Below the pieces are notes generated by a model. It ran no database searches. It saw nothing but the letters and a program-made list of their open reading frames with translations, and was not told where the DNA came from. The position numbers and the translations under genes were made by a program. This document shows positions 1-43,481 of a stretch of 43,481 bases of DNA, one piece after another (the stretch's first letter is position 1; each line of letters opens with the position of its first letter). The DNA lies in IMG/VR virus record IMGVR_UViG_3300030388_001030, positions 1 through 43,481 of that record. One strand, given 5' to 3'. This stretch comes from a virus.

Positions 1-1286
1 GTGAATACATTTGCAGCCCACGGCTCTATTCCAGGAGAAACATTGCCAGATAGTTTGCTATTAGAAACGGTAGGAGCAACAGCACGGAGATGAGTATTAC
101 GCATACCAGTTCCAGCACACCATAACGGTTCTCCATAAATCTCTGCAAGGTCCATAGAAGCTCTTTCACTTTCAATTTTAATCTGTGAAAATATTTTCCT
201 AGTTTCAAACTGAGATAATAAACCTTCGAAAGGTATTCCTTTCTCTTGGAGATACGTATGCCATCCGAGGACTCCCAAGCCCAATGCTCTCCCTTTCTGC
301 GCAGATCGAATAGCGTTTTCAAATCCTCGTAGTCCTTTGGCTTTCTGAATAAATTCCTCCATAACTCCGTCAAGAAACATCGTAGCGTCATAGATAAGGT
401 TAGTGTCCTTCCATTCTTCATATTTAGCTAAATTTAATGACGACAAGCAGCAAACAAAACTATGATTCTCATCAGTGTGTAATGTTATCTCACTGCATAT
501 ATTGGTCATGTGAACTTTTAATCCGTTGTCTTTGTACGCTGCTGGATTTGCTTTGTTAACATTTCCTTTAAACATAATGTACGGCTCTCCAGTTGCCTTG
601 CGTTTTCTAAGAAGTTTACTCCATCTAGTCCTTGCATCCGCATCTCCTTGTTCAAGTTTACGCATAAATTTATCGCCCACAATTGCGCACTGATGTAAGT
701 TAAGCGACTGTCTGTTAACGTCTCCTTTGGGCTCTCTAATTTCAAGCCATTCTTCAAAATCGGGGTGGTCAATGTTAATATTAACGCTAGCAGCTCCTCG
801 TCTAACTGATCCTTGATTTGTGGCAAGTATTGTTGAGTCATATATTTTGCAAAAGGGTACGACTCCATCTGATGTTCCATTTCCTGTAATTTTAGCGCCG
901 GCAGGTCTAATCATATTAATTCCAATGCCAACTCCACCGCCATGCTTAGCGAGCAACATCATCTCTAAGTTCTTTTGCCCTATGTCCTGTATGCTATCAG
1001 CAACGTCAATACCGAAGCAGCTAATAGGCAACCCACGATCAGTACCTGTATTAGATAGTACTGGCGAGGCGAGGCAAAGCCACCCACTCCAAATGTATTC
1101 GAAGAACGTTTGTGCCATTTCCGGCTTATATAATCTACGAGCAACCGTTTTACAGACCCTATTGTATGCTTCACGTGGTGTTTCTCCGTCGAATAAATAT
1201 CCCCCGGATATAGTCTTCTTGTATACGTCGTTGTCACCCCACTCAGGGTAATCTTTACCTTTTTTCCAGTTTTCATTCCAGCTCAT
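1..1286 (-). CDS. nrdA: Class I ribonucleotide reductase, alpha (catalytic) subunit, C-terminal end cut by window
   Basis: Reduces ribonucleoside diphosphates to deoxynucleotides for phage DNA synthesis, with the beta subunit encoded just upstream. An uninterrupted reading frame of 428 codons runs from the ATG at 1286 to the window edge, so the C-terminal tail is missing. Visible family hallmarks: the catalytic Asn262-x-Cys264-x-Glu266 triad (NICSE), the first redox cysteine in 'PISCFG' (Cys90), the second in 'FVCCLSSLNL' (Cys279/280) and the later 'GNVSPGIEPW' substrate loop (414-423). The N-terminus goes straight into the alpha domain, so there is no ATP-cone allosteric domain. Its start overlaps the end of a 71-residue coiled-coil gene by 14 bases. 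Codon choice is richer in G/C (CTC, GTC, CGA, GGG) than in the neighbouring beta gene. Identification is secure; the nrdA-type label is by family resemblance. Confidence 0.96.
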   Translation of the reverse strand, partial: MSWNENWKKGKDYPEWGDNDVYKKTISGGYLFDGETPREAYNRVCKTVARRLYKPEMAQTFFEYIWSGWLCLASPVLSNTGTDRGLPISCFGIDVADSIQDIGQKNLEMMLLAKHGGGVGIGINMIRPAGAKITGNGTSDGVVPFCKIYDSTILATNQGSVRRGAASVNINIDHPDFEEWLEIREPKGDVNRQSLNLHQCAIVGDKFMRKLEQGDADARTRWSKLLRKRKATGEPYIMFKGNVNKANPAAYKDNGLKVHMTNICSEITLHTDENHSFVCCLSSLNLAKYEEWKDTNLIYDATMFLDGVMEEFIQKAKGLRGFENAIRSAQKGRALGLGVLGWHTYLQEKGIPFEGLLSQFETRKIFSQIKIESERASMDLAEIYGEPLWCAGTGMRNTHLRAVAPTVSNSKLSGNVSPGIEPWAANVF

Positions 1287-1488
1287 TATCTAATTTTTCT
1301 TTTTCTTTTAATTGTTCTACTATTTTTTCCCACTCATCTTTTCCAATGTACATCTGAAAAGCAGTTAATGTTCCTTGAGCTAAACTCGTGTTAGCTTGTA
1401 TTTCTGTTATCAACTGTTTAACTACATTGGTTAGTGCTTGTACTTTGTTTTGTAAGACCTCTGTCTTACTTTGTTTTTGTCCTTTCAT
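1273..1488 (-). CDS. Small coiled-coil protein between the RNR subunits
   Basis: A 71-residue protein, not recognised. It is almost wholly predicted helix with heptad-like hydrophobic spacing (VLQNKVQALTNVVKQLITEI), then a charged end rich in Lys/Glu. No membrane segment or cysteine. Its last codons overlap the start of the RNR alpha gene by 14 bases and its start overlaps the upstream 48-residue gene by 23, so translation is probably coupled. Position between nrdB and nrdA does not show that it works with the reductase. Confidence 0.7.
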   Translation of the reverse strand: MKGQKQSKTEVLQNKVQALTNVVKQLITEIQANTSLAQGTLTAFQMYIGKDEWEKIVEQLKEKEKLDNELE

Positions 1489-1612
1489 CTCTATAATCTA
1501 TTATAAAACCAGCCAAGACTATTATATTCATAGCAACACTAGATAACACCTCATATAAGTTATGAAACGTATGTATTGATAAGTGAATATGACCAACAAT
1601 CCAAAATGGCAT
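1466..1612 (-). CDS. Small hydrophobic (membrane) protein
   Basis: A 48-residue reading frame starting at the ATG at 1612. A longer form would reach back into the nrdB coding region, which argues for this start. It has a hydrophobic stretch (roughly residues 20-37, VLSSVAMNIIVLAGFII) that could span the membrane once, followed by a charged tail (DYRDERTKTK), so the C-terminus is probably cytoplasmic. There is a 55-base gap after the nrdB stop and a 23-base overlap with the next gene. No family recognised; it could be a chance frame, but compact packing with both neighbours favours a real gene. Confidence 0.5.
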   Translation of the reverse strand: MPFWIVGHIHLSIHTFHNLYEVLSSVAMNIIVLAGFIIDYRDERTKTK

Positions 1613-1667
1613 TGCTAAGTTTTGGCTAATCCATATTAATGTATATTTTAAAAAATGCTTTATGTTA

Positions 1668-2636
1668 TTACCATATATCTTCAAAGTCTTCACCTTCGTT
1701 AGCTTTCGAGTAATCCGTCGGGCGAATAGCAAAGAAATCGGTATGAGTATGCCCCCCGGTAAGATGATAGAACCAATCAAGATTGCTTGCTGCTTCTTTG
1801 TCATATGCAAAATACGATCCCAAGTCAATGTAACCAAGTTCCACAAGTTTTTCATTTGTTCTTTTTTTAATAAAGTGCTTAAGATCATTTGATTTTATTC
1901 CTTCTATATCACCCATCTCAAACATTTTATCAATGTACTTAGACTCGAGTTTCACCATTGTCTCTGCAGCATTTATAATATCCTCTCTACACAAGTGCAA
2001 TAGCTGATCGTTTTCGCTACACATATCTCTAAACAACTTACAACCCATTTTACTGTGTAATGACTCATCTCTTACAGACCATTTCATTTGTTGACCTATA
2101 CCTTTGAGCAAGTTTCTTAATTGAAAAGAATATAAAACAGCAAAAGCAGAATAAAGGCTAACGCCTTCAGCAAAGGCAGAAAATACAGCCAAGCTTTTCC
2201 CGATACCAACAGGATCGTTGCCAGTGTAAGCAACAAGATTGTCAAACCTTGCTGACGTACTTGGTTCATGAAGAAATGCTTCATAGTCCTCTAGTTTTAA
2301 AGTTTCGTTTAAGTAACTGTAAGCTACTGCATGTATTGTTTCTTGCGATCCAAACATCATTGCCATTTGTTTAATTTCATGTTTAGGAAACCATGACACT
2401 ACATTTTGAGTCCAGTAATCTGATACTGCACACTCTGTTTGAGCAAAACCTAGTAGGATATTTCCTACCAGGTTTTTCTCTTTTTCATCTAGCTTTTCGT
2501 TCCAGTCTTTGATATCGCTTTGCATTGGTATCTCAGTATGCAACCAAAATGCTTGGGCTTGTTTTAACCAGCCTTCTGTATAATACTCAGGGTATTCAAA
2601 AGGTTTATACGCTACGCGCTCATCAAACAATCCCAT
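1668..2636 (-). CDS. nrdB: Class I ribonucleotide reductase, beta (radical-generating) subunit
   Basis: A 322-residue ferritin-like protein that houses the metal-radical cofactor for ribonucleotide reductase. All expected ligands can be placed: Glu68 (TEC; Asp in the E. coli enzyme), Glu99 and His102 in 'SQETIH', Glu157 in 'FAEGVS', and Glu191 and His194 in 'RDESLH'. Tyr106 sits four residues after His102, the spacing of the radical tyrosine, so this is a conventional tyrosyl-radical beta rather than a Tyr-less variant. The acidic/aromatic C-terminal tail 'DFEDIW' is the usual docking peptide for alpha. The start overlaps the stop of a 48-residue gene (TAATG), which fixes the ATG at 2636. Confidence 0.97.
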   Translation of the reverse strand: MGLFDERVAYKPFEYPEYYTEGWLKQAQAFWLHTEIPMQSDIKDWNEKLDEKEKNLVGNILLGFAQTECAVSDYWTQNVVSWFPKHEIKQMAMMFGSQETIHAVAYSYLNETLKLEDYEAFLHEPSTSARFDNLVAYTGNDPVGIGKSLAVFSAFAEGVSLYSAFAVLYSFQLRNLLKGIGQQMKWSVRDESLHSKMGCKLFRDMCSENDQLLHLCREDIINAAETMVKLESKYIDKMFEMGDIEGIKSNDLKHFIKKRTNEKLVELGYIDLGSYFAYDKEAASNLDWFYHLTGGHTHTDFFAIRPTDYSKANEGEDFEDIW

Positions 2637-2782
2637 TATCTATAAAACTCTAGTGCTAAGTCTATAAACGGTAAGTACAACACATGCGTGGTACTTTCTT
2701 TTTCTTCATATGATCTAAAACCCAGTAATACACCTGGGTAAAAGCCTATAGATAGGCTCCAACTAGTTTCTTGTTTATCCAT
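2636..2782 (-). CDS. Short beta-rich protein encoded directly before nrdB
   Basis: A 48-residue protein starting MDKQETSW. Two hydrophobic beta-like strands (SLSIGFYPGVLLGFRSY and HVLYLPFIDLALEFY) are joined by a charged turn (EEKEST), which suggests a small beta-hairpin fold. Its stop is fused to the nrdB start (TAATG) and its own start lies inside the stop region of the upstream gene, so it is held in a tightly coupled string. I have the impression of similar small proteins beside phage RNR genes, but cannot confirm it here. Function unknown. Confidence 0.72.
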   Translation of the reverse strand: MDKQETSWSLSIGFYPGVLLGFRSYEEKESTTHVLYLPFIDLALEFYR

Positions 2783-2948
2783 AACATTTTATATTATATT
2801 TATCTTGTAATTTTATTATATCTTTAAATTTAATATAACCCTTGCTCTCAAAAGACCACTTAACAAATTTAGCTATTTGTCTTTCAGCATATTTCTGCTG
2901 CGCTGTTAGCTTCGAGATTCTAGGATTAACCTTATTGTTTCGTCGCAT
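2775..2948 (-). CDS. Small basic protein, unknown
   Basis: A 57-residue frame starting MRRNNKVNPR, rich in Lys/Arg (near one residue in four), with no membrane segment. It ends in an 8-base overlap with the next gene and begins 43 bases inside the end of the endonuclease-like gene upstream, a longer overlap than most here, so the exact start is less certain. A DNA- or RNA-binding role would fit the charge but is not shown. Confidence 0.6.
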   Translation of the reverse strand: MRRNNKVNPRISKLTAQQKYAERQIAKFVKWSFESKGYIKFKDIIKLQDKYNIKCYG

Positions 2949-3358
2949 TCCTTTTGATTTTGTGGTTTATATATTTTTAAAGGTTCTTTTTTGTTTTCAG
3001 TTAAAAGCTTTTTAAACATCTTCCATCTAAGAGGAAATGACTCGTTGGCTCGGCCTTTAGTTTCTATAATAAAGCCTTCACCTATAAAGTCAGGAGTATA
3101 TTTTATATTAAGTATTTTCTTTTTACCTCTGTTTTTATACTCTCCCTTACCATTACCACACCTTTCGTATGATTCAAATGGAAAATCAAAGGCCTCTTGC
3201 AGCTCAAAAGTTTCTCCTTCGTAAAATGATTTTATCTTAGCTTTCTTTAGTGCCATATACATATAGCGTTCTAATCCTGAAGCAAAGTTAATACCATCAT
3301 ATGAGATCTTCTTTGACTGTACTGGGCCTTTTTTTCTTTTATAAGATTTCTTCTTCAT
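2906..3358 (-). CDS. PD-(D/E)XK nuclease-like protein (phage DUF1064 / T7 endonuclease I type)
   Basis: A 150-residue protein with the sequence plan of small phage nucleases: a very basic N-terminus (KKKSYKRKK), an early helix with Glu30 ('SGLERYMYMALKK'), then the core 'YTPDFIGEGFIIETKG' giving Asp90, Glu99 and Lys101 at PD...ExK spacing, followed by a basic helix ('RWKMFKKLL'). In related phages such proteins cut branched DNA (Holliday junction resolvase, T7 gp3) or are uncharacterised DUF1064 members. Placement among replication and nucleotide genes fits a role in resolving replication intermediates before packaging or in degrading host DNA. Fold-level identification is likely; substrate is inference. 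Confidence 0.72.
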   Translation of the reverse strand: MKKKSYKRKKGPVQSKKISYDGINFASGLERYMYMALKKAKIKSFYEGETFELQEAFDFPFESYERCGNGKGEYKNRGKKKILNIKYTPDFIGEGFIIETKGRANESFPLRWKMFKKLLTENKKEPLKIYKPQNQKECDETIRLILESRS

Positions 3359-3605
3359 TTAATTGTATTTGGTTTATCATTGCTTCTTCAATCTCGTCTT
3401 GTAAGCAATGACGTGCTGATTCTAGATACAGTATTGCATCCATTAATTCTTCTTGAACATCAACTATAAACCTTGATAAGTCTTTCTTTTGACCTTCAAT
3501 CTCTTGCATCATCGTAGCTCCATATTTCTTTTGACCTATTAAGCTACGTTCGTCCATCTTCCTTAGTACATCTTGTACTATCTTATCTTGTGTTTTAATC
3601 TGCAT
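3339..3605 (-). CDS. Short MazG-like all-alpha NTP pyrophosphatase-type protein
   Basis: An 88-residue helical protein with the sequence feel of small phage MazG-like proteins: 'RSLIGQKKYG' near the N-terminus and 'DVQEELMDAILYLESARH' in the middle, where the acidic EExxxD pattern would bind Mg2+. Family members hydrolyse nucleoside triphosphates to monophosphates (pool clean-up or alarmone/dNTP control). It overlaps both neighbours (the nuclease by 20 bases, the larger MazG-domain gene by 11). Being next to a second MazG-domain protein suggests related roles or a duplication, but the two are not obviously similar outside the acidic motif. Confidence 0.6.
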   Translation of the reverse strand: MQIKTQDKIVQDVLRKMDERSLIGQKKYGATMMQEIEGQKKDLSRFIVDVQEELMDAILYLESARHCLQDEIEEAMINQIQLNEEEIL

Positions 3606-4353
3606 CTTTTACGAATGTTCCGTTAACCATTTTACCAGTTCTTTTACTGATCTCATTGTAGGCATTATCAATACATGTTTCAATCTCCATGCCTGTTTGA
3701 TGAGCTAAGTTTGTAAGTACTACAACCATATCGCCTATAGCATCCCATGTTTCGTGGTCATCTTGCTTAAGTAAACCTTCAGCTAATTCACCAGCTTCTT
3801 CCATCAGCTTTACGTATTGAGTATGAGGATTACCTTCATCATATATACCTCTTTCATCAGCCCATTTACGTATTAAATCAAACCTATGATTTACTACTGT
3901 AGGTTTTGATGCTCTATTGGCAGCTTCATAAAAAGCTTTGTTGTAAATGTAACACCTGTTTTCATTGTACATTGAAGGCTTTACATTCATCATTATCCAC
4001 GGAATATTTTGTTTGGTTATTTCAAACTGGCCAAAGTCCGGTACTTGCCATGTCATACCTACGTTATCTACTAATCTACCCTTAAGCTTAGTTACTGGTA
4101 CAGGGAATGTTGAGGTTTGTTCTGTTGGGTTTATCTTCATATTATTAAATAAGTTTTTATATAATTTTCTATCTTTCTTATAGCCATAAGACTGTTGAAG
4201 TTCTATTTCGCGATCTGAGATATAATCTATATCTTCTGACTGCTCAAGAACTTCGTACTCTCCCTCCTTATAGCCTTGTACAAGGGTAACTCTCTTAATA
4301 AGATCACACGTTACCCCTATTTTTTTACCTGGTATGTGGTATAAATAATACAT
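3595..4353 (-). CDS. Two-domain protein: GIY-YIG-like N-terminus with C-terminal MazG-type NTP pyrophosphatase
   Basis: A 252-residue protein. Residues about 158-250 are a clear MazG-type domain: Glu185/186 and Glu189 in 'LMEEAGELAEGL' and Asp204/Asp208 in 'WDAIGDMVVVL' give the ExxE...DxxxD metal cluster, so hydrolysis of (d)NTPs to monophosphates is the expected activity. Residues 1-60 resemble a degenerate GIY-YIG nuclease module ('YYLYHIP', then 'KIGVTCDLIKR', then 'DREIELQQSYGYKK'), with the first motif reading YLY instead of GIY. The middle ~90 residues are unassigned. Sitting between thymidylate-synthase-like and RNR genes, the MazG domain fits dNTP pool management. The N-terminal assignment is tentative; it could be a binding module derived from the fold. 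Confidence 0.7.
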   Translation of the reverse strand: MYYLYHIPGKKIGVTCDLIKRVTLVQGYKEGEYEVLEQSEDIDYISDREIELQQSYGYKKDRKLYKNLFNNMKINPTEQTSTFPVPVTKLKGRLVDNVGMTWQVPDFGQFEITKQNIPWIMMNVKPSMYNENRCYIYNKAFYEAANRASKPTVVNHRFDLIRKWADERGIYDEGNPHTQYVKLMEEAGELAEGLLKQDDHETWDAIGDMVVVLTNLAHQTGMEIETCIDNAYNEISKRTGKMVNGTFVKDAD

Positions 4354-4356
4354 ATT

Positions 4357-5004
4357 TTAAATTTTATTGTTATACAAGTGCATGTTATGTGCGTGATGGT
4401 AATACCAACCTGTTTCAATAGACAGTCTGTCTGCAACCATCTCTTGTAATGATGCAAATTGATACTGATCATTACAGAAACCGTACCAGATGTCATTAGA
4501 ACGCATGTAGACGGACATACAAAGCTTATTGTTTATAATACTAAACTGTACCGCGTAAGTACAAGGCGTATCATACATATAATCTCCTGATTCTATCTGT
4601 TTAGCGTCGTATATAGTTATAGCAGCTTGTCTAGTATCTGTATTACTTCTTAGTATTTCTACTACGTTATCTAATTGCTTTTTGCGTTTCCATTGATAAC
4701 CATAATTAGAGTTTACATTACCGTGCTTGTCAGCCATACGTTCCCATATAGGTGGTACTTTACCGTACAGTTCAGCTAGTTTGTCAACACTAGGATCACC
4801 AGACAGATACCAAGACCACTCAGCAGCTGCGTACTTCTTGTTCCAATTACGCTGTACATTTGTTATTGCTTTATCTGAAGGATTGTCTATATAAAAACCA
4901 CAATTAAATATAGCTTTAGTATCACCAAAGTCTATACCGTGTTGTAGTATTTCATCAAGCACAGCTTCATAAGCTTCGTTTGCGTTATTATATCTTCTTG
5001 TCAT
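4357..5004 (-). CDS. Thymidylate synthase / dCMP hydroxymethylase family enzyme
   Basis: A 215-residue folate-dependent pyrimidine C5-transferase homologue (start taken as the ATG at 5004 behind an A-rich leader; an in-frame ATG at 5046 would add 14 residues). Family landmarks: Glu62 with the Trp motif ('AEWSWYL'), 'IWERMAD...NYGYQW', Arg125 (NTDTRQ), catalytic Cys148 in 'DTPCTYAVQF', Arg168-Ser169 and Asp171 in 'MRSNDIWYG', and His209/Tyr211 in 'HNMHLY'. The residue aligned to the uracil-recognising Asn (E. coli TS Asn177) is Asp179 in 'GFCNDQ', as in T4 dCMP hydroxymethylase. That favours a cytosine nucleotide as substrate, hence possibly modified cytosine in phage DNA, but a plain thymidylate synthase cannot be excluded. 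About 50 residues shorter than E. coli ThyA. Confidence 0.88.
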   Translation of the reverse strand: MTRRYNNANEAYEAVLDEILQHGIDFGDTKAIFNCGFYIDNPSDKAITNVQRNWNKKYAAAEWSWYLSGDPSVDKLAELYGKVPPIWERMADKHGNVNSNYGYQWKRKKQLDNVVEILRSNTDTRQAAITIYDAKQIESGDYMYDTPCTYAVQFSIINNKLCMSVYMRSNDIWYGFCNDQYQFASLQEMVADRLSIETGWYYHHAHNMHLYNNKI

Positions 5005-5251
5005 TGTTTTTATTTCTTTTGTTATAATAGTATTTACAGTATTCAAATATCTTTATCCATATATCTGTCTTTCCGTATGCTTCTGGATCTCTATAGGTAT
5101 TGCCATTGTTTGTTATATCTACATACCATTTTATGTATGATTTAGCAAATGGTGCAATTAGTATATTATTATTAATGCACCAGTGATATGCATTCCAGTC
5201 TTCTACTTCATAACCTGGATTGCCCATATCTATCTTAGCTTTTTTACCCAT
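4988..5251 (-). CDS. Small protein between primase-helicase and TS-like gene, unknown
   Basis: An 87-residue protein rich in Tyr, Trp, Asn and Lys ('EVEDWNAYHWCINNN', 'YIKWYVDITNNG', 'IFEYCKYYYNKRNKNN'), without recognisable motifs. The ATG at 5251 is fused to the primase-helicase stop (TAATG), which I prefer over the in-frame ATG at 5260. Its end overlaps the TS-like gene by 17 bases. Expressed as part of the replication operon; function unknown. Confidence 0.7.
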   Translation of the reverse strand: MGKKAKIDMGNPGYEVEDWNAYHWCINNNILIAPFAKSYIKWYVDITNNGNTYRDPEAYGKTDIWIKIFEYCKYYYNKRNKNNDKKI

Positions 5252-6972
5252 TATTCCCAAGGCATTTTATCATCGCCTATATTCACTTGCTCATGCGGAA
5301 TAAAACAACCTGACTTTGGTTCCCATTTAAAATTAGCTTCAGCTCCGTTTTCACCAAGGTTTTGAAACTTAACTTTTAAAACTTTAGCTTTAACTGTTTT
5401 AGCTTCATAATCTCTGTGAACAAGTATGCCATGATAACTAGCATCATACCATTCACCGCCGCCTTTTATATTGTACATTGTCGGCTCTTCAATCTTGCCA
5501 TCATTGTTTTTATACATCTTAGTTGGGTGAGCAACAATAAATACTAATACATCGAATTTCTTAGCAAAGATTTCTATCTTCATTAAGTATTCCATTGTAT
5601 ATCTATTTACATCATCAGAACCTCCAACGTCTCTAACTTTATTAAAGGGATCGATAACTAAACATTTAATACCTTTACGTTTAACTAGTTCAGCACCTTT
5701 TTTAAGCACTGAGTCTAGCGTATATCGTTCCATGTCAATATGGAAGTAATTAGTATTACAATGATCTGCTACTTGATTCCATCTTTCTGTATCTATGTCT
5801 TGAGTTGTTGGCATGCCTTGCCAAGTCTTACGCATTAATTTATGAGCGTGTAGATAAGTAGGTTGGTTTTCCGGAGATGCGAAAGCTGTTTTCCAGCCAT
5901 AGTTAGCATTGTAACCGACAACCATTTGATCCACGAAATCTGACTTCCCTGAAGAAGGTATCCCAGTGACCGTGATAAATTGACCAGTGTACGTCGAAAA
6001 TATATTGTCAAAATTTTCAAGACCAACTTGAAAGCCAGGCTTAAAACCATTACGAACAAAGTCCGTGACTTCATCTTCGATATCCCTGAACGTCGTAACA
6101 TTCTCCATTGGTACAGGCTTTGCTCCTTTAATACGCTCTGCCAAGCTTTGTTTTCCATATTTTTGTAAGTATTCATTGGCATCTTTACAGTCATCAAACG
6201 TGGCTATAAAGCATACTTCTGATCCTAATCTTCTAACAAGCTCAGCTTGTAATGCTTGACCCGCTTCGTCTGAATCGACGGCTAAAATAATTTTCTCTTT
6301 GTCTTCGAAATAATCTATACAATTGTCTAAGTAATCTAAGTTGTTAGTATTAAGTGTAGCTCCATTTGGAACTGATATAACATTTGGCACACCAGCTTCG
6401 TGTAAAGCTAATACATCCATTTCTCCTTCGGTTAAGACACAATAGTCATAACCTATTATACTATTTATATTATAGAATACTTTTTCAGCACCCTTATATA
6501 ATTTAAAGTTCTTTCGTCCATCACGATACTTAACATTGATAAGTTGATCGCCCATGAAGTAATTAAACTTTATAACGTTCTCGGTTTTACCGGTCTGAGG
6601 CATATACTCAGGACCCTCGCTGATTTCAAGATCAACAAGGGTTTTTTGAGATATTCCCCTAGTTTTAAACCATTCAATTACTTTGTCACTTAAAAACTCA
6701 GGATATTCATTAGCATTAGGTGGACCAGTTGGTCTCACATAAACTTTTTCACTAGCACCTTTGCGTTTATAAGTGTGTAACTGAAACGATGTATTACAGT
6801 TGTGACAAGTACCGAGACCACGTTCCCAATCATAAGAAGCACATTTTGCTTTTTGATTCTTGGGTTTCCTGTCGTGAGAGCAAACAGGGCATGTACCCTG
6901 CTTCTTACCCTCATCAAGCTTATGTTGATTGAACTCGTCAATCAAAAATCCATTGATCTCTATTTCTTGCAT
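5251..6972 (-). CDS. T7 gp4-type DNA primase-helicase
   Basis: A 573-residue bifunctional replication protein that would unwind DNA at the fork and make lagging-strand primers. Domains in order: zinc-binding domain with Cys28/Cys31 and Cys56/Cys59 (CPVC...CHNC); TOPRIM primase with 'EGEMD' (182-186) and 'DSDEAG' (233-238); hexameric RecA/DnaB-type helicase with Walker A 'GIPSSGKS' (337-344), Walker B 'CLVIDPFNKV' with Asp441, and the motif-3 His482 in 'IVAHPTK'. All catalytic positions look intact, and the length matches T7 gp4 (566). It sits in one operon with SSB, annealing protein, exonuclease and ligase. No DNA polymerase is in the window, so the partner must lie outside. Confidence 0.96.
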   Translation of the reverse strand: MQEIEINGFLIDEFNQHKLDEGKKQGTCPVCSHDRKPKNQKAKCASYDWERGLGTCHNCNTSFQLHTYKRKGASEKVYVRPTGPPNANEYPEFLSDKVIEWFKTRGISQKTLVDLEISEGPEYMPQTGKTENVIKFNYFMGDQLINVKYRDGRKNFKLYKGAEKVFYNINSIIGYDYCVLTEGEMDVLALHEAGVPNVISVPNGATLNTNNLDYLDNCIDYFEDKEKIILAVDSDEAGQALQAELVRRLGSEVCFIATFDDCKDANEYLQKYGKQSLAERIKGAKPVPMENVTTFRDIEDEVTDFVRNGFKPGFQVGLENFDNIFSTYTGQFITVTGIPSSGKSDFVDQMVVGYNANYGWKTAFASPENQPTYLHAHKLMRKTWQGMPTTQDIDTERWNQVADHCNTNYFHIDMERYTLDSVLKKGAELVKRKGIKCLVIDPFNKVRDVGGSDDVNRYTMEYLMKIEIFAKKFDVLVFIVAHPTKMYKNNDGKIEEPTMYNIKGGGEWYDASYHGILVHRDYEAKTVKAKVLKVKFQNLGENGAEANFKWEPKSGCFIPHEQVNIGDDKMPWE

Positions 6973-6989
6973 TTAATTTAATTTAATTA

Positions 6990-7100
6990 TTAATCTCCAT
7001 CTCTACAGTCTGGGCATATGTCACAGAAGTCTATTTCTTCTTGCGACATACTAGCGTGACACATTTGACACGCCAGTTCGCCATTATTTTTATAGTGCAT
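6990..7100 (-). CDS. 36-residue zinc-ribbon-like peptide
   Basis: Short gene starting at the ATG fused to the SSB stop (TAATG at 7102-7098). It holds two cysteine pairs, 'CQMCH' (11-15) and 'CDICPDC' (26-32), enough for one zinc site, with no room for a further domain. Directly upstream of the primase-helicase, which carries its own zinc domain, so an accessory role in primer-site recognition is conceivable but unproven. Coupling and cysteine spacing make a chance frame unlikely. Confidence 0.7.
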   Translation of the reverse strand: MHYKNNGELACQMCHASMSQEEIDFCDICPDCRDGD

Positions 7101-7408
7101 TAAAATGGTAGATCATCTACTGGTTGAGCAACTGGTGCAGCTTGCTGAGGTTGATCCTCTCTTGGAGCAGCTGCTACGTTGTCACCGTTAGTCCATACTA
7201 CAGAAACATTACCTAAGTAAGTCTTTGCTACTTTAGCCTCTCGTTCTTCTTTAGACTGAGCTATAACAATTGGTCCTTGATTACCAAACTGGTCAGGCTC
7301 ATCGTTTATAGTTATTGTTATAGGTAGGTATTTACCTTTTTTACCTTCAATAATCTTTGTTTTATCAACAAGATTCAGGTTTATGCTTGCTTTAATTATA
7401 CTAGCCAT
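7100..7408 (-). CDS. Single-stranded DNA-binding protein (small OB-fold, acidic tail)
   Basis: A 102-residue protein. The N-terminal ~75 residues alternate short beta-like strands ('IIKASINLNLVD', 'KYLPITITIND', 'GPIVIAQS', 'NVSVVWTNG'), consistent with one OB fold. A Gln/Ala/Pro-rich linker follows, ending in the acidic tip 'DDLPF', the hallmark by which bacterial-type SSBs recruit repair and replication partners. Its location between the exonuclease/annealing pair and the primase-helicase supports the call. It would coat ssDNA at forks and recombination intermediates. No close SSB family signature beyond the tail is claimed. Confidence 0.82.
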   Translation of the reverse strand: MASIIKASINLNLVDKTKIIEGKKGKYLPITITINDEPDQFGNQGPIVIAQSKEEREAKVAKTYLGNVSVVWTNGDNVAAAPREDQPQQAAPVAQPVDDLPF

Positions 7409-7410
7409 AT

Positions 7411-7602
7411 TTAATTATTTATTAAGGTTACTAAATTTCTTACTTGATTTACACTACTGTTAGTTGTTCTTCTAAAGTTATCAAACGCCTTGTGATAAGG
7501 ATGTAAGCTATCTTGTGAATTGTTGTTAGTGTAAAAATTATCGTTGTTAGCTTTAAATTGCTTGCCTGAAATACTACAGGTCTTCATTTTTGGTCTAGCC
7601 AT
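7411..7602 (-). CDS. Small protein resembling a zinc finger that has lost its cysteines
   Basis: A 63-residue basic protein. The stretch 'KTCSISGKQF' then 'NFYTNNNSQDSLHPYHKAF' follows the outline of treble-clef/HNH-associated zinc motifs of the form CxxCgkxx...FYxxxxxxDGLxxxCKxC, but three of the four cysteines are Ser, His and Phe. That suggests a family member whose metal site is lost or rebuilt with His. Lies between exonuclease and SSB with 2- and 3-base gaps. Function unknown. Confidence 0.65.
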   Translation of the reverse strand: MARPKMKTCSISGKQFKANNDNFYTNNNSQDSLHPYHKAFDNFRRTTNSSVNQVRNLVTLINN

Positions 7603-7605
7603 GGT

Positions 7606-8337
7606 TTATAAGGTTTTGTTAATAAAATATTGTGTAGGATCAAAGCCTTCTGACTTATAAAATAATTCATAAGCAGCGACTGCTCTTTCGACTTTGTCCT
7701 TACCGTTTTTGTAAAATTGTGGTGAGCAATCAAATAATCCTATTTGACCTGTGTTTTTATCTATAGCGATAAATAACATTTCATAGCCAAATAGTTTACT
7801 ATAAATATAAGCTTGACTATCATAATTGTACTTAGAAGCTGACCACTTAAATGACTGAAGATCTGCTGTTGTTTTTAAATCTATTATCAGTTTTTCGTCG
7901 TGGTTTATTATATCAGCTTTGCCTTTCCAATTATGGCCTTCAAGCTCTGTAATGCCTGGTAGTTCGTATTCTACGTTATTACCTCTAATTAGGTCATGAC
8001 AAATTTTATTCTCTAACATTTTGTCTGTTAGTTTCTCAATTTTGTCAACCTCGTGTTGTAATAAGCAGAGCTCCCCGCCAGATATCTCTTTATAAGCCTT
8101 TGAGTTTCTAGTAGTTGCTTCTATAACCTTAAACTTTTTAAGTTTATCTGGTTCTAATATAGCTGTGTGGAAATATCCACCTACTAGAAATGCTGGTCTA
8201 GGCTCTAGTCCTTTACCTAAGCTTAAAGGGTTTGTAAGTAAAGTTCCGACATCAGAATTACTTAAGTACTGTTTTCCAAAAGCACCGTAGTAATGTTCGT
8301 CTTCTCGTAACTTTTTAATTACCTCTTCTTTATTCAT
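7606..8337 (-). CDS. Phage recombination exonuclease, PD-(D/E)XK (RecE/lambda-exo-like) family
   Basis: A 243-residue nuclease expected to resect double-stranded DNA ends 5' to 3', giving 3' tails for the annealing protein encoded next to it. Recognisable elements: 'VGGYFHTAILEPDKL' near residues 52-66 (the G.xxH..LEPDxF signature), Asp142 in 'WKGKADII', Asp153-Leu-Lys155 in 'IIDLKTT' as the PD...DxK catalytic core, and 'SQAYIYSKL' (174-182) as the trailing QxxxY motif. All catalytic residues are present. One base separates it from the ERF gene, the typical SSAP-exonuclease pairing. Confidence 0.88.
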   Translation of the reverse strand: MNKEEVIKKLREDEHYYGAFGKQYLSNSDVGTLLTNPLSLGKGLEPRPAFLVGGYFHTAILEPDKLKKFKVIEATTRNSKAYKEISGGELCLLQHEVDKIEKLTDKMLENKICHDLIRGNNVEYELPGITELEGHNWKGKADIINHDEKLIIDLKTTADLQSFKWSASKYNYDSQAYIYSKLFGYEMLFIAIDKNTGQIGLFDCSPQFYKNGKDKVERAVAAYELFYKSEGFDPTQYFINKTL

Positions 8338-8338
8338 A

Positions 8339-8887
8339 TTATAGTGTGTTTAATGCTCCTTCTATTTCTTGAGATAGAGCATATTTAGCCTTTATGGCTG
8401 ACAATTTACCGCCTGCTGTTACATATTGAACCGCTTTTTCATAAGCTGGATCTTTTTTAGACGTTAAAGTTGGCTTCTTAGGTTCGAATTTCTTCTTACC
8501 ATGATCATTAGTTGCATCTGCATCCGCTGTGTCGTCTATTAGAAATAGATTACCTAGCGCATACTTTTTGCCATAACTCGACGCACTACCATATTGTTGA
8601 GGTACTTGCATACCTTTTTGGTTTAAGTCTACACCTACGATTGCTTGCGCAATAATCGAGCTTTCCCCGTCGCTTAGTAATGCCGTGGTTCTTATAACCG
8701 GCTTATCACTTGGGGATATTAGCTCTTCATTTATCGTAACTGAGACGCCTAGCTCCTTTAAAAAGGGTTTTGTAGCTTCGAGAATATCTTCGGCTGATCT
8801 GAAGTTGTATTTGCCGAAAGAATTAAATCTAGATTTTTTAGATTTAAAGTTTGTTTGAATTGTAATTAACTTATCGTTTAAAGTCAT
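8339..8887 (-). CDS. erf: ERF-family single-strand annealing protein
   Basis: A 182-residue recombinase of the P22 Erf type, which anneals complementary ssDNA during phage recombination and genome circularisation. The diagnostic block is at 97-115 (QQYGSASSYGKKYALGNLF), matching the family pattern GSAxxYxxRYALxxLL, followed by the acidic 'DDTADADATND'. The N-terminal part ('FNSFGKYNFRSAEDILEATKP') is also family-like. First gene of the recombination pair with the exonuclease. Upstream, 8888-8949 is a short AT-rich intergenic stretch with a direct ATACCAA repeat and TATA-like segments that may carry a promoter. Confidence 0.9.
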   Translation of the reverse strand: MTLNDKLITIQTNFKSKKSRFNSFGKYNFRSAEDILEATKPFLKELGVSVTINEELISPSDKPVIRTTALLSDGESSIIAQAIVGVDLNQKGMQVPQQYGSASSYGKKYALGNLFLIDDTADADATNDHGKKKFEPKKPTLTSKKDPAYEKAVQYVTAGGKLSAIKAKYALSQEIEGALNTL

Positions 8888-8949
8888 AATATTTGGTATT
8901 TGGTATATCTATATAATTACACATAAATATACAGTTTTACATTGTTAAC

Positions 8950-9705
8950 TTACAGGTAGTCAAGCACTTGTGAGTGATCTACGTTATTTATTAACCTGTC
9001 TACTGCCTGTCTTTTTATCTCTGAAACACGCACATAATTGCTAACTCCTGGTATCTTTAAAATAGATGCTATTTGCTTAGCTGAATGTTTGTCGCAGTCT
9101 AATCCATATGAAAGTCTTAACACTTCATACTCTTGGTTCTTGAGATGTTTTTGCATCAAACCTTTTAAATATAAGTTTAATAACTGTATGTTATAAGGCT
9201 CAGAATTATCTTCTATTTGATGATACATACTTTCTTCTTCGTTTTTCATAGGTTTATCTATACTTAAAAATATAGAATTAAAAAACATTTGTACCATAGC
9301 TTTGTCTTTTGTAGACCTCATTTCGTTGAGCTTGTGCTCTGGTATTCTTATATTGCCTCTATGTCTGTCTACTCTTCGACGTATAGCGCCTTTAATTCTT
9401 TTACTAAAAAAAGACTTTAAAGATTTTTCAACATCTTCTTTTTCATTTAGTATTTCCCAATTGAGCTTATCTACTGCTCTTACTAAAGCTTCATTACCAA
9501 TCTGTAGTAGATCTAAGATGCTTAATACACCTGAAGCATGTCCTGCTGTTGAAAATTTTCTTGCCATAGATTCAACTAGTGGCATGAATTTAACAACTAA
9601 CTCATCTCTTGTGTACTCATCCCAAAATAAACCATCTAGGTCATTGATAGATTTCTTTACATCTTCTTTATATCTGATGTAGTTTTGTATATTATATTTC
9701 TTCAT
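8950..9705 (-). CDS. Sigma-70-like RNA polymerase sigma factor
   Basis: A 251-residue transcription factor. Residues about 35-120 read as sigma region 2: 'LVVKFMPLVESMARKF', then 'LDLLQIGNEALVRAVDKLNW' as the core-binding helix, then 'FSKRIKGAIRRRVDRHRG' as the -10 DNA-binding/melting part. Residues about 190-240 form a region-4-like HTH ('EVLRLSYGLDCDKHSAKQIASIL' in outline). Region 3 is poorly conserved, as in group 3/4 and phage sigma factors. It would redirect host RNA polymerase to phage promoters. It overlaps the upstream HTH gene by 14 bases, so the two regulators are co-produced. Confidence 0.82.
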   Translation of the reverse strand: MKKYNIQNYIRYKEDVKKSINDLDGLFWDEYTRDELVVKFMPLVESMARKFSTAGHASGVLSILDLLQIGNEALVRAVDKLNWEILNEKEDVEKSLKSFFSKRIKGAIRRRVDRHRGNIRIPEHKLNEMRSTKDKAMVQMFFNSIFLSIDKPMKNEEESMYHQIEDNSEPYNIQLLNLYLKGLMQKHLKNQEYEVLRLSYGLDCDKHSAKQIASILKIPGVSNYVRVSEIKRQAVDRLINNVDHSQVLDYL

Positions 9706-10306
9706 TTAAAAGTTGTTTTTCATTTCTTAATGAATCGTTTAAATTTCTATGAACAGTTCTAGTTGAGCAATTAAGTAGACCTGCTACTCTGCCCCACGTT
9801 ATTTTTTTACCAAGCTCATTCATGTCTAACATACACTGGTATATTGATTCTTGATCTACCATGTTTTTTCTCCCTATTAATTTACCTACAATCTTAAGCT
9901 TTTCGCTAACATCTAACATACAAAAGTCTTTAAATATAACTTTACGTATTTTATTTTTTGGAGGTTCGCCACCTATCGCAAATACATCGTCTATCATAGC
10001 ATTTAACTTTTTGTCACTAATAAAAAATGTAACAAATCCGTTTTCTTTGTCTGCAATAAAATGATATACATGCGAAGGTAATAATCCGTTATCTTGATTT
10101 AAGTAATATAAAACAAGATAGTGCCATTTCAAACTCTTGTATGTTGTTATTTTAGCTTTAGTATTAAATAAACAATAGTGCTCGTATGTACCATTTTCAA
10201 AGAACATGTACTCGTTAGTCTCAACAGTAGCGATGTCATTAATAGGCATTTGCCTATAGATAACTTTTTGCTCATTGAGCCATTGTATTTTTCTTTTCTG
10301 TGACAT
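9692..10306 (-). CDS. DNA-binding regulator with C-terminal HTH
   Basis: A 204-residue protein. The C-terminal part 'ITWGRVAGLLNCSTRTVHRNLND' (about 168-190) is a helix-turn-helix with the pattern VAxxLxxSxRTVxRxL. The N-terminal ~150 residues are not recognised, with aromatic beta-like stretches ('YEHYCLFNTKAKITTYKSLKWHY' in outline). Its start codon lies inside one of two copies of a 43-bp dyad (10301-10343), so autoregulation is likely; the second copy precedes the right-arm genes. Encoded in one unit with the sigma factor. Likely the phage's main temporal regulator, by inference. Confidence 0.72.
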   Translation of the reverse strand: MSQKRKIQWLNEQKVIYRQMPINDIATVETNEYMFFENGTYEHYCLFNTKAKITTYKSLKWHYLVLYYLNQDNGLLPSHVYHFIADKENGFVTFFISDKKLNAMIDDVFAIGGEPPKNKIRKVIFKDFCMLDVSEKLKIVGKLIGRKNMVDQESIYQCMLDMNELGKKITWGRVAGLLNCSTRTVHRNLNDSLRNEKQLLNEEI

Positions 10307-10343
10307 AAGCCTATTACTTATATATACTATAGGGCATGTGTCA
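10301..10343. promoter_or_regulatory. 43-bp dyad element, copy 1, over the start of the HTH regulator gene
   Basis: Inverted arms TGACATAAGCC and GGCATGTGTCA (9 of 11 positions symmetric) enclose a TA-rich centre, TACTTATATATACT. Copy 2, at 18350-18392, has exactly the same 43-bp length, with arm matches of 10/11 and 11/12. The left arm contains the start codon of the HTH gene (complement of CAT at 10304-10306), as in an autoregulatory operator, and the centre could hold the -10 of its promoter. Confidence 0.65.
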
Positions 10344-10346
10344 TGC

Positions 10347-10481
10347 TTAGTATAAAATTAGTTTTAATCTTCGATTATATTTATTTAAAAGCCTTGCTTT
10401 ATTATAAACTTTTAGTTTATTGTTACCTGAAATAACATCTCTTATTATTTCACCATTAAGCAGGTTAATTTTGTTTTCCAT
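10347..10481 (-). CDS. Small basic protein, unknown
   Basis: A 44-residue frame (MENKINLLNG...) rich in Lys, Arg, Asn and Leu, with a basic end ('NKYNRRLKLILY'). The frame stays open back to an ATG at 10541, which would add 20 very basic residues. I prefer 10481 because the longer form would lie over the 38-residue gene in another frame, whereas this start overlaps that gene's stop by only 17 bases. Stop is 4 bases before the dyad element. Confidence 0.5.
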   Translation of the reverse strand: MENKINLLNGEIIRDVISGNNKLKVYNKARLLNKYNRRLKLILY

Positions 10482-10581
10482 GAACCTTACGTGCCGGGCT
10501 TTTCTTTTGCGCCTTTTTAATGCGTTCAGATATGTTTTCATAATTAGTTTCTATTAAGTGTTTATACAGTTTTTTACTCAT
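10465..10581 (-). CDS. 38-residue basic peptide, unknown
   Basis: Frame MSKKLYKHLIETNYENISER..., mostly helical, then Lys-rich. The start sits in an ATGAGTAA overlap with the stop of the upstream 66-residue gene, the same coupling used elsewhere in this arm, which is the main support. Competes with a longer frame on the same strand (10347-10541); both cannot be fully coding without heavy overlap. Confidence 0.55.
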   Translation of the reverse strand: MSKKLYKHLIETNYENISERIKKAQKKSPARKVHGKQN

Positions 10582-10774
10582 AAGCTTTGGGTGATTTTAA
10601 GCCGGAATACGCACAAAAAGAGTGTATTAAAGGCAATGCTTCTAGTAAAAGGTTTACATAGGTTGCTCCATCATATCCTGATCCGGTCCATTTTGTTAAT
10701 TGTTCTGTTGTTAAGTTATGCGATAAAGACTCTAATTCTTCTATAGGCATAAGATCTATTTGTTTTGCTGTCAT
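10574..10774 (-). CDS. Small acidic protein, unknown
   Basis: A 66-residue protein with an acidic helical N-terminus ('LMPIEELESLSHNLTTEQL') and a hydrophobic second half ('TYVNLLLEALPLIHSFCAYSG'). The second half is more like a buried helix than a membrane span, since it holds Glu and His. Followed by a coupled 38-residue gene; preceded after 10 bases by a 28-residue frame. No family recognised. Confidence 0.62.
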   Translation of the reverse strand: MTAKQIDLMPIEELESLSHNLTTEQLTKWTGSGYDGATYVNLLLEALPLIHSFCAYSGLKSPKAYE

Positions 10775-10784
10775 TTTATGTTAT

Positions 10785-10871
10785 TTATTCATAGTGTTTC
10801 TCTAACAAGAGGTTTGCTACTTCTTGGCTTATCATGTTCTCGTTGTATAGTTTCCATATTAATTTACTCAT
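10785..10871 (-). CDS. 28-residue peptide coupled to the ligase gene
   Basis: Frame MSKLIWKLYNENMISQEVAN..., ending LLLEKHYE. Its ATG overlaps the DNA ligase stop in the ATGAGTAA arrangement, and it fills the space to the next gene. Composition (amphipathic helix) resembles real phage microproteins, but at this length a chance frame cannot be excluded. Confidence 0.45.
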   Translation of the reverse strand: MSKLIWKLYNENMISQEVANLLLEKHYE

Positions 10872-11700
10872 AATTTCTAAGTGCTTTAAATAGCGGATGT
10901 CTGTAAGAACCTGCTTTAGTTCGTTGAAAGTAAGTAAATGTAGCTCGCTTACCGATATAATCGTTTACATCTACAAGCATGTCAGCTAGATCTTCGTAGT
11001 TGTAGCCTTTACCTGGTGGACAACCAAACTCAATACCTTCGTCATCTTGCATAATAAACTTACCAATTGTACCTATACGTTTGCCTTTACCTGTTACATA
11101 GCCAATAATTGTAGCTTCAGTGTCGCTAAAGTCTTTAAACTTTTGTAAGTTATAAGATCGTTTTTGTTCATAAGGATTGTTAAGCCTTAGTATAGATCCT
11201 TCATAGCCTTCGCTTAGATATACTTCATGAAGATCTTGAGCCATTTTAAAGCTTGTTACAATAGGATTTTTTACTAACGTCGTTGATCTAACTATAGGCA
11301 GGTTGTTTACAAGCCAGCTATATCTAACATCATATCGGTGGTTTTTTAAACCTTTAGTAATGGTATCATATACGTGATACTGTACTAATCTTTGTGCATC
11401 TAGACGATCTTGTTCAGTTGTTTTTTGTTTTCTGACTAATGATATAATCTTTTCAAAATCGTTCTTTAGAACGTGATTATACAGCTCGCCATCTAAAACA
11501 GCAAAAGGGTGTTCTTTAAAAAAGTCTGCAAGATCACTTTCAAGATGATCAACATTTTTAAATTGCTTACCTGTTCTTGAAAATGCGCCGTCTTTAGTAA
11601 ATACACACCTTACACCATCTAGTTTTCGTTGTAAAAAAACTTTGTTAGAGAAATCAATATCTTTTTTGCCTACTTTATGTGCAAGCATTGGTTTTATCAT
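10864..11700 (-). CDS. ATP-dependent DNA ligase
   Basis: A 278-residue ligase that seals nicks in phage DNA. Nucleotidyltransferase motifs: I 'RKLDGVR' with adenylated Lys26; Ia near 'SRTGK' (41-45); III 'VLDGELY' (68-74); IV 'GYEGSILR' (165-172); V 'LQKFKDF' (185-191) with two lysines. A C-terminal OB domain of about 80 residues contains 'GKRIGTIGKFI' and the family-typical 'FTYFQRTKAGSYRHP' end. It is at the small end for ATP ligases, like T7 (359) or Chlorella virus PBCV-1 (298). Start is coupled to the upstream gene by ATGA. Confidence 0.95.
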   Translation of the reverse strand: MIKPMLAHKVGKKDIDFSNKVFLQRKLDGVRCVFTKDGAFSRTGKQFKNVDHLESDLADFFKEHPFAVLDGELYNHVLKNDFEKIISLVRKQKTTEQDRLDAQRLVQYHVYDTITKGLKNHRYDVRYSWLVNNLPIVRSTTLVKNPIVTSFKMAQDLHEVYLSEGYEGSILRLNNPYEQKRSYNLQKFKDFSDTEATIIGYVTGKGKRIGTIGKFIMQDDEGIEFGCPPGKGYNYEDLADMLVDVNDYIGKRATFTYFQRTKAGSYRHPLFKALRNYE

Positions 11701-11945
11701 AGTTTATTTATTTTATTTTCTATTATTTTAATTTTATTTTTTAACACAGCACACTTGTCGTATTCTTCTCTTTCCAAATAAGAGGACAATAGCGTCATAA
11801 GTCTAGCTAACTCAGCTAGTAATATTTGCTCCTTGTCTTCTTCTGGTATTTTAAAAGACTCTTCATATGCCGTAGGATTAGCCGCTAAATCATATAGTAA
11901 CTCAGCAACTCTTTTTGCTATTCTTTCTATATCTTCGTCGTTCAT
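11697..11945 (-). CDS. Small helical protein with a UVR-like motif
   Basis: An 82-residue protein; start taken as the ATG at 11945 (MNDEDIERIAKRV), because the longer frame back to 11990 would lie within the upstream gene. The segment 'YLEREEYDKCAVLKNKIKIIENKI' near the C-terminus follows the UVR-motif outline (L.....eYEkAA.LRDkI..L) found in UvrB/UvrC and Clp proteins as a protein-contact helix pair. It directly precedes the ligase (4-base overlap). A copy of the repeated promoter motif ends at its start codon, so the mRNA may be nearly leaderless. Confidence 0.65.
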   Translation of the reverse strand: MNDEDIERIAKRVAELLYDLAANPTAYEESFKIPEEDKEQILLAELARLMTLLSSYLEREEYDKCAVLKNKIKIIENKINKL

Positions 11946-11971
11946 ATATATTATCAATACTAGTTTGTATT
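11944..11971 (-). promoter_or_regulatory. Repeated left-arm promoter motif, ligase-operon copy
   Basis: Minus strand reads AATACAAAC, then TAGTAT, then TGATAATATATATG, matching the upstream (AATACAAA) and TGATAATATA blocks of the other copies at the same spacing. It lies in the 3' end of the 150-residue gene. The start codon ATG of the next gene is only about ten bases from the -10-like block. Confidence 0.5.
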
Positions 11972-12412
11972 TTGTTTGTGTTTCTGCCAATCAGTGTAAT
12001 CGTAATCACTTTTATAATTTTTTATTATATTTTCTGGTTTTAGTACAAATACACACTCGTCTCTGCGTTGATTCCAACACGAAATCCATATATCTTTTTT
12101 GCCCGTCCATATAACATAAGTGTACATGTGATCTATGTCTACGTGGGAAGGATATAAATACTGCGAGCCATAGTAAAAATCTTTTACTAAGTTTGATGCT
12201 ATTTTTGCAGAATCTGTAACTATTCCGTTGTTTTTCATATGATTAACCCAATTAGCTAATTCTACAGCTCTGTATTCAGGATAACCATCATGATGAAGAT
12301 ACATGTTTACATAGCTGTTTCTGTCTACTAATTCAGGATTACAAGCAAAGCCAGCCTCATTGTGTGAAGCTAGCTCTCTATTCACTATCATTGTTACACT
12401 TCTAGTTGCCAT
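11960..12412 (-). CDS. Conserved-looking phage protein, unknown
   Basis: A 150-residue soluble protein. The N-terminus has strand-like 'RSVTMIVNREL'; the middle 'SYVNMYLHHDGYPEYRAVELANWV' is distinctive and resembles a pattern I associate with marine phage hypothetical proteins; the end is Trp/Tyr/Asp-rich. No catalytic motif is evident. Overlaps the upstream gene by 11 bases. Function unknown. Confidence 0.72.
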   Translation of the reverse strand: MATRSVTMIVNRELASHNEAGFACNPELVDRNSYVNMYLHHDGYPEYRAVELANWVNHMKNNGIVTDSAKIASNLVKDFYYGSQYLYPSHVDIDHMYTYVIWTGKKDIWISCWNQRRDECVFVLKPENIIKNYKSDYDYTDWQKHKQNTN

Positions 12413-12602
12413 AATTTAGCTTTATTAAATTTTCAATGTCGTTTTCTAGTGACACGATCTCTTCTGCTGTTATCAAGAATTGTTCAATAGCTACAGTTTC
12501 ATAACTACTTAATTCGTCGCATCCGCCTTCTTGAATAGCGTTAACACAATCTTGCATTGCTCTCACCGTGTTTTCAAAACGACAGTAACTCATATTTGCC
12601 AT
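12402..12602 (-). CDS. Small helical phage protein ('MSYCRFENT' type)
   Basis: A 66-residue acidic protein starting MANMSYCRFENT; the internal Met at residue 4 (12593) could be the true start. The combination 'MSYCRFENT...MQDCVNAI...LSSYE' is one I recognise from small phage proteins of unknown role; three cysteines, mostly helix. Preceded by 150 bases of structured non-coding sequence. Confidence 0.7.
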   Translation of the reverse strand: MANMSYCRFENTVRAMQDCVNAIQEGGCDELSSYETVAIEQFLITAEEIVSLENDIENLIKLNYGN

Positions 12603-12635
12603 AATTTTTTGTTTTTAGTTAATAATTAGTAATAT

Positions 12636-12699
12636 TTCAACACACCCGCGTTATCATGGGTTATCACCCGTAGCCTAAAAGGTTAACGAGTGTATTGAA
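12636..12699 (-). other. Candidate structured RNA (three-way junction) before the 66-residue gene
   Basis: On the minus strand a 13-bp stem pairs 12699-12687 with 12648-12636, including G-U pairs. It encloses two short perfect hairpins: CCT-TTT-AGG (12682-12674) and GGGT-GATA-ACCC (12669-12658). It follows directly after a tRNA-like minihelix and precedes the start at 12602. There is no U-run, so it is not a simple terminator. A cis-acting or processed RNA is possible. Confidence 0.45.
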
Positions 12700-12703
12700 T
12701 AGT

Positions 12704-12747
12704 TGGCGCAGCAGGAATCGAACCTGCTATATATTTTCCATCGCGCC
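12704..12747 (-). ncRNA. tRNA-like minihelix (acceptor plus T arm only)
   Basis: Minus strand: acceptor-like GGCGCG pairs with TGCGCC (6 bp, one G-U), and a perfect T arm GCAGG-TTCGATT-CCTGC is present. The strands are joined by a 14-base linker where D and anticodon arms should be; total 44 nt with a discriminator-like A. It begins 5 bases after the stop of the 87-residue gene. It keeps the part of tRNA that RNase P and EF-Tu recognise but has no anticodon, so it cannot act as a normal tRNA. Confidence 0.5.
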
Positions 12748-12752
12748 TATTG

Positions 12753-13016
12753 TTAATCCAGTAAGACCATATAGGCTTCTGCATTGTTTTGTCTAAACCA
12801 AGATAATCCTTTTCGTAAGTCTCTAACTATCTCGTCGCCTCCTATGAACATAGGATGCTCAAGTGTCATATTCGCACCCATTACAAAGTCATACATACTA
12901 AGCTCTATATTATTTAGCTCAATACTTTGACCTGTAAATATGTTTTCTACAACTTCACCCTCGTCATATGTTGCACCCTTAAACCACTTTGGTAGTTCCT
13001 GTTTGTTCTCTTTCAT
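12753..13016 (-). CDS. Conserved-looking phage protein, unknown
   Basis: An 87-residue protein with the order 'LPKWFKGATYDEGEVVEN', 'FTGQSIELNNIELSMYDFVMGANM', 'RKGLSWFRQNNAEAYMVLLD'. I recognise this pattern from hypothetical proteins of marine phages, but no function is known to me. Mixed alpha/beta, no cysteines. Starts 38 bases inside the upstream gene. Its stop is followed within a few bases by the tRNA-like minihelix. Confidence 0.74.
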   Translation of the reverse strand: MKENKQELPKWFKGATYDEGEVVENIFTGQSIELNNIELSMYDFVMGANMTLEHPMFIGGDEIVRDLRKGLSWFRQNNAEAYMVLLD

Positions 13017-13434
13017 ATCCTTGTTCTACTAGTTCGTATTCTATTTCTTCTAATTTATTATTATAAAACTCTTGGTAAGTCTCATCTATAGCATCCATAA
13101 AGCCATACTCGTCCATCATGTACTCATCTATTTGTATTCTATTGCCTTCTATGATCACATCTGAAAGTTTTTCAAACCATTGGCTGTCATAGTAGTAAAT
13201 ATCATAGCTAAAATCAGGGTTTCTATCATCTGCTGTAGCCATATATAACTCGTAGCCGTCAGCTGTTTCTGTTGTAGTAAAGATAAAGTCGTATCTTCCC
13301 CAATCATGAACAAACTCTGATTCAAAGTGGTTTAGCACTAGTTCTAGTTTTTTATCATGATCCATTTCTTCATGCGTAAGAATACCTATATCCTCTAGCT
13401 TTTTTTCTATTAATTCATCTGTTATTTTTCTCAT
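12979..13434 (-). CDS. Acidic protein, unknown
   Basis: A 151-residue, strongly acidic protein (many Asp/Glu/Tyr), with a helical start, a beta-rich middle ('YDFIFTTTETADGYELYMATADD') and a helical end. Strong negative charge in an early-region phage protein is compatible with DNA mimicry or with binding a basic host protein, but nothing specific supports this. One-base gap to the upstream gene. Confidence 0.7.
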   Translation of the reverse strand: MRKITDELIEKKLEDIGILTHEEMDHDKKLELVLNHFESEFVHDWGRYDFIFTTTETADGYELYMATADDRNPDFSYDIYYYDSQWFEKLSDVIIEGNRIQIDEYMMDEYGFMDAIDETYQEFYNNKLEEIEYELVEQGYEREQTGTTKVV

Positions 13435-13435
13435 A

Positions 13436-13675
13436 TTAGTTACGTATTAAAATTTTATCGCCGTACATAAAGCTATTAGGATCTAATTGCCAGCTTTTTA
13501 AATCTGTATATGTAAATAAGTCTCTCATCTCGTCTATAGTTAAGTTACACCACATGTATTTAGTCATTAGTACGTATTTTAGTCTTTTAGCTGAGCTATA
13601 TTCTCTAGCACTAGCTTGTAATTGTTTTTTAACGTCAGGCAACAGCTCGTCGTAGACGGTTTTAATTTTACTCAT
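13436..13675 (-). CDS. Small basic helical protein, unknown
   Basis: A 79-residue protein: 'YDELLPDVKKQLQASAREYSSAKRLKYVL' as long helices, then 'LTIDEMRDLFTYTDLKSWQLDP'. The layout is faintly HTH-like but no confident motif. Overlaps the upstream 140-residue gene by 8 bases. Confidence 0.68.
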   Translation of the reverse strand: MSKIKTVYDELLPDVKKQLQASAREYSSAKRLKYVLMTKYMWCNLTIDEMRDLFTYTDLKSWQLDPNSFMYGDKILIRN

Positions 13676-14090
13676 ATTTTTTATAGTTTTTAAGATAATA
13701 ATTTAACATGTATACCATTCTAGTTAATGGATTGTGTATTAAAGCTCTAGCGTTGCTAGTAAATTCTTTAACTACAGGAACATCATGCTCGTTAAGCCAT
13801 ACATATCTTGTTTTTCGTTTGTATTGCGGGTTAATTTGGTAAGCACTGTAACATCCGTTTTGCCTACGAACATAGCCTGACTTGAATACAGCAAGTCTAA
13901 GTCTTTTACTATTATATTTGCACATTTGGTAGTAAGGACTTGAAGGCACAGGGAATTCAAACTCTCTGGTACCGTTTTTAGCTTGTCTTTGTGTTGTTAC
14001 TTCTTTAATGTTATACTCTATAAGTAGCCTACGTGCATAGGAGTCTTCGAGCATTTGGCGTTCTTGTTGCCAGGTATACGTATTTCTCAT
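13668..14090 (-). CDS. Basic protein, unknown
   Basis: A 140-residue, Arg/Lys/Tyr-rich protein. Helical N-terminus ('TWQQERQMLEDSYARRLLIEY'), then strand-rich ('RRQNGCYSAYQINPQYKRKTRYVWL'), then a helix. Nucleic-acid binding would fit the charge. First gene after a copy of the repeated promoter motif (14107-14136), so it probably starts a transcription unit. Confidence 0.7.
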   Translation of the reverse strand: MRNTYTWQQERQMLEDSYARRLLIEYNIKEVTTQRQAKNGTREFEFPVPSSPYYQMCKYNSKRLRLAVFKSGYVRRQNGCYSAYQINPQYKRKTRYVWLNEHDVPVVKEFTSNARALIHNPLTRMVYMLNYYLKNYKKYE

Positions 14091-14106
14091 GTTTAATTTA
14101 GTTTAA

Positions 14107-14136
14107 TTTATTATATTATCATACTTCATTTGTATT
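14107..14136 (-). promoter_or_regulatory. Repeated left-arm promoter motif
   Basis: Minus strand AATACAAAT, seven bases (GAAGTAT), then GATAATATAATAAA. It lies between the 3' end of a tRNA-like element and the start of the 140-residue gene at 14090. Contains the hexamer TATAAT; the AATACAAA block would fall near -30. Confidence 0.65.
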
Positions 14137-14143
14137 TATTTTG

Positions 14144-14223
14144 TGGAGGTGGAGAGGATCGAACTCTCGTGCATAGTAGTTCCTGTTGCAGGCTTTCTAC
14201 CATGTCAAAACCATGTCACCCCC
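14144..14223 (-). ncRNA. 80-nt tRNA-like RNA resembling the tRNA-like domain of tmRNA
   Basis: Minus strand: acceptor GGGGGTG pairs with CACCTCC over 7 bp with a G3-U70 wobble, the alanine identity element, plus discriminator A. The T arm GAGAG-TTCGATC-CTCTC is perfect. The 5' segment GGGGGTGACATGGTTTTGAC strongly resembles the start of bacterial tmRNA (GGGGnUGA..UGGnUUcGAC). The centre forms CATG-(7)-CATG and a long imperfect arm GTAG/CTAC with CCTG-CAA-CAGG inside. No 5-bp stem with a 7-base anticodon loop can be drawn. The messenger-like part and pseudoknots of tmRNA are absent, and no CCA is encoded. Confidence 0.6.
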
Positions 14224-14227
14224 ATTA

Positions 14228-14303
14228 CGTAGTTATCTTCGCATATAGCGATCGGACTTCCACCGTGCCGACAGTTAATTACTCTGCCGCTCGTGATACT
14301 ACG
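14228..14303 (-). other. Candidate structured RNA next to the tmRNA-like element
   Basis: Minus strand: an outer stem pairs CGTAGTATC (14303-14295) with GATAACTACG (14237-14228), one bulged A. Inside are AGCG/CGCT and the hairpin GGCAG-(9)-CTGTC. It lies 4 bases upstream of the tmRNA-like RNA. It has no TTCRA T loop, so it is not itself tRNA-like. The flanking 14304-14401 holds no frame or motif I can support. Confidence 0.35.
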
Positions 14304-14401
14304 ACTTATAAAATTAAAGGATCTTCGTCAGCTTAACCACGTATCTCTCGTCTGAGTTCCTATAGCCATACTGAGCCCTTCACATTTATAAGGTTTGTTA
14401 G

Positions 14402-14461
14402 TAACCGCAGGGAGATTCGAACTCCTTCACTAGCTAAGTGATTGGCCTTCCTATCACGGTT
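14402..14461 (-). ncRNA. 60-nt shortened tRNA-like element
   Basis: Minus strand: acceptor AACCGTG pairs with TGCGGTT (7 bp with two G-U). The T arm AGGAG-TTCGAAT-CTCCC has one mismatch at its base. Only 28 bases lie between (41 in a normal class I tRNA). They hold one hairpin, TCACT-TAGCT-AGTGA, and no D arm. A 7-base loop reading TTAGCTA lacks the usual purine after the anticodon. The rest of the gap up to 14576 (14462-14576) holds nothing I can support. Confidence 0.45.
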
Positions 14462-14576
14462 ATCCATCTCTTACCACTATGATTGCTGTGTGTCAAAGGC
14501 ATCATCATAATACCAATAAGAGAATCTGCCGGTTTTCGTATTTATATAGAGCCATATACCGTAAAACTCTTTATGC

Positions 14577-14765
14577 TTACTTTCTACGCCAAGACTTGTG
14601 CACCATAGCACTTAGCTCTTGACTAACAATTTGTATTGTATTACCTGTTTTGTGCTCGATAATAGGTATATATGAGTAAGTCTTTGTCTGACTGTGATCT
14701 ATACACGTTTTATATCCTAATTTTAATCTAACTGGGTGCACTTCTGTGCCGCATTTACAATACAT
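14577..14765 (-). CDS. Small zinc-finger-like protein
   Basis: A 62-residue protein with an N-terminal 'MYCKCGTEVHPVRLKLGYKT' segment then 'CIDHSQ': Cys3, Cys5, Cys21 and His24 are plausible zinc ligands, in the style of short phage zinc-ribbon proteins ('GYKTCxxH'). The second half is beta-like ('TYSYIPIIEHKTGNTIQIVS') with a basic end. Preceded by a promoter motif copy at 14782-14811. Specific role unknown. Confidence 0.65.
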   Translation of the reverse strand: MYCKCGTEVHPVRLKLGYKTCIDHSQTKTYSYIPIIEHKTGNTIQIVSQELSAMVHKSWRRK

Positions 14766-14781
14766 ATTTATTTGTTTTTGG

Positions 14782-14811
14782 TTTATTATATTATCAAATA
14801 GAATTTGTATT
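14782..14811 (-). promoter_or_regulatory. Repeated left-arm promoter motif
   Basis: Minus strand AATACAAAT, then TCTATTT, then GATAATATAATAAA: the same two blocks at the same seven-base spacing as the other copies. It overlaps the 3' end of the 63-residue gene and would drive the zinc-finger-like gene starting at 14765. Confidence 0.65.
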
Positions 14812-14985
14812 ATTATTGTACAACTTTTCTAAAGCTAATCTTACTACATACTCTTTCATTTCTAAATAACTATCACCATTCAATGCAACGTCACCTAATT
14901 GCCAGTCAACGCTATCTGCTATTATTTCTCTTATGTGATCTGCTACTCCTTGTGCAACAAGATCTAATTCTGACATTCTACTCAT
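14794..14985 (-). CDS. Small acidic helical protein, unknown
   Basis: A 63-residue protein, MSRMSELDLVAQGVADHIREII..., mainly helix, acidic, ending in Asn-rich 'YNNNTNSI'. Second in a pair of overlapping small genes (4-base ATGA-type overlap with the 66-residue gene). It shares the general layout 'short helix, acidic, ~65 residues' with that neighbour but no clear homology. Confidence 0.65.
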   Translation of the reverse strand: MSRMSELDLVAQGVADHIREIIADSVDWQLGDVALNGDSYLEMKEYVVRLALEKLYNNNTNSI

Positions 14986-15182
14986 ATGCTTATTTCTTCT
15001 TTTATAAATTTAAGTGCGGTTATATAACCTAATTGTACTGCCATCTGTGTCAATAGTATATCAGCAGATCCGTTGTTTGCTTGTGCAAATTGATCTAATC
15101 TATCTCTGTTACTAGGTGTAGCTACCATGGATCTATCGAAGATAGCCAACTCTTTGTCTATTATTTCGTCTATTTTACTCAT
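14982..15182 (-). CDS. Small helical protein, unknown
   Basis: A 66-residue protein starting MSKIDEIIDKELAIFD, with a middle 'NRDRLDQFAQANNGSADILLTQMAVQLGY' and an amphipathic end. No motif recognised. Start and stop are directly joined to both neighbours, supporting a real gene in an operon. Confidence 0.66.
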   Translation of the reverse strand: MSKIDEIIDKELAIFDRSMVATPSNRDRLDQFAQANNGSADILLTQMAVQLGYITALKFIKEEISI

Positions 15183-15436
15183 TATTGTTTGTTTAAAATT
15201 GTTACTTCAACCCAGCCTTTTTCAGAGTGACCTACTTCGCATTTAACTCCTTCATCTGTTAGTTGTTTTTCTAGCTCTACTGCAGCGTTCCATAAAGCTG
15301 GTTCAGGCATCTCATCATGCTCATCATCATACATGACTTCACCTCTACACTGGTAGAATTTGTCATCATAGTCATTTTCTACGTATTCAAAATCCCATCC
15401 GTTAATTCTTACATCTTGTTTCATATATTCTTTCAC
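15182..15436 (-). CDS. Acidic alpha/beta protein, unknown
   Basis: An 84-residue acidic protein (MKEYMKQDVRINGWDFEYVE...). The Met at residue 5 (15424) is an alternative start. Strand-rich start, an acidic loop ('DDEHDEMPEP'), one helix, and a closing strand pair ('VKCEVGHSEKGWVEVTIL'). Looks like a compact domain; no family recognised. Confidence 0.68.
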   Translation of the reverse strand: MKEYMKQDVRINGWDFEYVENDYDDKFYQCRGEVMYDDEHDEMPEPALWNAAVELEKQLTDEGVKCEVGHSEKGWVEVTILNKQ

Positions 15437-15438
15437 GT

Positions 15439-15564
15439 TTATTCTTGATTTATTAATTCCTCTATCTCACAGAACAGCATATCATCTATGTCTGCTCTAC
15501 TGTAATGTTCTTTACTTAGCTCATAAGCTAAATCCCATAAGTTTTTGTATTTTTCTTTATTCAT
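15439..15564 (-). CDS. 41-residue acidic peptide, unknown
   Basis: Frame MNKEKYKNLWDLAYELSKEH..., ending 'FCEIEELINQE'; almost all helix and acidic. Its ATG overlaps the preceding gene's stop (ATGAATAA) and it ends 3 bases before the next start, filling the gap exactly. Unknown function. Confidence 0.58.
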   Translation of the reverse strand: MNKEKYKNLWDLAYELSKEHYSRADIDDMLFCEIEELINQE

Positions 15565-15751
15565 AATTTTTTAGTATTTCTCTAATATTTCTAATTGCTA
15601 TTATTCTATCTAAGTTATATATCTCAATATCTAAGTCATCACCAAATCCATTTCTTAAATCTTGTAATTCTTCTTCTAAGTGATCTAGTGCAACTAGTAA
15701 GACATTATGTTCTATTTCTGTTAAAGTTAGCATTATTGACTTAGTTCCCAT
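15557..15751 (-). CDS. Small helical protein, unknown
   Basis: A 64-residue acidic protein (MGTKSIMLTLTEIEHNVLLV...). The pattern 'LTLTEIEHNVLLVALDHLEEEL' recalls short phage helical proteins of unknown role. The Met at residue 7 could also serve as start. Overlaps the upstream gene by 11 bases. Confidence 0.65.
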   Translation of the reverse strand: MGTKSIMLTLTEIEHNVLLVALDHLEEELQDLRNGFGDDLDIEIYNLDRIIAIRNIREILKNYE

Positions 15752-15992
15752 ATTCTACATCTTTTTCTTTAGTTGCCATCCACTCTATGTTACTTATACT
15801 GTGACCTGCTCCTAATAAGAACGACTCACAAGATTCAAAGCCTGGATTCCATTTATTTTCTTTGTTACTTAACGAGCTAATGTCGTATCTATATACCTTA
15901 CCATCAAAATAATCTAGTACAAATATGTAGTTTGCTATTTCGTGGTCATTTTCTTCTTGCATCTCGTGCCATTTTCTTTGTGTATCGCTCAT
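15741..15992 (-). CDS. Small acidic protein, unknown
   Basis: An 83-residue protein. Strand-like 'NYIFVLDYFDGKVYRYDI', then 'CESFLLGAGHSISNIEWMATKE'. The ending suggests a compact alpha/beta fold that contacts something through Trp/Asp-rich surfaces; it resembles small early phage proteins I have seen, but I cannot name a family. 4-base overlap with the upstream gene. Confidence 0.67.
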   Translation of the reverse strand: MSDTQRKWHEMQEENDHEIANYIFVLDYFDGKVYRYDISSLSNKENKWNPGFESCESFLLGAGHSISNIEWMATKEKDVEYGN

Positions 15993-16231
15993 GATTTTAT
16001 TATTGTTTTTAGTTGTTCTACTGAATAATTTTTACTTGTTTCTTGCCACATACGGTTGTGAGTAAACTTTCTAGCCTTTGAAAAGGTAGACTTTTGCCTT
16101 ATAACCACACGGTTATACTCAACATCAGTAAGTCCACTACACAAACCTTCGTGTCTGTGCTTGCGTTGATGCTCAATACCTCGCAACTTTTGTTGTTGTT
16201 TAGAGTATTCGCACACCTCTTTCATTGTCAT
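15989..16231 (-). CDS. Small very basic protein, unknown
   Basis: An 80-residue basic protein (MTMKEVCEYSKQQQKLRGIE...), rich in Lys, Arg, His and Gln. The start is chosen at the ATG fused to the upstream stop (TAATG at 16233-16229); an ATG at 16240 would add three residues. His-rich 'EHQRKHRHEGLCSG' with Cys could bind metal. Nucleic-acid binding is plausible from charge alone. Confidence 0.65.
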   Translation of the reverse strand: MTMKEVCEYSKQQQKLRGIEHQRKHRHEGLCSGLTDVEYNRVVIRQKSTFSKARKFTHNRMWQETSKNYSVEQLKTIIKS

Positions 16232-16413
16232 TACTCCCATATGTATGTGATTCCTCCGTGATTAAACCACTCAGTAAAACCTTCTTGATCTTTTTCTTCA
16301 TTGTATATGAAGCCGAAGCGATTTGGAATATTGCTAATAGTATAGCCTTTGTAAAACTTGTTTGATAAGGCACAAGGTTGGCCGTCTTTGTTGAAGAATT
16401 TAATTTTCTGCAT
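16231..16413 (-). CDS. Small beta-rich protein, unknown
   Basis: A 60-residue protein with aromatic strands ('MQKIKFFNKDGQPCALSNKF', 'YTISNIPNRFGFIYN', 'EWFNHGGITYIWE'). It may be a small beta-sheet adaptor. First gene after the promoter motif at 16434-16463. No family recognised. Confidence 0.66.
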   Translation of the reverse strand: MQKIKFFNKDGQPCALSNKFYKGYTISNIPNRFGFIYNEEKDQEGFTEWFNHGGITYIWE

Positions 16414-16433
16414 AGTTTTGTTATTATAAGTTA

Positions 16434-16463
16434 TTTATTATATTATCAATAGAGATTTGTATT
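16434..16463 (-). promoter_or_regulatory. Repeated left-arm promoter motif
   Basis: Minus strand AATACAAAT, then CTCTATT, then GATAATATAATAAA. Ends about 20 bases before the start of the 60-residue gene at 16413 and begins right at the end of the 53-residue gene, so promoter and gene boundaries coincide. Confidence 0.68.
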
Positions 16464-16625
16464 TTATTTGTTTTGCTGTAAAAACTCGTTTAATATAACG
16501 TTGATATCTTCTTTAAGCTTTGATAGTCTAAACGTTTGGTTAGGTGAAATGTCACCTTGTTTCAAGTCGTAATCTTCGCATAATCCGCTCCAGTCTATTT
16601 CGATGTAGTGTTCTAAGTCTAGCAT
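16464..16625 (-). CDS. Small acidic protein, unknown
   Basis: A 53-residue protein (MLDLEHYIEIDWSGLCEDYD...) with a C-terminal helix ('LSKLKEDINVILNEFLQQNK'). The start at 16625 lies directly after the upstream stop (TAATATG); an ATG at 16670 in the same frame would be inside that gene. No motif recognised. Confidence 0.62.
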   Translation of the reverse strand: MLDLEHYIEIDWSGLCEDYDLKQGDISPNQTFRLSKLKEDINVILNEFLQQNK

Positions 16626-16626
16626 A

Positions 16627-16902
16627 TTAATCTCCTGTATAATTATTACCGTTAGCTCTATTATCTGCATAGTATGCTGTGATACCTGCCTCTGTTAACT
16701 GTCTTTGCTTTTTATGAAGCTCAGCGTTATCTAAGTAGTAATCTATTTGGTCGTGCATTTCTAATAGTCTCTTAGTACCAAAGCTACGAGTGTTAACGTG
16801 CCTTAACAAGCTCTCGTCACTACACTTGTATCCACAAGCTCTCTTGTTATTCCAAGTTCTCCAATCATGGAATATAAATTTAATGTTTCTGTATTCTAGC
16901 AT
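16627..16902 (-). CDS. Small basic protein, unknown
   Basis: A 91-residue basic protein: 'MLEYRNIKFIFHDWRTWNNKRACGYKC' then a long helical segment ('TKRLLEMHDQIDYYLDNAELHKKQRQL'). Two cysteines close together (ACGYKC) but no clear partner pair. Two bases from the upstream stop. Unknown. Confidence 0.66.
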   Translation of the reverse strand: MLEYRNIKFIFHDWRTWNNKRACGYKCSDESLLRHVNTRSFGTKRLLEMHDQIDYYLDNAELHKKQRQLTEAGITAYYADNRANGNNYTGD

Positions 16903-16904
16903 AG

Positions 16905-17042
16905 TTATTTTTGATTAGTTAGTTTGTAATAAGTTATTTTTTCTAGTACGTAAGAGCTATCGACCTCACCGTCCATTTGTTTTAGTACGTCGTGTGACAT
17001 ATCTATTTGTTTGCCGTTTGGGCAAGTTAATATAAATTGCAT
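16905..17042 (-). CDS. 45-residue peptide, unknown
   Basis: Frame MQFILTCPNGKQIDMSHDVL..., ending 'YYKLTNQK': a beta-like start and a short helix. It begins 16 bases after the 3' end of a tRNA-like element and ends just before the 91-residue gene, so it uses the space exactly. Probably real; function unknown. Confidence 0.58.
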   Translation of the reverse strand: MQFILTCPNGKQIDMSHDVLKQMDGEVDSSYVLEKITYYKLTNQK

Positions 17043-17057
17043 AGTTAATTGTTTTAG

Positions 17058-17130
17058 TAGACATAGTGAGAGTCGAACTCACCAATTAAGTTAGCCATTC
17101 GTGGACACTATTGTACACGCTAATATGTCT
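17058..17130 (-). ncRNA. 73-nt tRNA-like RNA with a single long arm instead of D and anticodon arms
   Basis: Minus strand: perfect 7-bp acceptor AGACATA/TATGTCT, discriminator A, perfect T arm GTGAG-TTCGACT-CTCAC. The 41 intervening bases, the normal number, do not form D or anticodon arms: no 5-bp stem with a 7-base loop exists. They instead fold as one long hairpin: TTAGC/GCTAA, GTG/CAC, ACA/TGT, with an ATAG tetraloop and a 5-base bulge. Its acceptor strand is the same as that of the element at 17489-17564. It lies between two small genes. Confidence 0.55.
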
Positions 17131-17136
17131 TTTGTT

Positions 17137-17173
17137 CTATCCAGTTAAGCTCGTTGCCCGCAGGTTCGGATAG
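17137..17173 (-). other. Candidate hairpin just upstream of the tRNA-like RNA
   Basis: Minus strand CTATCC (17173-17168) pairs with GGATAG (17142-17137), enclosing 25 bases with a possible inner CC-TGCG-GG. It sits in the 58-base gap between the stop of the 39-residue gene and the tRNA-like element. It could be a processing or termination structure; no U-run follows. Confidence 0.3.
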
Positions 17174-17188
17174 TCACCTTTATTATTA

Positions 17189-17308
17189 CTAGTAGAAATC
17201 GTAGTAGATATCTATAACTTTAGACTTTTGCTCGTCATTTAGTTTAGTGTAATGTGTGTCATAGAGTTTCCATGATATTTTTAGTAAAGTGTAAGAGAAT
17301 GTTCCCAT
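17189..17308 (-). CDS. 39-residue peptide, unknown
   Basis: Frame MGTFSYTLLKISWKLYDTHY..., ending 'SKVIDIYYDFY'. Helical, aromatic-rich. About 20 bases downstream of a promoter motif copy (17329-17358), the same distance as for other genes here, which supports it being translated. Confidence 0.55.
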   Translation of the reverse strand: MGTFSYTLLKISWKLYDTHYTKLNDEQKSKVIDIYYDFY

Positions 17309-17328
17309 AGTTATATTGTTATTAGTTA

Positions 17329-17358
17329 TTTATTATATTATCAAAAGTATTTTGTATT
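17329..17358 (-). promoter_or_regulatory. Repeated left-arm promoter motif
   Basis: Minus strand AATACAAAA, then TACTTTT, then GATAATATAATAAA. Located between the stop of the 32-residue frame and the start of the 39-residue frame; same block spacing as the other copies. Confidence 0.66.
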
Positions 17359-17365
17359 TTGTTTG

Positions 17366-17464
17366 TTAGTTTCGTAAAGCGTAACCCGCTCCGGCACCTA
17401 ATTCAGTTAATACTTTGTTTACTTTCTTGAGTACTATTAGTACAGTGTGTTTGAATTTTCTCAT
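17366..17464 (-). CDS. 32-residue basic peptide, unknown
   Basis: Frame MRKFKHTVLIVLKKVNKVLT..., then 'ELGAGAGYALRN'. The first half is an amphipathic cationic helix; the second is Gly/Ala-rich and weakly hydrophobic. Starts 10 bases after a -10-like block abutting a tRNA-like RNA. Short, but placed between two promoter-like sites exactly as other genes here. Confidence 0.48.
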   Translation of the reverse strand: MRKFKHTVLIVLKKVNKVLTELGAGAGYALRN

Positions 17465-17473
17465 AGTTATTAT

Positions 17474-17487
17474 TATTTATTATATTA
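17474..17487 (-). promoter_or_regulatory. Partial promoter motif fused to a tRNA-like 3' end
   Basis: Minus strand TAATATAATAAATAA matches the -10 block of the repeated motif, but the AATACAAA block is absent. The bases upstream are the 3' acceptor strand of the tRNA-like RNA at 17489-17564. Either the element invaded a promoter copy or the block works as an AU-rich leader. Confidence 0.4.
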
Positions 17488-17488
17488 G

Positions 17489-17564
17489 TAGACATTGGTG
17501 GAATCGAACCACCTCACAAAGTAGAGCTCACGCAGTCAAAATGCAGAGTGAAACCGTTATGTCT
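17489..17564 (-). ncRNA. 76-nt tRNA-like RNA with a Gln(TTG)-like loop and almost no D arm
   Basis: Minus strand: acceptor AGACATA/AATGTCT (6 of 7 pairs), discriminator A, perfect T arm GGTGG-TTCGATT-CCACC. The hairpin TGCA-TTTTGAC-TGCG carries a 7-base loop that would read TTG (Gln) at the anticodon. Only 11 bases precede this arm where about 19 are expected, and 16 follow where 4-5 are usual, so the D arm is reduced to at most 3 bp and the variable region is long. An alternative fold pairs TCAC with GTGA beside the T arm. A degenerate tRNA-Gln is possible. Confidence 0.55.
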
Positions 17565-17585
17565 GTTTGACAAAAGTGAAGTTAA

Positions 17586-17843
17586 TTATATAACTTCTTT
17601 GTCGCGCAAGATTACTGGAACGCTTGTTGAAGAAGTGTACGACTTGTACTTTTCGAAGCAGTTCATAGTGGATAATTTATCTTTCATTATTTCATACGCT
17701 TTATCGTGATTGTAAGTGAAAGTTTTGCCACTTTTGAATTCGACATTGATGACAGTGTTTTTGCCAATTAGTGATTTGCGAATTACGAATCTTTTAGAAG
17801 TTAGTGAATTGTTTGAAGTTGAAATTGAATTTGAATTTGACAT
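17586..17843 (-). CDS. Small Ser-rich and basic protein, unknown
   Basis: An 85-residue protein. The Ser/Asn/Thr-rich first ~15 residues look disordered; then a compact beta-like part ('RFVIRKSLIGKNTVINVEFKSGKTFTY') and a helix. The 'VEFKSGKTFTYNHDKAYEIM' stretch resembles small single-domain (KTSC-like) proteins in outline, but I am not confident. Preceded by a promoter motif at 17884-17913. It ends 22 bases before the Gln-like tRNA-like element. Confidence 0.66.
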   Translation of the reverse strand: MSNSNSISTSNNSLTSKRFVIRKSLIGKNTVINVEFKSGKTFTYNHDKAYEIMKDKLSTMNCFEKYKSYTSSTSVPVILRDKEVI

Positions 17844-17883
17844 AGTTAAAAGTATTTAGTTATTATTTATTTGTTATTAGTTA

Positions 17884-17913
17884 TTTATTATATTATCAGT
17901 TAAGATTTGTATT
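17884..17913 (-). promoter_or_regulatory. Repeated left-arm promoter motif
   Basis: Minus strand AATACAAAT, then CTTAACT, then GATAATATAATAAA: closest to consensus. About 40 bases of A/T-rich leader separate it from the ATG at 17843. Confidence 0.68.
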
Positions 17914-17963
17914 TTGTTTGTGTAAAAGTGTATATTTGTTTATTAGTTATATTGTAGTTAGTA

Positions 17964-18016
17964 GTGTGACACAGTGACTCTTTGTCATGACACAATGTCA
18001 CGTGACTAATTGTCAT
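17964..18016. promoter_or_regulatory. Cluster of GTGAC/GTCAC half-sites and palindromes
   Basis: Within ~50 bases lie GTGTGACAC, an 8-bp palindrome GTCATGAC (17984-17991) and a 10-bp palindrome GTCACGTGAC (17997-18006), followed by another TGTCA. Repeated TGTCA units in both orientations between two promoter motif copies suggest a protein-binding array (operator). It overlaps the end of the 24-residue frame. Confidence 0.45.
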
Positions 18017-18080
18017 AGTTATTTGAGCGTAAGAATGTAGCGAGTAAAGCGATTGGTATTGCGATAAGAAGTAAAATCAT
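18006..18080 (-). CDS. 24-residue hydrophobic peptide (possible membrane peptide)
   Basis: Frame MILLLIAIPIALLATFLRSN followed by NYDN: one uninterrupted hydrophobic helix then a polar end. Would be the first gene of the left arm, about 55 bases after the promoter motif at 18134-18163. Single-span phage peptides exist, but at this size it may be chance. Confidence 0.38.
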   Translation of the reverse strand: MILLLIAIPIALLATFLRSNNYDN

Positions 18081-18133
18081 ATTGGATATTTAGTTTAGTA
18101 TTATTAGTATTAGTATGTTAGTTTGTTTCGTTA

Positions 18134-18163
18134 TTTATTATATTATCAATGTTACTTCGTATT
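18134..18163 (-). promoter_or_regulatory. Left-most-arm leading promoter motif (variant)
   Basis: Minus strand AATACGAAG, then TAACATT, then GATAATATAATAAA. The -10 block is exact; the upstream block is TACGAA instead of TACAAA. It is the furthest-upstream copy and would start transcription of the whole left arm. Between it and the dyad (18164-18349) I see AT-rich sequence but no frame or further site I can support. Confidence 0.6.
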
Positions 18164-18349
18164 AAGTTTGTATATATTTTAGAATAAAAGTTATAAATAT
18201 ATTAAGAAATGTATCGAAAAAATGATATATATACGCGTAAACGTCTGGAAATCAGGGGGCTACGTCATTTCAAAACCATTTTACATAACAAGTTGATAGT
18301 CAATAGGATAGGTGCAGCCCTATAACCCTCTATAAGTAATATAAAAGTG

Positions 18350-18392
18350 GGACATTAGCCTTATAAAGTATATAAGTAAGGGGCAAGTGTCA
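18350..18392. promoter_or_regulatory. 43-bp dyad element, copy 2, upstream of the right arm
   Basis: Left arm GGACATTAGCC and right arm GGGCAAGTGTCA enclose TTATAAAGTATATAAGTA. It matches copy 1 (10301-10343) in length and in 26 of 43 positions overall, with the identity concentrated in the arms. It lies 77 bases before the first right-arm start codon. Probably the operator or activator site through which the HTH protein controls right-arm transcription. Confidence 0.65.
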
Positions 18393-18434
18393 CTGTTTTT
18401 GGAAGTATCTCGCTTTTCCTGTAAGAATATAGGG

Positions 18435-18449
18435 TATACTACTATATAA
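18435..18449 (+). promoter_or_regulatory. Possible right-arm -10 region
   Basis: AGGGTATACTACTATATAAAG contains TATACT (18435-18440) and TATATA (18444-18449), 21-30 bases before the first right-arm ATG and about 40 bases downstream of the dyad. A start near 18450 would give a short A-rich leader. No -35-like box is clear, as expected for an activator- or phage-sigma-dependent promoter. Confidence 0.35.
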
Positions 18450-18469
18450 AGTAAAAGAAAAAATTAATT

Positions 18470-18994
18470 ATGGCAAATATAACATCATACCCAGCATTAT
18501 CTACAGTAACAAGTGGGGATTTAATAGTTATTTCCGATGTTAGTACAACTAATAACGCTACTAAAACTACAACAGTAGGTAAGCTAGCAAGTTTTATAGG
18601 TTCTACAGAAGCATTAGGGTATAAGACCTACGCTGTTGAGCTTTCTAACTTTGGTGGTGGTGCAGTTGCGCCTACAGCCACGGTTATGCAAAACACTTTA
18701 GGTGTTATAGCATGGACACGGACTAGTGTAGGAAAATATGTTGGTACATTGACTGATGCTTTCAAGGGATCTAAAACACTTATTACAACGCAAACACAAG
18801 TCGTTGCAAATCCCTCTATAGGGGCCAATGGCGTAAATGGGGTAACTGACACAAATGAATGGCCTGCTCAAGTAGTAGCTTCTGTTGCCTCGGTAAATAC
18901 CGTTGGACTGGATCATTTTGTGCTAGCCCAAACAGGGGCCGCGACTAAGTCGGATAATATAAAAATATTTTTAGAAATTAAAGTTTACGACTAA
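18470..18994 (+). CDS. Unknown right-arm protein, probably virion-associated
   Basis: A 174-residue Thr/Ser/Ala/Val-rich protein. The N-terminus 'LSTVTSGDLIVISDVSTTNN' followed by 'KTTTVGKLASFIG' resembles the start of phage structural/fibre proteins that carry a 'DL..isDvS' repeat before the mature domain. The rest is beta-rich with no cysteine. First gene of the right arm, separated from the next by an 82-base stretch containing a short hairpin. Likely structural, by composition and setting. Confidence 0.7.
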   Translation: MANITSYPALSTVTSGDLIVISDVSTTNNATKTTTVGKLASFIGSTEALGYKTYAVELSNFGGGAVAPTATVMQNTLGVIAWTRTSVGKYVGTLTDAFKGSKTLITTQTQVVANPSIGANGVNGVTDTNEWPAQVVASVASVNTVGLDHFVLAQTGAATKSDNIKIFLEIKVYD

Positions 18995-19076
18995 AAACAA
19001 ATAAAACCAAGTAATAATAAGCACATACCCTGCTCGGGTGAGAGCAAAACCAAATGTCTAATTAAAACCAAAACCA

Positions 19077-19397
19077 ATGACATTATATTATAAGACTGAC
19101 ACGTGGTCTAGTCAACCAAATCAATTATCCCAAGACCAGATAGATTGGTGGAAGCACTTATCAGAAAAGAAAAACTGGAGAATTGTTCAACTACCTAATG
19201 GATTTTACCAAACAGAATATAAAGATCCAGATTGTAACTGCAATCCAGAAAAAGATACGTGCTGCGAAAATTGGTTAGATGTAACTAGAAGAGAAACCAT
19301 TGAGTCAGCTGAAGCAGCTATTAATGGTAGCATCGAACATTACGCAGCAAAACTAGAGTTCGTTAAAGGACCTAAGGTAGTAAAAACCTTTAAGTAA
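19077..19397 (+). CDS. Unknown protein with a Cys-rich centre
   Basis: A 106-residue protein. Trp-rich N-terminus ('QIDWWKHLSEKKNW'), then 'DPDCNCNPEKDTCCENW' with four clustered cysteines (a possible metal or disulfide site), then a helix. Lies between the first structural-type gene and the chaperonin genes. No family recognised. Confidence 0.68.
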   Translation: MTLYYKTDTWSSQPNQLSQDQIDWWKHLSEKKNWRIVQLPNGFYQTEYKDPDCNCNPEKDTCCENWLDVTRRETIESAEAAINGSIEHYAAKLEFVKGPKVVKTFK

Positions 19398-19422
19398 TAA
19401 TTAAATCAAATTAAATTAAATC

Positions 19423-20970
19423 ATGGCAGACGCTATAGTAAAGAACCTTAACTTCGGAGACGAAGCTAGAGATCAAATATTTAAAGGAATAGAGAAACTC
19501 ACAAAAGCTGTTAGCTCCACACTTGGGGCTAGCGGTAAATGTGTTATACTAGAAGACACGAGTGGTAAGCCACTTATTACAAAAGACGGTGTTACGGTTG
19601 CAGATGCTATATTTCTTAGAGACCCAGTAGAAAACATAGGGGCTACACTTTTGAAAGAAGCAGCACGCAAGACTGTTAAAGAGGCTGGTGACGGTACCAC
19701 CACCGCGACTATCTTGGCCCACGCTATAATAGACGAGGCATACAAGCAAAACGATAAAGACGTTAGGGCTATAAAAGAACAGATACTAAAGGGTGTAGAT
19801 ATAGTTATTAAAGAACTAGAAAACCAATCTGTACCTGTAAAAGACAAGATAGACGATATAGCCATCATATCTACAAACAACGACAAAGAACTAGGTTCTA
19901 TAATAGCAGATGCTTTTAAAAGAGTAGGTGACGCAGGCTTAGTGGTAATGGAGCCTTCAGCCGAAGGTGAAACAAGCGTTGAAGTAGTAGAAGGCGTAGA
20001 GTACAATAAAGGATTATTAAACCCTAATTTTATAACAAACAAAGAAACTGGTACAGCAGAGCTAGACAATCCTTTAGTTCTACTTATAGATTCTAAAGTT
20101 GATTCAATAAGACAGATACAGCCAGTACTAGAACATGTTATAAAAACAAAAGAACCTTTATTAATCATAGGTGAAGTAGAAGCAAATGTTATGTCTGCAC
20201 TACTTATGAATAAAATGAAAGGTAATATAAAGATAAACGTTTTAGATTCTCCGGCATATGGATTAAGACGTAAAGAGATACTAGATGACTTAGCTTTACT
20301 AACAGGAGCTACCGTTGTAAATGAAGACTTAGGTGATGATTTAAGCTCTATAGAAGTAGATTACTTAGGACGATGTATTAAAGTTGTAACAGAAAACGAC
20401 AAGTCAATAATTAGAGTTGAGAAAGATTCAGAAGAAGTTGAGTCTATAATAAACCAGATAAGATCTAAGTTATTAGAAACTAACAAAGAACATGTTAGAG
20501 TAGGTTTAGAGCAAAGACTAGCTAGACTAAGCGCTAAGGTAGCGGTGGTTAAAGTTGGCGCTAATTCAGCTATTGAATTAAAAGAAAAACAAGATAGAGT
20601 AGAAGACGCTATATGCGCTACAAGAGCTGCGATAAAAGAAGGTATAGTACCAGGTGGTGGTATAGCTTTATTAAATGCTTCAAAGTCTTTAGATAAAAAA
20701 GTACCTGGACAAAGCATATTAAGAAAAGCTATCAAAGCACCGTATAAAACAATTTTGCACAACGCTGGTTTAGAGGTTGATGAACCTAAAAACAAAGGCG
20801 AAGGCATAAACGTGGTTACAGGAAATATGGTAAATATGATTAAGGCTGGTATTATAGATCCGCTACTTGTAACAAAGAGCGCCTTGAAAAACGCAGCTTC
20901 AGTAGCGACAACAATACTATCAACTGATTGTGTAATTAATAATATGAGAATTGATGAAAGCAGTAGGTAG
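19423..20970 (+). CDS. groEL: Phage GroEL-type (group I) chaperonin
   Basis: A 515-residue chaperonin subunit (E. coli GroEL is 548) expected to form rings that fold phage proteins, probably the capsid or tail proteins encoded downstream. Equatorial ATP-site motifs are present: 'STLGASGKCV' (32-41, cf. TLGPKGRNV), Asp55 in 'TKDGVTVA', 'AGDGTTTAT' (88-96), and 'VEDAICATRAAIKEGIVPGGG' in outline, containing the hydrolytic Asp. The apical-domain order ('GVEYNKGLLNPNF', 'PLLIIGEVE') is kept. The C-terminus lacks the GGM repeat tail. It overlaps the GroES gene by 17 bases. Phage chaperonins are uncommon, so this is a useful lineage marker. Confidence 0.96.
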   Translation: MADAIVKNLNFGDEARDQIFKGIEKLTKAVSSTLGASGKCVILEDTSGKPLITKDGVTVADAIFLRDPVENIGATLLKEAARKTVKEAGDGTTTATILAHAIIDEAYKQNDKDVRAIKEQILKGVDIVIKELENQSVPVKDKIDDIAIISTNNDKELGSIIADAFKRVGDAGLVVMEPSAEGETSVEVVEGVEYNKGLLNPNFITNKETGTAELDNPLVLLIDSKVDSIRQIQPVLEHVIKTKEPLLIIGEVEANVMSALLMNKMKGNIKINVLDSPAYGLRRKEILDDLALLTGATVVNEDLGDDLSSIEVDYLGRCIKVVTENDKSIIRVEKDSEEVESIINQIRSKLLETNKEHVRVGLEQRLARLSAKVAVVKVGANSAIELKEKQDRVEDAICATRAAIKEGIVPGGGIALLNASKSLDKKVPGQSILRKAIKAPYKTILHNAGLEVDEPKNKGEGINVVTGNMVNMIKAGIIDPLLVTKSALKNAASVATTILSTDCVINNMRIDESSR

Positions 20971-21211
20971 TTATTTATTAGTTAATAAACTAGAAAAGAA
21001 AACAACTAAAACCAAAGGAGGTTTGTTGTTATCTGAAAACGATAGAGATGATATTAGATACGTTCAAGCAGAAGTAATAGATCCAGGTGATCAATCGTTT
21101 CTAAAAAAGAATGATCATATATTTTATGACAAACATGCTGGTCACAATATAGAGCATGGTGATAAAAAATTACAAGTAATAAAAGTTCAAGACATTGTCG
21201 TTGTGATATGA
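20954..21211 (+). CDS. groES: Phage GroES-type co-chaperonin
   Basis: An 85-residue single-domain Cpn10. Start taken as the ATG at 20954; an in-frame TTG at 20951 precedes it. It has the mobile-loop region 'KKTTKTKGGLLLSEN' with the hydrophobic tripeptide (LLL for IVL) that docks onto GroEL, then 'AEVIDPGD', then 'KKNDHIFYDKHAGHNIEHGD' and 'IKVQDIVVVI', matching the Cpn10 order. Slightly shorter than E. coli GroES (97). It overlaps groEL by 17 bases and the next gene by 4, so the chaperonin pair is one translational unit, with ES after EL (the reverse of the usual bacterial order). Confidence 0.92.
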   Translation: MKAVGSYLLVNKLEKKTTKTKGGLLLSENDRDDIRYVQAEVIDPGDQSFLKKNDHIFYDKHAGHNIEHGDKKLQVIKVQDIVVVI

Positions 21212-21654
21212 AAAGGCTAGAAGCAGGAGATTTAAAAGATTTCAATCTGCTGAAACATTACCGTACGATACGCAAATGGGCCTGTAGAAACAACGACTTA
21301 ACTGACGCTGAGCTTGAGTTACTTATATATTTAGATTGTATAGACATGTTTACAATCGATGATTTTAAAATGGGGAGTTATTCATTTAGCTGGAATAACA
21401 GAAGATGGAACAAGCTTATTCAAGAAGACTGGATAACGGTTTGGAGAAAAAGAAACAGAACAACCCAGAAATATAATATATATAAAGTTTCTTTTAAGGG
21501 TAAGCAACTTATCAGTAGGGTCTATAGAATAATGACTGGAGAAGATGATATACCTACAAGTGAAAGAAGAAACTCTATAATGCAAGGAAAAACATATATG
21601 GATAAAGTATTACAAACATCTGTGTATAATGTTAATAGAGATAAAAACAGATAA
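21208..21654 (+). CDS. Winged-helix-like protein
   Basis: A 148-residue basic protein. 'LKHYRTIRKWACRNNDLTDAELELLIYL' (helix-helix), 'FTIDDFKMGSYSFSWNNRRWNKLIQEDWI' (recognition-type helix), and the hairpin-like 'VWRKRNRTTQKYNIYKVSFKGKQL' give the alpha-beta wing order of MarR/PadR-like folds. DNA binding is likely. The tail has a Lys/Arg-rich end ('SERRNSIMQGKTYMDKVL'). I recall similar proteins near virion genes in marine phages. A regulator of late genes is possible, as is a structural role. Confidence 0.7.
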   Translation: MKRLEAGDLKDFNLLKHYRTIRKWACRNNDLTDAELELLIYLDCIDMFTIDDFKMGSYSFSWNNRRWNKLIQEDWITVWRKRNRTTQKYNIYKVSFKGKQLISRVYRIMTGEDDIPTSERRNSIMQGKTYMDKVLQTSVYNVNRDKNR

Positions 21655-21657
21655 ATT

Positions 21658-22155
21658 ATGGCATCAGGAACAGCATCAGCAGCAGCAGGCATGAGTGGTG
21701 GATCATCAGCAGGAGGAGTAGGAGGAAATATACCAAAGATTCCCGGGATGTTTGGGAATACCCTTGAGCGTCTCCGTCAGCAGCAAATGGACAAAACAGC
21801 TACAGCAAGTGCTACGGCAAGAGCTGGCGCGCGAGGACTTGGAGGCGGCATAGGAAAAAGAATGGGCTCAATAGAATCTAGACTAGACGCTCTGGAAGGA
21901 GGCGGCGAAGGTGGAGGCTCCGCACAGTCAGTACAGCCTATACAAGAGTTTGTTCAAGGCGGTAGTTTTGGTCAGGCATCTACACCACCACCTGCACCAG
22001 TAGCGGCTGGATCATTAAACGCGTCAGCATCACCTGGATCATTACAAGAAGCAATGCCTTCTCCTGGAGACCCTGCTGCAGATATGTTTGGAACAGAATT
22101 TATGAGAAGTGCATCTGTTGGTGCAGCAAAAATGAGAATGAATAAAAAAATATAA
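21658..22155 (+). CDS. Gly/Ala/Ser-rich low-complexity protein, probably virion
   Basis: A 165-residue protein dominated by Gly, Ala, Ser and Pro, disordered at both ends. One helical segment in the middle ('RMGSIESRLDALEGG') could form a short coiled coil. 'TATASATARAGARGLGGG' suggests a flexible linker. It opens a run of small virion-type genes. Function unknown. Confidence 0.68.
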   Translation: MASGTASAAAGMSGGSSAGGVGGNIPKIPGMFGNTLERLRQQQMDKTATASATARAGARGLGGGIGKRMGSIESRLDALEGGGEGGGSAQSVQPIQEFVQGGSFGQASTPPPAPVAAGSLNASASPGSLQEAMPSPGDPAADMFGTEFMRSASVGAAKMRMNKKI

Positions 22156-22156
22156 C

Positions 22157-22366
22157 ATGGATTTAAAAAGTAGAATGATTATTGACACGCCTCAGCTACA
22201 GGGTCAAGTAGGAGAAAATGCTATATGGGACGGCCCATTAAACTTAGCTGCTTTTCCAAAAGGTAAAGGAAGTTCTAGCGGTATAACAGGTATGAAGCTC
22301 AATCACGCTGGTGTGCCTTACAAACCATTAAACGCTGTTCTTTGTGCACAGGGAAAAGAATATTAA
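22157..22366 (+). CDS. Small protein, unknown, probably virion
   Basis: A 69-residue protein with a folded-looking segment 'LQGQVGENAIWDGPLNLAAF' and 'GVPYKPLNAVLCAQGKEY'. One base after the previous stop. Composition (Gly/Asn/Pro/Ala) is typical of minor virion proteins. No motif. Confidence 0.62.
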   Translation: MDLKSRMIIDTPQLQGQVGENAIWDGPLNLAAFPKGKGSSSGITGMKLNHAGVPYKPLNAVLCAQGKEY

Positions 22367-22384
22367 TATAATAAAAGAATTAAA

Positions 22385-22684
22385 ATGGGACAATACGGAA
22401 ATCAACCAGATTTTGGAACAGAAGCAGATGATGATGTTCAAATAGTTACAAAAGCACAAAGTGATGTGCGAACAGGATTCTTAGGAGGAGCTTGTTTGTA
22501 TGTAGGGACAGGTGGAGACATTAACGTGATTATAGCGGGCACTAGAGGTGGTGGACAGCCTTATGATACTATATTTTTTAAAGCCGTACCATCTGGATCT
22601 ATACTACCTGTAATAGTAGATTATGTTGCTGACACAGGTCCAAAAGGAGCAACAACCGCAGCTGATCTTGTAGCCTTAAAATAA
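22385..22684 (+). CDS. Small conserved-type phage structural protein
   Basis: A 99-residue beta-rich protein. The pattern 'GGACLYVGTGGDINVIIAGT' ... 'FFKAVPSGSILPVIVDYV' ... 'GATTAADLVALK' is one I recognise as recurring in small phage virion-associated proteins next to fibre genes, where a C-terminal 'TtAxdivAL' motif is typical. Probably a decoration or fibre-adaptor protein. Confidence 0.72.
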   Translation: MGQYGNQPDFGTEADDDVQIVTKAQSDVRTGFLGGACLYVGTGGDINVIIAGTRGGGQPYDTIFFKAVPSGSILPVIVDYVADTGPKGATTAADLVALK

Positions 22685-22685
22685 T

Positions 22686-23582
22686 ATGGCAGTAGGTAAC
22701 AGCATGGGAATAGGTATCCCAATGGTAAACTTAGGCTTAGGAGGCGGAGGCGGCGGTGGCGGAGGCTTCTTGCTAGATGACTACCCAAATACAAATGGGC
22801 ACTCTTATTCACTAAGACAGCTAAGCTCTACTATTACAAATGTTGTTAGAGTTAGGCGAAATAGCGATAACACAGAACAAGACTTTTCTGCAACTGGAAT
22901 AACAGACGGAACACTAGCTAGTTTCTGTGGAGTGGGTGAAGGCTTTGTTACTAAATGGTATGATCAAAGTAACATCTCTGATGTTATAAATTTTACCGCT
23001 CTACAACAACCTAAAATAGTTTCAGGCGGATCTGTGTTGCTTGAAAATGGAAAACCTTGTATAGAGTTCGATGGAATAGATGATTCCCTGCAAGTTCTTA
23101 TTTTCCCGCAAAGTAGTGGCGCTTATTACTTGTTTGCAGTAAACACTTTTGTCTCAGGACCTGGACCAGGAGAACCTCAAGTATATATGTACGGTCTTAA
23201 AGCAGACGTGCCTGCACCCTTTACTGGAAATAGCAGTATTAGATGGAATGGACTTGGGGCTGAGTTTCGAGGTTCTTCAGACCTTAGTTTTATTGTGCAG
23301 CAAGGAGTTCAATCTCTTTACTACGCTCGTCAACAAGCAGGTCCAGGGCCTTTTAGCGGCTCAACTATAAAAGTAAACCAAACCCAAAATCCGTTAATTG
23401 GCTTTACTGACAACGGATTTTCATTAGGCAGGAACACGATAGTTTTAGGAAACAATCCAAACAATTATGCAGGCCAAAATAGTAATATAAAGCTTCAGGA
23501 ATTTATATTATACCTTGCTGATCCAGGACCAGCCGAAACCCCTATTCAAGTCGATATTAATACTTATTATTCTGTATATTAA
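22686..23582 (+). CDS. Fibre-type protein with arabinofuranosidase-B-like/lectin fold domain
   Basis: A 298-residue protein. After a Gly-rich linker (residues ~17-28), the segment 'YSLRQLSSTITNVVRVRRNSDNTEQDF' in outline, then 'GFVTKWYDQSN', 'QPKIVSGGSVLLENGKPCIEFDG', matches the sugar-binding/LamG-like domain found in phage tail fibres and AbfB-type enzymes. In phages it usually works in host-surface recognition. It overlaps the next gene by one base; that gene encodes a related domain, so they are probably paralogues that assemble together. Confidence 0.78.
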   Translation: MAVGNSMGIGIPMVNLGLGGGGGGGGGFLLDDYPNTNGHSYSLRQLSSTITNVVRVRRNSDNTEQDFSATGITDGTLASFCGVGEGFVTKWYDQSNISDVINFTALQQPKIVSGGSVLLENGKPCIEFDGIDDSLQVLIFPQSSGAYYLFAVNTFVSGPGPGEPQVYMYGLKADVPAPFTGNSSIRWNGLGAEFRGSSDLSFIVQQGVQSLYYARQQAGPGPFSGSTIKVNQTQNPLIGFTDNGFSLGRNTIVLGNNPNNYAGQNSNIKLQEFILYLADPGPAETPIQVDINTYYSVY

Positions 23583-24562
23583 TGGAAGTAAACATACTAG
23601 GTTATAAATTTTCAGAAAAAGAACTGGCTGAGGAAACAAGGTCAGTATTGGTAGTGGAAAAAGAACTTCCAAGAAAAATAGCGGATGTTACTACATACTG
23701 GCAGAACTATGAAGAAGCAAGTCTTAATAAACCGCCTTTCTGGTACATGCTACATGACAAGTCTTTGGATGGTGCTTTGGGTGAACCAGCGAAGTTTACA
23801 GTGACAATTCCAGAAGAATCGTTCTTTAACAGCTTTGGAGAAGCCATAAGCGCATATTCGCTTAGAAACCTTACAAGTAATCCAGAACAATTTGTTGTTA
23901 GAGTCTCAACAGGGTTTGGCCCTGAGCCAGCGGAATATGATTTAACTGAATCACAAATTAATCTTAAATATCTTCTAGGTCTAGGCCTGGACTTACAGGT
24001 TATAAAATGGTACGATCAAGCTGGAACAGATCAGTCTTTGATAGCTACAGATGTTAAAACAGCACCATATATATTAAGCAAGGGTGAAATGTTCTTTGAG
24101 GGTTTAAGGCCAGCAATACATTTTGAGAACGGTAATCAATTACAATTAATAGCTGTTTTAAAACCAGTAAAAGATAATATAAGAATCTATAATGTATCAT
24201 CTTACTCTGATAAGCAAGTAGCAGGTGTAGAGGGCAATTCTCTTTTATACAATGCAAGCAATTTTATAACTTTTCCAATAATAAGTTGGTTGCCAGACAA
24301 CATACTAAAGATGCTTTCAAGAAACCCTATTACTCAAAACGGGGTAGCTTTTGAACCAGAGGAAGATAGGTTTGGACCATTTAAAAGTCCATTATCAAAC
24401 TTAAATTTATATCAAATAAAAAACGCTTTAAATTCTCCGATTAATTTTGGGTTTGGTAACGCTGTAAATATGAATATGTGTGAGTTTATTTTATACCCAG
24501 ACGAAAATACAAATATAACAAGCATAACCAAGAATATTACCGATTTTTATAAAATAATATAA
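23582..24562 (+). CDS. Second fibre-type protein, paralogue of the preceding gene
   Basis: A 326-residue protein. It repeats the landmarks of its neighbour in the same order: 'AYSLRNLTSNPEQFVVRVS', 'VIKWYDQAG', 'PYILSKGEMFFEGLRPAIHFENG', and 'MCEFILYPDENTN' near the end (cf. 'LQEFILYLADPG'). The N-terminal ~70 residues are unrelated and look like an attachment part. The divergence suggests old duplication and possibly different glycan targets. Likely tail-fibre or spike component. Confidence 0.75.
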   Translation: MEVNILGYKFSEKELAEETRSVLVVEKELPRKIADVTTYWQNYEEASLNKPPFWYMLHDKSLDGALGEPAKFTVTIPEESFFNSFGEAISAYSLRNLTSNPEQFVVRVSTGFGPEPAEYDLTESQINLKYLLGLGLDLQVIKWYDQAGTDQSLIATDVKTAPYILSKGEMFFEGLRPAIHFENGNQLQLIAVLKPVKDNIRIYNVSSYSDKQVAGVEGNSLLYNASNFITFPIISWLPDNILKMLSRNPITQNGVAFEPEEDRFGPFKSPLSNLNLYQIKNALNSPINFGFGNAVNMNMCEFILYPDENTNITSITKNITDFYKII

Positions 24563-24612
24563 AACAAGTTTTTTAAAATTACCACCTAAACCAAAACTAT
24601 AAAAAACAAAAT

Positions 24613-25203
24613 ATGTCAGTAAACGAACAAGGACACCAAGGAAAATACAGCGGAAACTCTAGACACACTAGAGTAACAAGTCAAAACTTTGCCGCCACAA
24701 GAAGAGACGATCAAGCGCACATGCAATATCTAAAAGAAGATGTAGATTATGATGACAAGCACGGTCATAGCGATATAGATATGACAGCCGACGAGAAGCA
24801 TATATCTAAACTAGCAGGTGATCTAAAATACGATGACAAACATCACGGAGCTGCCAGACACACTAGTGCTCATTCTACTGAAGAGTATATGGAACGCAAA
24901 GACAAAGCTATAAAAGCTAATGCTGGTCCAGCTCAAAGCCAAGACAGAAGCTTAAGTCTTGGGGTCAATGCTAATAGAGGCAAGCCAAGTGAGGATAACC
25001 CAAACCCGCCAGTAGATTATTCAGCTAACGCTAACTTTAGCCCGATACCTAGATTTAATATATCAGCTAATGCCAATTCTCAAGGCAATTATGGGTTTGG
25101 ACTTGCAGGTAACTCTAAAAGCGATCAAACAACCTGGGCAGCTAATTTCAATAGAGAAAATGGCAACAATAATGTAAGCGCTAACGCTACGTTTAAATTT
25201 TAA
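24613..25203 (+). CDS. His/Asp-rich protein with C-terminal beta-strand repeats
   Basis: A 196-residue polar protein. The first half is charged and His-rich ('DDKHGHSDIDMTADEKH', 'YDDKHHGAARHTSAHS'), with a twice-occurring 'YDDKH' unit. The second half alternates short 'xANANFSP', 'ISANANS', 'FGLAGNS', 'WAANFNR', 'VSANATFKF' strands, ending in Phe, a pattern seen in amyloid-like or outer-membrane beta-barrel proteins. Such a design in a phage could be a virion internal/ejection protein that forms a channel in the outer membrane. That is speculative; no homologue is recognised. Confidence 0.68.
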   Translation: MSVNEQGHQGKYSGNSRHTRVTSQNFAATRRDDQAHMQYLKEDVDYDDKHGHSDIDMTADEKHISKLAGDLKYDDKHHGAARHTSAHSTEEYMERKDKAIKANAGPAQSQDRSLSLGVNANRGKPSEDNPNPPVDYSANANFSPIPRFNISANANSQGNYGFGLAGNSKSDQTTWAANFNRENGNNNVSANATFKF

Positions 25204-25242
25204 AAAAACAGATAGGACTGTACAAACCTAGCCAAACATAAA

Positions 25243-25270
25243 CAAAAACAAAAACAAAAACAAAAACAAA
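25243..25270 (+). repeat. CAAAAA tandem repeat in the leader of the next gene
   Basis: About 4.7 perfect copies of CAAAAA run up to the ATG at 25271. It likely works as an unstructured, A-rich ribosome-entry leader, since no Shine-Dalgarno sequence is present. Slippage could change copy number. Confidence 0.9.
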
Positions 25271-25549
25271 ATGGCAAAATTTATCGCAATTAAATCTTCA
25301 GGTGCTGGACTAGCAGGTGGAGATGTGTTATTAGGAGTAGAAGGAATTATAAGCGTAGACGCAGGGTCAGCAACAACAACTGTAGTTGAGTATGATGCTA
25401 AAAAAATAACAATCACTCATTTAACCGTAGGCACAACTCCTTCAGTAAGAGATGCAGTTAACGCAGCATTGACGGCTAACCCAGGTGGGGTTAAAGCTAG
25501 AGTACAGCTACCAGTAGGTATTACTGTAGCCAAAATAGTAACAACATAA
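25271..25549 (+). CDS. Small beta-rich structural-type protein
   Basis: A 92-residue protein starting MAKFIAIKSSGAGLAGGDVL; Ala/Gly/Val/Thr-rich, no Trp or Cys. 'VEYDAKKITITHLTVG' then 'SVRDAVNAALTANPGGV' give beta-alpha alternation. The composition and strong A-rich leader suggest an abundant virion protein (head decoration or tail tube class). No specific family recognised. Confidence 0.72.
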   Translation: MAKFIAIKSSGAGLAGGDVLLGVEGIISVDAGSATTTVVEYDAKKITITHLTVGTTPSVRDAVNAALTANPGGVKARVQLPVGITVAKIVTT

Positions 25550-25551
25550 TA

Positions 25552-25719
25552 ATGAAGCCTAAAGGGCTGGGAGATAGCATAGCTAACTTCACACACAAAA
25601 CAGGTATTAAGCACGTCGTTGACATTGTCTCTGACGGGCTTAATATTAATTGTGGTTGTAATAACAGGCAAGAGTGGTTTAATAACAAATTTCCTTATAG
25701 AAACAAGAATGGCATTTAG
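25552..25719 (+). CDS. 55-residue protein with CGC motif
   Basis: Frame MKPKGLGDSIANFTHKTGIK..., ending 'NCGCNNRQEWFNNKFPYRN'. The layout 'GLGDxI..xTxxTGIKxxVD...CGCxxRxxxxNxxFPY' is one I recognise from small phage proteins of unknown role found among tail/structural genes. Two cysteines at CGC spacing could bind metal. Begins 2 bases after the previous stop and overlaps the next gene by 11. Confidence 0.7.
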   Translation: MKPKGLGDSIANFTHKTGIKHVVDIVSDGLNINCGCNNRQEWFNNKFPYRNKNGI

Positions 25720-26041
25720 CATAAAATCTTTTTTTAATCTTAACAAAATGAATACATCTGTGTTTGAAAGAGACATGGGTGATGATCCCGTGTTTGCAAG
25801 AACACCTAAAAATGGAGTTATTATTTTAAATGAAAATGCTGTTAAAGATTCTAGTAAAAAAGAATTAGACAATACCATAGCACATGAACAAGTACACGTT
25901 GACCAATTTAAAAATGGTGAACTAGATTACAATGTTGGTGCTGGTAAGGTCATGTTTAAAGGAAAAGAATATGATTACTCTGTTATGCAAGCAGGTAAAG
26001 GTCCTTGGGAAAAGCCAGCGTATGCTGCGGAAAAAAAGTAG
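25709..26041 (+). CDS. Small protein with HExxH (zinc metallopeptidase-like) motif
   Basis: A 110-residue protein; start at 25709 (MAFSIKSFF) rather than the in-frame upstream codon at 25619, which would overlap the 55-residue gene. It carries 'TIAHEQVHVDQF' (HEQVH, residues ~57-61), the zinc-binding signature of minimal metallopeptidases, followed by 'YNVGAGKVMFKGKEYDY'. The third zinc ligand is not obvious. It could be a protease that matures virion proteins or trims cell-surface proteins, or a family that keeps only the fold. No signal peptide. Confidence 0.66.
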   Translation: MAFSIKSFFNLNKMNTSVFERDMGDDPVFARTPKNGVIILNENAVKDSSKKELDNTIAHEQVHVDQFKNGELDYNVGAGKVMFKGKEYDYSVMQAGKGPWEKPAYAAEKK

Positions 26042-26096
26042 CTTGTTAATATTTCGTGTAATCATATAATAAAGAATAACAATTAAATCCAATTAT

Positions 26097-26441
26097 ATGA
26101 AAAAATTAATTATTGCATTATTTATTACGCTATCTTCATTGAGCCTTAAAGCTCAAGAGGAGTTTAACGGGATGTGGAAAAACGAAGCATCTCATTCAAT
26201 AAAAACAATACTCGCTTCACCATATTCTATACTTAGTTGCAACAGCACTTCATTTTCAGATTTTCATATTATTAACGAACAAGTAATACATAAATCTGCA
26301 AAAAGCTTTACAACAATTTTAGAAAACACAGCTAATGGTTACGAGGTTGAAATAGAATACATATTAATAAACAAAGACTCTATATTAAGCAAATACACAG
26401 GCGATCATACAGGAGCATACATACTAACGAAGATATACTAA
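26097..26441 (+). CDS. Secreted protein with Bacteroidetes-style signal peptide
   Basis: A 114-residue protein. Basic 'MKK', a hydrophobic core ('LIIALFITLSSLSL') and a cleavage site at 'LKA|QEE' make a clear Sec signal peptide of the style usual in Bacteroidetes. The mature ~95 residues begin 'EEFNGMWKNEASHSIKTIL' and are strand-rich, suggesting a small beta-barrel or lipocalin-like fold. It would act in the periplasm or at the cell surface, perhaps in superinfection exclusion or envelope modification (inference). Preceded by 55 bases with a TATAAT-containing segment (26061-26080), so it may have its own promoter. Confidence 0.76.
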   Translation: MKKLIIALFITLSSLSLKAQEEFNGMWKNEASHSIKTILASPYSILSCNSTSFSDFHIINEQVIHKSAKSFTTILENTANGYEVEIEYILINKDSILSKYTGDHTGAYILTKIY

Positions 26442-26446
26442 AAGTA

Positions 26447-27499
26447 ATGAAAAAGAAAATGAAAACAAATCAAGATGGCGGTAGTGTTACCGCATCTGAC
26501 TCAGCTGCTGCAGCAAAGCAGTTAGCTGCGGATCAAACAAACGCCGCTGGACCAGCTCAGAGAGAGAAAGTAAACAACCAAACAGCCAATAAAGAAGGAA
26601 AAGACATGCTTCCAGATAAAATGCTTAAGCGTGGAGATGTTCGTGCTGACGGAAGTATAGTAGGAGAAATAAAAAACACACAAAAGCCAACTAAAAGAGA
26701 AGAGAGAATAACGAAGAAAAAAAGAGAAAATAAAACTAGTAGAAATACAACTAGTGGCGACACGAAAAACAAAGTTAAGAAAACCACAGTCAAGAAAAAG
26801 ACAGACGGTGTGCCTGATAATGTTGGTCCTTCAAGAATGGGTTATGCTCAAAAGTTTGGACCTGGACGAATGAACGGTTATGACGCAGGTGCTAAAAAAG
26901 TTATGGATGTAATGACTTATGGAGGAGCTTCTAAATACATGGCAGAAGGACCTGGGCAACAAAAATCAGGTGATTTATCTAGGCCTACAGATTACAGAGA
27001 AAGACCCGCTTACACACATACAGCCGCGGTTGATGGAAATCTAACTCAAAGCCAAATCGAAAAGCGAGGCCCATGTGGTGGACCTGGACAAAGACCTTGC
27101 GGAACTAACGAACTTTCTGCAGCTGAAAGAGAAGTTGTTAACGATGGAGATATGAATAACTACCTTAGTAACCAAGTAAGTAACACACCTACAGGAAGAG
27201 GATTTCAAGCTAGAATGCAAAGCACCCTTGAGACAAACCGAGCAAGACAAAGAAGTGCTGACTCTAGTTTTGTAGTTGGGCGAGGTGACAGAAATAGGCT
27301 TTCTTGGATGCGTGATTTTGATAACAATTCCCAGGGCGGAAGACCAGGCGGCTTCCAAAAAGGAAATGTAGTAGGAAGATATAACGCTATAGACCCTGAC
27401 ACTGGCTTTATTAGAGCAAATGACAAACAACTAGACCCGAATACTGGATCTATGACTATGACTAAATCAAAAGCCAACAAGCCACGTAAGAAAGCTTAA
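26447..27499 (+). CDS. Basic, largely disordered protein, probably virion/internal
   Basis: A 350-residue protein rich in Lys, Arg, Gly, Asn and Thr. The stretch 85-120 is almost entirely Lys/Arg/Thr ('KKKRENKTSRNTTSG', 'KKTTVKKKTDG'), later parts Gly/Arg-rich ('RGPCGGPGQRPCGTNE'). No folded domain is obvious except perhaps 'MGYAQKFGPGRMNGYDAGAKKVMDVMTYGG'-like (about 130-160, in outline). Such composition fits a DNA-condensing or ejected internal protein. Starts 5 bases after the secreted-protein gene. Confidence 0.66.
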   Translation: MKKKMKTNQDGGSVTASDSAAAAKQLAADQTNAAGPAQREKVNNQTANKEGKDMLPDKMLKRGDVRADGSIVGEIKNTQKPTKREERITKKKRENKTSRNTTSGDTKNKVKKTTVKKKTDGVPDNVGPSRMGYAQKFGPGRMNGYDAGAKKVMDVMTYGGASKYMAEGPGQQKSGDLSRPTDYRERPAYTHTAAVDGNLTQSQIEKRGPCGGPGQRPCGTNELSAAEREVVNDGDMNNYLSNQVSNTPTGRGFQARMQSTLETNRARQRSADSSFVVGRGDRNRLSWMRDFDNNSQGGRPGGFQKGNVVGRYNAIDPDTGFIRANDKQLDPNTGSMTMTKSKANKPRKKA

Positions 27500-27510
27500 A
27501 AACAATAACA

Positions 27511-27717
27511 ATGTACTCAAAAAAAGGATATTTAAAAAATAGTCCTGACGTAAATAAAAAAACTAACTTAATAGCCGGTAATAAAATTACCATGAAAGGT
27601 GTTGAGCATAAGGTTTTAGGTATTGACGACAGAGGTTACGCTATTATTATGTATCCAGGATATGATTACATTTTTCCAAATGGCAAAGAAGTATTAGAAA
27701 TTAAATTAAATAAATAA
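27511..27717 (+). CDS. Small beta-rich protein, unknown
   Basis: A 68-residue protein: 'TKKNLIAGNKITMKGVEHKVLG'-like N-terminus, then 'GYAIIMYPGYDYIFPNGKEVLEI'. Mostly beta, perhaps a small SH3-like or OB barrel. Sits between the basic protein and the holin. No family recognised. Confidence 0.63.
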   Translation: MYSKKGYLKNSPDVNKKTNLIAGNKITMKGVEHKVLGIDDRGYAIIMYPGYDYIFPNGKEVLEIKLNK

Positions 27718-27719
27718 CA

Positions 27720-28118
27720 TTGGACAAGATAATTCAATGGCTTACAGGTGGCGTTATCAGCGAGGTTGGTAACGTCATCGATAAGCTTACAACTACCAAA
27801 GAAGAAAAGCTTGAAGCCAAAAGGCTAATGGTTGAAATTCTAGAGAAAGCAGATAGTGAGGCTCAGTCGCAAGTAACCGAAAGGTGGAAGTCAGATATGG
27901 CATCAGATAGCGTGCTTTCGAAAAATATACGCCCTATGGTACTTATATACTTAACAGTTATATTTACTGTGTGTGCGTTTTTTGATGGTAATGTAGCGCA
28001 ATTTAAAATAGCGGAAGAGTATATACCAATATTTCAAACCCTTTTAGTAACAGTATATGGTGCTTACTTTGTAGGTCGTAGCTGGGAGAAAGCTAAAAAA
28101 ATTCAAAGCAACAATTAA
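27720..28118 (+). CDS. Holin, GTA/3-TM type
   Basis: A 132-residue membrane protein that would permeabilise the inner membrane at lysis. N-terminal amphipathic region 'IIQWLTGGVISEVGNVIDKL', a charged helical linker, then two clear membrane segments: 'PMVLIYLTVIFTVCAFF' (~77-93) and 'IFQTLLVTVYGAYFVG' (~109-124), then the basic end 'RSWEKAKKI'. The 'RSWEKxxKI' ending is typical for the family I associate with 3TM holins of gene-transfer agents. The start codon is TTG (27720-27722). No endolysin gene is adjacent. Confidence 0.78.
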   Translation: MDKIIQWLTGGVISEVGNVIDKLTTTKEEKLEAKRLMVEILEKADSEAQSQVTERWKSDMASDSVLSKNIRPMVLIYLTVIFTVCAFFDGNVAQFKIAEEYIPIFQTLLVTVYGAYFVGRSWEKAKKIQSNN

Positions 28119-28128
28119 ATTAAATCAA

Positions 28129-28362
28129 ATGAATAAAATAGAAGATAAAGAATTACAAAAAGTAGTGGAGCAACAAAAAACACTGAACGAAGTGTTAACT
28201 AATATTGGTGTTCTAGAAACTCAAAAGCATGGACTGCTTCACAAGGTTGCAGCTCTAAACAAGGATATGGAAGAAGTAAAAAACGATCTTGAAGGAAAAT
28301 ATGGAGCTATCAATATTAACTTAGAAGATGGTACATATACTAAAATAGAGAAAGATGGATAA
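28129..28362 (+). CDS. Small coiled-coil protein, conserved type
   Basis: A 77-residue protein: a long helix with heptads ('VVEQQKTLNEVLTNIGVLETQ', 'HKVAALNKDMEEVKNDLEGKYG') followed by a beta tail 'ININLEDGTYTKIE'. I recognise this arrangement from small phage proteins next to holin or terminase genes; function unknown. A spanin or packaging accessory is conceivable but it has no signal or membrane segment. Confidence 0.72.
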   Translation: MNKIEDKELQKVVEQQKTLNEVLTNIGVLETQKHGLLHKVAALNKDMEEVKNDLEGKYGAININLEDGTYTKIEKDG

Positions 28363-28582
28363 CGTCATAAGAAAAATTAGCATAGGTGCTGATTATAAAA
28401 ATGATGCTATGCACTACTCTGTAGGTCAAGAGGTCTACGGTGGCCACACTATATCTCATGTTCTACTAGAAGATAAAGACTCATCATACAACATTTACAT
28501 TAAGAAAAACGAAGAGGTACTGCCATGGAAGAAGTTTAATTCTAACATGGCTATATCTATAGAGTATGATATAAAGTATTAA
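28355..28582 (+). CDS. Small conserved-type phage protein ('RKISIGxDYK')
   Basis: A 75-residue protein beginning 'NVIRKISIGADYKNDAMHYSVGQEV' in outline, with 'SNMAISIEYDIKY' at the end. This start and end pattern is one I associate with marine T4-like and related phages. Beta-rich. It overlaps both neighbours (8 bases and 1 base). Function unknown. Confidence 0.73.
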   Translation: MDNVIRKISIGADYKNDAMHYSVGQEVYGGHTISHVLLEDKDSSYNIYIKKNEEVLPWKKFNSNMAISIEYDIKY

Positions 28583-29187
28583 TGAAAAGTGTATATGACT
28601 TTATCGTTAAGCCGCTAGGTGATAGATACGCAAATACAAAAAAAATAGGAGACACTGAATTAGTTTTAAACACTAAAATAGAAGGTTGGAAGTTTGTAAA
28701 TAGATTTGCTGAAGTAGTATCAACACCTCTCGCTATTGCAACGCCTGTTAAACAGGGTGATATAGTTGTAATACATCAGAATATTTTTAGAAGATTTTAT
28801 AACATGCAAGGTAAGCAAACAAATAGTAGATCTTATTTTAAAGACGATTTGTACTTTGCTAGTGTTGACCAAGTATATCTATATAAAAGAAAAGAAAAGT
28901 GGCGATCTATAAACGACCGTTGTTTTATAATACCAATAAAAGAAACAGAGCTTCTAAGAAGCAATAAAGAAGTAAACAATATTGGTATACTAAAAATAGG
29001 TAATAGCTCCTTAGAAGAGCTTAGAATAACTCCAGGACATATAGTAACATTTAAAGCTGGGTCTGAATGGGAGTTTAATATAGACGGAGAACGTTTATAT
29101 TGTATGAAATCAAATGATATTTTATTAGAACATGGATACAAAGAAGACGAAGAGGAATATAATCCTAGCTGGGCAGATAGCCGTTGA
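28582..29187 (+). CDS. Tandem GroES-like (double Cpn10) protein
   Basis: A 201-residue protein that reads as two Cpn10-like barrels. First (~5-102): 'FIVKPLGDRYANTKKIG', 'FAEVVSTPL', 'VKQGDIVVIHQNIFRR', 'VDQVYLYK'. Second (~112-183): 'NDRCFIIPIK', 'NIGILKIG', 'ITPGHIVTFKAGSEWEF', 'IDGERLYCMKSNDILL', the last being close to the GroES ending GeeylimrexDILa. The mobile-loop segments are not obvious. A separate single-domain GroES is encoded at 20954-21211, so this may be a second, specialised lid for the phage GroEL, or a virion protein that borrowed the fold. Fold assignment is by pattern only. Confidence 0.68.
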   Translation: MKSVYDFIVKPLGDRYANTKKIGDTELVLNTKIEGWKFVNRFAEVVSTPLAIATPVKQGDIVVIHQNIFRRFYNMQGKQTNSRSYFKDDLYFASVDQVYLYKRKEKWRSINDRCFIIPIKETELLRSNKEVNNIGILKIGNSSLEELRITPGHIVTFKAGSEWEFNIDGERLYCMKSNDILLEHGYKEDEEEYNPSWADSR

Positions 29188-29404
29188 AGAATTAATAAAA
29201 GTAGCTAAAGAGGCTATAGTTGATTCAGATGACGATATATCAGCAGATAGATTAAAAAATGCTGCAGCTACTAAAAAGCTAGCTATATTCGATGCTTTTG
29301 AAATATTACAAAGGATTCAAGAAGAGGAAGCTATACTAAATGAAAAGCCTAGAGACAGTAAAGAAAAAACTTTTAAAGGCTTTGCAGAGGGGAGATCTAA
29401 ATAA
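29132..29404 (+). CDS. Putative small terminase subunit
   Basis: A 90-residue, helical, basic-then-acidic protein: 'IAVEELIKVAKEAIVDSDDDISADRLKNAAATKKLAIFDAFEIL' in outline, with a C-terminal 'KTFKGFAEGRSK'. Position directly before the large terminase (1-base overlap) and the helical DNA-binding style suggest the small subunit that recognises phage DNA for packaging. No clear HTH. Its ATG lies 56 bases inside the previous gene; a later non-ATG start is possible. Confidence 0.6.
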   Translation: MDTKKTKRNIILAGQIAVEELIKVAKEAIVDSDDDISADRLKNAAATKKLAIFDAFEILQRIQEEEAILNEKPRDSKEKTFKGFAEGRSK

Positions 29405-31614
29405 TGTATACTCAAAGCTTATATAAAGTAGTAGATGATCACATCAAACCTCATATAGTAAAAAAGAATAATAGATATAAGAAGTGGGAGTATGGCTATA
29501 ACAAAGAATATGACATTGTTGTTATAAGCAAAACAGGAGAGATAGGAGAAATATACGATATACAAAACTTAAAAATAGCTTTACCTAAATCTAAAGATGT
29601 TGTCAAGTTTAAATCAAAGTCTTGGGAAAGAATAGAACTACCAAATGAATTAAAGAAAATAAAAACAATATTTGACTGGGAAAATTATCCCATAGATTTC
29701 AAAGAAAAATGGTATGATTACATCGATAAAGAGTTTACTAGACGAGAACAAGGTTTTTGGTTCAATAATAAGGGTCTGGATACTTACGTTACTGGTACTC
29801 ACTTTATGTACCTGCAGTGGTCCAAAATTGATGTTGGGAAGCCAGACTTTAGAGAAGCAAATAGATTATTCTTTATATTCTGGGAAGCATGCAAGGCCGA
29901 CAGCAGGTCTTATGGAATGTGCTATCTTAAAAACCGTAGATCAGGATTTTCCTTTATGTCCTCGGCTGAGACCGTCAATCTTGCGACAATATCCTCGGAT
30001 TCACGGTACGGAATATTGTCCAAATCAGGACCTGATGCTAAGTCAATGTTCACGGATAAGGTTGTACCAATTTCGGTCAACTACCCATTCTTCTTCAAAC
30101 CAATACAGGACGGTATGGACAGGCCAAAAACCGAGCTCGCATACAGAGTCCCTGCCTCCAAGTTTACACGTAAGAAACTTGACACAAACGAAACGGTTAA
30201 AGAAATCACGGGTCTTGATACCACAATCGACTGGAAGAACACGGGTGACAACTCGTACGATGGTGAGAAACTCAAACTCCTCGTCCACGACGAATCGGGC
30301 AAATGGGAAAGGCCAAACAACATCCTTAACAACTGGAGGGTTACAAAAACAACGCTTAGATTAGGTAGTAGAGTTATAGGTAAGTGCATGATGGGTTCAA
30401 CCTCAAACGCCTTAGATAAAGGTGGAGAAAACTTTAAAAAACTTTACTATGATTCAGATGTTACAAAAAGAAACCGCAACGGACAGACTCGCTCAGGACT
30501 CTATTCTTTGTTCATACCTATGGAGTGGAACTACGAGGGATACATTGATTCTTATGGCATACCTGTATTCGACACGCCAAGAAAAGATGTTGTAGGACCA
30601 CATGGAAACCCCATAGATTTAGGTGTTATAGAATATTGGCAAAACGAAGTTGATGGCTTAAAAGGAGATCAAGATGCTTTAAATGAATTCTATAGACAGT
30701 TTCCAAGAACAGAGGATCATGCTTTTAGAGACGAAGCAAAACAGTCACTGTTTAACCTAACTAAAATATACGAGCAAATAGATTTTAACGGTGACTTAAG
30801 ACACAGCTCTTTAGTTACTAAAGGAAGCTTTCAGTGGAGAGATGGTGTAAAAGATACTAGCGTAATATTTGTTCCAAATAATAATGGTAGATTTTTAGTT
30901 ACTTGGGTTCCACCTGAAAACTTACAAAATCGTGTAATAGTAAAGAGTGGGGTTAAATACCCTGGCAATGATGGTTTAGGTGCCTTTGGCTGTGATAGCT
31001 ACGATATATCAGGTACTGTTGATAACAGAGGATCTAATGGAGCTCTTCATGGTTTAACTAGTTTTAGTATGCTTGATGTTCCACCTAATCATTTTTTCTT
31101 AGAATACATAGCAAGACCTCAGACAGCTGAAATATTTTTTGAAGACGTACTTATGGCTTGTGTATTTTATGGAATGCCTATACTATGTGAAAACAATAAA
31201 CCTAGATTACTATACCACTTTAAACGTAGAGGTTATAGAGGCTTCTCCATGAATAGGCCAGATAAAATCTACAACAAGTTGTCAATAACAGAAAGAGATA
31301 TTGGTGGTATACCAAACTCAAGTGAAGACATAAAGCAAGCGCATGCCGCTGCTATAGAGACGTATATAGAAAATTTTATAGGTTTACAAGACAAGGGTTA
31401 TGGTGATATGTATTTTCAAAAAACACTAAACGACTGGAGTAGATTTAACATAAATAACAGGACAAAGCACGATGCGTCTATAAGTTCTGGATTAGCTCTT
31501 ATGGCTTGCAATAAAAATAGATATAGACCTATACCAAAAAGAGAGATTATATCCTATAGTTTAGGTATAAAAAAATATGATAACACCGGTATTGCTTCTA
31601 AAATTATAAAGTAA
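29404..31614 (+). CDS. terL: Terminase large subunit (packaging ATPase-nuclease)
   Basis: A 736-residue motor that pumps DNA into the prohead and cuts it. ATPase part: Walker-A-like 'KNRRSGFS' (176-183, the KxRRxGxS type), Walker B plus catalytic Glu in 'LLVHDES' (292-298), coupling motif 'GSTSNA' (331-336). RNase H-like nuclease: Asp531 in 'AFGCDSYD', acidic Glu596 in 'LCENNK', Asp690 in 'TKHDAS'. The portal gene starts immediately after. A stretch of roughly 29940-30350 (residues ~179-316) has distinctly different codon use (CTC, GTC, TCG, ACG) from the flanks while the protein stays intact. Longer than most TerL (450-600). Confidence 0.9.
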   Translation: MYTQSLYKVVDDHIKPHIVKKNNRYKKWEYGYNKEYDIVVISKTGEIGEIYDIQNLKIALPKSKDVVKFKSKSWERIELPNELKKIKTIFDWENYPIDFKEKWYDYIDKEFTRREQGFWFNNKGLDTYVTGTHFMYLQWSKIDVGKPDFREANRLFFIFWEACKADSRSYGMCYLKNRRSGFSFMSSAETVNLATISSDSRYGILSKSGPDAKSMFTDKVVPISVNYPFFFKPIQDGMDRPKTELAYRVPASKFTRKKLDTNETVKEITGLDTTIDWKNTGDNSYDGEKLKLLVHDESGKWERPNNILNNWRVTKTTLRLGSRVIGKCMMGSTSNALDKGGENFKKLYYDSDVTKRNRNGQTRSGLYSLFIPMEWNYEGYIDSYGIPVFDTPRKDVVGPHGNPIDLGVIEYWQNEVDGLKGDQDALNEFYRQFPRTEDHAFRDEAKQSLFNLTKIYEQIDFNGDLRHSSLVTKGSFQWRDGVKDTSVIFVPNNNGRFLVTWVPPENLQNRVIVKSGVKYPGNDGLGAFGCDSYDISGTVDNRGSNGALHGLTSFSMLDVPPNHFFLEYIARPQTAEIFFEDVLMACVFYGMPILCENNKPRLLYHFKRRGYRGFSMNRPDKIYNKLSITERDIGGIPNSSEDIKQAHAAAIETYIENFIGLQDKGYGDMYFQKTLNDWSRFNINNRTKHDASISSGLALMACNKNRYRPIPKREIISYSLGIKKYDNTGIASKIIK

Positions 31615-34023
31615 ATGAATATAAATTATAATGCTAACAGTGCGTTTCCCAATCAGGTAGTACCTTTGGAGGAAAAATTAAGTTCTAAGTATGGCTCACA
31701 AGTTGCTGATGCTATACAGTCTGAATGGTTTGCACAAGGTAGAACTAATGGAAACAGATATCTAACTTCTTTTAACAACTACCACGAGCGTAGACTTTAT
31801 GCTAGAGGAGAACAATCAACACAAAAATACAAAGATGAATTGTCTATAAATGGTGATTTGTCTTACTTGAACTTAGACTGGAAGCCAGTGCCTATACTGT
31901 CTAAGTTTGTAGATATACTAACTAATGGTATATCTAACAAGGACTATGATGTCAAAGCCTACGCTAATGACCCAGTATCTATAAAAAAGAGAACAGACTA
32001 TGCCTCTGGTTTAGCCATGGACATGTTTGGCCAGGATATAATACAAGAGGTAAAAAGAACTACGGGTCAAGATATATCTAAAACAAATATACCACCGATG
32101 GATCTTCCTAAGACAATGGAAGAAATGGAGTTGCATTTGCAGCTATCTTATAAGCAAGCCATTGAGATAGCTGAAGAAGAAGCTATAACTCAAACTTTAG
32201 ATAAAAATAAGTATGAGCTACTAAAGCGTAGACTAAACTACGATCTTGTAACACTTGGTATTGGCGCTGCTAAAACAAATTTTAATATATCAGAAGGTAT
32301 AACTTTAGATTATGTAGATCCTGCTTACATGATACACTCGTATACGGAAGATCCAAACTTCGAAGATATATACTATGTAGGAGAAGTTAAGGCTGTTACT
32401 ATATCAGAAATAAAACAGCAGTTTCCTCATATATCAGACGAAGCGTTATCTAAGATACAGAAATCATATAGCAACCAGAATTACATATACGGGTGGGGTG
32501 CTTATGACGAGAATACTGTTCAAGTACTATATTTTGAATACAAAACCTATATGGATCAAGTATTCAAGCTAAAGCAAACAGAACAAGGTTTAGAAAAAAT
32601 ACTAGTAAAAACAGACGAATTTAACCCTCCACCAAACGACAAGTTTGATAGGGTTTCAAGAAGTATAGAAGTTCTATTTGAAGGTGTTAAAGTTCTAGGA
32701 ACTGATATGATGCTAGATTGGAGAATGGCTGAGAATATGACTAGGCCAATGGCCGACACTACTAAGGTGGAAATGAACTATACCATTTGTGCGCCTAGAA
32801 TATACAAAGGTAGAATAGAGTCAATAGTAAGTAAGACCATGGGTTTTGCTGATATGATTCAGTTAACTCATTTAAAACTGCAGCAGGTTATATCAAGAAT
32901 GGTACCGGACGGTGTGTTCTTAGATATGGACGGTTTAGCAGAGGTTGATCTTGGTAATGGAACTAATTATAATCCAGCTGAAGCATTAAATATGTATTTT
33001 CAAACTGGTTCAGTGGTTGGTAGATCGCTCACTCAAGATGGGGCTATGAACGCGGGTAAAGTTCCAGTTCAAGAGCTGTCATCGTCGTCAGGGCAAGGAA
33101 AAATAGGTGCTTTAGTAAGCACATACAATTTTTACGTTCAAATGATTAGAGACGTAACAGGTCTTAATGAGGCTAGAGATGGTAGTTTACCAGATAGAGA
33201 TACACTAGTTGGACTACAAAAAATAGCTGCACAGCAATCAAATATAGCTACCAAGCATATTAATAATGCTAGCTTATACCTAACATTAAGGTTGTGTGAG
33301 AATATCTCTAAAAAACTAGCGGATGTAGTTAGATTTCCTTTGACGGCTGAGGCTTTAAAAAATTCTATATCTACTTTTAATGTTAAAACACTACAAGAGG
33401 TCTCTAACTTAAATCTCCATGACTTTGGTATATTCCTAGACTTAGAGCCTGACGAAGAAGAAAAAGCACAGCTTGAACAAAACATACAGGTAGCATTGCA
33501 AACAGGTGGTATTGACTTAGAAGACGCTATTGACCTTAGACAGATACGTAATTTGAAACTAGCTAATCAAATGCTTAAACAAAAACGTAGGTTAAAGCAA
33601 GAGAGAGATCAAAAAGCAGCTCAGGCTAATATGCAGGCTCAAGCCCAGGCAAACGGTCAACTAGCAGAGCAGACAGCTATTGCTGAGACTCAAAAGCAAC
33701 AAATATTGACTGATCAAAAAATGCAGCTAGAGCAAGCTAAGTCTCAGTTTGAAATACAGCGAATGCAAGCAGAGGCATCTATAAAAAGAGAGCTTATGGC
33801 AGAAGAGTTTAATTACAACGTGCAACTAGCTAAAGAAAGATTTAATGGAGAGAAAGGTAAAGAAGGAGATATTGAAGACAGGAAAGACAAAAGAGCTAGA
33901 ATAATAGGAACACAACAATCACAAATGATACAGCAGAGACAGAACGATGGAACGCCTATCGATTTTGAATCTACTAACGATAATTTAGGTGACTTTGGCT
34001 TGGAGGCCTTTGGTCCTAAATAA
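31615..34023 (+). CDS. Portal protein
   Basis: An 802-residue protein that would form the dodecameric DNA channel at the capsid vertex. Order typical of large podovirus-type portals: N-terminal 'DWKPVPILSKFVDILTNGI', a long mixed core, 'SIVSKTMGFADMIQLTHLKLQQVI' and 'GQGKIGALVSTYNFYVQMIRDVTGLNEARDG' in outline (the 'DVTGLNExRxG' portal hallmark), then a Gln/Ala/Lys-rich coiled coil (~620-760) and an acidic tail. Placed immediately after the large terminase and before the scaffold and capsid genes. Confidence 0.9.
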   Translation: MNINYNANSAFPNQVVPLEEKLSSKYGSQVADAIQSEWFAQGRTNGNRYLTSFNNYHERRLYARGEQSTQKYKDELSINGDLSYLNLDWKPVPILSKFVDILTNGISNKDYDVKAYANDPVSIKKRTDYASGLAMDMFGQDIIQEVKRTTGQDISKTNIPPMDLPKTMEEMELHLQLSYKQAIEIAEEEAITQTLDKNKYELLKRRLNYDLVTLGIGAAKTNFNISEGITLDYVDPAYMIHSYTEDPNFEDIYYVGEVKAVTISEIKQQFPHISDEALSKIQKSYSNQNYIYGWGAYDENTVQVLYFEYKTYMDQVFKLKQTEQGLEKILVKTDEFNPPPNDKFDRVSRSIEVLFEGVKVLGTDMMLDWRMAENMTRPMADTTKVEMNYTICAPRIYKGRIESIVSKTMGFADMIQLTHLKLQQVISRMVPDGVFLDMDGLAEVDLGNGTNYNPAEALNMYFQTGSVVGRSLTQDGAMNAGKVPVQELSSSSGQGKIGALVSTYNFYVQMIRDVTGLNEARDGSLPDRDTLVGLQKIAAQQSNIATKHINNASLYLTLRLCENISKKLADVVRFPLTAEALKNSISTFNVKTLQEVSNLNLHDFGIFLDLEPDEEEKAQLEQNIQVALQTGGIDLEDAIDLRQIRNLKLANQMLKQKRRLKQERDQKAAQANMQAQAQANGQLAEQTAIAETQKQQILTDQKMQLEQAKSQFEIQRMQAEASIKRELMAEEFNYNVQLAKERFNGEKGKEGDIEDRKDKRARIIGTQQSQMIQQRQNDGTPIDFESTNDNLGDFGLEAFGPK

Positions 34024-34047
34024 TTTTTAATTTTATAATATTATATT

Positions 34048-35265
34048 ATGTCAGAAGTAAATCAGGCCGTAGAGGTCAAGCAAGAAGGTGAGTTTTCTTT
34101 AAAAGGTAAGAAAAAAACGCTAAAGAAATTCTCCGATACATCAAACAACGAACCGGTTAAGGTTGATTTAACAAAACCAGAAGCACAAGGAGAGGTTATA
34201 CCAGATGTTATAAAGGTTGATTTAACAGAAAAAAAAGAAACAGATGCCATTCAAGAGCCAAGCACAGAGAGCGTGGATGCACCTGAACCATCCGCAGATG
34301 GCAAAGAAGTGGGAGAAACACATGCCAAGCCCCAAGAAGTTACAATCCAAGAAATAACTGAAGAAGAGGTAGAAGAAAAAACAACAGAGCTTTACGAAGA
34401 AGCAGAGCAAGCCGTTAAAGACCAAGTCACACAAGGTAAAATATTACCTGAAAACATACAATCACTTGTAGACTTTATGTCTAACACAGGTGGAACAATA
34501 GAGGATTACGTAAGACTAAATCACGACTACTCTAATGTAAATGAAAAAGTATTACTCAATGAGTACTACAAACAAACTAAACCTCATCTTGACAAAGAAG
34601 AAGTTGATTTCCTTATGGAAGACAATTTTGATTACGATGAGGAACTTGACGAGCCAAGGGATATTAGAAAAAAGAAATTGGCTTTCAAGGAAGAAGTTGC
34701 TAAAGCCCGTAAGGAGCTTGATGCTATGAAGGATAAATACTACCAGGAGATCAAGTTGAGACCTGGTGCTACCCAAGATCAGCAAAAAGCTACGGACTTT
34801 TTCAATAGATACAAGCAGCAAGAAGAGAGTGCGAAAACTCTTCAGCAGGATTTTAAAGTACAAACTGAACAGATTTTTAATGATGATTTCAAAGGTTTTG
34901 ATTTCAGTTTAGGAGAAAAGAAGTTTAGATATAAGCTACAAAATCCTTCTGATGTAGGAAAATCACAGCTCAATATAAACACTTTTGTTTCAAAATTTGT
35001 AGACAAAAATGGAGCCGTGACAGATCCTTCTGGTTATCACAAAGCTATGTATGCTGCTATGAACTCGGATAAAATCGCTAATCATTTTTACGAGCAAGGA
35101 AGAGCTGATGGTGTTAAAAACATCGTTGACTCATCTAAAAACCTAAGTAACGACAAACCTAGGCAGGTTGCAGATGGAAACGTCTTTATAAACGGGTTAA
35201 AAGTAAAATCAATAAGTGGATTAGATTCGTCTAAACTAAAAATTAAAAAACGAAACTTTAACTAA
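34048..35265 (+). CDS. Putative scaffolding protein
   Basis: A 405-residue, highly charged protein. The first ~120 residues are acidic and Pro/Thr/Glu-rich (disordered), then long helices (~120-300: 'EEVAKARKELDAMKDKYYQEI', 'YKQQEESAKTLQQDFKVQTEQI'), and a basic C-terminal part 'SSKLKIKKRNFN' that would bind the capsid protein. It lies between portal and major capsid protein, the usual place for a scaffold that guides prohead assembly and then leaves. The role is inferred from position and composition. Confidence 0.78.
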   Translation: MSEVNQAVEVKQEGEFSLKGKKKTLKKFSDTSNNEPVKVDLTKPEAQGEVIPDVIKVDLTEKKETDAIQEPSTESVDAPEPSADGKEVGETHAKPQEVTIQEITEEEVEEKTTELYEEAEQAVKDQVTQGKILPENIQSLVDFMSNTGGTIEDYVRLNHDYSNVNEKVLLNEYYKQTKPHLDKEEVDFLMEDNFDYDEELDEPRDIRKKKLAFKEEVAKARKELDAMKDKYYQEIKLRPGATQDQQKATDFFNRYKQQEESAKTLQQDFKVQTEQIFNDDFKGFDFSLGEKKFRYKLQNPSDVGKSQLNINTFVSKFVDKNGAVTDPSGYHKAMYAAMNSDKIANHFYEQGRADGVKNIVDSSKNLSNDKPRQVADGNVFINGLKVKSISGLDSSKLKIKKRNFN

Positions 35266-35280
35266 TTAAAATTTTAAATT

Positions 35281-36720
35281 ATGGCATTAACACCACAATT
35301 TGGTTCGATAGTACCATCGCAGCTGCAACAGCCGCTTGCTAATAACTATCTAACATTTGACGGTGCTGCTGGCGGAAACTTCGCACAGCAATACCTACCT
35401 GAACTTTACGAAGCAGAAGTAGAGCGTTACGGAAATCGTACGTTATCTGGATTCTTACGTATGGTTGGGGCTGAACTACCAATGACATCTGATCAAGTAA
35501 TATGGTCTGAGCAAAATAGACTACATGTAGCCTATGACAACTGTGTAATTAACAGTGCCGCAGGTACTATCACTATTCCAGTTGCTGCAACCATTATTAA
35601 CGTTATATCTCCACAACAAACTATCGTTGTGATGGATGACTTTGGTGCAGAATCAAAGTGTTTAGTAACAGGATCACAAACTGCAACAGGTGTATTAAAC
35701 GTGTTACCTTACGGTTCTGCTACATTAGCTACTGAAGGACTAGTTGGTACTGTAAAGATATTTGTTTACGGTTCTGAATATCCAAAAGGGACAAACACTA
35801 CAATTGCTGGAACTGGAGCACTGCAAATTGATGCGGTGAATAACATTTACCCTATTCAAACAATAACCCCTGCTTTCACTCAGTTCTCTAATAAGCCAAT
35901 CATCATTAGAACTCAATATTCAATCAATGGTTCTGACACAGCTCAGATCGGTTGGGTAGAAGTTGCTACTGAAGATGGAACAAATGGATACTTATGGTAC
36001 CTAAAAGCGGAGTCTGAAACAAGACTACGTTTTGAAGATTACCTAGAAATGTCTGTTGTAGAAGGTGAGCAGGTTGCTGCTACGTCTACAATCGCAGGTG
36101 TAACAGGTACAGAAGGTTTGTTTGCTGCTGTTGAAGACAGAGGTAATGTACAGGTTGGATTCTCTGCTGCTAATGGTATAAATGACTTTGATGATATTCT
36201 TAGAAATTTAGATACCCAAGGAGCAATTGAAGAGAACATGTTATTCTTAAACAGAAACACTAATCTTGATTTTGACGATATGCTAGCTGCAATATCTGCT
36301 GGTCAAAGCGGTGGAACTGCTTTTGGATTATTTGAAAACTCTGAAGAGATGGCGTTAAACCTAGGCTTTTCTGGTTTCCGTAGAGGATCTTACGATTTCT
36401 ACAAAACTGACTGGAAATACTTAAACGATGCTTCTACTCGTGGAGCTATGACTGGACCTGCGTCTATTGAAGGTATGTTAGTTCCTGCTGGAACTTCTAC
36501 TGTTTACGATCAGATTCTAGGAACAAATATCAGACGACCATTCTTACACGTTCGTTACCGTGCTTCACAAGCTGATGACAGACGTATGAAGTCTTGGTTA
36601 ACTGGTTCTGTTGGTGGAGCTTTCACTAGCGACCTAGATGCTATGACTGTAAACTTCTTATCTGAAAGATGTTTAGTTGTACAAGCTGCGAATAACTTCG
36701 TATTGTTCAAAGGAGCGTAA
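35281..36720 (+). CDS. Major capsid protein
   Basis: A 479-residue protein, Ala/Gly/Thr-rich, without cysteine clusters, expected to have the HK97 fold. Its N-terminal arm 'QLQQPLANNYLTFDGAAGG' then 'YLPELYEAEVERYGNRTLSGFLR' resembles capsid proteins of marine podovirus-like phages. It is codon-biased (GCT, GGT, ACT, CGT) as in a highly expressed gene, carries an A-rich leader and is followed at once by a strong terminator. Position after portal and scaffold supports the call. Confidence 0.88.
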   Translation: MALTPQFGSIVPSQLQQPLANNYLTFDGAAGGNFAQQYLPELYEAEVERYGNRTLSGFLRMVGAELPMTSDQVIWSEQNRLHVAYDNCVINSAAGTITIPVAATIINVISPQQTIVVMDDFGAESKCLVTGSQTATGVLNVLPYGSATLATEGLVGTVKIFVYGSEYPKGTNTTIAGTGALQIDAVNNIYPIQTITPAFTQFSNKPIIIRTQYSINGSDTAQIGWVEVATEDGTNGYLWYLKAESETRLRFEDYLEMSVVEGEQVAATSTIAGVTGTEGLFAAVEDRGNVQVGFSAANGINDFDDILRNLDTQGAIEENMLFLNRNTNLDFDDMLAAISAGQSGGTAFGLFENSEEMALNLGFSGFRRGSYDFYKTDWKYLNDASTRGAMTGPASIEGMLVPAGTSTVYDQILGTNIRRPFLHVRYRASQADDRRMKSWLTGSVGGAFTSDLDAMTVNFLSERCLVVQAANNFVLFKGA

Positions 36721-36738
36721 TCACTCAATAATAATTAT

Positions 36739-36770
36739 CCCTGTCTTCGGGCAGGGTTTTTATTTTTTTT
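36739..36770 (+). terminator. Rho-independent terminator after the capsid gene
   Basis: CCCTGTC-TTCG-GGCAGGG makes a 7-bp stem with an extra-stable UUCG loop (36739-36756), followed by TTTTTATTTTTTTT. It begins 19 bases after the capsid stop. It would set capsid mRNA level apart from the tail genes downstream. Confidence 0.95.
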
Positions 36771-36795
36771 ATAAACTATTTAATTATATTATATT

Positions 36796-37620
36796 ATGGC
36801 TAAAAAAGCTGAAGCAAAAAAAGTTGAGGTTGCACCTCAAAAAGAAGTAGTAACAAAAGTTGCTGCTCCATTAATACCCACAAAACCAAAGTGGGAAATA
36901 AAACCTAGAACTTATATTGTTAAAGGTAACAAACAACCATTAACATTAACAATTCCAGGTAAACATACTAGAAAAAGTCCTTTGTTATATTTTGATAAAG
37001 ATCAAGTAAAGCAAAGAGAATTAAGATATGCAACCAATATGAACAGTCCTTTTGCAGATGAGCAAAAAGGTGAAGCTACGTTAGGGCATATTACTTTTAG
37101 AGACGGTGTATTAAGTGTTCCAGAAGAAAATCAAATTCTTCAAAGACTACTTAGTTTGTATCACCCATTAAAAGATAAAAAATATTTTGAGTTCGATGCT
37201 GTTGAAGAGGCTGAAGATGATTTAGATATTATAGAAATGGAAGTGCACGCGCTTAATGCTGCAATGGAGATGGACGTAGATCAAGCTGAGGCTATACTTA
37301 GAGTTGAAAAAGGAAGCTCTGTTTCTAACATGAAGTCTAAAGAACTTAAAAGAGACTTGTTATTATTTGCTAAAAGAAAACCAGGTTTATTTTTAAACCT
37401 AGCTAACGACGAAAACGTTCAGCTAAGAAACTTTGGTATAAAAGCTATTGAAGCTCAAATAATTAATTTGTCACAAGATCAAAGAACTTTTCACTGGAGT
37501 TCAAATGACAGAAAACTATTTACTGTACCATTTGACGAAAACCCATACTCAGCTTTAGCTGCGTGGTTCAAAACAGATGAAGGTGTAGAAGTTTATAAAT
37601 CTATAGAAAAAAGAGTATAA
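36796..37620 (+). CDS. Unknown virion-associated protein after the capsid gene
   Basis: A 274-residue protein. Lys/Ala/Val-rich N-terminus ('AKKAEAKKVEVAPQKEVV') then a beta segment ('PRTYIVKGNKQPLTLTIPGKH'), an acidic helical centre and a helical C-terminal half ('LKRDLLLFAKRKPGLFLNLAND'). Found in the head-tail region; could be a head-completion or decoration protein. Similar position and layout occur in related phages by my recollection, but no function is known to me. Confidence 0.74.
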   Translation: MAKKAEAKKVEVAPQKEVVTKVAAPLIPTKPKWEIKPRTYIVKGNKQPLTLTIPGKHTRKSPLLYFDKDQVKQRELRYATNMNSPFADEQKGEATLGHITFRDGVLSVPEENQILQRLLSLYHPLKDKKYFEFDAVEEAEDDLDIIEMEVHALNAAMEMDVDQAEAILRVEKGSSVSNMKSKELKRDLLLFAKRKPGLFLNLANDENVQLRNFGIKAIEAQIINLSQDQRTFHWSSNDRKLFTVPFDENPYSALAAWFKTDEGVEVYKSIEKRV

Positions 37621-37640
37621 ACAAGTGATACTAATATATT

Positions 37641-37664
37641 AGGGTATCATATTAATGGTACCCT
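37641..37664 (+). other. Intergenic hairpin
   Basis: AGGGTATC-(8)-GGTACCCT forms an 8-bp stem with one G-U. It lies between the 274-residue gene and the connector gene. No U-run follows, so it is more likely an mRNA-stability, attenuation or processing element than a terminator. Confidence 0.5.
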
Positions 37665-37687
37665 GGTGTATTATAATTTAAAAAAGT

Positions 37688-38503
37688 ATGGCTGTAAACG
37701 TAAACACTGTATATCAAACAGTATTGTCTATAATAAATAAAGAGCAAAGAGGTTATTTAACCCCTGCTGAATTTAATGAGGTAGGTACTCAAGTTCAATT
37801 AGATATATTTGAAAAATACTTTGAAGACTTAAACCAGCAATTAAGAGTACCACAAGCAGATGTAGACTACTCTGACAGGGTTATGAATCTTGACGAAAAG
37901 TTAGCTATATTTAAAACATTTGGGTCAGCTGTATATGACAATACAAGTAGCTCAGGACTATCATACTTTACTTTACCAACCGTAGATAAATACGGAGCCA
38001 CTGTAGATTTTTACAGATTGGGTACCGCAATATATAAAGACGATAGAGGTAATCAAATAGAACTACAAAGATTATCTAGAACAGACTTCTACAATATAGA
38101 AAGATCTCCTTTAACAAAAGCAACAAAAAGTTTTCCTACGTATTTATACGAAAATAGAGGTAACGTAAGCGTTCCAGGCTCAGCTATAAACAGTCACTTA
38201 CAAAACGTAATATATGTAAATCCACCAAGCATAACGAGCAGTGTAGAAGTTGACTACATAAGAAAACCGGTTTCACCCATATGGGGTTTTACAACCGGTG
38301 CTAGGGGACAATACATATTTAATAGCAACTACTTCGACACTACTTTTGGTACAGGCTCTAGAGACTTTGAACTACATGAGTCAGAGCAAGTTAACATTAT
38401 ATTGAGAATATTAGCGTATGCCGGAATAATAATACAAGATCCTTCTATAATTCAAATAGCCTCGCAGCAAGTTCAAGGAAAAGAAGTAAACAAAAAAAGC
38501 TAA
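37688..38503 (+). CDS. Head-tail connector/adaptor-type virion protein
   Basis: A 271-residue protein. Helical start ('VYQTVLSIINKEQRGYLTPAEFN'), beta-rich centre, 'VEVDYIRKPVSPIWGF' and the C-terminal 'DFELHESEQVNIILRILAYAG' then 'DPSIIQIASQQVQ'. The 'DYIRKPxxPxW' and 'hESEqxxhxxxIL.yaG' motifs recur in structural proteins of marine and crAss-like phages placed between capsid and tail genes. Probably a ring or adaptor at the portal. Confidence 0.75.
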   Translation: MAVNVNTVYQTVLSIINKEQRGYLTPAEFNEVGTQVQLDIFEKYFEDLNQQLRVPQADVDYSDRVMNLDEKLAIFKTFGSAVYDNTSSSGLSYFTLPTVDKYGATVDFYRLGTAIYKDDRGNQIELQRLSRTDFYNIERSPLTKATKSFPTYLYENRGNVSVPGSAINSHLQNVIYVNPPSITSSVEVDYIRKPVSPIWGFTTGARGQYIFNSNYFDTTFGTGSRDFELHESEQVNIILRILAYAGIIIQDPSIIQIASQQVQGKEVNKKS

Positions 38504-38506
38504 TAG

Positions 38507-39715
38507 ATGGGAGTTATAAACGAAACTAATCAACAATACTACGCTGGAGCTCAAGGCTTTACAGTTGCAAACGCTTTAGGTCAAACTGATTTTACATTTA
38601 CTTTTGATACTAATATAGTGTTTGGATCTTTTGATCCTACAGCAGTAGACTATGCTTTAAACAATTTTAAGCTATATAGTAGCACTGACGGTATAACTTA
38701 CACTGAATACATAGCGCCTTATACTGTAACAGGTAACACTATAAAGTTAGCAACAACACTTGATCAAAACAAAGTTTTGGTGTGTCAGCTAAAAAGATTA
38801 GATGGCGGTGATTATGGTAACAGAGATGCTTATGGTACAGCTACAGAAAACAATTACGGTAGCTATGAGTACATAACACTTAACAATATAGTAAATAATT
38901 TTATAGTAGCTTATGTAGGTGCAGGTAAGTTAATACCAAGTGTAAAAAGAACTGACTTAGTTTTTCACGCAAAACGTGCTTTACAAGAATTTAGCTATGA
39001 TACTTTAAAAAGTATTAAATCTCAAGAGCTTACAATTCCACCTAGCTTAAGTGTTGTTACGCCTCAAGACTACGTAAACTACGTTCGTATGTCGTGGATT
39101 GATATGGCTGGTGTGCAAAGAATAATATACCCAGCAAACAATCTAACTAACTCTCCTTATAGGACCCCATTGCAAGACTCTAAGGGTATTCCAACTCAAG
39201 ATAACTTCGGTGAAAATTTACAAGGAACGTCGATAACAGAAGAGAGATGGAAAAGTAATAGCCAAGGCGAATTACAAGGAGAATTTAATGCTAGTGTAGA
39301 CTGGTCTGGTTTTGATTGGGGTTATGGTGGAATGATTAATGAAGGCTATGGCCAATTATACGGTTTAGATCCACAGTATTCTCAAGTAAATGGCTGGTTT
39401 AACATGAACGACAGAGAGGGTAAAATATCTTTTTCAAGTAATTTAGTTGGTAAGCTTATAATACTAGAGTACGTCTCTGATGGCTTAGCTTATGACATGG
39501 ATAGTAGAATACCTAAATTAGCAGAAGCTGCTTTATACGCATACCTATCACATGCTGTGCTGGCTAGTAGAATTAATCAACCCGAGTACATAGTACAAAG
39601 ATTAAAAAGAGAAGCTAGCTCTAAATTAAGAAATGCAAAGATAAGATTGTCTAATATAAAACTTGGTGAAATAGTACAAGTTATGAGAGGCAAATCTAAA
39701 TGGATAAAACACTAG
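38507..39715 (+). CDS. Tail tubular (T7 gp11-like) / adaptor protein
   Basis: A 402-residue protein. N-terminal ~110 residues are a beta domain ('YYAGAQGFTVANALGQTDFTF' in outline); the middle has 'NNIVNNFIVAYVGAGKLIPSVKRTDLVFHAKRALQEFSYD' and 'ELTIPPSLSVVTPQDYVNYVRM', features I associate with podovirus tail-tube/adaptor proteins; the C-terminus is helical and basic. It lies directly before the giant nozzle-type gene, as gp11 before gp12 in T7. Fold-level call only. Confidence 0.68.
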   Translation: MGVINETNQQYYAGAQGFTVANALGQTDFTFTFDTNIVFGSFDPTAVDYALNNFKLYSSTDGITYTEYIAPYTVTGNTIKLATTLDQNKVLVCQLKRLDGGDYGNRDAYGTATENNYGSYEYITLNNIVNNFIVAYVGAGKLIPSVKRTDLVFHAKRALQEFSYDTLKSIKSQELTIPPSLSVVTPQDYVNYVRMSWIDMAGVQRIIYPANNLTNSPYRTPLQDSKGIPTQDNFGENLQGTSITEERWKSNSQGELQGEFNASVDWSGFDWGYGGMINEGYGQLYGLDPQYSQVNGWFNMNDREGKISFSSNLVGKLIILEYVSDGLAYDMDSRIPKLAEAALYAYLSHAVLASRINQPEYIVQRLKREASSKLRNAKIRLSNIKLGEIVQVMRGKSKWIKH

Positions 39716-39721
39716 AATTAA

Positions 39722-42700
39722 ATGGCAGAGTTTAAAAATGTTTTTATAAAATCTAAAATGAACAAGGATCTTGATGATCGCTTGTTACCACAAGGTGAAT
39801 ATAGAGACGCATTAAATATACAGGTCAGTAAGTCAGAATCTTCGGACGTTGGTGCACTAGAAAACGTTTTAGGTAATAGTAAGCTAATTAACTTTAGTGA
39901 AATAACAGGTAATGCTAATGTGGTATGTATAGGTTATTTGGCTTCAGAAGTTAATTCTTGTGTATTCTTTTTTTTAACTGATAATACATTAGCTACTAAT
40001 TTAAACGGTAGATACGAACCTTCAGCCTCTAATTTTATAGTTAGATCTACTATATTGCAAGAGATATCTATTCAAAATACAGTTCTGGTTAAAGGTGCTT
40101 TTTTAAATTTTTGGGAAGGTAGTCCAATATACGGGGTTAATTTGCTAGAAGATTTATTGTTTTGGACTGACAATAGAAATCAGCCTAGAAAAATAAACGT
40201 AGAATCAGCTCAAAACGATATTACTTATTACACTATAGAGGATACTATTAGCGTGGCTAAATACATGCCGTATAATGCACCAATACTCTGGCAAGAAATA
40301 ACTTCAAATATGGCAGCTGCTAATCCAGCGTTGCTACCAGCTGTTGGTGACTACCAAACTACAATGCAAGATGTTGTTAGTGTGAACTTACCACAAAACG
40401 CCATTAATAATGGGCCAAACTTAGACCCGGTTCCAAATCCTTATTACGATCCAGTATATAGAGGAGATCCTGATTACTTAGAAGAAAAATTTATAAGGTT
40501 TAGTTATAGATTTAAATTTGATGATGGAGAATACTCTTTATTTGCGCCATTTACTCAAGAATGTTTTATACCTAAACAAGATGGTTATTTTCTTTTAAAC
40601 TCCGGCGCTGCTAATAATAATGAAAATGATATGTCTGCTGCGTATAGAAGTACTATAGTAGACTTTATGGAAAACAAGGTTAATAAGCTAACGTTGCTTA
40701 TTGACATGCCTACAAATGGAGATCCTGCGTTTCCAGCAACATCCCTATTAAATACTACTGATTATTTTAAAATAACTGAAATAGAAATATTGTTTAAAGA
40801 GTCGGATGGAGCTGCTGTGTTAGTTGTAGATACTATATCTGCTGCTGAAATAAAAGCTCAAACCAGTCCATTTGTATCACCTCAGACAAACACGTTTGAA
40901 TATGTATATTCTGGAACAAAGCCTTTTAAAACGCTACCAGAAGACCAGCTAACTAGAGTATATGATAAAGTACCTGTAAAAGCTCTAGGTCAAGAAATAA
41001 TAAGCAATAGGGTTGTTTACAGTAATTTTCAGACAAGACACACTCCTCCACCTACGCTTAATTACAATGTAGGAACTGGGCCAAAAAATCCTTTTGACGT
41101 AACTACTCCAGTAACACCTGTAGAGTGGAGAACAAGTATCGTAGAATACCCAAACAGCTCTTTGAAACAAAATAGAAACTATCAAGCTGGTTTTGTTTTG
41201 TCGGATAGATTCGGTAGAACAACCTCTACTTTGTTATCAAATACAGCTAAATCAAGCGTTGGTTTAGTAAAAAATCTTTCTACTATTTATTCACCGTACA
41301 ACGACGAAACCGTAAACATAGGCCGATGGCCAGGTGATACGCTTTTAGTTTCAGTTAATGAAACAATAAATGGAACCCCTGTACAGCCAAGACTATACCC
41401 AGGATTATACAACGGAAATCCTACCGTTTCAACTTACAACCCTTTGGGGTTTGAGACATGGAAAATAGTTGTCAAGCAGCAAGAACAAGATTATTACAAT
41501 GTGTATCTGCCTGGTATATTGGCTTCATATCCCGAAGACGCCACCAAAGAGCTGGGCCTTACATCTCATATAGTACTGTTTAATGACAACATAAACAAGG
41601 TTCCTAGGGACTTAGCAGAAGTGGGTCCTGATCAAAAACAATTTAGAAGCTCTGTTCAGTTGTTTGGTAGGGTTCAAAATACAAACACAACACCATCTTC
41701 TGGGTTAGGTTCTCTTTCACCAGACCTAGGGGTTGTTAATCAACAATACTACCCTTCTAGATTTTCAGATACAGTTTCTACAATACAAGACGAGTTTGGT
41801 TTATTTAATGTAGATCAAGCAGCGAATCCTTTTCCAAATGATTTTACATTGGCTTTTTATGAGGCAGAATCAAATCCATTAATAGGTAGAATAAGCACAA
41901 CTAATAAAATAGGTCAAATAGTACCACCATCATCGAGCTACAGCATAGAAAATTTAGCTGTATACGAAACAGAACCCGTAGAATCAAAACTAGATATATA
42001 CTGGGAAACAAGTACAAGTGGTACTATAGCTGACTTAAATGCACAGGTTATAGCCACTGGTAATCAGACTATATTTGGAATAGTAAATTTTGCTTGGAAT
42101 TTTACAGAATATTGGGGTATACAGACAGCTGCTTCAAGCCCTTGGGATCCAGTGGTTACGGGGTCACCAGAACCTGCTTCACTTGCGGCTCCTCCATTAG
42201 TGCCTAGCATCTCCAATGGTAGTTTAGGTAGGTTTAGATCTGTTATTGGTAGAGACGGAGACACGAATTCTCAGTTTTGGTTTCAAGATGGGTTAAATGT
42301 ACCAATTCAAAATATTGAAATAGTTAGCTTTGAAGTAATCAATGACAACGCCACTGATGTTACCGAAGATTTCGACTTCTTACAAATATATGGAACAAAT
42401 TCTACAACGCCAGGAACTGGCACTTATAGAAATTACCAAGGATTAACAGGTCCAAACCAAGCAATTCCAACACCAGCATTTACCCATGATACATTCATAA
42501 TTGTTAACAAGTTATACAGGGTATGGAAAAGTAATAATGAAGCCGCGCAAAACTTTACTGTTACAATAAAAGTTAAAGATGTAGCCGGCGGAGCAACAGC
42601 ACCTGAGTTTGTAAGAGTTTTTAATCCTTCGCTTAACGATACAGTTCTTGACGACGAAGCTACAATACATGTAGGTGCAAAGCAAATACCTGTAACCTCA

Positions 42701-43481
42701 GCTCAAGAACAGTGGGGACAAGTGGCTCAACCTATACAGAACTACATACAACCATCTCCTCTGCCTCCGGCCGCTGGAATATTTTTTGAGTATGGAGAAA
42801 CAGGTGGAAACTTAGTTCAGTTTTTTGGAATGAACGGAGCTAACGAAGGTGATAGTTCCGGTATATCGCCAGTTTATCAAAATCAAAACGGATTAGAGTG
42901 GTCTATAACAGCACAGCAACAACCGTTTCAAGCGCCTAATCCAGGAGAAAACCCAATAACAAATATTGCGGAGATATTTGAAATAAACGCGGTAACAGGT
43001 ATATTAACTGAAATAGAGCCAGGGCAAGGAATAGGCTTATATTATTTAACGATAGGACTTGTTTCTGGAGATAGCACGACATTAGCTAATTTTAATCTTA
43101 AACTAACAATTGGTAGGCCTACAGCTACTGGATCTTATGAACATAATCTTCGCGGGGCAGACGCAATACAGCTTGAATACGACAGCTCATATATTTTCAA
43201 TTTACATCAAACACTAGGAAACTCATCTCCCGGGTTCCCCGATAATAACACGTTTCCTCCATTATCTTCATGGGCATATGCTAGTCTGCCAATAAGTGGT
43301 ATTAGTCCTGGGACTACTACACCGGCACTCATATTTGACCACTCATATCCTGAGCCAGGGCGCTTGCAAGATTTATTAGATCCTACACCTATAACTGATC
43401 CAAACACTGGATTACCCACTGGGGCAAGTGGCCCTATCAGTGGACCATTTACCCCACTGCTTGCAGGACAATCCTTTAGCA
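39722..43481 (+). CDS. Large tail-nozzle (T7 gp12-like) type virion protein, cut by window end
   Basis: An open frame of 1253 codons from the ATG at 39722 to the window edge without a stop. The start 'MAEFKNVFIKSKMNKDLDDR' followed by 'LLPQGEYRDALNIQVSKSE' and 'VGALENVLGN' is a pattern I know from large podovirus tail proteins: the nozzle begins by describing a '...GEYxDAxNxxv...' strand. The remainder is beta-rich, with many Asn/Thr/Pro and repeated domain-like blocks (e.g. 'KLDIYWETSTSGTI', 'FEYGETGGNLVQFFG'), suggesting added receptor-contact or cadherin-like domains; T7 gp12 itself is 794 residues. The C-terminus is unseen. Confidence 0.75.
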   Translation, partial: MAEFKNVFIKSKMNKDLDDRLLPQGEYRDALNIQVSKSESSDVGALENVLGNSKLINFSEITGNANVVCIGYLASEVNSCVFFFLTDNTLATNLNGRYEPSASNFIVRSTILQEISIQNTVLVKGAFLNFWEGSPIYGVNLLEDLLFWTDNRNQPRKINVESAQNDITYYTIEDTISVAKYMPYNAPILWQEITSNMAAANPALLPAVGDYQTTMQDVVSVNLPQNAINNGPNLDPVPNPYYDPVYRGDPDYLEEKFIRFSYRFKFDDGEYSLFAPFTQECFIPKQDGYFLLNSGAANNNENDMSAAYRSTIVDFMENKVNKLTLLIDMPTNGDPAFPATSLLNTTDYFKITEIEILFKESDGAAVLVVDTISAAEIKAQTSPFVSPQTNTFEYVYSGTKPFKTLPEDQLTRVYDKVPVKALGQEIISNRVVYSNFQTRHTPPPTLNYNVGTGPKNPFDVTTPVTPVEWRTSIVEYPNSSLKQNRNYQAGFVLSDRFGRTTSTLLSNTAKSSVGLVKNLSTIYSPYNDETVNIGRWPGDTLLVSVNETINGTPVQPRLYPGLYNGNPTVSTYNPLGFETWKIVVKQQEQDYYNVYLPGILASYPEDATKELGLTSHIVLFNDNINKVPRDLAEVGPDQKQFRSSVQLFGRVQNTNTTPSSGLGSLSPDLGVVNQQYYPSRFSDTVSTIQDEFGLFNVDQAANPFPNDFTLAFYEAESNPLIGRISTTNKIGQIVPPSSSYSIENLAVYETEPVESKLDIYWETSTSGTIADLNAQVIATGNQTIFGIVNFAWNFTEYWGIQTAASSPWDPVVTGSPEPASLAAPPLVPSISNGSLGRFRSVIGRDGDTNSQFWFQDGLNVPIQNIEIVSFEVINDNATDVTEDFDFLQIYGTNSTTPGTGTYRNYQGLTGPNQAIPTPAFTHDTFIIVNKLYRVWKSNNEAAQNFTVTIKVKDVAGGATAPEFVRVFNPSLNDTVLDDEATIHVGAKQIPVTSAQEQWGQVAQPIQNYIQPSPLPPAAGIFFEYGETGGNLVQFFGMNGANEGDSSGISPVYQNQNGLEWSITAQQQPFQAPNPGENPITNIAEIFEINAVTGILTEIEPGQGIGLYYLTIGLVSGDSTTLANFNLKLTIGRPTATGSYEHNLRGADAIQLEYDSSYIFNLHQTLGNSSPGFPDNNTFPPLSSWAYASLPISGISPGTTTPALIFDHSYPEPGRLQDLLDPTPITDPNTGLPTGASGPISGPFTPLLAGQSFS

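Follow-up and report, generated by a model that had tools for sequence, protein, structure and literature searches.

Bacterial tmRNA (RF00023) is an RNA of about 360 nt in which a tRNA-like domain (TLD) is combined with an mRNA-like domain, a tag, a resume codon and pseudoknots. Within the TLD, the G3·U70 pair and A73 are needed for AlaRS, the acceptor and T arm are needed for EF-Tu, and the D-loop segment is a region of contact with SmpB. The anticodon arm is missing from tmRNA, and SmpB takes its place (PMC8012679).

Full-length ssrA genes, some of them beside tRNAs, are found in phages such as Chryseobacterium phage MA9V-3, Stenotrophomonas phage Marzo and Mycobacterium phage Kumao, and these carry the message. 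The annotated SsrA of MA9V-3 (L002, 2939-3297) looks like a two-piece tmRNA of circularly permuted order, in which the 5′ half of the TLD follows the 3′ half. A phage tmRNA without a message was reportedly first described by Mao et al. in 2009, from mycobacteriophage DS6A. Two later sources list a "TLD only" tmRNA for DS6A. In E. coli, an RNA of this type is a strong inhibitor of tmRNA (PMC4131195; PMC11915505), whether or not it can be charged, "perhaps acting by titrating SmpB" (PMC4131195). Loss of the message with retention of the TLD is also seen in organelles, namely in jakobid, oomycete and other mitochondria, where many of the genes are permuted and in two pieces, and in Mallomonadaceae plastids, with two message-less genes of ~65 bp (PMC11915505). 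A 2021 survey of phage tmRNAs made its one- or two-piece call with ARAGORN (PMC9004378), a program that does not report the mini form described below as tmRNA.

The DNA analysed here, referred to as the window, is a stretch of 43,481 nt from a virus (IMG/VR record IMGVR_UViG_3300030388_001030). It encodes an RNA (minus strand, 14223→14144: GGGGGTGACATGGTTTTGACATGGTAGAAAGCCTGCAACAGGAACTACTATGCACGAGAGTTCGATCCTCTCCACCTCCA) that is almost certainly a phage tmRNA minus the mRNA-like domain, keeping the TLD and a shortened, capped P2, and that measures about 80 nt against the 360 of its bacterial counterpart (Table 1). RF00023 matches positions 14141–14223 from end to end (model 1-374; 59 bits against a gathering cut-off of 47; E = 1e-20 over the window), which bears out the proposal of a first-pass annotation that this is a tmRNA reduced to its tRNA-like domain. 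The interior of the model is deleted in the alignment, so that the mRNA-like domain, with its resume codon, tag frame and stop, and all pseudoknots (PK1-PK4) are absent. The two RNAs share the 7-bp acceptor with G3-U70, A73, the T arm, the 5′ GGNUUYGAC, P2 and the GGAC linker. An overlooked ordinary tRNA is ruled out: the covariance-model match is to tmRNA, RF00005 and the other tRNA families give no match to the RNA at E ≤ 1, and ARAGORN calls neither a tRNA nor a tmRNA in the window, thus missing the RNA altogether. The mitochondrial tmRNA family RF02544 likewise gives no match in a scan of all Rfam that lists only the best family where members of a clan overlap.

Table 1. Coordinates of the message-less tmRNA, its structural elements and the flanking repeated motif in the window.
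Feature	Position	Strand	Evidence or pairing
Message-less (TLD-only) tmRNA, 80 nt	14144..14223	minus	RF00023 59 bits; fold z -3.3; family model R1 82.5 bits
Acceptor 5′ strand GGGGGTG, G3 at 14221	14217..14223	minus	7/7 pairs with 14145-14151
Acceptor 3′ strand CACCTCC, U70 at 14147	14145..14151	minus	Pairs with 14217-14223
D-loop-equivalent GGTTTTGAC of tmRNA	14204..14212	minus	Aligned to RF00023 consensus GGaUUCGAC
P2 hairpin, 8-bp CATGGTAG/CTACTATG, internal loop AAAG/AA, CCTG-CAA-CAGG cap	14172..14204	minus	Fold, family covariation
T arm GAGAG-TTCGATC-CTCTC, 5 bp	14152..14168	minus	Fold, family covariation
GATAATATAATAAA, likely promoter motif	14782..14795	minus	Upstream of ORF 14577-14765, thus of the RNA
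GATAATATAATAAA, second copy	14107..14120	minus	Just 3′ of the RNA, before ORF 13668-14090
Exact GATAATATAATAAA copies	14107, 14782, 16434, 17329, 17884, 18134	minus	

The minimum free energy fold consists of the acceptor, the P2 hairpin and the T arm (-29.7 kcal/mol; z = -3.3, with 1/200 shuffles as low) and has no anticodon arm. The first-pass annotation had likewise found none, and its descriptions of an acceptor with G3-U70 and A73, of a perfect T arm and of a 5′ segment resembling the conserved tmRNA 5′ end all agree with the fold and the RF00023 alignment, the acceptor pairing at 7/7 positions on the minus strand with the G3-U70 wobble included. What it called a long imperfect hairpin ending in CAA is indeed present, and is now recognized as the P2 stem of tmRNA in shortened and capped form (8 bp, an internal loop, 4 bp and the CAA loop), standing in place of the entire mRNA-like domain. 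Downstream of A73 (14144) the DNA reads CAA; of the CCA end only C74 is therefore encoded, and the host would have to finish it.

Homologues were collected with sequence patterns. The first fixed the 5′ end and the T loop, allowed between them only a gap in which no message would fit, and did not include the 3′ acceptor strand, U70 or A73. It returned 57 IMG/VR contigs, all of which read as the mini structure except two (L027 and L052), which were excluded. With duplicates out and the window in, 39 distinct sequences were obtained, each with a fully paired acceptor (7/7) and T stem (5/5) and with U70 and A73. Applied to 257 Gb of prokaryote genomes, the same pattern gave four matches, three of them chance or partial (L141, L142, L144) and one genuine by model score, located on a 20.8-kb MAG contig, so that the RNA is essentially a phage feature. 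In the first of the later patterns, most of the D-loop was unconstrained and position 70 could be either C or U. It had at least 120 matches, and at least 103 distinct sequences of the collection fit it, all with U70, a 7/7 acceptor and a 5/5 T stem. The second later pattern left the entire 5′ acceptor strand free and fixed U70 through A73, C66 and A67, and its evidence consequently covers the 5′ strand only. The acceptor pairs at 7/7 in 64 of its 69 distinct matches, with G3 in 64/64; one sequence that ARAGORN calls a tRNA was dropped to leave 63, and L156, L224 and L331, which ARAGORN also reads as tRNAs, were omitted from the family.

The family amounts to at least 164 distinct sequences, which are 62–92 nt long (75–83 nt in 136 cases) and have a GC content of 27–67%. 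They come from about 246 loci on viral contigs, which form at least 79 groups by shared flanking DNA. These counts are lower bounds because the patterns miss forms with other T loops or acceptors, and "viral" is the IMG/VR assignment, which the cultured phages support. RF00023 scores above its cut-off in 43/50 homologue records, and the family model R1, whose E-values are rough, gives the window RNA 82.5 bits. Related terminases are absent from 30/43 records (some too short to contain one), which indicates that the RNA is spread over unrelated phages. Judged by these comparisons, the window RNA belongs to a large phage-associated family, and the TLD-only tmRNA is widespread in phages, not a one-off. 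The first-pass annotation had stated that no phage RNA of this kind was described, which DS6A contradicts: its RNA too is phage-encoded, has little beyond the TLD and lacks a tag frame. DS6A is a single sequence in the cited sources, likened to the window RNA by description only; unlike it, the present family occurs in phages unrelated by terminase and has a conserved capped P2. No paper on a broad family of TLD-only phage tmRNAs was found in the open-access literature, a search that left subscription literature mostly outside, so that absence is not proof.

The alanine signal is kept throughout the pattern-collected set. U70 occurs in 103/103 sequences, among the matches listed, where C or U was allowed, and G3 in 63/63 where any base was allowed at position 3 (second later pattern); the G3·U70 wobble has thus been kept though a Watson-Crick pair was available. 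G3-U70 and A73 are present in 164/164 pattern-collected sequences, A73 having been free only in the first pattern (39/39) and fixed in the later ones. In the 63-sequence set, pairs 1-72, 2-71, 3-70, 6-67 and 7-66 are invariant, pair 4-69 is C-G, U-A, A-U or G·U, and pair 5-68 has six types. An unfitted MAFFT alignment of 38 sequences has 96.8% of cells paired, with 234 double changes against 77 in shuffles and a covariation score of 0.647 against at most 0.112 when slid. For P2, an alignment-free count over 103 sequences shows that most of the first eight positions are filled by five or six kinds of pair. Pairing there is 79–99% and, apart from one position at slide +1, drops to about 20–55% on sliding; the P2 core is more stable than shuffles (mean z = -2.6), and the linker to the T arm is most often GGAC (81/164), matching the tmRNA model consensus. 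Across the family, compensatory change in the acceptor, P2 and T stems is massive, and the conservation and covariation on which the first-pass annotation had staked its reading are both strong (164 distinct homologues). A mini-tag embedded in P2 was considered, as the AAAGCC of many copies resembles an Ala resume codon; it was rejected because many copies lack GCC and there are no consistent frames with a stop, GCN-started frames of at least four codons with a stop occurring in only 41/164 homologues.

With regard to genomic context, a same-strand tRNA lies 0–9 nt from the mini-tmRNA in 14 distinct contigs, and of 41 tRNAs within 300 nt, 37 share its strand, these counts being made after removal of three self-overlaps and one duplicate. 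Seven cultured Streptomyces phages (BRock, Shaeky, LuckySocke, GiJojo, pSt2308, Riptide and Alone3) carry a mini-tmRNA among their tRNA genes, none of them with a tmRNA annotation. The GiJojo copy has a hypothetical protein called across it, and those of Shaeky, BRock and LuckySocke lie within tRNA arrays. These adjoining same-strand tRNAs and array locations suggest that mini-tmRNAs may be matured like tRNAs. The window itself contains no tRNA called by ARAGORN.

Portal, structural, primase/helicase and ligase genes identify the window as a tailed phage. Its terminase large subunit is 64% identical to that of the uncultured podovirus MW202828 (Manatee Spring) and about 45% identical to those of Flavobacterium elemo phages, with further matches to Cellulophaga, Tenacibaculum and Maribacter phages; because of these matches the host is probably a flavobacterium. 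The phage also encodes a GroEL homologue (19423-20970), which shares about 40% identity with the GroELs of bacteria and of other phages. The RNA lies between two ORFs on its own strand, 14577–14765 and 13668–14090, neither of which matched a known family. The motif GATAATATAATAAA occurs in 18 copies at ≤2 mismatches against 2.4 expected, of which 6 are exact, these six all on the minus strand, and is likely a phage promoter; a sigma-70-like factor is encoded at 8950-9705. The DNA between the RNA and ORF 14577–14765 holds other conserved elements on the minus strand. Directly 5′ of the mini-tmRNA is a non-coding block (14226-14303), also found in L022, L033, L056, L361 and L362, with a closing stem CGTAGT/ACTACG that shows compensatory change, a hairpin GGCAG(AGTAATTAA)CTGTC and GGTGGAAGTCC; it has no Rfam match, the fold of the window copy is not significant, and it is possibly another small phage RNA. 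At 14400-14465 is a tRNA-like 3′ half (T arm GGAG-TTCGAAT-CTCC; acceptor AACCGTG/TGCGGTT), called a tRNA by neither ARAGORN nor Rfam, with counterparts in L022, L033, L042, L187 and L222 and the acceptor AACTAG/CTAGTT in relatives. A 41-nt block at 14530-14570, AGAGTTTTACGGTATATGGCTCTATATAAATACGAAAACCG, is 95-100% identical in L022, L042, L056 and L222, while its flanks diverge.

The standard mini form is present in about ten related podoviruses, whose terminases, if complete, are 74–81% identical. Two terminase relatives have longer RNAs, a 131-nt variant that keeps G3·U70 (L145, G029:14160-14290) and a degenerate 105-nt variant with A3-U70 (L146, G025:12282-12386) that may be uncharged; we read both as intermediate or decaying forms. 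Several other terminase relatives, including the complete MW202828, show no mini-tmRNA.

Searches with working controls found no SmpB in 43 phage records and no RF-1-domain (ArfB-type) protein in 50, which excludes a phage SmpB or peptidyl-hydrolase as partner in the records tested; the RNA must therefore use host partners. In Tunturiibacter phage Tunturi_4 (L354), an RF-1-domain (ArfB-like) gene at 1121-1468 adjoins a tmRNA-like 3′ end at about 1500, possibly a phage ribosome-rescue cassette. This pairing had prompted the idea of a peptidyl-hydrolase partner, but the mini model gives the Tunturi_4 RNA only 20 bits, so it is not a mini form. One 123.6-kb phage contig (G070) has both a mini-tmRNA (46486-46567; L359) and a full-length tmRNA (77588-77979; L360).

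All the records are genome sequence, and from them we infer that the window RNA would be transcribed, charged, bound by SmpB, admitted to ribosomes and biologically effective. On balance, it would be an alanyl-charged, message-less competitor of host tmRNA. It would be trimmed like a tRNA and receive CCA from the host, whose AlaRS would use G3-U70 to load it with alanine and whose SmpB and EF-Tu-GTP would bind it. This complex would then enter ribosomes stalled at mRNA 3′ ends and accept the nascent chain, or merely occupy SmpB and the A site, offering the stalled ribosome no resume codon, tag or stop. In so doing it would compete with host tmRNA and suppress degradation-tagging during infection, the release of peptidyl-mini-tmRNA being left to host factors, e.g. 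ArfA, ArfB or peptidyl-tRNA hydrolase. As the features for tagging are missing and those for AlaRS, EF-Tu and SmpB are kept, competition with host tmRNA is the simplest outcome. Counted against it are the two relatives with longer forms, one of them A3-U70, and the several without the RNA; the coexistence of full and mini forms in G070 would also be surprising if blocking trans-translation were all that the mini form does. We tentatively go further and suggest an "empty trans-translation", in which widespread alanine-dependent message-less tmRNAs take the nascent chain untagged off stalled host ribosomes and so rewire rescue, not merely soak up SmpB.

The functions first suggested for the window RNA, a decoy or the addition of a single alanine, are both putative, and the universal G3-U70 favours a role that depends on charging. 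In a rescue that benefits the phage, Ala-mini-tmRNA with SmpB would free ribosomes stalled on the many mRNAs cleaved during infection. The nascent chain would gain a single Ala but no tag, truncated phage proteins would escape destruction, and the aim would be ribosome recycling, not tmRNA inhibition. The invariant G3-U70, which implies that charging matters, and the joint presence of both forms in G070 fit this account, as does a tag-frame-less mitochondrial tmRNA conserved with a mitochondrion-targeted SmpB, which its authors suggest continues to help with incomplete mRNAs (PMC11915505). We nevertheless think it rather unlikely, since no phage peptidyl-hydrolase partner accompanies the RNA and the effect reported for DS6A-like RNA is inhibition (PMC4131195, PMC11915505). 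A pure sponge for SmpB (or AlaRS), in which uncharged mini-tmRNA withholds SmpB from host tmRNA with nothing happening on the ribosome, agrees with the inhibition by chargeable and unchargeable TLD-only RNA alike and with the titration proposed for it (PMC4131195), yet is improbable: G3-U70 is not needed for it but is kept wherever C70 or A3 was equally allowed, and A73 is universal in the 164-sequence set (if free only in the first pattern, 39/39). Titration of SmpB alone should permit drift to C70 or A3, neither of which occurs in the pattern-collected set, and a charged RNA on the ribosome is favoured for this reason over a passive sponge. Phage tRNAs can replace cleaved host tRNAs, and the place of mini-tmRNAs in phage tRNA arrays would suit a spare TLD that replaces host tmRNA damaged by host or defence nucleases during infection; such a backup is very improbable, as trans-translation cannot be replaced without a tag message. 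A decayed ssrA fragment or attachment-site remnant, suggested by the use of ssrA as an attachment site by integrases (cited in PMC11590407), is refuted by the presence and covariation of both TLD halves and the capped P2 in 164 distinct sequences; the lone genuine prokaryote copy found with the first pattern also speaks against it. The preferred reading thus has a charged RNA on the ribosome that blocks tagging and perhaps permits tag-less release too.

Previously, a single mycobacteriophage was the known source of TLD-only phage tmRNA, which was regarded as a curiosity. The 164 distinct covarying versions in many unrelated phages make it a common phage RNA family, one not reported as tmRNA by ARAGORN. 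The invariance of G3·U70 makes the old ambiguity between a sponge and a charged player on the ribosome decidable by one mutation in cultured phages that have laboratory hosts, and the mini-tmRNA would be a natural minimal substrate with which to define the part played in ribosome entry by the message and pseudoknots of tmRNA.
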